Positions 1-64,000 of a stretch of DNA of 64,000 nt are shown here, in pieces. The DNA lies in contig JAWNGF010000007.1 of the NCBI GenBank assembly GCA_037039685.1, forward strand, positions 2,356,001 to 2,420,000, given 5' to 3'. The position numbers and the translations under genes were made by a program. Within the stretch, counting starts at the first letter, position 1, and each line of letters starts with the position of its first letter. This DNA comes from Ceratobasidium sp. AG-K (taxonomy: Eukaryota > Basidiomycota > Agaricomycetes > Cantharellales > Ceratobasidiaceae). Below the pieces are notes generated by a model, which was given only the letters and a program-made list of their open reading frames with translations, ran no database searches and was not told the origin of the DNA.

Positions 1-777
1 TTTGCACCTTCCAACATTGACTGACACGGAAATCACATCCGAATTCCAACGGTTGGTTCACTAGAATAGGATTTATATACAAGGGGTACTGAACAATAAA
101 TCAGGACAAACGATGCGCTAAAAAAATCACTGGAGCAGTTCCCGCGCTCGTGAGGCCTCCATTTGGAGAATACAATACGAACGTGCAAAACGTCGCGGGG
201 TCATTGAAACAGTCCCGTGAGTTCCTGACCCCCCCCCCTCTTTCTACGACATAACTCATTGCTCGAGTAGTGGTAACATGGGACTTTGACTCAAAGGACT
301 GGAATGGCGTATCTGCAAGTTATCATTCGTCCCATACTGCGACTCTGTGGCTGAATTTGCAAGTATACAGGTTACACAAATTGAAGCAGATTACAAATCT
401 CGATTCGATGCGAACCCGAGCAACATTCTAGCTCTCAACCATGAAACCTATGGTACGTATAATTAAGTAGACCGAACACTATAAGTACCATTGGCAATTT
501 TAATCCACTTACAGAGACTTCTGCGTGAGTTACTGCGCTTCCCGTAACGAGGAGTGTAACATCTGACATCACATCGCCTGTTAGCAAACAGGTGCTTCCT
601 TGGGTGATCGGTTACGCTAAAAGCAAAGGCTACAAACTTGTTACCGTCGCTGAATGCCTTGGTGTGAAGCCTTACCTATCCAAGGGCTCTCCTTCCCGCC
701 GTGATGTAAGCTTGACTGCCCTCAATTTACAGGCTTACAGCTAACATCTAATCATTTAGCCAAGCTGGGTATGCTAA
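1..777 (+). CDS. Chitin/polysaccharide deacetylase (CE4), 3' part, cut by window start
   Basis: Carbohydrate esterase family 4 enzyme that removes acetyl groups from chitin in the fungal wall; it is normally secreted or GPI-anchored. Exons read in frame as <1-55, 105-216, 271-318, 387-452, 515-524, 585-705 and 760-777, with every intron GT-AG and all phases matching. Visible CE4 motifs in order are RPPFGEYN (motif 3), WDFDSKDW (motif 4) and ILALNHE (motif 5, the catalytic histidine region), followed by the usual tail GYAKSKGYKLVTVAECLG. The protein ends RRDPSWVC and stop. One exon is only 10 nt (515-524). The metal-binding N-terminal motifs lie upstream of the window, so activity cannot be judged. 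The reading frame seen here is intact. Confidence 0.9.
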
Positions 778-1684
778 TCATTTGAAACAGCGTAGCATAC
801 TCGGGCACGAAACGTCGTAGCTTTCAACGTCCTGTTTTTGTATATCGTTCTCAGAATCAAACCCTTTGGTCTGCTCTGATGTATCCAATTTGAGCATCTT
901 CAACAACTGGTAGTCTTGGCTTCAGCTCCACAGGCCAACACTATTCGATCCACCTTTAGTGCTAGTTCAAGTATACCTAAATTCTTCATACATTAGAGAC
1001 TGTGCGTAACCAGGGCTATTTGACTATATCATGTGTGATTTTCAGGCTGTTTCTAAAGGGGCGATACCTCGGACTCTTGATGTTTTGCTCCCAGCACAAT
1101 GCAAGGATGGCAACAACACATTATTTGATTATTAGAATCGTATAGTACTGGCTTGGGGCGGAAATACTGGGATAGCAACACAAGGTGAAGGGGGATATCC
1201 CGCACTTCCTCCTTCGTCATGTTTTGTAGCAATGAGGTGCCTGTCAAAGCGCATTTTATATGTACCCAGAGCACGCCAGGAGTCAGAGATGATGCTTCTG
1301 CGTCGTCGTAGCGGCCGTAGAGAGATGGGCGCTGGGGTGGAGATTTGGAATAGCCACAGAATCGCACGCGAAATAGTCAAATAGACCTGGTTTTGCAAAG
1401 TCTCTAATTGTATCTCGACTTGAGTTCGAGCCTGGGTTTCCTTGGTAGTTGAATTTATTCGTTGTTTGCGTTATTGGCGGCGGTCTACTGGTGTAGGTTT
1501 GATTTCTCAGACATATACTCCTGGCGGTTTGTCCAGTAATTAATTCGTATGCAAGTGCGGTTGTTGTTCCTGCTGGCAGCAAAACATTTGTCACAACGCA
1601 CATCAGCCGCCTGTATGCGCGGCTGTGCCATGGTCACTGCCACGTAGACATAGTCGCCCAGCGTTAACACGTCACGTTCTTCAG
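778..1684. other. Intergenic; no supported gene
   Basis: Several overlapping open frames exist on the minus strand, but none carries a recognisable domain or joins into a multi-exon model. The stretch probably holds the chitin deacetylase terminator and the RFT1 promoter. Confidence 0.5.
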
Positions 1685-3474
1685 ATGACAACGACCAGCT
1701 CAAAAGAGAAACGGCCGGCTGATGACCTTGCAAAAGGCTCCGTAACCTCTGCATATTCATTGATTGGTCTTCAGGTTCTATCCCGCCTCGCTACCTTCAC
1801 GCTCAATCAACTTCTGCTTAGACTTGCCTCTCCCAAAGTTTTTGGCACGGCTGCAATCCAACTCGACCTTCTACTATCCACAGTCCTATTTCTTTCGCGT
1901 GAAGGCGTTCGAAATGCACTGTTACGTGTACCCAGGGAGCGCTCTGACTCTATCGGCATAACCAATGTATCAACTCTACCGGTTATTCTTGGTGCGCCAC
2001 TTGCGTTTGGTCTGACTCTGGCGTACCGAACCATCGCCTCTCCTGCGACTCGTGCACAACCCTACTTTGATCAGGCTGTATCCATCTATGCCCTCGCAGC
2101 GTTAGTCGATCTTCTCGCCGAGCCATTACACAACCGCGCACAAAGCTTGATGAGGTTCAATATCCGCGTGCGAGCAGAAGGATTGGCGATCATTTCTCGT
2201 AGCGTATTCACTGTCCTTGCTTTGTTTCTTGCGGGAGAGCACTGGAGCTTGGTTGCGTTCGCAGGGGGACAGCTAGCGTATGCCACTACCGTTTTTACGG
2301 TTTATATACTCGCGTTTTGGAAAGAGGGTCAAATTCAAATTGTGCCAAGGCGAACATCCCAAGGTGGGAAAACGTGAGTCGGCATGATCCCGCAGGACTC
2401 ATGAGTTGAGACTGATGAGGTTCTGCAACAGTACGGTCCCATTCGAATCGGGGTCTCTGAAACTAGCATTGACCATGACTGGGCAATCGGTTTTCAAGCA
2501 CTTCCTGACAGAGGGTGATCGTATTGTCATCTCTCGGGTTTCGCCCTTGGAGGATCAGGGTGGATACGCTGTAGCTTCCAACTACGGTCAGCATTTTATT
2601 ACTTAGTTCATGCTGTCTACTATTCTTACGAACCAACAGGCTCGCTCGTTGCGCGAATTCTTTTCCAACCAATCGAGGAATCTAGTAGATTGTACTTTTC
2701 CAAGACACTCTCCCCGCCCTCCGATGTTCCTAAGTCGCAAGCGACGACGCCCAGTTCCGCCTCTTTAACGCAAGCGTCTCAGACTCTCCAGTCTATTCTC
2801 TATTTACACTCTCACCTTCTACTTGCTCTTACGACTCTTCTCTCGCCCCTCATCCCATTCCTGTCATCAATTCTTCTTCCCGCCCAATATCGTGCCACCG
2901 CGGCTCCCAGGATTCTTCGCGCCTACTGTGCGTATATTCCTGCGATGGGATTTAACGGTATCCTCGAGGCGTTTGTCCATGCAACGGCCTCGCCCTCCCA
3001 ACTCAACTCGCAGGCCAAGTGGATGGTCATTTTTTCCTGCATGTTTCTCGCGGGAGTGAGCGTGGGCGCGTCAGAGGTGCTTGGATTCCCGTGGGACGAC
3101 ACCATGTTGATTTGGGCGAATGTCGCCAATTTGGGCGCAAGGGCCGCATACGGATGGTTCTTTGCACAACAATATTTCGGGCCAAGGTTATTCTCGATTC
3201 GCAACGTTCGCCCATGCATTCCAGGTATTGTAGCGTTTGGGATAAGTGGACTGGTGGCGCGCTGGAGTGAACAGCAATTCAGCCAAAACCAGCTGAGGCA
3301 TGCAGGTGTATGTGTTGGATGCGGGGTTGTAAGCCTAGGGATATGGTGAGTGGCTAGTTATTGACGATTATGTGAAAAAGTTCTGATAACCTATTGGCCG
3401 GTAGCTTGTGGGTTGACAGGAAACGATTTATCGAAATAGTCAAAGCTGTTCGTGGTCGGAGCAAAGTAGATTGA
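1685..3474 (+). CDS. RFT1: RFT1-like oligosaccharide flippase-associated protein
   Basis: Rft1 is a polytopic ER membrane protein needed for N-glycosylation, linked to movement of the Man5GlcNAc2 dolichol intermediate to the lumenal side. My model has four exons: 1685-2373, 2432-2586, 2640-3345, 3420-3474, all GT-AG with matching phases, giving 534 residues, the usual family length. Diagnostic stretches are the N-terminal SLIGLQVLSRLATFTLNQ, then REGVRNALLR, the central QSVFKHFLTEGDRIVIS and the C-terminal KRFIEIVKAVRGR. The first ATG giving this N-terminus is at 1685; an open frame extends upstream but its residues do not look like Rft1. A 22-nt alternative for intron 1 was discarded in favour of the normal-length 58-nt one. 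It is convergent with the TDP1 gene, with about 250 bp between stops. Confidence 0.93.
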
Positions 3475-3722
3475 GTAGAATAGCTGTTGCGGTCGAACGT
3501 GCAAGAAATACCATTCCAATCTGTACTTTTAAGCTGACAGAGCCTACAACGTCGGAAGGAGCCCAATTAGTGGAGCTGAATGTGCCAATAATAAAAAGCG
3601 GCTTCGCATTAATACGTTCGAGAGCTGCAGCATACACACATGGTATCCCTTAAGAAATACAACACATAGTCCGATCGAACGTAGCGGCATTACCCCTTTG
3701 GTCATTATGATAGAATTTTCCC

Positions 3723-6442
3723 TCACAAATACTCCGTTTGCATCTACAAGGCGTTGGTAAATGATCCACCACCGTGGGACAACTCTCGATACTCACCCAA
3801 GGTACATCTTCCCCCTCTACATAAGCCCTAGCCGGACGCTTCCAGCAGGCCAAGTCATCCCCTTGGGCTTCACTTTCCAAAGGCATGAGAATACCCAACT
3901 CGTAATTGGTTATCTTGAGATTACTTTCAGTTCGGAAACTCTCAATCGTCTGGCAGGCTTACATTCATGACTGGCGTGAACCCACTGCCTGAGAGGTTTC
4001 CCCACGCGGAGGGCGTGAAGTTATGACTGCTATGTCGCGAGTTAGGTTAACATAAATAAGCCTTCATTAGTGGGCAATGCTGCTCACCCGCTGTACAGCC
4101 AAGCTTCAGGTTTCGTCTCCACCGAATTTTTACCATCGTCTCCGGGTAATCCCAGAATCATCTTTGGTTTATAATTAGCTCACTTGACCCGATCCTGAGT
4201 TGATGCCCACCTTTGAGTGCATCAGTATCTTCCCTCTCTTAGAGTTACTATCGAAAAAGTGGGTCTTTGGAAATGTGGACGCATCCCACTGCTTGCGATT
4301 ACAAAACATAGTTCCACCCCCTGTCACGAAAGCTATCGAATTAGCAAGGTAACGTGGTGGCGGAAGAATATCAGCAACGTACTTCCCGACCCAGAACACT
4401 CGCGTCTACGGTACGCAGGCTTGGGAAAATAATTTTCAATCCAAGGGGATGAGGAACCTTGGATCGTCTGCTCTTTGGGGTGTCTAGCCATGTGTCAGGC
4501 GAGATTCCCTTGGCGGAAGATATGAATTCATTAGTCCATGCAGAAGAATAGGACCCGATGGATGACCCCTAAGTTATTAGCGGCGATTAGACTTGAGTAT
4601 GGCATAAGTGTGGCCGTCCTTACCTGGCATTCAATCGTAACTTGCTTGCTCGCTGCTCCGATATCTCGGATGGCTTTCATCAGTGCTACATGCCCAACTT
4701 GCAGGACTGAAGGCCAGCCAGTATGCTTTCCGGCTAAGCTTGGGATAAGACGGACGGTTACACGAGACCAATCCCAACGACTGTGCAGTTCATCTACATG
4801 GCGTGTAATATTCAGTACGCAGTGTAAAGATGTTAAATTATTACGGACCGATGGACCGAAGCGGGAGTCCAACCTCCCCGTTAGCCCGCTGGTCAACTAG
4901 GTGAGCTTCTAGCGCGGGGGCTACATTCAGTGCTTTTAACACCCGTTCGAGTGCCTCGGAAAAACTCTCCACTTTGGCGTCACTTGTTGAGGCCCCAGCC
5001 TGACTTGAGGCGGCTGGAGCAGTACGGAGCGGCACGTCTTGCAGCCACACAGACTAGAGCAAATAAGCCACGGAAAGCACATACGAGGTGGGGGTTCCCA
5101 AAAGGACCTACGTTTTCGATATCCCTCCAGTCATAGGGCACAAAGTTGGCGGTGGGAATTACAATACGCAATCTCCCGGTTTTATAGAACAGCTTTGGAC
5201 GCGCAATTAGTCACGTTACGACGGTAGAGTTCTTTGCGAGACCTACCATCATCAACTAGGAGCCAGCTATTTATCAGTAACACTACCATGAATCGCACGA
5301 CCCAGCGTACCTTGACGTGCATACATCCGCGTCCACCGGCTAGCGCTGGAGATGTGCGGACCCAACTTGGCAAAGTATAGTGAACCTCGGCTCGGCCACT
5401 CGGTCCCGGCTGGGTAATAACAATTACAGGCACCCCCGGAGGTAATAGGGAATGCAGCCAAGGCAAGTCAAGGGAAAACGAGGAAACGATAGCGAACGAT
5501 AGCGTGTTGTTGAGGCCACTAGCGGTTGATTTTGACGAGGATTCAGTTGGGTTGATCGGGGGAAGAATGTCTGTGGTGAGTCTGAAGACGGGCTTCGTGT
5601 CCTGAGATGGAATGGCATGTTTGTTTGCGGTCTGGCGGAGTGCGCCGTGCCAGAAACATCCGGATATGTCAGGGACGTTGAACGAGCCAGCATACACACC
5701 TCCTTTTGTCGTGGAATTACCCTTGGAGGACGATGTCGAAGATGATACGCTTATAGCTGGAGAGCTAGAGGTACCTGGAATTGAGCGCGTGCTTCATCGG
5801 ATTGGACATGATAAAGTAAACGCACGGTCGCTTTGATGGTCTTTGTTCCAGCTCATCAACATCATTATTGCCAGAATCGTTACTCTGCGAGGGCAAGTCC
5901 GGGCGCCGTCTCTTCAATCGAGCGAGACGCTCTTGTTCCATTTTCGCTCTTTCGGCTCGGAACGTCGCAGAGGGGGACAATTTCGAAACTGGTTCTCCTG
6001 GTTTCGAGGCTGATGCCGGGTCCAGGCTGGTCGTCTTCGAAGGTTGGCCCTTGACCGAAGAGGCGGGTAATGGTCGCGCACGGGCAACGGATTTTTCCTT
6101 GCCGACGATCAACGGGACCCCAGGTTTGCGTTGAACTTCATCGTCTGATTCATCTTCGGTAGCGGTATCCTCTTCGTCTTCCGTGGCAGTATCGACCTCA
6201 TTAACCTCCACCTTGGGCGCTGAAGGTATCGCCTTGTGCGGTGCTGCAGACGTGCTAGCAGTCGGAGGTATCCTCTTGGAGGAACTCGCGGTTGGCCTTT
6301 TTGGTGGGTACGGGCTGTCTGTAATAGAGATGACTTCATCGTCATCACTAGAATCGATTATCATAATTGGCTCCTCCTTGGAATTCGTGGCGCGGGCATT
6401 CTGGTCCTGGAGGGAAAGTGATATCGCTCTATTTTCATCCAT
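3723..6442 (-). CDS. TDP1: Tyrosyl-DNA phosphodiesterase 1
   Basis: Nuclear phospholipase-D-superfamily enzyme that removes stalled topoisomerase I peptides from DNA 3' ends. The first exon (6442 downward) has an acidic, low-complexity N-terminus with DSSDDDE. Catalytic motif 1 is MHVK at about 5311-5322 (split by an intron just after the lysine), followed by LRIVIPTANFVPYDWRDIEN with its asparagine. Motif 2 is MHSK at about 4211-4222, followed by SHNFTPSAWG. GGGTMFCNRKQWD and the C-terminal ELGILMPLES...DLACWKRPAR...EDVPW are also present. Exons between 5100 and 3723 join in frame across at least six introns. The last exon, reached through the intron after DVPW, ends MQTEYL and stop at 3723. 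Both HKN motifs are complete, so the enzyme should be active. A pair of inverted CACGTG motifs lies about 115-145 bp upstream of the start. Confidence 0.92.
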
Positions 6443-6557
6443 AAATAATCAGCTGTATACGTAGATAATTGTGCTCACAGCGCGAGTTCCTCGTCAAAAT
6501 TGGACATTTTGGCTGGTATGGCGAATGAGGAGCGAAGAGGGCGATGGGTTGCGCGTA

Positions 6558-6585
6558 AGTCACGTGTGTGCAAACTCACGTGACT
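6558..6585. promoter_or_regulatory. Inverted AGTCACGTG / CACGTGACT pair upstream of TDP1
   Basis: Two perfect 9-bp arms, AGTCACGTG (6558-6566) and CACGTGACT (6577-6585), are separated by 10 bp and sit 116-143 bp upstream of the TDP1 start. Each contains an E-box of the RTCACGTG type known as a bHLH (Cbf1-like) site in fungi. Binding is inference. Confidence 0.5.
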
Positions 6586-6924
6586 GTTAAACATATTTAA
6601 ATTTACCACACCTGGAGCGCTTCAGCGGCAAATCTAATGAGTACAATGGATACACTTGACCCAAAGAACAATTCAGCCACTGGGATTTTTTTTTCAAGAG
6701 GCTCGTCGCAAACCGCACGAAATCAAACAATGTAAATGGGCCATTGATTCGCACAAGCCGTTACGTTACACAGAAGCATTACCACGCTGGCAATCAAATG
6801 AATAGAAATGCAGAACGTCCCACCACTCCCCAAGTTGTGGTTAATGATACAATAAAGATTGTGTCCCATATACCCCAAGATCAATGTCCGAGATATCTAC
6901 ACAACGCCCAGTCATACAACCCGG
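6586..6924. other. Intergenic between TDP1 promoter and the p31comet-like gene
   Basis: AT-rich stretch with short T and A runs and no supported gene. It likely contains the 3' end signals of the p31comet-like gene and the distal TDP1 promoter. Confidence 0.4.
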
Positions 6925-8024
6925 TCATGCGTACCCTGCTAGTCGACCATCCCAACCCCACCATATCATTTCCTCCTCGTCCAAGTCCACCAGTATAGCA
7001 TCCTTGGCGGAGATACGAACGGTTTCCACCCTGGTCGCCTCTCCAGCGACTAGATCACCCAGAGGCCCATCAAGCATCCACGCAGCCTCGAGGCGAACTC
7101 CCCAAGAGCTATGCTTGAAGCTTCGAGGAGCTCGGAGATAGACCTGCGCGCCCATCGGCTGCAAATGACCACCAAACTCGACCTCTGAGCAGGCCATTGC
7201 TTGGGAGAGCGCTCGTTCGGACTGGCGAATGAGCGACTCTTCTGCGTTGGGCCGAAGCGAGATGGACGAGAGTTGGGAGGAGAGCGAGTCGATCGAGGAT
7301 AATTCTTGGAGAGGAGGGCGCGGGGAGCGGCGTTTGATGGGCACGGTGTTGTATTTCAGGTTCTCGTTGGGAAGAGATTCTTGGCCCAGAGGTCTTGTTG
7401 GCTCGAGTGCTCGGTCGATGAGGCCCATATCGCTGTCGGTTGGTTGCGACTGATCGAAATCAGCTCCGGAGAGTTGAAGGAAGCACTTTTCGCGGCCCAA
7501 GCCGAACACAACAGCAAGAGTGACGGTTTTCTGGGAGCCAACCGATCGCAGTGTAGACGGTAAATCGTCGGACAGGGTATAAAGTGATTTTAGGAGCTTG
7601 GAAATGTCATCTGTTATTACCAGAGCGTAGTATTAAGGAATCACCAGCTTACCTTATTTTGGTGTGGACTTCCTTTTCGCCCGCCGGCAACCATTCTCCG
7701 TAGTTGAGATGGAGGACTGGCCGAAAAACGTGAGGGATTAGCTACCCAAATGACACAAAAGTCGCAAGGGAAAACTCACAAAGGAACTTGGCCCTTCAAG
7801 TATAACAACAACTCTACGAATGCAACCACCAACCTCGCGCCCATATCAGAAGATATCCGAGCGACATTTAGCTCGAGTCTGACGTCGGCGACAGCTCTAA
7901 AGCTCGAGCCGGGAGTTTTGGTCGAAAGGAGGGGTGCTCTGGTTCGTGATGACGAAGCAAGGCTAGGGGTCGGGGGTAGCACCGAGGTTCCAAGCGCAAT
8001 CGGTCCTTCTACTGGTCCACTCAT
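6925..8024 (-). CDS. p31comet/MAD2L1BP-like protein (possible frame breaks)
   Basis: p31comet is a HORMA-fold protein that helps TRIP13/Pch2 remodel Mad2 and so silences the spindle checkpoint. In order I read ARLVVAFVELLLYLKGQVP, then LHLNYGEWLPAGEKE, then DDISKLLKSLYTLSDDLPS, then VTLAVVFGLGREKCFLQLS. Later come LSQAMACSEVEFGGHLQPMGAQVYL, a GVRLEAAW strand and a C-terminal EEEMIWWGWDGRLAGYA. The order and spacing match the human protein's core, including the PPLMGTVVM-like and EDYIWF-like segments. Start: ATG at 8024 (MSGPVEG); an open frame continues upstream. Neither side of the middle exon (about 7637-7700) keeps the phase of this best frame, so either my splice sites are wrong or there are small indels. 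The assignment rests on pattern recognition alone. Confidence 0.55.
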
Positions 8025-8109
8025 AATGGCGTCGTTGCGAGTTCCTGATATAGGGTTGGGCAGGACCTGAATTGGCGAGCTGAAGGAGGACGACCGCGTG
8101 GGGGCGAGC

Positions 8110-8141
8110 GTCACGTGGCGATCCGCCCTGGCACACGTGAC
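8110..8141. promoter_or_regulatory. Inverted GTCACGTG / CACGTGAC pair upstream of the p31comet-like gene
   Basis: GTCACGTG (8110-8117) and CACGTGAC (8134-8141) face each other across 16 bp, about 85-120 bp upstream of the proposed start at 8024. It is the same arrangement as upstream of TDP1. Confidence 0.45.
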
Positions 8142-9713
8142 CGTGTCGGGCGCTGTCGGCGAGCTTCCCGCCGTTCCGGTCGCTCTCACCTGCTCCATAT
8201 GAAAAAGGTTGGTGGTTAGATATGAAAGTGCGCGCTTAATTGTGACTGATTGACACCACAACTTATGCTCTGTGATTCACCTTCCCGGTTAGCCGTATTT
8301 TCCCCCTTCAATCAATGGGCAAGTCCGAAAAGTGTGTGCTTTGTATTGTAGCTGCAGGAAATGTGCGCTCTCGGGCTCGGGAGTGAACCTGTTCTCGCAA
8401 TTTCTTATTATGCTCCTGATCTAATCTCTGGACTTTCGAGAATCGACGAAACTATCGTGAAACCGTAATGTAATTTAAGGTAAATCATCACGCATTTACC
8501 TTGTTACAGCGTTGGGCGTCACTCGCAGGACCTTTCAGCTCGCTTGATGCTGGCCGTATATATAAAATCTTAGAAAGCTTGGAGAGAAAAGGTCGTAAGG
8601 CGATCTAGGCTTCCTCAGTTAGTAGCTTGCCCCTTGCCATCCATGCACAAGCACCTCATGCGAGCTATTCTTCCATTGACTGCTCACTCCACGCCACTGT
8701 AGACATATGCCACTCTGACACCCCTAGGCTATGCGCTCACGGCCCGGTAACATACCCGGAGTTCCTATTTTTGTCGCTGCTCGCAGCAAACAAACTGAAA
8801 ACCGGTCAATCTACGTTGACAGGTTGCTTCAGCTTCGATTTCCTCGGCTCACTCCCATCGTCGTGCAGCTTACGCGTTAGGCTGTCACAAAAACCTATGA
8901 CCGTAGGATAGTCAGTTATCATGAATATTCCCCACGCTATCAGTACCCTTTTCGCGTGCTTCAAACTGTAGCGCTTCTACATGAAGTACTAAGCCGAGCC
9001 TTCGAACCACGGGTGATTCTTCAGCATCACCGAGAGGCCTCAATGGCCGAATTTCCGATTTTGCTCGGTCTATCGGGCTTGTGAGCCCGCGGTTTCCAAT
9101 AAATTCTGAGATAAAAGGCTTCATTCAAGGCATGGAGTCCTAGGTGAAATGAGGACCAGGAAATAAAAATGATATGGAAAAACGAGAATCTGTACATTCC
9201 AGGTAAAAACCTTGACTGAGCAATGAACTAGATTGATTCGGCTTCTACACGCATCTCACGGAGGATGACTATGCCCGAGCGCTCTTTGGGCTCAATATGC
9301 CCGGGGTTTATGGTCGGGTCTTCATTGCACAGTCAGGCCGTAGCACGTATTGATATATCTAAATATAGCACATCTATCCGATACCAGACACATAAATACA
9401 TTTTTCATCTCCTGGTGCCGGCCTTGGCTCAAAAAACTTAGCGAGAATATCAAACAAAGTGGCGCGTACCCCGCCATTATGAACGGCTAGTACACAGCAA
9501 GTTGTGAATCCGTCGGCTTCAATTTCTTCCGAAGAGAACCGGAACTATTTCCACAAGTAGTTTTCAGGCGACTGCGATCGGCACAACTTCACCGTTGAGA
9601 GAGCTCCGGGGGTCTTTAGAATTTCCTGCTCGGGTAGGCTAGCCATCGCCTAGCACTTGGGTTTGCTTATAAGCACTCATTTCGCGTCTCATGGATTGGA
9701 ACACAAGCGAAAA
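8142..9713. other. Intergenic; no supported gene
   Basis: About 1.5 kb without a recognisable domain, repeat or RNA gene. Open frames here are short and overlapping. A TATA-like tract (TATATAAAA, near 8560) precedes no convincing coding start. Confidence 0.4.
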
Positions 9714-11869
9714 ATGCCCCTTACACATACTGACTATGCAGTCGGTGGCTCAGCGGCCTTGGCTCTAGTCCTTCTCTACCTTCGACAGACTCAGCATTCG
9801 AGCAGATCGAGTCTGCCATTGCCTCCCGGCCCACCGAGCTACCCGTTCATTGGAAGCTTGTTGTCGCTGCCTTCCAGTCAAGAGCCGAATTGGTCGTGGT
9901 TTGTTCGATGGGGCCAGCGAACCAGTGGGTCTCAAGGCTCCTGTGGTTGTACTGTCCGAGTCGCTAACGATCTTGAAGATTCGGATGTTATACACTTCAA
10001 TGTACTGGGGGGCGACACGATAATTCTCAATTCACGCAAAGCCGCAGCGGACTTGCTTGAGCATAGGCCAGGTGCATATAGCGACAGGCCCCATATGGTA
10101 ATGGCAAGTGAACTGTAGGTGGTCCCACTAAATGACGAATATTTGATGCTGAATTATTGGCTCACACCAGTGTGGGTTGGAGCGACATGATTGGAATGGC
10201 AGATTATGCCAATCGTGCACGAGATATGCGTAAATTGCTACACAGCAGTATGAACCCGAAGGTTATGCAGGTATTATTATTCTAACCGTCAGCTATTCAT
10301 ATCTTGATTTGTATTGTTAGGACTGGTGGCCTCAACAGGAGCAAGAGGCGCTCCGATTCCTCCAGAAGCTACTGCATACACCCGATGATCTTCTGGCTCA
10401 TATTCGGTAGTAGGTGCAATTAGTAACTCGAGGTTTCCTGGCATTGACTGAAAGTAACTGACACAGCACGTCCGGTGCAACTGTTGCCCGACTCACCTAT
10501 GGATACACCCCCAAGGATCAGAATGACGAGTACATTGCAATTGCGGAACGGGCTATGGACTCCTTTTCACAAGCGACTACTCCTGGGTCTTTTATGGTCG
10601 ATTTGATCCCAGCACGTGCGTCAGTCTACCCATCTGCATTTTAATTCCACTGAGCAAACAAATTTAGTTAAATACGTTCCCTGGGCACCGTTCCAACGGA
10701 CAGCAATCGAGTGGCGCAAACAATTATCCGACCTAGTGAACGTGCCAATGGCATTTGTGAACAAGCAACTGGTCTGTTGTTGTGTTGATTGTTGGCATGC
10801 TTTATTCCTGACCAGGGATTCATGTGTCTACAGACCCAAGGGGTGGCTGAAGCTTCGTTCGTGTCTACGTGGTTGGATAACACTAGTTTCAAAGTCGATA
10901 AAGCTCTAATACCGGTAAGTACAGGTATCTTAACATCATGGTTCTTTGAGTTTCCTGAACAGGCCATTCTACTTACGCACTAGTGGACGGCGGCCGCGTT
11001 GTACGCCGGCGGGGCGGATACAGTGAGATTTTGATTATACTGGTGAGACGTAATCTCAATTAAACTCCGATTAGACCGTTTCTGCCGTTTCAAGCTTTTT
11101 TGTCGCAATGCTTCATTACCCGGAAGTTCAAAAATTAGCGCAGGAGGAGATCGACAAGGTCATTGGTAAAGATAGGCTCCCGACCCTCGCTGACCGCGCC
11201 TCCCTTCCATATGTTGAAGCTTTGTACAAGGAGGTATTGAGATGGCAGCCACTTGGACCGATTGGTATCCCGCATAGATATTCGGCTACTCATGATGACG
11301 AGTACAATGGTATGTTTACCGGCCAATACATTCCGCCACACTTATTGTAACATGTGGAACAGGCATGAGTATCCCAGCTAATTCGATGGTGATTGCCAAC
11401 ATTTGGTACATGCTGCATGATCCAGAGGTGTACAAGAACCCTGCAAGTTTTGACCCTGCTCGGTTCCTTGGACCTCGTGGGGAGAGTAACCCTGAAGACG
11501 TTGTGTTCGGATTCGGTCGACGGTAGGCTTGTGTAGGCAGAAGAAGTGCGTTGACTGATTCAGAGAATTTTCAGGCGTTGCCCTGGAGTCGCTGTGGCTC
11601 AATCATCCGTTTGGTTATCGGCTGCCCTTACGCTAGCTGCATACAACGTCTCGCCTTTAGTGGGAAGTGACGGAAAGTCAACGCTACCGTCATTAGAATA
11701 TCATGGAAGTGTTGTGAGGTGAGCAAGTCTGGAGTTCAACGGAAAGGGGATATGCTGAACGGTGCCGCCTATTGTGCCTCGTGACTATAGACACCCTCAG
11801 CCGTTCACGTGCAGAATAACACCGAGGTCAGAGAAAATGAAGCAAATTATCGAAGACTCTGCTTTGTGA
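9714..11869 (+). CDS. Cytochrome P450 monooxygenase
   Basis: Heme-thiolate monooxygenase with an N-terminal ER anchor (AALALVLLYLRQ) and the proline-rich hinge LPLPPGPPSYPFIGSLL. Further signatures in order are DVIHFNVLGGDTIILNSRKAAADLLE, the I-helix region ALYAGGADT then TVSA (split by an intron after T), the K-helix EVLRW (ExxR), the FDPARF meander and the heme loop FGFGRR then RCPG across an intron. About ten exons join in frame. The last exon ends MKQIIEDSAL and stop at 11869. The ATG at 9714 (MPLTHTDY) is preferred because it begins directly before the membrane anchor. All catalytic landmarks are present, so this looks functional. It stands alone with no cluster partners, so the substrate is unknown; the P450 family number cannot be given without a search. 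Confidence 0.9.
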
Positions 11870-11939
11870 GGGCTCTGTATGAATACAAGTCCCACGTTGG
11901 TGTCAGTCATTGGATATCTACTATAATTATTAGCATTGC

Positions 11940-12344
11940 AAGTAATTTCCGGCACGATTTAGGCCTAAAACTCAAGTGAAGGATACTTTCGAAGAATGGA
12001 GGTAAGTGGGCGTTGAAGCAAGCAGCATAGGAGAACCTGGCCAGTCCGTTGAGCTGCGAGACCCAGGCCATGCCCTTGGCGAGTACGTTGTTTGCATGGT
12101 CTTTCCATCTGAGCTCCCGATCAAGGCAAACTCCTAGCAGCGTGAGCGTGCCCGTCGGAGTGATGGTATGTGGGCCGATGACGAGAGAAGGTCGAGTAAT
12201 TGGTTTTCGAGTGGCAACGCCAATGCACGCCGCCTTGTCTAACTCAAACTCAGAGTGGTGGGTGCGGGACCAATCCAGGAGAGACAAGCTAATGCACGGT
12301 CCGTTATCGGAACAATTTTCAGAGAGAATGTTCCCGTCAGACAA
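11940..12344 (-). mobile_element. Non-LTR (LINE-type) reverse transcriptase relic
   Basis: The minus strand encodes a fragment of the C-terminal part of a LINE reverse transcriptase, the region between the polymerase core and the RNase H. Recognisable pieces are LLDWSRTHHSEFELDKAACIG, RPSLVIGPHTITPTGTLTLLGVCLDRELRWKDHANNVLAKGMAWV and LNGLARF. This matches the 'WS..HNS.FE..K' and 'FLGV.LD..L.W..H' blocks common in fungal LINEs. The polymerase YXDD motif, endonuclease and RNase H are not seen nearby, and both ends break off. It is a dead fragment sitting just downstream of the P450 gene. Confidence 0.75.
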
Positions 12345-13991
12345 TCGCCGGTCTAATTCCCAACGTAATCTGATGCCATTCCCCGAATTTCTAACCTAAA
12401 AGAGGCGCATATAACGAATCATCTGTTTATAGAGGAGAATAATCTGCGAGTAAATTCCATCTAGCACTCCGATGCAGTTAATGAGCCTCAGATATAAAAA
12501 AGCATTGTTGCGACGTCAAGAAACCCGAGCCTCAAAACCATAATGAGTCGTAGTACGAGCAATGCATTTTTGGTTCTTCTAACAAAACGGGGTTTTTGAA
12601 AGGTGGTTGCTGAGCTCGTGGTGGTTGACTAGGTACTAATTGATAGTAGTCCGACCTGTACTTGCATGTGATGAGCAATTAGATCATGAATGTATGCGCA
12701 TAAACATACCAGGATTACTTGACTATTGGGAACTGAAGATTTGAACTGGAAGCAGAGATGTCATTACTGCATCTGCGGCCGATCGGTACGCATAGTGCTG
12801 TGGAAGTACACAGCCTTGGGCGCTTTCCTCAGTCATGCCAAAGAGGGTACCCATGAGCCTGGGCGCCTGGGATTGTGTTTCGCCAGGACCTCCGATACAG
12901 ATGACACTATGGACGCTAAGTGCGCTGAATCCTAGCCATATCAACACTGAAAACTCATGATTTAAATTACTAGGTGTATCCGCTTTCCGTGACTGATGCG
13001 CTGAAGATTATCTTCAGGAGTGACTGGGGGGGCAAATAAGCTGCAGAACCCATTCAATTTTACCGTTTATGGTACTGATGGCAGCCAATCATGTGCGAGA
13101 TGGTTGAAAAATGATGTGACAGCTCACTGAAAGCGGACATTTTTGGTTGTGTACATTTGCTAATGTTATTCAGTAACCTGAGACCCCACAGTGTGACGTA
13201 TAAAGAATTCACGAAACTAATTCAACCCGTAGTGCTGAGGGTCGGAAATTTTGAACTCTTTCCGGCCTGGGGTGGCAGATACCCGATATTACACGTAGCG
13301 ATATCGCCTACCAGTAAATACCAAGTCAGTACTAATCTTGACACAAGCAATAACTATTCGACTCAGCTCCATCACAACAGCCTCGAGTTCGTGATCCACC
13401 ACAGAGACGCCCAACTCCATCGGGTAATAATTTCCGCCATTGTCGCAGAATATTACCAGCGCACGGATCCGCTCTGGAGGATGTGTGTGGTCCAGCAAAT
13501 AACGCCAGAGCGGACATGATTGGTTTACAGCGATTTGGCCTGAAACATGGAGTGCTCAATCCGAGCTACTAGAGAATAAGCTACAGTATGGCTATTTGTA
13601 AACTTTTTTTTATTTGAGAAAGTTCCACTTGACGGGATCCTGTTTGTACCGAGACAAATTGGGTTTATTGACGATAATATTTTGAATTGTTATCGCCGAG
13701 CAAATATACGGCCCTCAACGTGATAAGCAGCCAGATGACATAGCAGACCTTTATCTCGCATTTCACTGCCGAGGAGTCGGCCGAATCCTCATCCTCGGAC
13801 GCGATTTCGGTCCCGGTGTTTGTCTTCGGGCAATCAACTTGTAGCCGCCCGGGTAACGCCGGAATGACGTACCCGACCGTTCTGAACCACAACCACGAGG
13901 CCGCACCCAAAATCCTCCCAAAATCCGTGCACGAGGAATAAACGAACGTGATAAAAACACATGTGTAGCTTTTGTTTCGGACGACGCTGAG
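12345..13991. other. Intergenic; no supported gene
   Basis: Short overlapping open frames only, none with a domain I recognise. The proximal part (13700-13991) is likely the TSC2 promoter and 5' UTR. Confidence 0.4.
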
Positions 13992-16900
13992 ATGTCTTAC
14001 ACGCGGTTAAAGTCGTTGTTCGGGCGACTGTCGCGGCGCAACTCTTCGGCATCGGAAACCTCACGTCCAACATCACCAACCCCGGATCTTCCAGCGTTCT
14101 CTTCCCCGGACGCGTCTCCAGAGAGTAGGTGGAGTCGTATCTGCAATTATGGGAATTAATCGTGTTTCGTAGCCGAAGCGATACGACTGGTAACGGAGCA
14201 GCGCCATTCGTCGGGTGTTGCCGTTACATCTCCTTTGGGCGACCACACCGATCCGCTGCCGCCTCCAAGACCATTTCCCGCCAAACGACGACCAACAAGT
14301 CTCGCATTACGCGCGTCAAGTGTGGGGCACTACGATATTGCGGTTACGAGCGAGAGCGTGGGCAGACAAGGCCCTGCACCACGTCGAGTGCGGTCCAAGG
14401 CCGATATTCTGATGGCTAGCAACGAACGAGAGGAGGAACGTGCCGCCCTGGCATGGAGAGGGAGAGGAAGAGATCGGAGCGACAAGGATGATGAAAATGA
14501 TGGACGAGAAACCTCCGAGTCGAGTCACGCCGGCACTGGCGGGGCACATACGCCCAGTCGTAGTTCGCGTGCATTTTCGTTCTTTGGACATATCGCACGA
14601 AAGGCCAAGCCAGCGCTGGCCAAAACTGATTCTATTCTTGCAAGGAGACCGAGCCGGAACAACCTCGAGACTGGTAAGTGCTTGATTTTACCACCCACCT
14701 GGTCTAATCTCGTCGCAGCCTCACCAGATTCCGAACACTATCGGCCCACCCCTCCTCTAGTATCCCCTGCCATGTCTTCTGCACTTGTTCCGTTCTCCAC
14801 TTTGGGCACAGTTCCTAACACGGTCGTCACCACTGCCCATGTCCATGGTTCCACGTCATTATCCCACCTTCTGCCCACCCCTCCACCCGTTGAACTACCG
14901 CTCAAGTTACAGCCCCTGGACGTATTGCTGATGGCGCTCACTATACCCTCGGATGACTCGCCTATCCAAGTCCATCCAACCATCCTCGCAGCTCAATTGG
15001 CCCAACACCTCCGGCACCCTTCGTCCCTCTCGAACCAGCCACGTGCAGTAGTCGGCGCAGGCCCAGCAGGACTGAGCTCAGCCGCACAGGTTGGCGCGAG
15101 TGTCCTCGCAGACGTTGTCCGGTGCCTTCGTAAACGCCAAGCGAGGGGTGGCTGGCAAGTCGTGGGTGCGTGGGGAGAGTCGACTGGGTCGGCCATCGAG
15201 CGGGCGTTGTTATGGTCCACACTCACGGAAGAGACTGAAGCGGTGTTCGATCCTGACGAGTGGACGGAACGCGATCGGACAGTCCGGATTCTGACCGACG
15301 GAGGACGGGATGTTCTCGGTCTCAAATCATTTGTCCGGGTTGTTGGAGGATGGGTTGACGCGGCAGTGAAGGCTATCCCGAACCCCGAAGCCCAAAAATG
15401 TATCGACTCGACACTCCGGCTCCTCGAAGATGTGCTACGATGCAATGCCCCGAGATTCGACGAATCCGAGGTTGGGGCGGTGGTTGAGATATTCTGTCGA
15501 GCTGTGAGCGAGAGTATCGACCGAGATGCACATACCCCCACCGAAAACGGACACAGGCGATACCCCTCGTCTTTGGCTTCGCCTATATCTCCTGCTACGC
15601 CCGCCTCACCTATCCACACGATTGACGACACGTCCAGCCTCACCCCATATGCGGTCGCTGCCTCGCGGTTCGTTTCTTTGGCTCGATCTCTCCAAAAACA
15701 GACCCATATCCCGCCGATCGTACTACGCGATATGTTGGAGCATCTCGCCCTGGTGCTTGCTGTGGTCAAAACCCCGATGGAAGTCCTCGTACTTGGTGGG
15801 CGACAGAGGCGAAGAGGGAGTGACGCGCTCAGTCTAGGAGGTGCGAGGAGAGGAAGCGATGGCGTGCGGCGGGGAAGCGAGGGTCGTAAAGGCAGCATTG
15901 ATGTCAATGGCAAAAAGCCTGGTGGGGAGGTCGACTGGGTCGACGCCTATTCCCGGTTCGAGCTCGAGGGCGAGGTCTGCGGTGCGTTCAAGGTGTTACT
16001 GTCGGGACCGTATGCAGTTGCGGTCGGAAGGATGTTGTTGGGATTATTGGTTCCTGTTCCCGGTGCAGCTGGTATGTCCCTAATCTGGTACACTACCAAA
16101 CTCTAACGATAGTATAGATGAAGCCATGGGCCGCAACGCATTGATCTCCCTCGGCGCAACTCGCGCCATCCGACTGTCTGTACGCGAAGCAGCAATCCCC
16201 CGCATGGCGCGTGCGCGTTTCCAGAAGGAAGCTGGGGGCTCGTGGACCATGGCAGGCGTGCCGAGCATGGGTGAGCACGGCTTGGGTTGGAGCGTTTCGT
16301 GACGGGTCTCATGTACGCCTACTGACGTGTTGATAGATGCGGCCGAGCTCGAGCTCATGGAGTTGATGTTTAACAAGGAACCCGACGGAGCGAGTGGCGC
16401 ATGGGAGACAGATCGGATTGTAGGTGTCCTGGGACCTGCGTTCGAGGCATGGGCGAGAAAAGTCGCGCTCGGTCCTCCAGTCGAGGCTGTGTTATGCGAG
16501 GCGCTTGGGATTGTGGATGACTTGCTTCAGGAGGCCGCGGAAAACGAAAAGGCGTTTGGGATCGAGGAGGGACGGGTTGTAGGCGAAGTCATCGCCGCTG
16601 CCGTCGAGCTATTCCCGTTGTATAGGTGCGTGGGTGACTAGTTGGGTTTATGTGTGCTGACGTGGTCCAAGTCGGGCTGGGATGCTTGATGTGCTCGTTC
16701 CAGCATCCGATCCAGAGAGTTTACCGCCCGTGGTCCACACCCTTGTCGGGGTAATTCGGAAAATAGGACTGTCGACACCCATCAGTCCACCCATGACGAC
16801 GACGCTGCTGTCCAAGTCGGCATTCTTGACGGACCAAGCGGCGGTGACGATTATCAAACATTATGTGTCCATGTCCCTCCTCACGCCATCCACACCCGGA

Positions 16901-19900
16901 TACCTCAATAACTTGCGCCAGTTGTTCCAGCATTTCTACAAACCCGGTCGGAGCCTCGCGCGTATTGAACTTGCGCAAGCGGTGGCGAAGCTATACTTTG
17001 GCGTGCGAGATCTGGTCGACCATCGGCGTGGAATTGTGGATCTATGCCTCGAAGTATGGGAGGCAGACGATCGGAACCTGGTTCGCGAGCCTGAGCTGCA
17101 GGTCGTGCTTTCTGCGCTCAAAGTACTCGGAGACGCGATCGTAGCTGGGTCGACCGAGACGGACGGGAGAGGCAATACCGAAGAACGGCTACGGCTGCTT
17201 GTTGCGCTTATCGGAAGGGACGCGGACTGTCCAAACCTTCCACCAAAAGACGACCCTCCTCCAACCGAATCCACTTCACCAGACAGCCAAAGTCATTCTC
17301 GGACGCGTGACTCGTCGCCCACCCCAATGATGACGCTCCTCAACGCGTTGACGCCAAGCGTTCTGACTCCTCGCGAACTTCCTTCCGACCCGGTTGCTGC
17401 TCCCGTTCGTCCAGCTGTACCTCCTCCACCCGGATCGAGCGTAGACCATGTTAAAGGGTGCAAAGCCATGGCTGCAGTCGTAACACTCATCAAGACGTTC
17501 TTTGCCCTGGCGTTTTCTCCTCCCCATTCGCTCTCGTCGGCTGAACGAACCGCTCGTGCACCAGCTTCGTTCCAATGTATCCTCGTCATGCGCGACCTGC
17601 TGGCGCTTCTTTCACCGGTGCGAGGCGATTCGCTCGACCCCGCATCGGACGCGGCCGAAGAACGGTCTCATATCATCGACGGTAAATCGTGCTGTCCCTA
17701 TGCTCGCCTCGCAATTCTCCAGTGGCTGGTCCGACTTCGGGCCGACCGGGACCATCGGCTATACGTTGTCATGGATGTCGACCCTGTGATCGAACCATTT
17801 GCACACTTGATCAATCGCACCCCTCTCCGACCCCGCGCGACGGATCCACCTGCCCCTGAACCCCGCACCCGCGATCGGGAGAGGGACAAGCGTAATCGGG
17901 GGATGACGACGACCACGCCGAGTGCAACCGAGGGTGTGCGAATCGGGCGAAATCCTTCGAGGGGTCGAGCCAGCGATAGTCGGAGTCGGTCACGTCAACC
18001 TGGTCCGCCTGCGACTGCGCCAGCCAAGCCGCCGATTTGGGCTATTCCAGACGCTGTGCCATTTGATGTTGCGTTTGGCACTCGCCCGAGCGAGGGCATG
18101 ACTACCTATGAGCAACGCATAGAGCCGACCCACGATGGACTTATTCCTCAGCTGTGGTTGCCCGTATCGGCATATGTGTGTATCATGATCGACCTAATCA
18201 CTGCCGAAACCGACTGGGAGATTCTGTCATACGCTCTGAGCCATCTTCCGGTCCAGATGTCCAACAAGCACTTGTTCTGTGGCCCAAGAACGCGATGCGC
18301 AATCATCCGACTGTTGTCCGAGTTCTGCAAGATTGTATACGAAGACAAGCTTACCACGAATGTCGGACCTCTCCCAGTGGGCCTCAAGGCGACGGATGTG
18401 CAGGGGTTAGCGTATCATACGCTTACTACGCTCATGAGCTATCACCGAACGTTTGACAAGTGGCTACAAGATGCGCTTTTGCAGACTTTCCTTCGCGGAC
18501 TAAACAAGAACACGACGACGGTCAAGCCATGTCTTCAGGCCCTGGCGATCGCGGCGTTCGAGCTTCAGCCCTCGACAACCAAGTTCCTTGGCGAGATTGT
18601 GGACAAGTTATCGCAAATCATGTCCAACCCGACCATCGCTGGCTATATCCTGGAGCTACTCTGCATCATCGGATCGATCCCTTCACTCTACGCCAACTTT
18701 ACAGACGACAACTACCGCCGCATTTTCCACGTTCCCTTGCAGTACATCACACTTCACAACCGCCCTGACTCGCATGCCGGTCCAGCAAACAAGGAGTCTT
18801 ACGCCCTCACGCAGCACGTGCTCATCCTTGCATACTACCAGATCTATATCTGGTTCCTCGCCCTCAAGCTACAGGATCGGCCAAAGCATATTCCCTATAT
18901 TACACGGCACCTCTTACTTGCCAACGAGCACTACTCTCAAGTCGATGAGCCCACCGAAGTCTGTTTCGACTGGCTCGCGCGTTTCACGTATGCCAACGCC
19001 GAATCCAAGCCACGCATGTCCACGCTTCGCGAAAACGTGCTCAATCCGGCTGGTAGTACTGGCGAAGGCGTCGTGACGAGCAAATCGTGGGTGTTTGGCA
19101 ACTCGATCATCACGATCAAGACCCTGCGCCATTCAGGGTGGCTGGAGATCGAATGTCGTCGACCGTCCGGACTCTCGACCTTTTTGTGCAAGCTGGAGAA
19201 CATCGCAGGCCTGGGACTGGGAGAGCAGGTGACGGGTGAGATTTTGGAAGCGGTGGAAGCTCAGAAGAGTGGGAGTGAATCAGAACCTGCTAGCGGCGAG
19301 GTGAGTAGGCTTGGTTGATTTAGTGGCGAATTGCTTGATTTGGACTTGTTTACAGCCAATGCCAAATGAAGCACCGGCAAACGATACATCCACCCCATCA
19401 CCCATTCCAAGCGGACTACTCAGCCCTTCTGGCGTCGCTGCACCAAAAGAGTTGGAACTCGACCCCAGCTACTTTGCGCTCCAGCTCTCGCCGTATCCCG
19501 ATATCCGCCGTGCGTCTCTGCGCGGTCGGCTCGTTCCCAATGATGACTTGCTTGGTCGGACGTTGCGAGGTATCGACCGCGTGCCCGTCATGGACTTCCA
19601 TGCTGTCGGTATCCTATACGTCGGACCCGGCCAAACAGACGAGCGCGAGATCCTCGGCAACCGTGCCGGGTCACCAGCATACACCCAGTTCCTCGACAAC
19701 CTCGGACGCCTCATCCGACTCAAGAACCAAAAAGATCTGTACACCGGCGGACTCGACTCGCACTATGACACAGATGGACAATACACCTACGCGTGGTGGG
19801 ATGCGATCGTCCAGATGCTGTACCACATTGCGACACTCATGCCAAACCGTGAGGGTGACGACCAGTTTGCGGCCAAAAAGCTGCACATCGGTAACGACTA

Positions 19901-20351
19901 CGTGCGCATTGTATGGAACGACTCTGGCAAGCCGTACCGGTTCGACACGCTCGCGACCCAGTTCCAATACGTCAACATTGTCATCGAACCCCATTCGGTG
20001 GGAAGTGTATCTGCCTATACGTCCAATGCACACGCGGACGAGTTCTTCAAGGTCGTACTTCAGCGGGCACCAGGGATGCCAGACTTTGGGATGATCGGAG
20101 AGTTCAAGATCGTATCGGCCAAACACTTGCCAAACGTGGTGAGGCAGACGAGCATGCTGGCAGACTTCTTTGCACAGATATACGTACACACGAAACACGA
20201 TACTATGCGGGAGGAGTACATTACGCCATGGAGGCAGCGGCTGAGGCAGATTCGGATGTACAAGGATCGGCTGCCGCCGATTGTGCCGGAAGAGGCTGCT
20301 GAGGGAATACTAGGACAAGAGGTGGCGCGGGACTTTTCGAGATCATATTGA
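13992..20351 (+). CDS. TSC2: Tuberin (TSC2) homologue, Rheb GTPase-activating protein
   Basis: TSC2 inactivates the small GTPase Rheb and so restrains TORC1 growth signalling. My exons are 13992-14124, 14173-14673, 14719-16071, 16118-16270, 16337-16625, 16672-19300 and 19356-20351. They sum to 6054 nt (2017 residues) with all phases matching. The N-terminal ~150 residues are basic and Ser-rich. A tuberin-type helical region follows in exons 3-6, with ELLCIIGSIPSLYANFTDDNYRRIF, ALTQHVLILAYYQIYIWFLALK and YITRHLLLANEHY. The last exon holds the RapGAP domain: PVMDFHAVGILYVGPGQ, then LHIGNDYVRIVWNDSG with the catalytic asparagine thumb near residue 1866, then QFQYVNIVIEPH. Intron 14674-14718 is 45 nt and open in frame, so it could be retained. 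It is intact, longer than the human protein (1807), and has a disordered Arg/Ser-rich insert around 17820-18030. Confidence 0.93.
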
Positions 20352-21709
20352 TTTAGCACACCGTTTCACGCTTGATTAGGGTTTGATGACTTGACGAGAT
20401 TGATGACGTCCGATATTATTTCCGCTTTTTTTTCCCGCCTCTCTGGTTGGTTATACTGTATGCTGATAGCCCGAACAACACTGGAATATACTTGGCATTT
20501 GACTCGCTGACTGATTGTATGAACGGAACTCATTGCACTGACGAGTACTGCCTGATCGGTTCCCGTAACACTACTACAGTGCTACTGGCTTTTGTAGCGG
20601 CCCCGTTTCCCCTTGACAATTTGCTCTGTCATTCATGCACAAGATCCACACATACGTCAGTCACAATGTGGGACATCGGTTCGTGAACGACGGCTTGGCT
20701 ATCGCTGAAAGCGTACTGTAAGATCGCTATCGCATGAGACAGAATGCACTTCAGGTAGGATATGAAGGATTTTGTCCACCAACGACAAGCCAAATGCACA
20801 CATTCGTACTTTCATTCCACTCATACCGCACCAACCATTGTCTTGTACTGACCGGCTTGCGATTTCCGGAGTCCCGGTGCATCCGATTCGAGTGTCCCGA
20901 GCTCGGGCGGGGCATGTAATTTGAGTAGGCACCCATGCCCTCTCTTATTTCTTTGACCAAACGATCATGCCCTAGGGCAACATCCCACTCGATAAATCGG
21001 CCGAATTGCAGCGCTCGATTGCGTGAGCCCCGTCCTTGTAAATTACATGCCTTCACACATCCATATTCACGGATCTATTTCCCCAGGACCCGTCACAAAG
21101 TAATTGACAAGGCAAGAACGCACGGCGATGGCTATTTGCATATCATTTAACAGCATGATGGTCGCGATCGTCTTGGACCATTTGATTGACGGACATTGAT
21201 GGCGGGACCGAAACCGATCGGGAGCGCCACATCGAAGTGTTCCTTACCCCTGCGGGGATCGGGATCGACAGGAAAGGAAGATCCTCGGGTGAGCGCCCCA
21301 ATAGGCTGTCAACCAGACTCGGGGCAGAAAAGCGAAAGGAGGCAGTAGGCTGGCGGCACGGTGCCATGGGAGAAGGTGCAGCCATTGGTCGATGCATACG
21401 GGTGGGGCGTGGATTGGCCACCAGAACAATGCTTGTATCAACTGGCTCGAGGGCGCTGAACGTGTATCTTAGCCTGCTCATAGTAATCGAGGGACCTACC
21501 CTGATGACATCTCACCTAGTGACGGGAATCGTCGCGAACATTTCCAGCACAACTTGACCTTCTGCTTTTGGCAATACTACGTGATAGGCGCCCTGTACCG
21601 GTTCGTGCACAGATCTGCACGTGGGATGAACGCTCGTGCCCTCTGACAACGACCTGCGAGCAAAGGCCGACGAGCACCAAGATCAATCGAATCGAATAGC
21701 CGACTGACA
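20352..21709. other. Intergenic between TSC2 and the micro-exon kinase gene
   Basis: No protein domain is recognised. Isolated AG-GT junctions occur (for example near 20754), but not the regular AG-NNN-GT series that begins at about 21780. Part may be 5' UTR or earlier exons of the kinase gene. Confidence 0.4.
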
Positions 21710-23211
21710 ATGGAGATTGAAATAATTGTGCGTTGGAGTCTGATATGTCTGTGGTGTTTGCTGAGATGCGATTTCGCAGTGGGTGCGCTAGACGTCGTAT
21801 AGCCATGATGAGGGTTGATGAATCATTTCCTGCACGCCTGTCAGGTTGAAGGCAAAAATTCTGTGAGTGCATCCCTTCGTTGCTGCTCCTTTCCCGTGAT
21901 TCCTGTGGCTCAATGATCCGCTGTTACCCTAGTCTGTGGGTGCACCGCGTCGGCTTTAATCACCGAGCACAACGCTGACCTTGCGAACGCCGACACGGAA
22001 ATGTGAACATGACTGGCAACCGACTGCTATTTTATTTGTGACTACAAGGTGTGTCGGTTCCGTCCCCCAACCAAGCATGCTGCTGACCATCTTTGGGACT
22101 GTCGATGAACCATTGGGCTTGCCTCGAATGGTCACACGCATTCAGGGGGTACGTGTCCTTCGTGCCGAACGAGGCATTACTCTGACGGGGAAATGACATC
22201 GATTGGTCTGGCCTCTGATGCGTGACCTTGACTATGACAGAGGGTGCGTACCTCGACCGCTGAGCGGACTAGAACTAACTAGGATTACACTCGTCGTGGC
22301 CAACGACTGAACTTGTTTCTTGCACACTGTACCGTTACCAGAATGTAAGTGATGTCTTACGGGACACAGGGCTGCTGATCAGTGGCATGGATTTCTCGTG
22401 CGCGTACTCGCTGCCCTCCCGCGGCGTTCGATAACATCAGACTGTATGTAGGAGTTACCTAGTAGAGCGGAGATCGTGCTAATCAGCGTAATAATGATGG
22501 GACTCGATCCTTATCGCACCGAACCTCACTTGCCTCCACGCAATCAAGTGGGTTAGTGCGCGTGATGGATATGGAGCTGCCGGAAGTAATTCACTTATGT
22601 GGTTCCATTGCCATTGTTCTAGACTGTGAGTTTCGTTGCATTACCATGACGTTGCTATTAGCTGACTAGACAATCAAATGACCACAGTGGGTGGGTTCAT
22701 TCACCAGAAGGCAAGGATGAGGCGTGCTAACAAGCAGGCAACGTGCGACTTCTTAGACGATAGATGAAGAAAGGGTGAGTCACTGCGCTTTGTTGGCGAA
22801 TGGCAGGACGCCGACAGTCCATACTTGCGGTATCGAAACATGGCGATAACAGAACGTGAGTGCCACTTCAGAAACCTAAAAGCGTACACTAAAGAGGCCC
22901 ACGGGTCGTATTTGATTGATGGGCATCGACACTCCAGTATGTAAGTAGACAACAGATGTAGATGCGCGAAGCTCGACTAACAGGAGATATAAATTGGACG
23001 AAGGAGGCGAGTAAAATGCGGCTGCCTGGTGGGACTGAGATAGGAGTTGAGCTCATGGGTGAAATAATAGATTGTGGGTAGGACAGAGAAGAACCACGCG
23101 CCATGAGACTGAGATGTTTTCTATTGCTGGCAGACAGTACGTTGGCTAGTAGTAGCCGTGATGTGAATACGTGGTAACAAACAATAAAACTCGACTCTTG
23201 GCTTGTAGAAA
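21710..23211 (+). other. Upstream micro-exon series (non-repetitive)
   Basis: Between the proposed start exon and the 112-bp array I read these AG-exon-GT units: 21780-21782 TGG, 21845-21862 (18 nt), 21933-21935 TCT, 22146-22148 GGG, 22241-22243 AGG, 22342-22344 AAT, 22441-22443 ACT, 22549-22551 TGG, 22623-22625 ACT, 22688-22690 TGG, 22757-22774 (18 nt, TIDEER), 22853-22855 AAC, 22938-22940 TAT, 23004-23006 GAG, 23071-23073 ATT, 23134-23136 ACA, 23209-23211 AAA. Donors are mostly GTRNGT; those after GAG and AAA read GCGAGT, a GC-type donor. Introns are 48-105 nt, except one of 210 nt with an internal AG/GT at 22047-22050. Lengths are all multiples of three and no codon is a stop. Confidence 0.7.
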
Positions 23212-26200
23212 GCGAGTGTGGATCTACGATCGCACGAGGTCGATGGTGCTGACTAATGCGGCGCATTTCTGCACCTGATGCTCGTCGTCGCTGCCGTCTG
23301 ACGCTTCACTATGACTGTAGGATGTACGTATGAATCAGTGATCGCACGAGGACGATGGTGCTGACTAATTCGGCGCATTTCTGCACCTGATGCTCGTCGT
23401 CGCTGCCGTCTGACGCTTCACTATGACTTTAGCGAGTACGTATGAATCAGTGATCGCACGAGGACGATGGTGCTGACTAATTCGGCGCATTTCTGCACCT
23501 GATGCTCGTCGTCGCTGCCGTCTGACGCTTCACTATGACTTTAGCTTGTACGTATGAATCAGTGATCGCACGAGGACGATGGTGCTGACTAATTCGGCGC
23601 ATTTCTGCACCTGATGCTCGTCGTCGCTGCCATCTGACGCTTCACTACGAGATTAGTATGTAAGTATGAATCAGTGATCGCACGAGGACGATGGTGCTGA
23701 CTAAGTCGGCGCATTTCTGCACCTGATGCTCGTCGTCGCTGCCGTCTGACGCTTCACTATGACTTTAGGGAGTGCGTATGAACCAGTGATCGCACGAGGA
23801 CGATGGTGCTGACTAATTCGGCGCATTTCTGCACCTGATGCTCGTCGTCGCTGCCGTCTGACGCTTCACTATGACTTTAGCTTGTACGTATGAATCAGTG
23901 ATCGCACGAGGACGATGGTGCTGACTAATTCGGCGCATTTCTGCACCTGATGCTCGTCGTCGCTGCCGTCTGACGCTTCACTATGACTTTAGCGAGTACG
24001 TATGAATCAGTGATCGCACGAGGACGATGGTGCTGACTAATTCGGCGCATTTCTGCACCTGATGCTCGTCGTCGCTGCCGTCTGACGCTTCACTATGACT
24101 TTAGGGAGTGCGTATGAATCAGTGATCGCACGAGGACGATGGTGCTGACTAATTCGGCGCATTTCTGCACCTGATGCTCGTCGTCGCTGCCGTCTGACGC
24201 TTCACTATGACTTTAGAGCGTACGTATGAACCAGTGATCGCACGAGGACGATGGTGCTGACTAATTCGGCGCATTTCTGCACCTGATGCTCGTCGTCGCT
24301 GCCGTCTGACGCTTCACTATGACTTTAGCGAGTACGTATGAATCAGTGATCGCACGAGGACGATGGTGCTGACTAATTCGGCGCATTTCTGCACCTGATG
24401 CTCGTCGTCGCTGCCGTCTGACGCTTCACTATGACTTTATGTACGTATGAACCAGTGATCGCACGAGGACGATGGTGCTGACTAATTCGGCGCATTTCTG
24501 CACCTGATGCTCGTCGTCGCTGCCGTCTGACGCTTCACTATGACTGTAGGATGTACGTATGAATCAGTGATCGCACGAGGACGATGGTGCTGACTAATTC
24601 GGCGCATTTCTGCACCTGATGCTCGTCGTCGCTGCCGTCTGACGCTTCACTATGACTTTAGCTTGTACGTATGAATCAGTGATCGCACGAGGACGATGGT
24701 GCTGACTAATGCGGCGCATTTCTGCACCTGATGCTCGTCGTCGCTGCCATCTGACGCTTCACTACGAGATTAGTATGTACGTATGAATCAGTGATCGCAC
24801 GAGGACGATGGTGCTGACTAATGCGGCGCATTTCTGCACCTGATGCTCGTCGTCGCTGCCGTCTGACGCTTCACTATGACTTTAGGATGTACGTATGAAT
24901 CAGTGATCGCACGAGGACGATGGTGCTGACTAATGCGGCGCATTTCTGCACCTGATGCTCGTCGTCGCTGTCTGACGCTTCACTATGACTTTAGGGAGTG
25001 TACGTCTGATGCTCGTCGTCGCTGCCATCTGACGCTTCACTATGACTTTAGCTTGTACGTATGAATCAGTGATCGCACGAGGACGATGGTGCTGACTAAT
25101 GCGGCGCATTTCTGCACCTGATGCTCGTCGTCGCTGCCATCTGACGCTTCACTATGACTTTAGGGAGTACGTATGAATCAGTGATCGCACGAGGACGATG
25201 GTGCTGACTAATGCGGCGCATTTCTGCACCTGATGCTCGTCGTCGCTGCCGTCTGACGCTTCACTATGACTTTAGCTTGTACGTATATCGTATGAATCAG
25301 TGATCGCACGAGGACGATGGTGCTGACTAATGCGGCGCATTTCTGCACCTGATGCTCGTCGTCGCTGCCGTCTGACGCTTCACTATGACTTTAGGGAGTG
25401 CGTATGAATCAGTGATCGCACGAGGACGATGGTGCTGACTAATTCGGCGCATTTCTGCACCTGATGCTCGTCGTCGCTGCCGTCTGACGCTTCACTATGA
25501 CTTTAGAGCGTACGTATGAACCAGTGATCGCACGAGGACGATGGTGCTGACTAATTCGGCGCATTTCTGCACCTGATGCTCGTCGTCGCTGCCATCTGAC
25601 GCTTCACTATGACTTTAGCTTGTACGTATGAATCAGTGATCGCACGAGGACGATGGTGCTGACTAATTCGGCGCATTTCTGCACCTGATGCTCGTCGTCG
25701 CTGCCGTCTGACGCTTCACTATGACTTTAGCGAGTACGTATGAATCAGTGATCGCACGAGGACGATGGTGCTGACTAATGCGGCGCATTTCTGCACCTGA
25801 TGCTGATGCTCGTCGTCGCTGCCGTCTGACGCTTCACTATGACTTTAGCGAGTACGTATGAATCAGTGATCGCACGAGGACGATGGTGCTGACTAATTCG
25901 GCGCATTTCTGCACCTGATGCTCGTCGTCGCTGCCGTCTGACGCTTCACTATGACTTTAGCTTGTACGTATGAATCAGTGATCGCACGAGGACGATGGTG
26001 CTGACTAATGCGGCGCATTTCTGCACCTGATGCTCGTCGTCGCTGCCATCTGACGCTTCACTACGAGATTAGTATGTAAGTATGAATCAGTGATCGCACG
26101 AGGACGATGGTGCTGACTAATTCGGCGCATTTCTGCACCTGATGCTCGTCGTCGCTGCCGTCTGACGCTTCACTATGACTTTAGCGAGTACGTATGAATC

Positions 26201-29164
26201 AGTGATCGCACGAGGACGATGGTGCTGACTAATTCGGCGCATTTCTGCACCTGATGCTCGTCGTCGCTGCCGTCTGACGCTTCACTATGACTTTAGCTTG
26301 TACGTATGAATCAGTGATCGCACGAGGACGAAGGTGCTGACTTAAAAATTCTTTCATTCATCTATCCTTTGCTCAGACTGTACGTCAAGCCTGACTACGC
26401 CCTACCTGCTGCTCATTCTACCAATTTTGCTCCCTGATTAGCTTGTCAGTGTCACAAGGATTCGGTTTCCGCACAGCCACTGATTCTACGAGCCTATTCT
26501 TCTCTCCTCCCAGGATGTGAGTCCCTACCTCGTGGCGTTATTGGCCGTTATTTCTCTTGTGCTAACGATCGTGCTACCCACAGGAGGCTCGTTACATTCT
26601 TATTTATTATTTGAGTGAAGTCTTACTTCCTTGTAGGCTGTGAGTTCTCGGGCCATTTTTACTTCTCATGCAATCCCTCTAACATGTCCCATCTCTTACA
26701 GAAGGTGTGTATTGTATCCCTCTTACTTCTCCTAGGACTCAACTTCAACTTACAAATCTATAGAACGTAAGCAACCGTTCCTCGATACTCTTCAGTTTGC
26801 GTTCTGACCTGCATGCATCCAGGCTGTATGTCACGTTACTCTCCATTTTGATCTACTTGTCGATTGCTCCTTAATCGCATGTCACTTTCAGGCCGTAGGA
26901 ATCATTCATTAATTCTGACGACTGCTACACTGAAACAAATGTTGCTCTACGAACAGGTGGTACGTTCCCGTTGGTTGTGATAGCTCGTTTTGTAGTTGAC
27001 AACAACTCTCATACACCACTAGCAAGTTAGTACTGCTGCTATCGATCACTTCCTGGCCCTACTGATCCTGGATTTATCCTGGATTTATCCTGTCCCTCGT
27101 AGGATGTGAGTTGCCGGCCGCACTGAGCCTTTTATCGCTTACAATATCTCGTCCCCAAGTTTCTCCGAAGAAATCCCACCTTGACTCTGAACCAGGTTCG
27201 TTCACATTCCCCACTGATTAAACTATGGCCTCACGGTGGTCGGTACTCGCCATACCTCATCGCAACGATCCACAACAATCTTAATACTAATTTGGTATTA
27301 TTGGCTACTTGCGTACTTATACCATTATTCCTGTCATTGCCATAGGACAAGACCAGATTTATCCCTCTCACCAAGCCCGAGGTGTTGATCTCATCTCAAC
27401 AAAGTCAACATGTAAGCTTCATTTGCCCAATGGGTGACAATTTCTCAATCAATTGGCCCCCAGAAGCACAACCAAGTGGATCCGGAACAAAATAACCAAC
27501 ATGTAGAGGACTCCGGAGCCCAACCAGTTGTATCAGGCAATACACCTCTAACTCTACAGGCCGACTCGCCAGATCATCGTCGTGGCAAAAGCGGTGCCTT
27601 CACGCGCCGAAGCTTGGTGAGGTTTGAATGGAGCACTTTCCTCGACCATTTCATTTATCCCTTACCCTTCATATCTAGGGCGAGGACGCCAAGAGAGTCA
27701 CTTCACATAGCGAATTAGTTCTCGCCTCGGATGAATCAAACGTCAAGGATAAGCTCATCGTCAGCCGCGAGATGGAAAGTCTGGCAGCAGCACTGTTTGC
27801 AATCGTTATTCATAATCAAGCCGCCTGTAGTCTACTACCGAAGTGCTAGATCTCCTCGGCGACCATGGATGCAAAGACGTCACAGATCAACTGGATACAT
27901 CTAACTTCAGTAAGTATCCCATCTCATCAGGTGGGTATGGAGATGTGTACAGGGGCGCCTTTCGCGATGGGACCGGGGTGGCGGTCAAGTGCCTCAGGTT
28001 ACATCCGGACTCGAGCGAAACCACGAAGAAGCAGCTAAAGGTAAGACTCGCTTGTACTACGAAGTGTCCTGCCTAGTAATAGCCACAGCGTGCCGCTCGG
28101 GAACTGTACGTATGGTCCAAGTGCAGCCATCCGAACGTGCTAGGCTTGATCGGGGTGGCTCAGTACCGAGATCAGATCGCAATGGTATCGCCATGGATGG
28201 AGCGTGGCAGCTTGAGGCGTTTGCTTATGCGTCAAGAGGTAGTGGATCGGTATACACTGGTATGAGGCATGAATACTGGATGGGCCCAATACTCAGCTGG
28301 AGTGATCAGTGTGTGCAGATCACAGATGGTGTCGCATACATGCACGGCGAGAGCATGGTGCGAGCAGTTTCTAACCAATGCATATATGAACCCCCAACAG
28401 ATCGTTATTGACTTTTTAGGTGCATGGCGATCTCAAATGCGTCAGGATGTCTCCAAGCTCAACAATCGGGCGGTACCTGACGTATTCGTTCGCAGGACAA
28501 CATTCTTGTTTCATCTGATTTTACGCCCAAACTTACCGATTTTGGCAACGCGTCTCTCAAGGAATATACTCTGCAGTTTACGAACACTACAAGTAGTGCT
28601 GGTATCTCCCTCAATTGGGCGGTACGTATTGTGAGGCATGAAACACAACTAACTCTCACGCGATTTACGGCAGGCTCCCGAGATGCTCACCGCGCAAGTC
28701 ATGCAACGATGGAATCAGATGTGTACTCGCTTGGATGGTGAGTCGACGGTTCATCGAATGCCGCGCCTTACAACGCCTGAGTACACCTCGTGGTAGACAA
28801 TGTTGGTGGGTCTGACCAGGACCTCACGTTATAAATCAAATGCCCATCAACCGAACAGGAGGTCATTACCGGAGCGGTACCTTACGACGGAATGAGCCAA
28901 CAGATGATTATGTTCGCCAAAGTTATTAACAAGGCTCTCCCCGTGCGACCGGAGGCGCATATACCTTCGCAGAGCCCCAATGCCGATCTGCTCTGGTCTC
29001 TCTTCGAGGCCTGCTGGGCCTTCAATCCCCAGGATCGTCCAAGTGCTGCCGAAGTGAAGGAGAGGGTAAGTAGATCTGTATTGGGACGAATATCAATTTT
29101 ACTGGCAGCTGCATAGATGGGACAGGTGGTAGCGACACGAGGGTCGGGAAATCCGAGTGAATAG
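21710..29164 (+). CDS. Protein kinase gene with a 5' chain of single-codon exons
   Basis: Proposed start ATG 21710 (MEIEII then GTGCGT). About 55 mini-exons to 27105 are followed by ordinary exons 27346-27411, 27464-27616, 27679-27741 (or -27759), 27831-28040, 28089-28259, 28310-28357, 28420-28440, 28496-28621, 28674-28737, 28797-28805, 28859-29065 and 29117-29164. The kinase domain shows the glycine loop GGYGDVYRG, VAVKCLRL, RAARELYVWSKCSHPNV, catalytic VHGDLKC then DNILVS (HGDLK-N), DFG, APE, SDVYSLG and the C-lobe PYDGMSQQM...CWAFNPQDRPSAAEV. This is typical of tyrosine-kinase-like kinases in Agaricomycetes. All exons but one are multiples of three and phase 0. The exception, 28674-28737 (64 nt), shows APEM and ESDVYSLG in different frames, as if two bases were missing. 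The N-terminal part has no recognisable domain. Confidence 0.72.
23228..26340 (+). repeat. 112-bp tandem array, about 27 units, each an intron plus one codon
   Basis: Direct tandem repeat of a 112-bp unit starting GATCGCACGAGG; start sites run 23228, 23340, 23452, 23564 and so on to about 26313, where it breaks down. Copies are nearly identical except at three adjacent bases. Each unit holds a donor GTACGTATG (GTGCGT or GTAAGT in some), a CTGAC branch-like motif 20-25 nt before a TTTAG acceptor, then a three-base variable block before the next donor. Blocks in order: GAT CGA CTT TAT GGA CTT CGA GGA AGC CGA, (lost), GAT CTT TAT GAT GGA CTT GGA CTT GGA AGC CTT CGA CGA CTT TAT CGA CTT. One unit is 109 bp and lacks the AG; one is cut to a 54-nt intron. 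Intron-internal 6-bp insertions occur near 25285 and 25803. Confidence 0.93.
26377..27105 (+). other. Downstream micro-exon series (non-repetitive)
   Basis: After the array the one-codon exons continue with unrelated introns: 26377-26379 ACT, 26442-26444 CTT, 26514-26516 GAT, 26637-26639 GCT, 26702-26704 AAG, 26764-26766 AAC, 26823-26825 GCT, 26892-26894 GCC, 26957-26959 GTG, 27024-27026 CAA, 27103-27105 GAT. Each lies between YAG and GTRNGT-type donors (GTACGT, GTCAGT, GTGAGT, GTGTGT, GTAAGC, GTATGT, GTAGGA, GTTAGT). A possible extra GAG at 26584-26586 would need a poor GC donor and is left out. The introns are pyrimidine-rich near the acceptor. Confidence 0.72.
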
Positions 29165-30319
29165 GGAGGACGGAAGGGTCCGATGATGTGATGTGCCATG
29201 TAACTGGGAGTCTCGTATGCGATATGTGAATTAGGTGGAGGACGTCAGGATGCATGCGACGCCACCGTGTGACGATATTAAGGCCACCTGATCTCCGGCG
29301 TTGAATTCAGCTGGTGATATTCACGCAACGGCATTTCTTAGACTGCATTCCCCTTCGAACCTACTCTCGAACTCAGACTTGAGATATGTGCTGCAAAGTG
29401 ACCGCTGAGTTACAGTAGGCTCACTAAAACTATTAGTGGGTGAAATCCCGCTGTGGTCAGATGTCCAGTTGGTCAGCGGCCAGTCGGCTAGACAGGCGGA
29501 TGCACCTAGTTCCGGGGAAAGGTGTCCATCCCTGTTCAGTCCGATCCTCGGACATGTAAGCTCGCAGCGACAATAGCTTCGTCGAAACGCCGGAATTTCA
29601 AGCTCATTTAGGATTCATGGAGTGTAGTTGATTGTAGGTTTTGTTATAGGTGGTTACTGCGTATGTCTTCTCCTTCGGAACGGTGCTCAGGTCCGTACGT
29701 TTGCGAGAGGCGGTCGAGTCAAGCGCCCGGAAGTTGACGGCCTGGATGCATGTATCCGCCATCTGACCAGTGCCTGTCTGGCCAGGTGGCCATTTGACCG
29801 CTGCGGGGTCTCACCCAGTAAATCATCGCGAGAACCAGGTGCGTCTATCGAATGGACGTTTGCTATAACCACTCCTCTCCTTCGGCATCATGGCAGTAGC
29901 CCGACTCTAGTCGGTGGTCCTTACTAACAGAAAAGTCCTCAATCTCTTGGCCACTCATTCTCGCGACGTCATTGTGACAGAACATCACCAATCAGCACTC
30001 CCAAATGCGCGGATCTGCACGAAGAACCGAGTGCAAATTCGGTTTGCAAATTTCGAGGTCGAGCACAGGACTGTCTGGCACGGAGGCATTTGAAGTTGAG
30101 CCCGCTTAGAGGGGCGTAGTTAGTTACATTTCCCGATCGCAGCACTATGCGTGAAATCGTTGCGCGGCTACCGATGCACAGAAGTGCGCACAGGCTGAAA
30201 GGAAGCAGTTCGTGAGTCACGTGCCAACAGGGCTGAATCAAGTTCGGCGATTCAGATGCTGCGCTCAACGACGCCCATCCCCAGGGCCTAATGACCCTCT
30301 GCGTTCCTCTCGCCTTGCC
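29165..30319. other. Intergenic; no supported gene
   Basis: Short overlapping frames only. A GTCACGTG motif (30216-30223) lies about 97 bp before the next start codon. Confidence 0.4.
30216..30223. promoter_or_regulatory. GTCACGTG motif upstream of the membrane protein gene
   Basis: Same RTCACGTG core as the pairs upstream of TDP1 and the p31comet-like gene, about 97 bp upstream of the ATG at 30320. Confidence 0.35.
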
Positions 30320-32245
30320 ATGTCCGACTCGACATGTCTCGACACAAACGAAACAGAATGGATGTTATCGGATGGACAAACACCCTGTATGTTATGTTAT
30401 TCGAGTCTAGACCCGGTGGCTGATAAACATCAGGCCAAATCGCCCAGTCGATCGTTCGAGCTTGCTCTGCGACGGCCCGCGTGCAGCACTTGTCGGTCGA
30501 CTTCAGCTGTTCATCGTTGGGAATACAAAATAGCAGTCCATGCTGTTGCACGACTGTTACCTACGCCGTATGTACACATTTCTTGCCTCGGCACATGGTT
30601 CTCACATATTCCGTTCTTCTCCAGGTGGTTTCCGCCTGCTGGGTATGTCAAACATCCAGGATCCAACCCAGATCTCGACCACGTACCGCTCCTGGCTTGC
30701 GGGCTGTCCAGTACCGCTCAACGGATTGTAGGTGTATCATTATGGGGTCGATCATGGCTAATTCAAAACTTATAGGCTACCTCCAGTCGTCTCTTCAGTT
30801 AATCCACCCATCCCGGTGCCGGGCTGGGCAGTAGTGCCACCAGGCGACGTGGAGTCTCGGTGGTGGGTAAATTCTTAGTATTGAATTGTATTTGTCAGCC
30901 TCATCGCATTGCCGTGCTGTAGGGATCAATCGCTTGCACAACGTACTGTAGGCTACACCCCATCTAGTTCGACCAATACATCTACGACTGCGACTGCGAC
31001 TGCCACAGCCCCAATCCTCACCTCTTCTACTTCTCCTCCCAACCAAGCCCGACCCCCTCCGCCATATACGCCCATTGCAGTTGGCACGGCGCTTGCGCTT
31101 GTGTTTATGCTCGGAATGTCCTGGTGGCTCTACCGTCGCCGGAACCGGGTCGCTCCCTCAGTGCCTGCCGCCGATTTCGAAATCGATCCATCCGACACGC
31201 TTCTCGGTGGACACGAACACCATGACGACGACGGGCCCAAGAGCTGGGGATGGTGGACCAGGCGACTCAAGGGTGGGGACCAGAAACGGACAAGCGCAAG
31301 TGACCCAGGAAAGATTGACGCATGGCGGTATCCGTTTGACTATACACCTGTCAGCGTTGATGGTTCTGGTTCTGGTTCTGGGTCAGGTAGGCAGGGGTAC
31401 TACGATCCGTATAATCCCACTCGATCGAGAAGGCGTAGCGAGAGTCGGTCGGACAACATCCCCTTGCGCGGGCGCGTGTCGGCGGATACGCTTCACGTAC
31501 CAGGGCAACTATCACATCACCATTCGTCCTCGTCGCTCCCAGGTGCGGCACCTGGATACACACCTCCCTCGCCCACCCCCGGGTACAGCCCCTCTCCGAG
31601 ATACTCGACCCCACAACCTCTCCCCCAAGCAATGTACACGCCATCGAATCAATACCCTGCCGCACACCTACAGCAACCAGCACTTGTCTCACCAGCAGGA
31701 TATCGAACACCGCAAGGCATAGTCACACCATTTCCATACACCCAACCTCCGTCGCATGGCACCACTCCTCTCTCCCCGTCACATGGCCCCATGTCACCCA
31801 AACTTACACGTCACCACAAACCCCTCATACGACGTCCCCTCGAACTCCTCGCACGCACCGAGCACAACATACGTTTGAGCTCTCGCTCTCGCCCACGCAA
31901 TACGCCGAGATACGAAACATGTACCCTGAAGTCCGGGTTCGGAAGAAAAAACGAAGAAGGCGGGAGCGGCGAGAGGCAGGCGGTTCGGATGCTGAGCAGG
32001 CAGCTGGGCCAAGCGCAGGAGAGCCGAGGGGCAGGCCGAGGTCGTGGTCCACGCCAACTGGTGCTCGTCCCCAACCCGAGCCCGAACCCGAGGAGGAATG
32101 GGACGGGCGACCGCGAAATGGTGTCGAGCTACGGGAAAAGTATTCTCGAAGGCGGGAGAGCGATGCGAATGCGGGCGTTAATGCAAGGACACGTGCAAGA
32201 GATGGCGGGATCAGTTTGATGGGCGGGCCGCCGCCGAAGCGGTAG
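30320..32245 (+). CDS. Single-pass membrane protein, Cys-rich ectodomain and Pro-rich tail
   Basis: Start ATG 30320 (MSDSTCLDTNETEW). Extracellular part, over several exons: cysteine-containing segments including SSPCCCTTVTYAV, SACWVCQ and a YRSWLAGCPVPLNG block. Then a Ser/Thr-rich stalk (STNTSTTATATATA), one transmembrane segment (IAVGTALALVFMLGMSWWLY at about 31075-31130) with a basic stop-transfer RRRNR, and a Pro/Ser/Tyr-rich cytoplasmic tail. This architecture is common in basidiomycete wall or surface sensor-like proteins, but I cannot name the family. The final segment FELSLSPTQYAEIRNMYPEVRVRKKKRRRR, ending GGPPPKR and stop at 32245, is in a different frame from the Pro-rich tail; a competing frame stops at 32219. 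SACWVCQ and YRSWLAGC also disagree in frame. I therefore suspect indels or missed introns. Confidence 0.6.
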
Positions 32246-32842
32246 CCGAGGCCCGACTGCGGGGATTTGTGGGGATATTGGCTACGCGGAGCGGGCATGC
32301 TGAGCGGTCGCGGAGTCAGGGTCTGGATGGCGACGTTTTACCTTGAACGCTATTTATACGCTTTGATTATGATTTTTCTTGGTTCGTGCTATCACATGTT
32401 GTTTGTATTTTGCATTAGGGGATTCATGAGTGCAGGTCCGCATGGAATGTACAAATGTACTAGATTAGAGATAATCGCAGTGCCGTCAGCGTAGCCACGT
32501 AGTCCCCCTATATCATCCCGCATATCTCGCTGAAGGTTCTTACAAAGTCTCATCGGAAAATCAAGACGCCCACGATACTAGCCGAGAGCTCCTTCGTTCC
32601 CGTCAGCTTAGGATGAATCCAATCAAGGCAACGCGGCGATTGATTTGATCTGAGCCTTCCATATTGCAATTCCAAGTGGATCCGATCATCCATTGGACAG
32701 ACGCATACACCTCGCGTTGCGGTCCATGTGGACTAAAAACAGGAAATTCGAGGCAGACTCTGGATTTTCTGCCTCCTCTCAATCCGTATCGAAATGTGCG
32801 GACTTAGGAGGGCAATTTTATCTACAAATGCGAAGTGGGTTT
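32246..32842. other. Intergenic between the membrane protein and F-box genes
   Basis: No supported gene; it holds the 3' ends of the convergent flanking genes. Confidence 0.4.
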
Positions 32843-33420
32843 TCACTGGATGGGACCGACATGATCCTTGGGATTTGATCGAATCTCAAGTTTCTCCAAA
32901 ACGCTTGTGCCCTCTGCGAGCTCTCTTACGGATTCGATATCGATTTCAGTCTCGGCCCAGATCGACAGACGTGACGCGGAGGGGGAGCGGGGGGAGAAAT
33001 TGAGAAGACCACGCAGTTCAAAATTGCCTGGTAGGTCGAGTGAAGCGTCTACCACAGTCAAGCTCTACGACTGAAACCCCACTCCTGCATCAAGAAGTGC
33101 CTTACATAAGAATGCTGGCCCTTCAAAATATCTCAACGCAGGGAAGAGCTCGGCAACTTCGTCCGAGTCCACGTAGTTTACAGGCTCAGAGTAGGGAGTC
33201 CATTTTAACGTCCGGTTTTGGATCCTAAGGTGACGAGCGAAGAATGCCCCCATTGGATGCAAACCCGGTTCATCGGTATTATCGTCTTGGTCTTGGTCAT
33301 TCTCGCGAAAGAAATAATCCCAGTTGGCCTCGGAGGTGAAAGGTGTGGAGTCGAGTGAGTTGGAAGCACTCTCATAAAGCAGAGAGGGGATGGATTGAGG
33401 GAAGCGACTCGAGCCTTGGT
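32843..33420 (-). pseudogene. Truncated F-box-gene paralogue
   Basis: The minus strand shows NWDYFFRENDQDQDD, then DSDEVAELFPALRYFEGPAFLCKALLD, then LRGLLNFSPRSPSASRLSIW. It matches the middle of the neighbouring F-box gene, where I read LDWDNFFVQDG and HKEIAQLFPSLVEFEGPAFLCKPIV. The F-box and leading region are missing, because the unit begins directly after the end of the neighbouring gene. The pieces are in different frames separated by plausible introns, so partial expression cannot be excluded. It is best read as an incomplete tandem duplicate. Confidence 0.55.
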
Positions 33421-33475
33421 TAACAAGGCGACCAGGTGCTTTCCCCGCCTGGACATCGACAAAATAGAAATCAAT

Positions 33476-35207
33476 TCAAAGATAATAAAGCAGGCCCTGA
33501 TGCTCCAGAGGCAAAAACTCGATGCGATTCTGCCCGTGGAAGGTCTCTCGGGCACGCTCAGCGCTAATCCATCCTGCTTCTCCTCTTGATACCTCCCATA
33601 ACCGCCTACCGCTTTCCCCGCCACTATCCCAAACCTCCACAAGGTTTGGACAGATGCATGCAATTCTGGGTATGAACCACTCCCATCCAACTGTTCCACC
33701 CCCGTTTACATGATCGGCGGCTTGGGAGAGAATGGATTTATCTACCATCAGGGTGCGCAGTCTAGGCAGTTGCCCTAGCAGTTCGGTGAAGCATACCTGC
33801 ATGAATCAGAGGTCTGAATCCAGGAGTGTTGGGATTCACTCACATAGTCGTCTAGCTTGGAGTATGTTTGCATCGTTTCCAACAGGTCTGACGCTCTCAA
33901 GAGCTGCTTCAAGGCAATGACGGGAATCAAAACGTTCCGATATTGAGCCGATCCAGGCGATACAACTAGCCTACGCAATAAAGGCAAATGCATTGCGCTT
34001 GAAGAAATATCGTTTAGTCCGGTCCCTCGATTGTCCTCGTATAGTGTGTCATCAGTTATCGTAAGATTTGTCAACTGACTCGCAAGGCTTGAACCAACAA
34101 TAGGTTTGCACAAAAACGCAGGCCCTTCAAATTCTACCAGTGATGGAAACAACTGAGCTATTTCTTTGTGCTCAACAACGCCAGAATATGCGTTATCCGG
34201 GACCCAACCAAAAGCTAGTTTTTTGATTCCAGGGTGGCACTCGAAAAACTTGCGGAGCGGCCCAGCCGTTCCATCTTGAACAAAAAAATTATCCCAGTCC
34301 AAGCGTGCAGCACCTCTAACGCAGAAGGTGTGTAGGGCAGAATACCTAAAGTCGCCATCAATCGAGGCTACAAGTGCATCTGGTGAATAAGTTGGATTAT
34401 TTCTCCCATGTGACGATAAATCGATTTGAAAAGACGCGAGCCTGGGACAGGACGCAAGCAATTCTTTGACAGATTCAATATGTACCTGATCAATCGACGT
34501 AGCTTTACAAGCACGGTTTAATTTAAAAGTCACACAATAGTAATGTGAATGAGCTCACATGGGGTGGTGAAGACTATGGATACATGTGTAAGCCCTGAAT
34601 ACCTGAAGATTCTGGTATTGTCAGCCACATAGACGCAGTGAAGTACCACAATTCAACTTACGAGGCATATTGCTCTACAAAAGATACGCATAGAAACCCT
34701 CGCAAGTCAGAATTTACCTTTAGAATTTGTTGAACCGGGCGTACCTATGCTGTGACCAAAAAGGGGTTATTAATCGATACGTGAATGGAGCTCAGGCCTG
34801 GACACCGCGATTGGAATAGACGGAATATATCCAAATCCTCTGGAACGAAGCCCAGTTCCCAGGATAGACGTGTGAGCCGAGGTAATTTGGGTACGATTTG
34901 CTTCAGATGGTGAAAACTATCCTCGTCGATCCGTTTACGGCCGCATTTCTTCGAGGATTTCCTATACAGCACTAGACCGCTTATAGCCGATGCCGGGGAA
35001 AGTGGACTATTCTGTTCTTTTATTTCAAGACTCCGAGCCAAGCGCTTTAGGTGTTCCTCGAGAAAAACACACGGCGTGTTATACAAGTAGGGGAAAACGC
35101 AAAGTTTGCCAAGTACGGCTAACAGCTGATGACGAGCCGAGGTCTTCCAGAGGCAAATACTTCATAATACAGCCAGTAATTTCGTTTGGCAAGGCGACTA
35201 GAAACAT
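33476..35207 (-). CDS. F-box protein with leucine-rich-like C-terminal region
   Basis: F-box proteins recruit substrates to SCF ubiquitin ligases. From ATG 35207 I read MFLVALPNEITGCIMKYLPL, then EDLGSSSAVSRTWQTLRFPLL, a standard F-box. A one-base frame break follows at about 35085, after which NTPCVFLEEHLKRLARSLE continues. Later come LKQIVPKLPRLTRLSWELGFVPEDLDIFRLFQSRCPGLSSIHVS, then SVKELLASCPRLASFQIDLSS and EFEGPAFLCKPIV, then LGQLPRLRTLMVDKSILSQ. The leucine-spaced segments suggest an LRR-like solenoid. It ends at 33476. No intron can explain the break near 35085, since no AG/GT is placed to do so, so it is either an assembly indel or an inactivating frameshift. A truncated paralogue follows directly downstream. 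Confidence 0.7.
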
Positions 35208-35834
35208 CCCAGTATCTTGTTCGTCTCTCTGGTTTCAATGGTTGCGTCGAGTATCTCGCCAGGTTGTAGTCGCTGGGGAAGTTTGGTTTCCGGTAAATGA
35301 CGACCGCTGACTAAGCTTTCATGTAATGGTGAGGCGCTTCCCCCAGGTCTTCACTCCCGATTCGTCTCTTTGTCTGCTAATAAGACGCTTCAACTCGAAG
35401 AGGATAACTCGGAGCTATTTCAATTAGGCGATAAATACCCTCCATTTTGTTCATGGTTGGAAAAAGGGGTTCGGCGTACTTACGGACACACTCACGAAAA
35501 TTAAATAATCGAGGCTAGCACGTAACCCAACACACGGTTCCGAGTGATGTTACAAAGTGCCTCGCGTCAAGCTTCTAAAAGGTATATAAATGAATCTAGC
35601 TACGACAGAATCGTACACTTTCCCGAAATTACCACTGTCCGTCAAATCCTACGAAACCCGAGAGCAAGAACAACGGAAAGTATGGCTTCTTTTCGAGCAA
35701 ACTGCACCAGTTCCAAGCTATCAAGAATACAATAGTTAGCGCTCGCCTAATTCGGTCGTGGGGCCTACATACCACTCGTCAACCGCCCATCGATACAACT
35801 CCCAGCATCGAAATACGAGTCGGCTAAACAGCAG
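35208..35834. other. Intergenic upstream of the F-box gene
   Basis: Nothing recognisable; contains the F-box gene promoter and the 3' region of the DUF2009 gene. Confidence 0.4.
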
Positions 35835-38091
35835 TCAGATACCGACTCTAGCCACGGATCGTTTACGCTTACCCCCACTCCCATCAAACGCGCTCCTGAA
35901 AAAGTCTACGAGCACAAGTCGGATCGCCTCTTCCGGCCCACCCCACTCTCGCGTCGCATACGCCCGCACCCGCGCATCATTCACGATGTGCGACAGGACA
36001 TTGGAGATGGGCAATAGGATCCGGTAGACCTGCGAGTACTTGTCGATAAAGAGCAGAGCGTTGGGGACGTTGTGGTCGCCCATATGGACCACACTGCGAC
36101 ACGGTTAACAGTCGAAAGCGGGAGGGGTGAGGGACGCACCTGCTCCCGACCCAACCGCCCAAATCGCGTTGCGCTCGACTGAGGATGGCGTGCATCTCTC
36201 GGCTGGTCTTGGGCGCGTGTTGGACGCGATTGAGGCCTTGGCCGGTGTCCCGCAGTCGGTAGGGTGCGGTTGTGGAGAGTAGGTCCGATTCGGCGAGAGT
36301 CCATAGGTGGAACATGTCTGCGGCGTGGAATCCAATGCACCGTATATGCGTGGTGTCGGAGTGAGATGACGTAAGGGATGACATAACCCGGGGTGAGGTG
36401 GCGATTCGAGGTTCAGGTGGAGGGCAACACGCATTTGGCAAAACGACAATTCAAACGGATATTCATGTCAGATAAATGAGCGGGTAGAAGGAACGGCACT
36501 CACCACCAAGAATCTCCCTCCAAAGCGTCAAACTCTGCAACACATACGCATACTGCTTCGAATGGTCATGACTGAGCCTCGCCCCATTCCGTCCATTCTT
36601 GATCGCCAAACTCGGCTGTTCGACCTGCCAAAAAACCATCAGCGCTAGCCAATCCATGAAAAAAGCACTCACCTTGGCCGCTTCCTCCAATGTCTTGGTC
36701 GCCGTACACTTGGTCGGATGGAAATACTTTTTCAAGTACCCAATCATAATCTCGCACGGATCCCGGTTGACGCGCAAGAATGCCGAGTTGTCACTGATAC
36801 TGTAGATGCACTGGCGGAGCAAGTCGGCAGAAATCGGTTCGACTTTTTCTTCCTCTTCCTTGTCTTCGTTGACGACCTCGGCTTCCCGTTCTCGTTCTCG
36901 CCCCCTCCTATAGGACCTGAGGTTCCTTGGGGTTGGACTGGCGGCGGCGTATTCCCTGACGAGTGCTTCGACCGCTCGTTCTTTTTCCTTGATGGATCGT
37001 TGGACTTCGGCGCGGACTCGTCCGGTCGCTCCTGGTGGACTGATGATTTCCCTGGTCGCAGTCTCTAATCGGGGGTCTTCGAGGATGCCGAGAGCACCAT
37101 GTTTCTCAAGGGTAGAGTGGACGGTGACGATAGGTTTGACGGGAGAGAAGCCGAGGAGTTGGTGGACGTCGGGGGATTGGGCGTCCATGAGGAGGTATAT
37201 GAGCTTGCCGTACGTTTCTCGCATCCTGCAAAATAAAGCTCAAGACGAATCAACGGATTACGGGAACAGAACTTACTTGTCGGGATTCATAATCTTATGC
37301 CTCCGCCCAATCTCAAACACCTTTGCGAACCAGCCCTCATTCGCCGCAAAGTCTCGTCCCTCGAACAGCTCTTGCCCGGTCTTGTAGTCCGCCGCGAGGC
37401 ACAGACCAGACAGGATGGAACAAAGCTCACGAATTTGAGCGGCGCGCGTTTGGTGCGTGTGGACGTGTACGAGACTATGTCCACGCGGTCCGTGTATTCC
37501 GACACGTGCATCGCAGACTCGAGCAGGCGGAGCAGTTTGCGTTCGATGAGAGTCAGTCGCAATGGGATGGATTTGGCTCGCTTGGCTAGGGAGAATGCGG
37601 GTTTGGTGGAAGTTGAGGGTGATGTGGGTTCGGCCATGTCTTGGTCATCCTCGTCTGCTGCCTCGTCCTGGTCGGGTTCGTCAGAGGTCGTGGCAGCTTT
37701 AGGGACGGGGTTGGATGTAGGTTCGTCTGGGTGGAGTGGCCGTGAAGTGTGTTGTTTGCGGCTGCCCTTGCGATGCTGAGCCTGGAAGCAGACGTCGCAA
37801 AAGTCGTCTTCACAGGCATCGCAATGGACGTTCGCAGGTTGGTCTTCCCACCAAGCCAAGTTAGCAATTATTAATGCCTAGAATGCACCTCCAAAGCGCA
37901 CCTTCACACTCTACGCAATACCCCTCCTCCGCTCCCTTGCCCTCTTCCTCCTCCTGTTCCCCATCCGCTACTTTTCCCTCCTCGCCATTTTGCTCGAGCT
38001 CGGCCTCGAAAGCCTCAGGATTGTCGAGAATGCTGGAAAGCGTCCATTGAGGTCCGCCGTTGGGTTTGCTTTCACTACTGCCGGCTACCAT
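35835..38091 (-). CDS. UPF0652/DUF2009 conserved protein with B-box-like zinc finger
   Basis: A conserved eukaryotic protein of unknown biochemical role. From ATG 38091 (MVAGSSESKPNG) there is an acidic leader. Then come YCVECE joined across an intron to DQPANVHCDACEDDFCDVCF and HRKGSRKQH, a Cys/His zinc-binding module. The DUF2009 body follows: EYTDRVDIVSYTS, ILSGLCLAADYKTGQELFEGRDFAANE, FEIGRRHKIMNPDK, MRETYGKLIYLLMDAQSPDVHQLLGFSPVKPIVTVHSTLEKHGALGIL and IGFHAADMFHLWTLAESDLL. The C-terminal part runs MGDHNVPNALLFIDKYSQVYRILLPI to stop at 35835. At about 37440-37450 the frame shifts by one base between RTKR and QIRELCSIL with no plausible intron. Since the family is conserved and otherwise complete, an assembly error is the likelier cause. 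A CCACGTGAT E-box lies about 75 bp upstream of the start. Confidence 0.85.
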
Positions 38092-38164
38092 CGTAAAGTG
38101 TGATCGAGGAAATTATTCGCGGAGAAAGAGTCGCGTCACGTTGCAAATTACTCTCAGGGTCTCC

Positions 38165-38170
38165 CACGTG
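38165..38170. promoter_or_regulatory. CACGTG motif upstream of the DUF2009 gene
   Basis: CACGTG within CCCACGTGATT, about 75 bp upstream of the ATG at 38091; reads ATCACGTGG on the gene's strand. It is one of four starts here with this motif at 70-145 bp. Confidence 0.35.
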
Positions 38171-39524
38171 ATTGCAAGGGCACATGCTGGATGACACATA
38201 TTTAGATCATACACTCCTGCAAGTCAAGGGAACAAACCAATCTCTAAGAGGTCCTGGGCCCTCGCTCTCAAGGGCTTATCTCTCTTGTCCTCGCTCATGC
38301 AGTCGTGCCTCTCAGCTTGCAGCCCCTCAGCTTGCAGGAAGCACAGGAAGCGCAGCTGACAAATCTGCCACTCAACTTGCCTCCAGCATCTCTAAGGGCG
38401 TATGTAACTCCAAGATGGGTGTGGTCCATTTCTTGAGACTATTTCGGAGTATATTACATAGATTCACCGAACCCCGCGTTGCCCTAGAGTCTCGACAATG
38501 CGAACGATTAGGGAGCTTGTTTGTTCATGTTTAGCAAAAGCGCCATTCGTCAGCGTACAAGCTGAGGGACAAGACTGTACCTCCCACACTCTCAGTCCCC
38601 GAGGAAGGTTCGCAAAAAAGGCACTAAATGGTTCACCTCGGGAAATTTTTCGGGGTGTGTCTGCTTTCTTCCTCACACATACACTTCCACCGGGATGTTC
38701 GAACTCTTTCCAATTCTATCAGCCTCTGTGCGAAGCTGTGCACAAAAATTCAGTCATGTGGCTATATGCGCTCACCTCGGAGGCGCTGCTGCAAATCTTA
38801 AAACACACAAATTCTGGAGATTATGAAGACTAAGCAGCTGAAAAACTCTGCGGGTATAGATTATACAAGGTATCTACGCATTATTCCGTGTATTAGGAAA
38901 ATACGGTGTGTCCGGTAAAAGTGCATCCAGGCGACGCAGTCATTTATCTAAATCGGACCGAGGTCCCACAAAAAAGGCCACTCTAGCAAAGCGCAAGAGA
39001 AACGCAGGCTCGAGTTGAGAGTAAGCCTAGTAGGTGCACAGTTACGAGGTGCAGGACGTCGACCCTGCTTCAGATGAGCGGTTAGTACAGTGGCGCGCTA
39101 TATCCATACGAATAGCCACTCACCATTCAACGCCGTTGTGGATCCTGGCAAAAGCTTTCTACACCTTTTCCCGCCACCTCCCCGATAGCGATGCTTGTAG
39201 TGGTAGACCCACACATCTTGGCGCTCTCGACCGAGCAATAAAGGCTCACCACCCGGCATTATCATACAAATCGCCCTTCCCAATTGATCCGTCGCATCCT
39301 GGAGATTCTCAGACACTTGCCATCATACGCATTGGAGTAGTCCTCAGACGCCAATTGGGCTGCGGCAGATGGATCTCCAACAGCTTGGAAATGATTTTTA
39401 ATCGTGCTCCCCGCGGTGTTTCCAAACTGGCTAAACCACCTGTGACGCTGAGCACGGGCTCTTCTCCGTGCTGAGGATAATTATGGGGGGACCTTGAATG
39501 GTCGTGAGCGTCGTTGACGTCGAG
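38171..39524. other. No supported gene
   Basis: Several open frames of 70-150 codons on both strands overlap, none with a recognisable domain or consistent exon chain. The minus-strand stretch near 39098-39316 could be a 3' extension of the following hypothetical gene. Confidence 0.35.
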
Positions 39525-39938
39525 TTATGCGAGATCCTGTACTCCACCGGCGTGGAATTTGGAGAACTCGGTCATATCAAACACATAGTTGAAACCATCC
39601 CCGCCAGCGCCAAGGGCTGCAGTCACGATCCCAAAAGTTGCTGGGATCGCCACATCCCAAAAGCCACGAGAAGGAAGAGCCAGGCTTCTCTCCTGGAGAG
39701 CCTTTTTGACTATGCGGTACTTGAAGCCATAATATCCCGAGCGCGGGCCGGACCGTACAGCCGTCGCGATGAGATTAGATCCTTGGCTTGGGATCGCGCC
39801 TGCCAACTGCATAGCGACCCCCACGTTAGATGTCTCTCGCTTTAGGGGCGTATCAGCCCCGAGTTTGACCAGTTTGTCGGAGTCCATTTTAGCTAGATTC
39901 TCCTTGAAACGCCCGCGATGAATGGTCGAGAAGGGCAT
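39525..39938 (-). CDS. Hypothetical protein (fragment or small gene)
   Basis: Minus-strand frame beginning MPFSTIHRGRFKENLAK (ATG 39938; a second ATG, MDSDKLVKLGAD, lies at 39887) and ending at 39525. A central stretch GFWDVAIPATFGIVTAALGAGGDGF could be a membrane or hydrophobic segment. I do not recognise the family. The open frame extends upstream of 39938, so the true start may lie further out. It is adjacent to family copy A but unrelated to it. Confidence 0.35.
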   Translation of the reverse strand: MPFSTIHRGRFKENLAKMDSDKLVKLGADTPLKRETSNVGVAMQLAGAIPSQGSNLIATAVRSGPRSGYYGFKYRIVKKALQERSLALPSRGFWDVAIPATFGIVTAALGAGGDGFNYVFDMTEFSKFHAGGVQDLA

Positions 39939-40283
39939 GGCAATTGGTGAGTGTATAGTTGAGTTCAAGGTTAGAGAATTGAGATGTGCGACCTTGGTAC
40001 GATAGCTTAGAGCAGTATACACCCAAGCGGGAGCTGGTTAGAATATCAAGGCTGTAACCGGCAGGTTGGGTCGGGACCCCCAGTTCCATAGACGTGGCAT
40101 TCTCAGTTCTCCGGACACCATATCCCCATATATAGTATGCGATAAAATCTGCTGGCCCTTGGTTCTTGGGATCAAGCAATGAGCATATACCGTTAGGGGC
40201 ATCAATGCTGGGATCCGAATTACTAAACCAAAATTACATTTACGCCTAGACGAAAGGGGAAACTGATTTGAGAGTGAACAAAA

Positions 40284-41310
40284 TCAAACCTTGCGGGCGG
40301 GCTCAATGGTGAAAGCGCCGGTGGCGTCGTCCTCGATAAAGTTCCAGCTGGAAACATCGTCCAGCTCATTGAGATTGCGGCTCCAGATGGCATCTGTCTC
40401 AACTGCGCCGCGAAGCATCTCAGTGGCTGTGTGGTCGTTGAATTAGTGGAGTAAACTTGGGTCAGCATATGCACGTACCCTTGTAGTCGCGAGTTACATA
40501 TGCAGTAAGCGTAGGAGTAAACTTGGCAGTGACATTGGACTTGGATCTACCAGCAGATGAGTCAAACTGAATTGCATAATTCGACTTGTGCTTTGACATA
40601 CCCGACCCGGTCCATATGAGCGTTGGCTCGAAGCGCTGGTTGATCCCGTCTCCATTGACAAATCCTAATTAAAATAATTGTCCAAATGCGATCAGTATGC
40701 CCCTGGCCATAGTGACACTATACATACCAACACTTATATTGGCGCGACCGTCGGTGTTATTCTTGCATACCAGGAGTTTAGTGTCACCCCTTTGACGTTG
40801 TTACCAAAGCGCTTTTGGCCTGGTCCGCCAGAAATACTACTTATGTCTCCGCTCTAGGTTTATCATGAGCAATGATACTCCAATGGGTGACGGATAAATT
40901 ACCCGAGCTTCGACCCAGGCGGCAGAGTCGACCAGGTTGTCCTGGTCCTACGGACAAAATGAGTACCGAAGATCTGGCAACCGTCTTTGGTAGCGTACTG
41001 TTTGGGCATAGCCAAAAGCCAGACGAGAGACATATTGAACCGAGGCCTTGGCATGCCCCTTGGCGCGGAACGTGATCACTTCTACACTCATCAAGGTCAA
41101 AACAGGACATCGCCCAATTCTTGCATGCAACGCACTCCATACAACTGGGAACTGGTCACGGAACAACTTGGAGGTCGAGGGAGGATCAAACATTAGCATG
41201 ACGGTCGTGTCCCTGTGTGGCCGCTACCGGTCAACTATTACCAATCCGCACATCAAACATGCTCACTTTTGGAGACCAAGAGCGTAGAATTGCAGAGTCT
41301 TGGTAGCCAT
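40284..41310 (-). pseudogene. Tandem family copy A (extra introns, two 1-nt frame breaks)
   Basis: Diverged member of the family described at 42281-43085. Start ATG 41310 (MATKTLQFYALGLQK), stop TGA at 40284. It keeps the three shared introns and has four more: after FGYAQT, after WVEAR, after NISVG and before SKSNVT. Each is GT-AG and about 49-62 nt, and each interrupts a stretch that is continuous in copies B-E. Two single-base deletions are seen against the other copies: one in the NNVKG..DTKLL region (about 40785-40800) and one at the exon end after LIWTG (about 40600-40610). It is either a decayed copy or affected by sequence error. A TATAAAA box lies at 41417-41424, about 107 bp upstream of the start. 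Confidence 0.65.
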
Positions 41311-41416
41311 TTTCAAGAGGATGCTCGAGATCAAAACGACCGGGGCGAGAGAGCTCAAGGGGACTGGACGGGCTGAAGCCAGTGGCGCGAGCGGGGGGGA
41401 CGTCACACGTGCCGTC

Positions 41417-41424
41417 TTTTATAC
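41417..41424 (-). promoter_or_regulatory. TATA box, family copy A
   Basis: GTATAAAAGA on the minus strand about 107 bp upstream of the start codon; matching elements occur at similar distances in the other copies. Confidence 0.45.
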
Positions 41425-42280
41425 TCGAGTATTGACTGGGAAGACACGGCGTAAGGGAGCACTGAACAGATGACAAGTAGCTTCTCCATAGAGCCGGAGG
41501 GAAGTAGCCGCCATAACATGCAGGTCGCCGAGGCCAAAGTTTTTCTAGAGTTTATCAGGAGCTTGACAACTTGGTACCTGATACATTTTATGCACGTCAA
41601 ATGCCGAGGGAGGTACTGATAGGGAAGAAGTGGACCGTCCCGCCTCGGCCTGTATTCGCAGATCAAGGTCCAAGGCGGACTCGAGTTGCCGGATTCGGAG
41701 GGAAGTCGCCGCACTCGGGTCCCCCCGCCCGTGCGCCTGGCTTGTGGGTGTCGCGTTTGTATCAGTGCTCGCAACCATAGCCCACAATATCATTTCACGT
41801 CGAAGTAGTACAAAACTATCTAGAGTTAGCCCGTTTTTATGCCTAGCGTATGCGGACTGAATCAAACAGTGTCGCCTAGGATAGCCCGGTCAAGCGAGTA
41901 GACGATTCGCCTAGTTCAAGCCGTAGTACTGGAGAGTTCGCGGACTGAACGTAAAGCTGGCAGATTGCGAGACTGGGGAGGAGCACGTTGCAATTGCCGT
42001 CGGGTGGTCCACGAGAAAAAAGAGGTGCGACACGTGATCCTTGCTGACCGGAACGCCGGTGGTAACCTGGGCATACATAATTGCCCCATCGCCCGAGGAT
42101 TCCACGAATATGTAATTCAAACACGAAGAATGCTCTACACGTACGCCACGTCTAGTACGGCCAATAAACGTTTGGATGGCTATGATTCTCATCGCCAGCA
42201 TAAGTCCCACATTAAACTCTCGGATTACGGTACAATACTACGTCAAGAAGGCCATACAACGGCTAAAGCAACAAACCGGT
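41425..42280. other. Intergenic between family copies A and B
   Basis: Short overlapping frames without recognisable domains. Confidence 0.4.
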
Positions 42281-43085
42281 TTACACCCGAGTAGCACGCT
42301 CAATGCTAAAGCCGCCTGTGGCGTCGTCCTCGATGAAGTTCCACCCAGTGACATCGTCGATCTCGTTGAGGTTGCAGCTCCAGATCGCATCAGTCTCAAC
42401 TTCTCCTCGGAGCATTTCAGTGGCTATAATACGTTGCGAACGTGAGTGAAAATTGCGAATGGAGAGTGCTAAGCTTACCTTTGTACTCGCGAGTAACGTA
42501 GGCCGTGAGAGTTGGCGTAAACTGAGCAGTCACATTCGACTTCGATCCCACTCCCATCCACACCAACGTAGGCTCATAACGCTGGTCAATTCCGTCTCCC
42601 TTCACGAACCCAATGCTTAGATTCGCACGGCTGTCGGTGTTATTCTTGCACACCAAGAGCTTGGTGCCACTACCCTTGGAGAGCTCGCCGAAGCGCTTCT
42701 GGCCAGGTCCGCCCTGAATGCTGCTGATGTCACCGCTCTTGACCTCGACCCAGGCAGCCGAGTCTACGAGGTTGTCCTGGTCGGTCTGGGCATAGCCGAA
42801 TGCAAGGCGGGAAACATAATTGACGGAAGCTTTTGCGTGACCCTTGGCGCGGAAAGTAATGACCTCTGGCATGAATGTCAATGCAGATAACGTAGAACGG
42901 ATGCTGAGAACTAACTCCAGACGACGGGGAACTGGTCACGGAAGAGCTTGGAAGTCTGAGGGGGCTCAAACATGAGCATGACAGTGGTATCCCTGAGAGA
43001 AATTAGTCAAGACGATACGAGCTGGGCGACTGGGAACTTACTTCTGGAGCCCATAGGCGTAGAAGTGCATAGTCTTGGAGGCCAT
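42281..43085 (-). CDS. Tandem family protein, copy B
   Basis: Small protein, about 200 residues and four exons, of a family I cannot name. Start ATG 43085 gives MASKTMHFYAYGLQK. Later blocks are DTTVMLMFEPPQTSKLFRDQ, VITFRAKGHAKASVNYVSRLAFGYAQ, SGDISSIQGGPGQKRFGEL, KLLVCKNNTDSRANLSIGF, SKSNVTAQFTPTLTAYVTREYK and ATEMLRGEVETDAIWSCN, ending at 42281. There is no signal peptide or membrane segment, and alternating polar/hydrophobic stretches suggest a beta-rich soluble protein. The introns fall after LQK, after VVW and after REYK. Copy D, 8 kb away on the other strand, is nearly identical in protein. The frame is intact and a TATA-like box is present, so it is probably expressed. Confidence 0.75.
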
Positions 43086-43190
43086 TGTGGAAAGAGAGGG
43101 ATTGTGGAGACTGGGGGGGCGAAGGCAAGAATGTGAGTGAGTGGGATATGCTACGAGGAGCGATGGGTTGGAGCGGCGACTGACGTAGCC

Positions 43191-43199
43191 TTTTATCAG
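43191..43199 (-). promoter_or_regulatory. TATA-like box, family copy B
   Basis: GATAAAAGG on the minus strand about 110 bp upstream of ATG 43085. Confidence 0.4.
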
Positions 43200-44901
43200 C
43201 AGGTAAGCTCAGGTACGACTACATGTTGAAACTAAGATCCCGACCAGGACATCAATGCCGGATCCCGCAATTCGATTTCAAGGATAGCCGAGCATCGGCA
43301 CTCAGTAGCCGCGCCTGCAACAAATGTCACCGACGTCAAGAGCGCGATCGTGTCAGTTCTTGGTAGATGCCGAATGGAGTGCCTGATATTACCCTAAAGA
43401 CGCAGGAACGAACGTGCCGGTACTTCTACGGCGCGGTAAATCGAGGAACAGGATCGTTGTGCCGTCGTCGGCGATCACCAGAGGGCTTTGCAATATTTGG
43501 TTCTGCTTACGTCACCTGTAGCATGTAAATAGAATCACCCAAATGGCGCTCGCCGTCCCGACAAACATCGGATGCTCTGCAATCAAACCCCAGGACTAGA
43601 AGCGACTAGTGTAGACTGTCGGCACGACAGGACCGATTTTGTCTCAATCGTACACTTGAATATTGTTTGGCGACCTGGGCGCACGCATACATGGTCACTA
43701 CACGGGGAAGTCGAACACGCGATGCATTGTTCACCGGCTTGGTTTGAACTCGTGTTACAGAAGCGGCGTAGCGAATATAGGATCCATACACCGATAGAGC
43801 TCCTCGGCAGCGAGCTCACCTTTCAAAGCCCGGCTGAAGCGTTCTCTACACTTCGGATATGGCATTCTCGACATCTCGCTGAACCAAAGACGCCTCGGAA
43901 AGCCCTAATAAGGCAATGCGATCCGAATGCGCTTAGATCCTGTGCTGGAGCGACCCCTGGAATGTGGACTAATTGTAAAGGTTTTGGCCTGTAGAACCAA
44001 TCTGTTTCAAGGCAAATAATATTCAACACAGTCAGCGGTAGATATTTCGACACGTTTTGTGACAAATCCTTACCGTGCGCACAGTGACCTGCCTGAAACT
44101 GCAACTTGAAGATTTCATGGGCAATCGCATCATAGACACAACCACGGATATACGAATCCATTTAGACCGGCTCAAAATCCGGTTCTCTATATTCGAAATT
44201 CTGTCTTGCTCAGCGAAATCTATGCTGCTGCGAATGAAATGGCAAGTAGCATAATGCACACAGGCGTCCAAACGATCACCCTCATGAAAGAGCCCAACAA
44301 GAAATTGTAGCTTTCCCATTCCGACTAGCATCGGCACAAGCGACGTTCTTAGAAATAACATCTTAAGTGGTGGGACTTTATCGCAGAGAAGAACAGGTTA
44401 GTTTGGTGCATTTACAATGATGAAATGTACTCACATGAGGTGTTGCGTTTTTTTACTCTCTATCCTTGTGGCACTTCGTAGCCGCAGACAGCCATAAATG
44501 GGACCTAGTATTCATAGGGGGGGCCGAAGCCGAAGCCGAAGCCGAAGTAAGTGCGTGTTGTTGTTTCGCCGGAGCTCGGACTTGGTGTATTTGTAGGTAT
44601 ACTTGTATGCGCGTTCCCTAGTTGTCGGCGTATCGCTGTCTTGAATTGCAAGCGATTCGCTAAACATACCACCCTGATAAGACAGGCTATGCAAACCACT
44701 GCGCATGGGTGCTCTGAGCGCAACCGTGGTAGTGCAGTTAGACTTCAAATCATTCTGGGCGACCGATTCAACATGTCTTGATATAGTCGTCTTGATTAAT
44801 TCTTCCATATCTTCGTACCATAGCAAGGTGGAATAAAAATGTCTTCTATGACCATACAAAAGCAATATACGAACGAGAAAAGGTACCAAGTACACCACGC
44901 A
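43200..44901. other. Intergenic; unclear minus-strand coding traces
   Basis: Minus-strand segments such as GMGKLQFLVGLFHEGDRLDACVHYATCHFI and DSYIRGCVYDAIAHEIFKLQFQAGH look protein-like but lie in different frames without clear splice sites. I cannot name a family; they may be a decayed gene. Confidence 0.35.
44524..44547 (+). repeat. (CCGAAG)4 microsatellite
   Basis: Four perfect copies of a 6-bp unit directly after a short G run. Confidence 0.85.
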
Positions 44902-45703
44902 TCAAACTCGAGTCGCGCGCTCAATGGTGAAGGCACCAGACGCATCGTCCTCGATAAAGTTCCAGCCAGTCACATCGTCAATCTCGTTGATGTTGCAACT
45001 CCAGATGGCATCGGTCTCGACTTCTCCGCGGAGCATCTCCGTAGCTGGGTAATAATCGGTAAGTCCACAATCATCCCAAAGCAATATCTGGCACTTACCC
45101 TTGTACTCCCTGGTTACATAAGCAGTCAAGGTCGGTGTAAACTGCGCTGTCACATTTGACTTGGAGCCCACACCCGTCCAAACCAGTGTAGGCTCATACC
45201 GCTGATCAATCCCGTCGCCCCTAACAAACCCCACACTCAAATTCGCCCTCGCATCGGTATTATTCTTGCACACAAGTAACTTGGTTCCGCTCCCTTTTGC
45301 GAGATCTCCGAAGCGTTTTTGACCAGGCCCTCCTTGAATGGAGGAAATGTCACCGGATTTGACTTCGACCCATGCAGCGGAATCGACGAGGTTGTCTTGG
45401 TCTGTTTGGGCGTATCCGAATGCGAGGCGCGAGACGTAGGTGACTGATGCTTTGGCGTGGCCTTTGGCACGGAAGGTAATAACCTCTACCAGAGGGCGTC
45501 AGAACTTGGATTGAGGAAGCTGGAGATGGGCTTACTCCAGACGACGGGAAATTGGTCACGGAAGAGTTTGGACGTTTGAGGAGGGTCGAACATGAGCATT
45601 ACGGTGGTATCTCTGCGAGTTGTTTAGTTTGGGTGAGGATGCAGGAATGTAGAGCTTACTTTTGGAGCCCATAGGCGTAAAAGTGCATAGTTTTGGAAGC
45701 CAT
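44902..45703 (-). CDS. Tandem family protein, copy C
   Basis: Intact four-exon member of the same family. Start ATG 45703 (MASKTMHFYAYGLQK), stop 44902. It has the same three intron positions as copy B. It differs from B and D at scattered sites, for example SVGFVRGDGIDQRYE against SIGFVKGDGIDQRYE, and ends ASGAFTIERATRV. A TATAAAA element lies about 95-100 bp upstream (45798-45805). Function unknown. Confidence 0.75.
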
Positions 45704-45797
45704 GTTAGCGAGCAAAGATTGAGATGAAAAGTGAGAGTGGTGAGGAAATTGAGAGATAAGTGCAGAGCGATGTAGTCTGGGGTCTTCGATAGATTGA

Positions 45798-45805
45798 TTT
45801 TATAG
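45798..45805 (-). promoter_or_regulatory. TATA box, family copy C
   Basis: CTATAAAATC on the minus strand, about 95-102 bp upstream of ATG 45703. Confidence 0.45.
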
Positions 45806-46387
45806 CCGAGACATGGCGCGGGATGTTCAAGATTTACCAATGACTTACCATGATCATCGCGAAATCTGGATATTCGTTCCCCACTGGGAGATCAGTACGC
45901 GCAGCCGCTGTTGCCGACGTCAAGTGTTGGTACCCAGGAACAAATAATCATTCATTCGCTAAGTGTTTGATTTCACCGGAGACGTGATGACCGGACGGAG
46001 GCTAGGAGTGGAATTACCGGGTCGGATACGACCTCCGGCGCTTAGTAATCCAGGAGGCACGTCCAGCGCCGTCGGTTCACTGACACCCGACCACGATCAG
46101 TGCCTGGCTAAGCCGGAATGCCTTATCCAGACTCGGGCTCGGGACACCCGTGCACGGAACGGCAGTTAAAGATCTGTCAAACATGGACTTTTCGACTAGA
46201 GCTATATGAGGCCCCCCGCTGAGCGTCGTTCGTTTTGACCAACCCAGTCTTTTTCGAGCTTTTCGAGTTTTGTGGTGTCGTAGTGAGCTAGTTAATGCTG
46301 TCCGACTTGAGAACGTTCTGACGTCCTTAGGTTGCCCGCCGATTTGAACCACCCACAGTTACCTTTGAAGAACCTTCATCTCCAGTC
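45806..46387. other. Divergent intergenic region
   Basis: Lies between copy C (minus) and the NPF-repeat gene (plus); no gene supported, probably promoters of both. Confidence 0.45.
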
Positions 46388-49300
46388 ATGGCTAACCGCG
46401 GAGCCCACGGAGCAATCCATGTGGACCTTCCCTCGTTCAACCCATTCGCCTCGGATGAACCCCGTCGCGGTGGCGCCCGACCTAGTCGCAGTCGGTCCGA
46501 CGACGAAGCCCCAGTCCCCGTCTCGGACGACCGTGGAATCACTGTGCTGCCCGCGCGTAACCCTTTTGGCCGTGAACCCGAACGCGTAATTAGACGTGGA
46601 GACGATCCTGGGCATCAAGGTCTTAGACCCGGAGGTGGACGTCGTCAAGCCTCTCGCGTCCCGTCGGAGGATGAGGGGTCTGACAACGGGATGACCACGC
46701 TGTCTTCGCATAATCCTTTTGGGCCTGCTCCCGAGCCGGGTGGACACCGTGGAGCTCAACGTCCTACTAGGGCCTCTGTTCGTCGGCATCGGTCGCCGTC
46801 GGTATCCGAAGATCTAGGCGATGAACCCGGAACGACCGTGTTGCCGTCGCACAACCCATTTGGTCCCGATCCAGGCAAACGTTCTTCGAACGGTCTATCC
46901 AAGGTCCACGACGGCAGCGCATCGGAAGAAGAACGTCCCGCGGCTCCTCGCCGTGCAGCTACGAAACCTGCGCGCGCCAAGACTCCGGTCGAGAGCGAGC
47001 AAGAGTCCGTGTACGAGGAGCCTGTTCCACGGTCGAGGCGCAAGTCCCAGCCCAAGCAAGAAGCGCCCCTGTTTGGCGTAGATGGCGATGAGCGAATGGT
47101 GATTAGCTATGTGGGTGGGATTCCCACTGCGAGGCCGGCTGGTATCAAGCCCAAACCTGGGAGACGTCCGGCCCCTTTGTAAGTGGATCGGATCGCCTTG
47201 AGACCTGATACTAACGTCGCTTGTTTTGATAGCACGTACGAGTCTAGTGTTGTTTCAGTGAGTCCTAGTATCACCAAAGCAGAATCACTCTAACAAACTT
47301 TATAGGACTCAGACTCGGGCATCGTCTCTGGCCACCACTCGCACAGACACCATTTTCGCACCGACCGTCACCACCACCACTCTCACCACCGTCATTGCGA
47401 CTGCCACCACCACCACAGACACGATTATCCAAACCCATTCTGGTACCCTCCCTTCTCAGGCCCACCGTACGCATGGCCCGACTACCATAACCTCCCGCGT
47501 CAGGCCCACCGCCCGTTCACAGACGAGTTTGGTCGGCCATTGTACGCGAATATTCCTCAGCTCCCGAGTTTGATCGATCAAGTGAAGGAGACATACCCTT
47601 TGTTGCCAGTTGCCCCAGCTGCGCTATTGGCCGAGCTGCAAGCGCGAAAAGGGAGTCCGCTCGTGATTCCTCCGGCAGTCCCAGCCGCGCCCATGACTCC
47701 CGAAGTATTTATGGGGAAGTTGACCTCAATGGTGACCGACGTTGCTACCATCCTACCCGATCTAGAGCCCAAGGTATGTCTGCTCCATCTACCTCACAGC
47801 CCAACTCACCCCCGCGCAGATCTTTAAAATGGAATACGCCGAACATATCCTCCGCAAACTGACCGACACGGTCCAAGTCCGATTCGCCGAGCGCCAAGGC
47901 AGCGAAATTGTAAACCGCGTCCATGTCGTTCCTCGCGGCCGACTCGCACTCGGGATCATGTCGGCCACCAAACCTAAACTCGACGTTGACCTTGTTATTC
48001 CCAGCGACTTTATACTCCGTAGGTGGAACGTCCAGTCCTCCGACGGTCCGACCACAATTGCCGCCGCACTCGGCCTGGACCCTGCTTCCATCGCCCGCGG
48101 AGAACTGGACTCAGCCAAGCTCGAATCCGTCCTGACCGCGATTTGGGAACAACTCGAAGGCGAGGCCGATGGGTTCATCTTTCCCGGCGGACGAGCTGAA
48201 GGCAACAAGTATTTACCGCATTGGTGTGATCGGCACAAGGCGAGCAAGGGCGGGAACCGTTTGCGCTTGATGGCATCGGGCGTGGGTGTAAACGTGTTTA
48301 TCAAGGTTGCGGTGTCGTTGTATGGTCAGGATGTGATTGTGGGCGTGGATCAGAGTAGTGCGAAGATTGAGGACAAGTATCAGGTTAGACAAGGTGTTTT
48401 GGTGTCGAAGTTGGAGTTGGGGCTAATGATGCAGCAGCTTATCAAGGTGTATCGGACTCCCGGCGTCCCACTGAGTGAGGCTCCTCTCTCCCATACCCAT
48501 CGCACGGCGGCGTATCTCATCCATTGGATCCTCGAGTCACCTCCGATCCCGCTCCCGCCGCCCCCTTTCCCAACTTCAATTCCAATCCCCAGGAGCCACA
48601 TATATCTCGCCATCAACGCCATGCAACGCCTCAACCCAACGGACAGCCTCTACCTCTCACCCAACTCGACCTCACGCCTGTCGTCCTTGGAGGTACTAAC
48701 TACTGTGGCCAAGATATTCACCTTTTTAAGCAAAGCGTACGCCTTGCCCCTGGCTCTAACGGGACGCTATCCATTTATCCTCGTGAGTCACTCGCAAGTT
48801 TTTGAGCGTGCGCTGACAGTGTGCTAGGCGAGCTGTACTACGATGGATGCGATGCTCACGCGGTTGAATCCCGGTCTCGTCGTGACGGTCGGCACGGCGT
48901 TGGGGCTTGTTATTCCGTTTATTGAAGGTTTCCTTGGGGGCCCCAAGGCTGCGCTGGATGCTGTCAAGGGTGCTGGGGCTAGTGTGAGCACGGTACCGGG
49001 AGCTGGTGTCGCAGGCAGCTCGACTTCCGCGCCGGGTAATGGTCATTCTGGCCCCGTCAAGGGCGGTGACGCCAAGAATGGCGATGTGGGTGGAGTTACG
49101 GCTGCCGGCAATGGCGCAGACGCAGACAACGTGGCTCCTGAGACGACTGAGGAACAAGACGACGTTGAACCAGCCGCCGCGACGATTGAAGGAGCAGAGG
49201 ACGGCGGTGTAATAACTGCCGAGCCGGAACAGCAGCCTGAAGAACCCAAGAACTCCGAACTCAAACCTCTCAGTACTAAAGGCGGGAGAACTTCACGGAC

Positions 49301-49454
49301 GACCACCCCCACGCCTAACACGAGTCGCACGATCACGGGCATGACACCCAACTCGTCCCGCCCCGGTACTGATCAGCCCCGCAAGCCGAGTCGGATGTTG
49401 TCCCAGATGGGCACACCTTCCCGGCAGACGAGTCGGCAGTCAACAGCTAAATGA
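46388..49454 (+). CDS. Large hypothetical protein with NPF repeats and a His-rich segment
   Basis: Start ATG 46388 (MANRGAHGAIHVDLPSFNPF). The N-terminal 265 residues are disordered and carry four NPF tripeptides in a loose repeat of acidic patch, then T-x-L-[PS]-x-x-NPFG: SFNPFA, VLPARNPFG, TLSSHNPFG, VLPSHNPFG. NPF motifs are known ligands of EH domains in endocytic adaptors; that role is inference. A His-rich block follows (HHSHRHHFRTDRHHHHSHHR, about 47330-47400), then a WYPPFSGPPYAW proline stretch. A folded region begins at KMEYAEHILRKLTDTVQVRF and includes VGVNVFIKVAVSLYGQDVIVGVD. Near the end LNPGLVVTVGTALGLVIPFIEGFLGG may be a membrane segment, followed by a Ser/Thr-rich tail. The exons join across at least four short introns without frame breaks. 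Confidence 0.65.
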
Positions 49455-50368
49455 CAGCATGCAGGCCTGGGCGTGTCCGATATGGTTCCCTCGCTTAATT
49501 TTCGATTCGGTGCGGTTAGTCCGAGAAATCTTACTTGACTCTATGATTTGAACTCTACACTCGTTAACTTCGCTTTGTTCTCGCTTGTTGTATGTACCTG
49601 CCGCTCGTTAAATTTCGCTTCGTTTTCGATCGCATTAGTAGAATCAATTCACGCTTGCTTTACTCCAAGAAGGCCGCCTGGGCACACTTAGCAATTCATC
49701 AGTCAAGAAAACACTGACGTTGAGCCCGGGGTAACAATTCCTGAAGGCCAGCGCGGTTGTTGCCCTCGAACCGAATAGGAGCCTCCCCTAGCTGGGGCAT
49801 GTGGTTGGCGCATGACTGCACTATTTGTTTCAAACACATGGGATCTCCTGTCCAATTCAGCTATTGATCAATTATTTGATCAAACTCACCGCAGCGCCTG
49901 GAAGCCAGGGACGGTGACCGGGAAAGCTATTGAGCTGGTAACAAAGTGCCACAGGATGATGCCACCCGAATTTCAACGAAAGGGACCAGGCGCCCGGAGG
50001 AGATGGGAACCGAGCGTGGTTATCCACTCGGACGTTCCGACCTAATATTGGGAGTTACCCATTCGGGCATCTGTCAGAAATATGTTTATCCTCCAGGCAT
50101 CTGAATAAATTATCCGCAAGGTACCTATTATCTGACTACAGCGTCTTCACTATTTTCTGTGTTCTCTACAAGCTCGTAAGGGGATCGCTCAGTCGATTCT
50201 CTGGCCCCGGCCATAGCTGCTCGGATAGATATGGCGCGATTTTCTGTTGTATTATCATAAAGGTGGCCTACACGAGCATTTAGACCCACCGTGCTCTGCA
50301 ACTCTCCAACGCTTCCTAGCTTTCCGCAATCCTATCTCGCTCATCTATCAGAGCACATTTCTTTCGCA
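49455..50368. other. Intergenic; no supported gene
   Basis: Short frames only; contains a repeated TTAA/TTTCGCTT(C/T)GTT tract near 49565-49635. Confidence 0.4.
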
Positions 50369-50413
50369 ATGGCTTCTAATACTCTGCAATTATGCGCCTA
50401 CGGCCTCCGAAAG
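50369..50413 (+). pseudogene. First-exon remnant of the tandem family
   Basis: ATG 50369 encodes MASNTLQLCAYGLRK, clearly related to the first exon MASKTMHFYAYGLQK of copies B-E, and is followed by a GTGGGT donor-like sequence. No downstream exon of the family follows. A TATA-like CATAAAGGTGGC lies about 110 bp upstream, matching the promoter layout of the full copies. It is a broken sixth copy. Confidence 0.65.
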
Positions 50414-51113
50414 TGGGTACCCGCATATATCCAGCTTTGGTGTTTCTCGATTTTACTTCCATACGCCAAGGTGTGTGACCTTTCACGTGCTGTGAATAAC
50501 TTCGCTATGCTGAATTGCTGGTTATGTAGCAGGGTCGAAAGTCACCGGACAAGTATCACGGTCGTTGCTCGGCTCTGAGACTTTCTTGGCTGGCACTGGT
50601 CGAAGAGAAATCGGGTCAAAGCTCATGGAGCAAAGTACACCAAACAAAACATAGGCTAATCCAACGGCAGGGTCGCAATGTTTTCTTCATGATGTGTGAT
50701 CGGGTACTGACTTGTAACAGGGACCCGTTCATGAGCAACAGCAGGTGCAGTGACGAGAAAGGTCATATGCAATTCTGCGATCGCAGAGGTATCCTGTGAC
50801 ATAATCGAAATACCGGCCAAACATGCCCAAGCTTCCGGAGGCAGGGACCGACTGCCGGCAACTCTGCTGCGTTCTATGTTCAACCCGGAATTGGGCCTAC
50901 CGGTTCGGGAGACTCTGTCAAAAATAATTTCCGATCACCATCAGGTACTGGGATGAATTATCCACGAGGTACCCCATGTCAGAATCCATCCGCCATGTCG
51001 CCCTCAACATCGGCGACGATTGTTGCGGGTACGGCAACTGGGAGCCGACATGTTCAACTCGGTATTCCAGCCCTGGTTGGTCTGCATGATACTGTGGCGT
51101 GATTAACCATAAG

Positions 51114-51121
51114 GATAAAAG
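51114..51121 (+). promoter_or_regulatory. TATA-like box, family copy D
   Basis: GATAAAAGGCGACC, about 155-160 bp upstream of ATG 51276; the 5' UTR is lengthened by a small tandem repeat. Copy E has the matching ATAAAAAGCGACC. Confidence 0.45.
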
Positions 51122-51190
51122 GCGACCTGCGGAATCCTCCAAACCCATCGCTCTCTGCAGCACTCACCAACACTCACTTGCTCGCTTCGG

Positions 51191-51237
51191 CCTACCTACC
51201 TCACTGCCTACCTACCTCACTGCCTACCTACCTCCCT
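51191..51237 (+). repeat. 16-bp tandem repeat in copy D 5' UTR
   Basis: Nearly three copies of CCTACCTACCTCACTG between the TATA-like box and the start codon. Confidence 0.8.
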
Positions 51238-51275
51238 CTCGCTTTCCCCCCCTCCATTCTAACTCTTTTCCAATA

Positions 51276-52085
51276 ATGGCCTCCAAGACTATGCATTTCT
51301 ATGCCTATGGGCTCCAAAAGTATGTGCTCTGCATCGCTTGATCTGCTGCACTGCTTAACAAAGATGCGCTTGCCTAGGGATACCACTGTGATGCTCATGT
51401 TTGAGCCTCCTCAGACCTCCAAACTGTTCCGCGACCAGTTCCCCGTCGTCTGGAGTGAGTGCGACACATTCGTCTTTCGTTTCGCTCTCTGACCGCTCAA
51501 ACAGAGGTCATTACTTTCCGCGCAAAGGGTCATGCCAAGGCTTCAGTCAACTATGTTTCCCGCCTTGCATTTGGCTACGCCCAGACCGACCAGGACAACC
51601 TCGTAGACTCGGCTGCCTGGGTCGAGGTCAAGAGCGGTGACATTAGCAGCATTCAGGGTGGACCTGGTCAGAAGCGCTTCGGCGAGCTCGCCAAGGGCAG
51701 TGGCACCAAGCTCTTGGTGTGCAAGAACAACACCGACAGCCGTGCGAACCTAAGCATTGGGTTCGTGAAGGGAGATGGAATCGACCAGCGCTACGAGCCT
51801 ACACTCGTCTGGACAGGAGTGGGATCGAAGTCGAATGTGACTGCTCAGTTTACGCCAACTCTCACTGCCTATGTTACCCGTGAATACAAGGGTACGCCAC
51901 GCTCCTTTAACACCACCATAGTCTGACAATCCATTTAATCAGCTACTGAGATGCTCCGCGGTGAGGTCGAGACCGACGCCATCTGGAGCTGCAACCTCAA
52001 CGAACTCGATGACGTTACTGGCTGGAACTTTATTGAGGACGAGGCAAGTGGAGCGTTCTTCATTGAGCGTGCCGGTAAGGTCTGA
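51276..52085 (+). CDS. Tandem family protein, copy D
   Basis: Intact member on the plus strand. Start ATG 51276 (MASKTMHFYAYGLQK), stop TGA 52083-52085. The four exons break after LQK, after VVW (near 51455-51505) and after REYK (near 51891-51942). Its protein is almost identical to copy B, and ends ASGAFFIERAGKV. The near-identity of B and D on opposite strands points to recent duplication or gene conversion. Function unknown; no secretion signal. Confidence 0.75.
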
Positions 52086-52682
52086 GCGTGCCGGGGACGT
52101 TGCACACTACTCTCTTTGGCGGATTTTATGTATTTTGGTTGTAACTACAAAATAATCTCAGGCGTTATTTCGCATCGCATTGTCTAGATTTGGATTATTG
52201 TGGTGGCAGCTTTACAAAAGCCGGAACCGCGTCAAGTTGTCTTCATCCCATGGCAATGCTGACAGCCGGCCTGTGCATCCTAACTAAATTTGAGTCGTGC
52301 CCGCATGGGGTGATCTTCATTTGATGCTCAAGGGGTAAGAATTTAGTGGCGGATGCGCACTCCAGCCACTGATCTGACTGAGGCGGTACCCATTTGCAAT
52401 ATAAATGACCAAAAGGAAGTTTGGAGATCGCACAAGTTCTCGACTTGTCTAGGACAGGAACGCAATTGATATTCTGAGTTCTGAAGCACTTGTGTCAAGC
52501 TCCATGAATATGTACGTTCCTTAGTTATGAACTTAGTGCACATGTCACCGTATTGTATTCGTAGCGCTTAGATTGGCAGCGTTCCATCAGTATACTGCCA
52601 CACTGCATCCGCATGTTAGCTAGGTATATAATGATCTATCACCTTGTGTGTGCGTTTCTGAGCTTAGCTCTTGTCCTACAGC
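52086..52682. other. Intergenic upstream of the DUF6535 gene
   Basis: No supported gene; likely promoter and 5' UTR. Confidence 0.4.
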
Positions 52683-55600
52683 ATGCTACTCGGTAAGAGG
52701 AGAATTCAGCGCGACACTGAGAGAAACCAAGTGGTAGCCGTCGACTATACGAATGAGGTTGGTAACTGTTCAGCTAAGCGTTCACCAGAAGTCCAAGAGA
52801 GTACCGTGAGTATTGACTATGAGCCCTTTGGATTCATTTTAGGCGCCAGAGGGGCATGCCTTACCAGTACCCGGCTCAGAAATACTGTTGGGGGCTGAAG
52901 AGCTGTTGGACTCTGACCTCCTCCGTTCTCAGTCCGAATCAGCTTCTAAAAAGGTACGCCCATATTCCAGTCACTATTTTGAGGGTTCAGATCATATTAC
53001 TTTGTAGGCTCCGGTCATGGATCCGCTGACTGAGTTTGACGAATTTGGCACTGAGCTTCATAGGGACGCTAGAGTTTGGAAGACATACGTTAGAGAGACA
53101 GATAAGAACGATGTAGAACTCGTCAAAGGATGGAATGAGTAAGCAATTACTCTGCTATCGTTTTGGCATAGCTATTTACGTTTGTTCTGCAACCTTCCCT
53201 TAGCTCGACAGATGTTATTCTGAGTGAGTACAGCCGTTCCTTATTGCGTTGTGGCTGCGGCTAATATTTCCACAGTTTTTGTGAGTACCTTGAATGTGTG
53301 CTTAAGATAGCCTTGTGTTGCTAAAGCGTTTACCCAAGGCTGCGCTCTTCTCGGCTATATCAGCTGCGTGAGTGTCACTTTTTATCGCAATTATGAACTC
53401 ATATAGATTTCTACTACCAAATGTTTTTCGTAGGTTCCTGGTTGAGAGCTCAAAGATGCTCCGGGCTGATCCAATCGATGTGTCAACACAAACTCTACTC
53501 GTCATTTCCGAAACGTTACTTCTGCTTGCTAACGGGACTCAACCATCCCGTCATGCGATCCCACAGCCAAACAATTCTACTGAATTTAATCCATCGCGTA
53601 CTGCTATCTGCGTCAATACCCTTTGGTATCTATCGCTTAGTCTCAGCCTTGCGACGTCATTCATTGCTATATTAGCTAAAGACTGGTCCCGTTCATTCAT
53701 GATGGGGCGAAGTGGACATCCCTTCTCGCAAACCTGCCGGAGGCAACAAAAGTGGGACATGATTGAGCGTTGGAAGCTGACGGAGCTATTGGAGCTATTG
53801 CCATCGCTAATTCACGTCGCACTTTGTAAGCACCGTTTGAGATGGGCATACAACGTTACTGACGCATCAACGCAGTTCTCTTTTCGATAGGTCTATGCAT
53901 ATATTTATGGAACACTCATATAATTGTGGCGCTCCCGGTTATCTGTGTATCAGTGGTCTCCATGTGTTTCTATATTTTCTCAAGCTTGGCCGCCATTATC
54001 CTGGACTTTTTCCCCTACCCGACGATTGTGTCAAGATTGTGCCGGACCGAGTTCGTCAAAGAGAACACCCACCTCCTAATTCAAAAGCTCTGTACATTTG
54101 CGTGGCTTACGTTTCAGTTCTCCCGCGCGACAACATTGATTCTTGGTTATTTGGCATTACTCCCAATCCACCTGGTCATTTTAGGTCTGGATTTCTTATT
54201 TGCACAAATACAAAGGATCAACTGGCCTCTCCATTGTCCCAGAGGCCCCGTGGTATCCCGTCAAGTTCAGTTTGCATTATTTCTGAGGACCCTAATCAGT
54301 TCTCTTCACTTTGTGGTCTGGTACCCTGTCAACAAGTTTCACAGAGGTATCTTTGTCGTGCATAAACTTGTAGATGAAGCGACAATGTGGCTGTTAAGTT
54401 CTTTGTCGAGCCTTCGATGGAACCCACGGGATACAGCTTGGAGCCCGAAATCTAGTCGGCGGGAAGGTAGCCAAGGCTTGGAGCACGGTCGGGTAACTGG
54501 CCTAGCGTTAAGTTGGTTGATAAAAAATTGCGAAGTTCCACACTCAGTGGATATAGCCTTGCAGTCGATCGCGGGGGCGAGTAAAACTCTCTTCTGTGCC
54601 CCCCTTCACGAGTGCAACGCCACCCTGGAGATCCTTCGGCGGCTTGCATCTAGTAATAGTTATACAAATGGAAATACTGAGGCGATAGTCATGCTCTACT
54701 CTCGGGCCCTTTCGTTTCTCAGTTCCTCTCGGGAACTGGGCTCTGGCACAATTCTGGACAATGTGGGAGGCGACTTGGAAGTAATGATATGGGATTTGCA
54801 GAAATTAATCGAAAGGCAAGTAGGTTTAGCTCACTCTATCGTGTCACCCGGAGCTAAAATACCCAGTGCATGTTAGCAATGTAGCCTCATTAATTACTGA
54901 CGGTCAATTCAAACCCAGCGCGCACAACATTAGTGCTCTTCGCATTGGCAACACTGCAGCATCATGCAGTCTCCAGTTGATTAATAGCAGTTCTGGGAGC
55001 GCTGGCGGGGTGTTCGACTCCATCATTCACTTACTGAACCGACACATCCAAAGCGACGAGGTCCTTCACCCTTCAGCATTATTATCGCTGGTCAACGCTG
55101 CGGCACTACTATCGTTGTTCGCTTATAACCACGCTGCTGCGTCGTCTCTATCCGGAATCTGCCTAACTCTTGCCCAATACAAGGAGTATTCGAGCATGCC
55201 TAAACTTAAACTTGCACTTATTACGTGCGTACTCTTACATAGCACTCCTCTTCGGCAAGAGGGACCCTGGAAACCGGTATACGTTGAAGGTGCTCTCCGT
55301 ACGCTCATAGAGCTTCAATCGCCGAACAAACAACTTTTGGAGGCGGCGTTCGAGTCGGGATGTCAACGGCTTTCATATTTTGTAGGACGTTCTCGTTTCG
55401 AAAACCTCAACCACGTCGTAGTCAAAGCTTGCGTTAATACCCACGTTGCTTCTCTCGTTAATGGCTTGGGAGATTCCAATGTGGATGTTCTTGTCCCCAT
55501 TCAAGCGATCCTCAGTGCATTGAGCTTGGCTCAGGTTGTGGACCTACCTCCGGGGGTTTATGTACTTGTGCTGGTAACCATATGTCATTACTCCTCCGTT

Positions 55601-55744
55601 CATCCGCAGTGTGGGCAACTGATCTCAAAAATCCATTTCCCCAAACTCTCTTCTGACCTCATCCGGTCAATACGAGAACTATCCATTGTCGGCAGACTTT
55701 TAACACCAAGAGAGAAGGAGGTTCTTCGACCTCAAAAGCGGTGA
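52683..55744 (+). CDS. DUF6535 membrane protein
   Basis: Member of a family greatly expanded in Rhizoctonia-like fungi; function unknown. ATG 52683 begins MLLGKRRIQRDTERNQ. Later exons give EFDEFGTELHRDARVWKTYVRETDKNDVELVKGWN, then STDVIL, a 5-nt exon TTTTT (53276-53280), AALFSAISA, FLVESSKMLRADPIDVSTQTLLVIS and WYLSLSLSLATSFIAILAKDWSRSFM. Several more hydrophobic segments follow (IIVALPVICVSVVSMCFYIF). The DUF6535 block (FGTEL..D..VWK.Y..E..., then F..ESS..L..D) is typical. The C-terminal two thirds is helical and soluble-looking (ALSWLIKNCEVPHSVDIALQSIAGASKTLFCAPLHECN), ending at 55744. One intron near 54826-54860 would be only about 34 nt in my model, so that junction is uncertain. Confidence 0.8.
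53276..53280 (+). other. 5-nt micro-exon of the DUF6535 gene
   Basis: CACAG/TTTTT/GTGAGT: with one base left over from the previous exon it completes Ile-Phe, bridging STDVIL and AALFSAIS in frame with conserved family residues. Confidence 0.65.
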
Positions 55745-55773
55745 ATATAGACGGCACCGGCGGAGTAGGATGG

Positions 55774-56340
55774 ATGCAAAAGATGAAGAAGACACGTGAT
55801 TCTATCCTACACAAGACTCCAAAGTCAGTGAGCTCCGAAAACAGGGCAGTAGTGTTTTTTCGAACCGGTCAACTATGGTTGTTTTTCGCCCTCTGCGATT
55901 CTTCCTGCTCTTCTAGCGTTGAACACGTGTCGAGGCCTTGCGAACAGAGCTCGAAGCCTATCAACCTGAAGGACTTTCCCAGGAGGAGTCTCGGCTGGAT
56001 TACCTGGGGAAGCAGCTACAATCATTATGGGATAGCTCAAATCAGGATATTATTGCCGCGTTAGGAGTATATGCATACAGGCTCATGGAATGCGTACTAC
56101 AATTCCAAAACCGTTGGATTCCCCAGCAAATTCGGGACGGTCTACGGCACATTCCCTTAGAGCTCCGAGGGCTATCTTTTTTTACAGATTGGCAGCCGCA
56201 GCCAGTCTATGTACTGTCTGGTGATGACCAACTAGAAGAATCACAGATCTTCAACCAACAAACAGCCAAAGATAGGACTATTCAGTCAACAGATGACTTT
56301 TGCAGGGCAAGTACGACGGGGGACGATGCTTGTATTCAGG
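55774..56340 (+). CDS. Hypothetical protein
   Basis: Possible small gene downstream of the DUF6535 gene. ATG 55774 gives MQKMKKTRDSILHKTPKSVSSENR. After an intron, ALRTELEAYQPEGLSQEESRLDYLGKQLQSLWDSSNQDIIAALGVYAYRLMECVLQFQNRWIPQQIRDGL runs on to about 56340, where a GTAAGC donor occurs. I do not recognise the domain, and the 3' end is not resolved. It could be the 3' part of the DUF6535 transcript unit or a separate gene. Confidence 0.35.
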
Positions 56341-57996
56341 TAAGCAAGGGGGATTGGAGAAGGGATTGGAGCACAGATCACTCATGGAATTCAGATTGCG
56401 ACAAGGGAGGGGTGGGGGTCGACAGAGTTTGGATGTCAGGTAGCCATCACGAGAGCTGCGTTTGCAGAAGACTTGTGCGGAGTTGCCGATGAGATACAGG
56501 AACAGATGGGCGAGGGGCAAAAGTTACAAACCATGAGGGATGCAATGGGAGTTCGGGGGTTAGGTTCGATAGTTAAGGAGGAGGAGGTCCTGGGAGAAGC
56601 AAGACACCCCACACTTGATGGGGGTCATGTATCCATCAGTGTGCCAGAGCTATTACTTGGTGGCGAGTAGATAAAGTCTCTTGTTGTAGTCGTCTTGGTT
56701 TAGAATACGTTTGCCGTATGTTGAAGCCGCGTATCTAGTCTCATCATAATAGTTACGTGGGTGTGGCAGTGCATAAATAGCACGTTCGTAGAGTTCGTTT
56801 CGCACGGCCATCTCACATCTAATAGCCACATGGTCAAAACATGTGCGCTGAACAACCTCGGACAGTGCCATGCCACTGGCACCTAGTTCAACACCCTGAT
56901 CATCTGGAAGCGCCGATAACGAACTCGGCAACCTCGAATCATACCTATTACTTCATTATGGTCTAGATATTTGATTCACATACTTAAAGCACCGTCTGAA
57001 AATGTATTTATCTGAAGACTCAGCGCAGAAACGGTTCACCGAGGGGAAGACCGTCACACGCCCTTCCCTATCCTCACTTTAAGGGATACACCGGACTGGC
57101 ACAGCGCCAAATGGGTTGAAGGTGTAAAATTCGACATGGATCACCCCTTGGTCGTCGATATGATAATATCAATCCCTGTCCCGTTCGCCCTTGTCAAGCA
57201 CAGGGCTGTTTGAGCGGCTCCAAACCACTGGAGCTCCAAATGGATTCTCGACAGGAAGCTGCACCGTGGACCTTTCCTCGTCGGACGAGGGATCATCGGA
57301 GTCTTCGGCAGCAACTCCAGAGCTAACGACTACCCGCCCCTCTTCCTCGCTCAACGAAGAGTCTGCGGCTTGGGCGGGGAACGCGGGGTAGGGAGTTCGA
57401 CAATCGACTATTCCTCCTCATTTTCAAGGGGAGTGGCGATCCCAGTAGGCCGGCCCTCATCGAACGGAGTTGGACGTACCCGGCGAGGGAGCGAGTTAGA
57501 GTAAGGATCAGGCCTACATCGGCTCGGCTTGCACCAGGATAACCAGTTTGAATGTCTGTACTAACTCTTCCCTAACGAAGAAAACACCCTCTCTTTTTTT
57601 TGTCCCCGTAGTGTCAGCCATCACCAAACCACCCCGGTACCCAGCAAATGAACAGTACGATTGCGTTGGCTTTGTCATTAATGCACATATAGTCAGTGCT
57701 GTCACACAGACTGAATATCCAAGTCGTTCGGCTGACACGGGTGATATTCAAAAAAATAAATGGGGTGCATGGATGGGGGATGAGAGAACCCGCCGTCCTG
57801 AGTTCAGGCGTTGCGCAACAGGGGAATGATAATGTGTTCAACCGCGAGTACAAGTAACTCCGATCTGCTGCGTTATTCGCGATCGGCATTTGCGCGCGTC
57901 TTAGGTGTTTAACTTTGCGTGTAGTCATCGAATCGTCATTTGAGAAATTTCTGCGTACTACAAGTCATTACAAAGCGCCCCGACCTCGTAGCAATA
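56341..57996. other. Mostly unassigned; two weak minus-strand coding traces
   Basis: A minus frame at 56653-56931 (ALSEVVQRTCFDHVAIRCEMAVRNELYERAIYALPH) looks protein-like but has no family I know. Another at 57169-57380 contains DPSSDEERSTVQLPVENPFG, resembling the NPF repeats of the 46388 gene, but is cut by stops and frame changes. No complete gene is supported. Confidence 0.35.
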
Positions 57997-61880
<3,884 letters not shown>

Positions 61881-63571
61881 GTGGTCCTTTAGTAGTTTTC
61901 CCGTTTTCGCTCATGCCGATAGCCTCATGCTTGGCCAATCTTGGAGCCTTGGCGATGCCGTACGCCACTTGCGGTCTAGTTGAGTGGAGTAAAATTTTAA
62001 TCGCTTGGCAGGATTCAGAAGCCAGTTTTGTCGATCCCTCTACGTGGCATGATGAAGCCAAGTCTTTTAACTATCACTCCATAATTTAGTCCCGGTACGG
62101 ATAACAGCTAGGTGTCCTTACTGGTAGGTAGCATAGAGTTATCGCTACAGCCGATAATTGATTTTTGTTTTGTTTTGAGCCGATATCTGAGCTACAGAGG
62201 TCGAGAAGTAGACATTGAGGCCGTAGTAATGTGGTATAAAGGCCAGGTTGGTGGTTGGCAACTGGATGGAAGTGCGAGCAGTGAGTTCATACCACGTGAC
62301 TCTTGGCTACCATCGTTTATTTGAATAGACCAACGGCACAGCAAGCCCGAGCGAGACGAACGTTTGACCCCAAATTGTTTACGTTTTATGGATTCTTTGA
62401 GTAAACTGAGCTCAACTTTATACGTAACCCACGTTCCGGGACATACCAAATCTGTGAATAACACCACACCAATGCAAGGGCCTGGCAATTCACCCTCAGC
62501 GATAGAATTCTGACCCGTAATTTGGTTTTATGCAGCCGCGTACGCGAGTGACAAAGTTTTAATGAGAGAGCTTATTTCGGTATGCGCGTCCAATCTGGTA
62601 TTGTATTTGCATCTAGTTTGCGTCCGATGAGGCGCACGTCCCGTGTCAGTGTATTCAACATATCGACTGCAGGTGTTGTGGCCAGTTTTGTTTGGTATGA
62701 TCCGCGGTCGCTACTGGATTAGATATAATACTACTCGAACTTGCATTCCACGACGAGCGATGTTACCCACAGGAAGCTCACATGCTTATTGCCGCGCTAT
62801 TACCCAATGAACGTCGGTCCCTGGATCCAGCAATTACCGAGCCCCTAATACTTTAAACGCAGGGCGATAGGACGAAACCGAGTGTCTCCCGGAGGATGAT
62901 GGAGATTTAAGCACCATGCCTGCTAGGTCAGCAATGGATCATTCTCCCAGGGAGTGCGGTGTCAGTCAATGGATGGGCAGTCGGAGGCCGACCAGATTAA
63001 ATTTACAATCGGGTTCGACTCGTCAAGCGTAAGTTTGGGCGAGGGGACAGTTCGCGCAAATGATCGAAAAGGAAAATCAGGTACTGTGGTCGCTGGATGT
63101 CAACGAAGCGCCGGCCTTTGACATTTTGACACAAGCGACGTGATGACAAATCACCCGGTGGGCTGTTCCCGACCACGGCTCACCTTGTACCGTTCGGCTA
63201 ACGAGTCTCCGCTGCCTATCCTGGACGGGCTGTAAACATGCCGGAGCGATCACGACACGCCCTGCTTCCATATTAGGAACTGCTCGATATCGGCTCCCAG
63301 GTACCAACATTCCAGGTTTTGAATGCGAGGTACTGTATGGCTGGATGTCGGCGACAGCGGACACGGAACAGAGTTACCGAGCGATTACTTTCCATGTTCG
63401 ATATCCAGATTCCCGATTGCGACCCAATGGGGCTTTTGACGTTTTCGCGCCACTGCGTAAGATATAAAAAGCGACCGCTGCGATCCTCTAACATCGTCAA
63501 CCAACGGTTTGCTACTTGGCCTACCCGACTCATCCACTTATCCCCACTACCAACATCTCCTTTCGTGCAAC
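61881..63571. other. Divergent intergenic region
   Basis: About 1.7 kb between the ATPase (minus) and family copy E (plus). No gene supported. It contains a CACGTGAC motif at 62293-62300 and the TATA box of copy E at 63463. Confidence 0.45.
63463..63470 (+). promoter_or_regulatory. TATA box, family copy E
   Basis: GATATAAAAAGCGACCGC, about 102-109 bp upstream of ATG 63572 and matching copy D's element. Confidence 0.5.
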
Positions 63572-64000
63572 ATGGCCTCTAAGACTTTGCATTTCTATGC
63601 ATATGGGCTCCAAAAGTAGGTTCATGTATCCAACTTCGTGCAGACTCTAACATGGAAGCCTTAGGGACACCACTGTGATGCTCATGTTCGAACCTCCCCA
63701 GACGTCCAAGCTGTTCCGTGACCAGTTCCCCGTCGTGTGGAGTTAGTCCTTGCTTTCACTTCGCTTACTACTCCTAACATTTAATTCAGAGGTCATCTCC
63801 TTCCGTGCCAAGGGCCATGCCAAGGCTTCCGTCAACTATGCTTCCCGCCTTGCATTCGGTTACGCCCAGACCGACCAGGACAATCTCGTCGACTCGGCTG
63901 CCTGGGTTGAAGTCAAGAGCGGCGACATCAGCAGCATTACCGGTGGACCCGGTCAAAAACGATTCGGTGATCTTGCAAAAGGAAGCGACACCAAGCTGCT
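63572..64000 (+). CDS. Tandem family protein, copy E (3' end outside window)
   Basis: ATG 63572 gives MASKTLHFYAYGLQK, then after an intron DTTVMLMFEPPQTSKLFRDQFPVVW. After a second intron VISFRAKGHAKASVNYASRLAFGYAQ and SGDISSITGGPGQKRFGDLAKGS follow, ending at the window edge. Intron positions match copies B-D. The frame is intact as far as visible. Confidence 0.75.

What the first reader, a model, noticed from the sequence alone, without database searches (positions are those of the whole stretch)
21710..27105. A gene built from a chain of single-codon exons
Over 5.4 kb, AG-NNN-GTRNGT junctions recur every 55-120 bp. About 55 of them leave exactly 3 nt, and two leave 18 nt, between a good acceptor and a good donor. 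None of the 3-nt blocks is a stop. The chain ends in ordinary phase-0 exons of a kinase gene, so frame is preserved throughout. Random sequence would not give such spacing with strong consensus sites and only multiple-of-three exons. Micro-exon genes are known in schistosomes and some insects, but I know of no described chain of dozens of one-codon exons. About 70 residues would be encoded in 5.4 kb.
Basis: partly seen in the sequence, partly recalled or inferred. Interest (0 to 1): 0.97.

Follow-up and report, generated by a model that had tools for sequence, protein, structure and literature searches.

The report
Kinase gene with single-codon exon chain
A fungal kinase gene family appears to spell much of its N-terminal end one amino acid per exon, through dozens of 3-nucleotide exons, and part of that chain is a fast-changing tandem array that looks suited to varying the protein.

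Summary
In 21,710-27,105 a chain of AG-NNN-GT junctions gives 53 three-nt and three 18-nt exons; only 3-nt spacing is enriched, on one strand. Eight loci of this Rhizoctonia/Ceratobasidium-like genome carry it: six close paralogs and a diverged pair on C12. Among the six, splice dinucleotides and donor +5 never vary (0 of 148 columns, non-repeat exons); introns vary at 24%. A splice-signal-only chain finder returns 39 three-nt exons in one C12 copy. Introns there are saturated, yet the last twelve codons (eleven found blind) read TLDEAKSAAVEH against TLDEAKNAAVQD; six of nine identical residues use different synonymous codons. So these are very probably translated, phase-0, single-codon exons. 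Twenty-six lie in a 112-bp tandem array: introns are homogenised within arrays, the codon is not, and arrays differ between copies with 99% identical flanks. Best reading: a variable loop before a tyrosine-kinase-like domain, diversified by array recombination and perhaps exon skipping, plausibly for nonself sensing. No RNA covers the chain. Tens of codon-sized microexons are already reported for truffle NACHT-ANK genes, so this is a new variant of a known kind.

The parts
21710..21727 (+). first coding exon, 18 nt, MEIEII, donor GTGCGT
   Evidence: ATG and exon kept in all six close paralogs except one I/V change in the two C3 copies; the C12 copy starts MEVT|GTGAGT
21780..23211 (+). 5' non-repeat chain: fifteen 3-nt exons (W S G R N T W T W N Y E I T K) and two 18-nt exons (VEGKNS 21845-21862; TIDEER 22757-22774)
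   Evidence: counterparts of most in the C12 copy
22047..22050 (.). candidate zero-nucleotide (recursive) splice site, AAG|GTGTGT, inside a 210-nt interval; same place in the order as ATAG|GTGCGT in the C12 copy
   Evidence: AG|GT kept in six copies; 0-nt element at C12 position 5428
23004..23012 (+). exon GAG with GC donor (GCGAGT); GAG/ACG/GTG in the paralogs
23209..23217 (+). exon AAA with GC donor (GCGAGT), invariant in six paralogs
23228..26342 (+). 112-bp tandem array of 28 units; 26 accepted 3-nt exons, each between near-identical introns: D R L Y G L R G S R D L Y D L G L G S L R R L Y R L
26377..27105 (+). 3' non-repeat chain: twelve 3-nt exons T L D E A K N A A V Q D (GC donor after 26584-26586)
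   Evidence: aligned with T L D E A K S A A V E H in the C12 copy
27160..27195 (+). 36-nt exon FLRRNPTLTLNQ; probable homologue of the 30-nt exon KKNPDITFSK of C12; the counterpart of its last five codons is joined to the next exon in protein P0014
27346..27411 (+). linker exon DKTRFIPLTKPEVLISSQQSQH
27464..27616 (+). linker exon KHNQ...RRSL, 51 codons
27679..27774 (+). linker exon GEDAK...REM; end uncertain (GAAAGT donor after the ATG, as P0014 suggests, or GTCTGG a few nt later)
27831..28040 (+). kinase exon with glycine loop (GGYGDVYRG) and VAVKCLRL; its start depends on the uncertain junction above
   Evidence: sequence; alignment; P0014 reads STTEVLHLLGNHG here
28089..28259 (+). kinase exon RAARELYVWSKC...DRYTL, 171 nt; further kinase exons follow (not modelled one by one in the window), with two 1-nt deletions relative to paralogs

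Best explanation
It is the 5' half of a protein-kinase gene whose N-terminal 71 residues are encoded by 53 single-codon exons and three six-codon exons, all in phase 0. Each short intron (50-116 nt, three longer) is probably recognised as an intron unit and removed one at a time: each splice adds three nt to the growing 5' exon and exposes the next donor, like recursive splicing that leaves one codon behind (inferred). The protein is a conserved N-terminal part (MEIEI...TWTWTIDEER), a loop of variable length and sequence (the array), a TLDEAKNAAVQDFLRRNP segment, a linker and a tyrosine-kinase-like domain. The array is a cassette store: unequal exchange and conversion homogenise the introns and change number and order of units while the codons stay diverse, so the loop changes quickly by germline recombination. 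Since all chain exons are in-frame units, skipping any of them keeps the frame, so alternative splicing could add diversity. The likely role is recognition or self/nonself sensing upstream of a kinase signal (inferred by analogy). Supported by computation: exon boundaries, coding nature, array turnover. Inferred: splicing order, isoforms, function.
For: (1) Enrichment of 3-nt spacing only, one strand only. (2) Six paralogs at 84-99% identity, 30 non-repeat exons: AG 0 of 58 columns variable, donor +1+2 0 of 60, donor +5 0 of 30, against 440 of 1,858 intron columns; no gap column in the 3-nt exons. (3) Chain finder trained on splice signals of the window's non-repeat exons and blind to codons: C12 copy scores 213.7 with 39 exons (one of them, TAC, a filler scoring below zero); 8 control stretches from elsewhere in the window, both strands (16 runs), score at most 11.3 with 2 exons; minus strands of the two loci 1.0 and 4.7. 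(4) 3' chain of C12 against the window: 9 of 12 residues identical, 6 of the 9 with different synonymous codons; differences at codon positions 1/2/3 are 3/1/7. In the blind chain, 0 of 20,000 shuffles of its last 14 codons reach the observed alignment score, and 14 of 20,000 over the whole chain. Nine homologous intron interiors are 61.8% identical, non-homologous pairs 60.7%. (5) C12 kinase: ten ordinary exons as modelled, each a multiple of 3, no internal stop, PF07714 E=2.9e-39. (6) Array: exon columns have within-array diversity 0.67/0.66/0.53 and between-array Fst 0.05/0.01/0.01 (window, c7b, c3a), while five intron columns have Fst 0.82-1.0. (7) c3a/c3b: flanks 99.05% and 99.9% identical, arrays of 24 and 17 units. 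(8) P0014, a 411-aa ORF on a 1,539-nt contig, joins the end of the 36-nt exon directly to the DKTR exon, as the model predicts.
Against: No transcript seen here spans the 3-nt chain. The two cDNA-like ORFs begin at its 3' end (P0014) or three residues into it (P0007), which could mean truncated contigs, the ORF caller's start choice, or transcripts that start downstream of the chain. The 5' half of the C12 comparison alone is weak (1,093 of 20,000 shuffles reach the score). In the six close paralogs the 3-nt exons as a whole are not conserved (23 of 81 columns vary, about as introns do). In the array, the mean Fst of the 26 other variable columns is only 0.30, and columns -9 to -4 just upstream of the exon behave partly like it (Fst 0.15-0.22), so some codon diversity is linked unit types. 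The window copy has two 1-nt deletions in the kinase relative to other copies and c3a one in the linker; both C5 copies have large insertions at the array with transposon domains in the parts read; in c7b the alignable linker stops and another kinase stretch follows. Several copies may be dead, or carry assembly errors. 16 of 29 non-repeat introns lack a strict CTRAY branch site near the acceptor (13 have it; shuffles mean 5.2, largest 11). Function is not tested.
Confidence: 0.82

Rival explanations
1. The chain is a set of recursive-splicing ratchet points inside one or several large introns; the 3 nt left behind are incidental and the main mRNA encodes only the kinase.
For: AG-NNN-GT resembles ratchet points; a 0-nt AG|GT site is kept in the six copies and has a counterpart in C12; cDNA-like ORFs P0014 and P0007 start at or near the 3' end of the chain.
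Against: Incidental triplets would not keep amino-acid identity through synonymous codons between copies with saturated introns; introns of 50-116 nt need no subdivision; the ATG and first exon are kept in six copies but for one I/V change.
Confidence: 0.08
2. The array is a decaying minisatellite in a dead gene; the chain was once real but no longer works in the window copy.
For: Two 1-nt deletions in the window kinase relative to paralogs; one array unit has lost its acceptor AG; transposon domains at the arrays of both C5 copies.
Against: 0 of 148 splice columns vary across six copies; kinase exons of C12 and those modelled in c3b are open; the two deletions are in short homopolymers and may be assembly errors. 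It concerns this copy, not the family.
Confidence: 0.2
3. The exons are real and mostly constitutive, but the codon diversity of the array is neutral: old unit types reshuffled by unequal crossing over, with no selection for diversity.
For: A small set of ten triplets is shared among arrays, as unit shuffling would give; some triplets go with linked upstream variants (TAT with TACGAGATTAG in every TAT unit that one search lists).
Against: Homogenisation has brought several intron columns near fixation between arrays without reducing codon diversity; exon columns rank 1-3 of 112 in diversity in three of the four arrays tested and 1, 2 and 6 in the fourth.
Confidence: 0.25
4. Chance or composition artefact.
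For: AG and GT are common; the repeat multiplies one site.
Against: 20 sites against 1.0 expected outside the repeat; a diverged copy, with no tandem repeat in the stretch checked, in which a blind search returns 39 exons.
Confidence: 0.005

Closest known systems
NACHT-ankyrin (nank) genes of Tuber melanosporum, Iotti et al. 2012 (paper not held; known to me here only from passages of PMC4986451, PMC3689799 and PMC10197012)
   Same: Tens of codon-sized (3-bp) microexons in a fungal gene family; described there as alternatively spliced and as a way to diversify a sensing domain
   Different: Truffle (an ascomycete), NACHT-ANK receptor; here a Rhizoctonia/Ceratobasidium-like basidiomycete, a kinase, N-terminal chain, partly a 112-bp concerted tandem array. 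Homology of the chains was not tested.
Fungal NLR repeats with high internal conservation (HNWD family of Podospora; passages of PMC4986451)
   Same: Near-identical repeats under concerted evolution, repeat-number polymorphism, variation concentrated at specific codons
   Different: There the repeat is protein-coding (WD40, ANK, TPR); here the repeat is an intron plus one codon
Recursive splicing / zero-nucleotide exons (Drosophila; abstract seen in a search listing, PMC8605326)
   Same: Juxtaposed acceptor and donor; a candidate 0-nt site occurs in this gene
   Different: Leaves one codon per step, in short introns, dozens in a row
Single-nucleotide exon of Arabidopsis APC11 (PMC4674806, abstract and passages) and plant microexons (PMC8831610, passages)
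   Same: Exons of 1-3 nt can be spliced; [quoted passage not shown]
   Different: In the passages seen, isolated or adjacent pairs of microexons, not chains
Schistosome micro-exon genes (recalled; one search listing)
   Same: Much of the coding sequence in small symmetric exons that can be skipped in frame (recalled)
   Different: Those exons are longer than one codon and the products are secreted (recalled)

Membership tests
Codon-sized microexon genes as described for Tuber NACHT-ANK | Tens of 3-nt exons in series | tested here: met
   53 in the curated window chain, 39 in C12 by codon-blind search; by sequence only, no RNA
Codon-sized microexon genes as described for Tuber NACHT-ANK | Encodes a NACHT-ankyrin protein | tested here: not met
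   C12 protein: PF07714, PF00069 and PF03109 (kinase families) only at E<=0.001; N-terminal peptides have no Pfam match at E<=10
Codon-sized microexon genes as described for Tuber NACHT-ANK | Microexons alternatively spliced | not testable with these tools
   no RNA-seq reads available; in-frame skipping is possible in principle
Protein kinase, PF07714 (tyrosine-kinase-like) | Kinase domain above the curated cut-off | tested here: met
   C12 copy 135.4 bits against cut-off 23.1. For the window copy only ORF 27914-28411, a frame that runs across introns, was scanned, without a match
Protein kinase, PF07714 (tyrosine-kinase-like) | Catalytic motifs present | tested here: met
   C12 protein has GGFGDVYRG, HGDIKGDN, DFG and APE; the meaning of the motifs is recalled
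Recursive splicing ratchet points | 0-nt AG|GT, no residue added | tested here: inconclusive
   one candidate site kept in six copies and at the same place in the order in C12; the other junctions of the curated chain leave 3 or 18 nt
High-internal-conservation repeats of fungal NLRs | Homogenised repeats with diversity concentrated at few codons | tested here: met
   (works like it; not the same protein repeat)
Schistosome micro-exon genes | Homology to MEG families and secretion | not tested
   no comparison made

The most novel reading that the evidence does not exclude
Each residue of a recognition loop is its own exon cassette. Germline recombination of the intron-codon array rewrites loop length and sequence, and skipping of single-codon exons makes many in-frame loop variants from one gene in one cell: a combinatorial receptor-diversifying system feeding a kinase, in a basidiomycete, used for self/nonself or partner recognition.
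Probability: 0.3. Interest if true: 0.95.

Novelty: new variant of a known kind. Interest (0 to 1): 0.82.

Why it matters
It would extend codon-sized exon chains to a second fungal phylum and to kinases, outside NLR receptors. It offers a natural test of how a spliceosome handles dozens of 3-nt exons in a row, which bears on steric limits, intron definition and stepwise recursive splicing. It separates two layers of diversification in one gene, array recombination in DNA and possible exon skipping in RNA, both measurable. It also suggests that protein collections miss such parts: of 194 homologues of the C12 protein, none of the 120 listed ones that I checked carries the chain peptide.

Tried and rejected
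Chance: rejected. Plain minisatellite: rejected as a full account, because the C12 copy has no tandem repeat in the stretch checked (L063) yet has the chain. Contiguous coding of the N-terminus in nearby relatives: three kinases close to C12 (C6, C1, C7:984 kb; 62-68% identity), read 2 kb upstream, show neither a chain (scores 4.7, 2.8, -1.5) nor the peptide; other near kinases were not read. Other kinase loci: of 145 PF07714 matches 30 gave loci; their 60 strands score at most 8.5. NACHT loci: 89 matches in the genome, but their DNA was not cut out, so NLR genes here were not checked for chains. Pfam on three N-terminal peptides: nothing. Fragments carrying the chain peptide in the protein collection: 922 candidates, none at E<=10. 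Papers: ten searches; the precedent came up through and was read. P0007 starting M-N-H-FLDGHPEVTLSE fits the last three single-codon exons (V/M/L, Q/K/R/E, D/H), but M is the caller's start and the rest is short, so I count it as weak. One search had one 18-nt exon offset by 4 nt; one search redoes the counts. On the window itself the chain finder returns only the 29 exons from 24,550 on, because the 218-nt gap exceeds its intron limit of 160 nt. Its run with 0-, 3- and 18-nt exons on C12 gives 46 elements, some of which I do not accept (for example 5018 and the 0-nt calls at 6259 and 8936). The C12 second ordinary exon as read through probably contains a 51-nt in-frame intron after HEM; P0007 and P0014 suggest that boundary.
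Full report
What was checked. The window lies at G000 contig C7:2,356,001-2,420,000 of a 53.6-Mb, 17-contig assembly.

The observation. YAG-NNN-GTRNGT occurs 54 times in the window (shuffles: mean 6.3, largest 14), 44 of them in the region on the + strand. Outside the tandem repeat, a spacing of exactly 3 nt between AG and donor gives 20 sites, no other spacing from 0 to 30 gives more than 4, and a Markov null gives 1.0 on average, 6 at most. The curated chain has 53 three-nt exons and three 18-nt exons, in phase 0 from ATG 21,710, encoding 71 aa. It continues into a 36-nt exon (27,160-27,195), linker exons and a kinase. Three junctions use GC donors, and one AG|GT site at 22,047-22,050 leaves no nucleotide.

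Paralogs. DNA searches found six loci with this 5' region and six with the 3' region: C7 (window), C7:1.07 Mb (c7b), two on C5 (c5a, c5b) and two on C3 (c3a, c3b). All six carry the flanking chain. Arrays were read fully in the window, c7b, c3a and c3b, and only at their ends in the two C5 copies, where about 16 kb (c5b) or tens of kb (c5a) separate the array ends and transposon-type proteins (reverse transcriptase, integrase, gag, Plavaka transposase) are encoded in the parts read. The 112-bp unit has 123 matches in the genome, all within these six loci (the tool calls such counts lower bounds). Across the 30 non-repeat chain exons the acceptor AG varies in 0 of 58 columns, donor +1+2 in 0 of 60 and donor +5 in 0 of 30, while intron interiors vary in 440 of 1,858 and sequence upstream of the ATG in 46 of 200. 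Three-nt exons vary in 23 of 81 columns, never by an indel. The splice sites are under constraint; many of the codons are free or pushed to change, though T-L-D-E-A-K is invariant (0 of 18 columns).

The diverged copies. The search with the window's 3' part also hit two loci on C12 (a pair, 936 and 665 kb), whose upstream 1.1 kb holds twelve strict sites each, the same list in both. I read one of the two further upstream (L063 plus L022); the other only in 3.1 kb. A chain finder that knows only acceptor and donor weights from the window's non-repeat exons, not codons, returned 39 three-nt exons with score 213.7, one of them a filler scoring below zero. Eight control stretches from elsewhere in the window, both strands, scored at most 11.3 with two exons, and the minus strands of both loci 1.0 and 4.7. 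With 0- and 18-nt exons allowed it also found ATTGAGAAACAAGACAAT (IEKQDN), in the place of VEGKNS, and a 0-nt site in the same place in the order, besides a few elements that I do not accept.

Coding evidence by synonymous change. The 3' chain of the window is ACT CTT GAT GAG GCT AAG AAC GCT GCC GTG CAA GAT, that of C12 ACA TTG GAC GAG GCC AAA AGC GCT GCC GTC GAA CAC. Nine of twelve residues are identical, six of those through different synonymous codons. One of the twelve C12 triplets (the second GCC, donor GTAAAT) was added by eye; the blind chain misses it and still aligns better than all 20,000 shuffles of its last 14 codons (14 of 20,000 for the whole chain). Nine of the eleven introns between them could be compared: their interiors are as different as those of non-homologous introns (61.8% against 60.7% identity), and blastn finds only short matches near array acceptors, the best at E 0.016. 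The alignment of the 5' chain alone is not significant by itself (1,093 of 20,000). I take the 3' result as the main evidence that single-codon exons are spliced together and translated.

The array. 117 units from six arrays use ten triplets (TAT 37, CGA 22, GGA 15, CTT 11, GTT 11, GAT 10, GAA 6, AGC 2, ACC 2, CGG 1). For column diversity 109 of the 117 fitted without gaps; four arrays (98 units) were scored one by one and three (window, c7b, c3a; 81 units) for Fst. In a 112-column unit the three exon columns are the three most diverse in the window, c3a and c3b arrays (first, second and sixth in c7b). Their between-array Fst is 0.01-0.05, while intron columns at -80, -50, -42, +16 and +26 have Fst 0.82-1.0. 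The mean over the 26 other variable columns is lower (0.30), because columns -9 to -4, just upstream of the exon, vary with it within arrays (Fst 0.15-0.22). Homogenisation has thus gone through much of the introns without removing codon diversity. Copies c3a and c3b, possibly two haplotypes, have flanks 99.05% and 99.9% identical but 24 and 17 units, partly with different codons.

The protein. The C12 gene has ten ordinary exons after the chain as modelled, each a multiple of three, and a full kinase domain. No Pfam family matches the N-terminal peptides. Conserved residues on both sides of the array suggest a small domain with an exchangeable loop rich in Tyr, Arg, Gly, Val, Leu and Asp; this is inference. 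Three kinases close to C12 lack the chain in the 2 kb read upstream, as do 30 other kinase loci, so the chain looks like a module carried by two subfamilies. In c7b it sits before a different kinase stretch.

Transcripts. None were available. Two protein records look like cDNA, because a continuous 411- or 421-aa ORF lies on a contig of 1,539 or 1,707 nt where the genomic copies have many introns. P0014 (91% identical to c3b over 237 aa) runs MTLSE|DKTRI..., which fits the junction of the predicted 36-nt exon to the next exon. P0007 starts M-N-H-FLDGHPEVTLSE|NKLKIIPR, compatible with the last three single-codon exons. Both start at or near the 3' end of the chain, which neither supports nor excludes its inclusion. 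A last search for fragments with more of the chain found nothing.

What is known. Three papers cite Iotti et al. [quoted passage not shown] I saw passages only, and the primary paper was not held. [quoted passage not shown] The search pairing Rhizoctonia solani with microexon returned four papers; the one on the R. solani genome mentions it only as an aligner setting. The kind of thing is therefore known, and this is a new variant of it: another phylum, a kinase, an N-terminal chain, and a concerted intron-codon array.

Limits. Splicing, isoforms and function are not shown. Several copies, the window's included, may be partly broken or contain assembly errors.

Noticed in passing
27774-27830: After REM all five readable copies of the close family have GAAAGT (GTAAGT with A at +2), while C12 has GTAGTG; P0014 reads REM-STTEVL, which fits splicing at this point. 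A GA-AG intron is possible; an alternative GT donor lies a few nt later.
   Followed up: partly
23007, 23212, 26587: Three GC donors in one gene (GCGAGT, GCGAGT, GCTCGT), each GC in all six close paralogs.
   Followed up: partly
28690-28735: Two 1-nt deletions in the window kinase relative to c5b, both in short homopolymers: pseudogene or assembly error.
   Followed up: partly
59034-59144: Run of 111 C; unusual, possibly an assembly artefact.
   Followed up: no
16661-19318: ORF with a Tuberin (TSC2) domain, PF03542 E=1.7e-36, upstream of the chain gene.
   Followed up: no
L027 (G000:C5:2277000-2286999) and L032 (G000:C5:2148000-2157999): Stretches at the arrays of the two C5 copies encode reverse transcriptase/integrase, gag and a Plavaka transposase.
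   Followed up: partly
L025 (c7b, G000:C7:1072000-1081999): c7b keeps the chain, but its alignable linker stops and a different kinase stretch follows (74% DNA identity over 445 bp), suggesting the chain was joined to another kinase.
   Followed up: partly
G000, several contigs: Many kinase and NACHT matches come in near-identical pairs, often on one contig (for example C3 2.6/5.6 Mb, C12 0.67/0.94 Mb), as if two haplotypes or large duplications sit in one assembly; 89 NACHT matches in all, three of them within about 35 kb of chain loci on C7 and C5.
   Followed up: no
22047-22050: AAG|GTGTGT, a 0-nt junction kept as AG|GT in six copies, with a counterpart in C12: candidate zero-nucleotide recursive splice site in a fungus.
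   Followed up: partly
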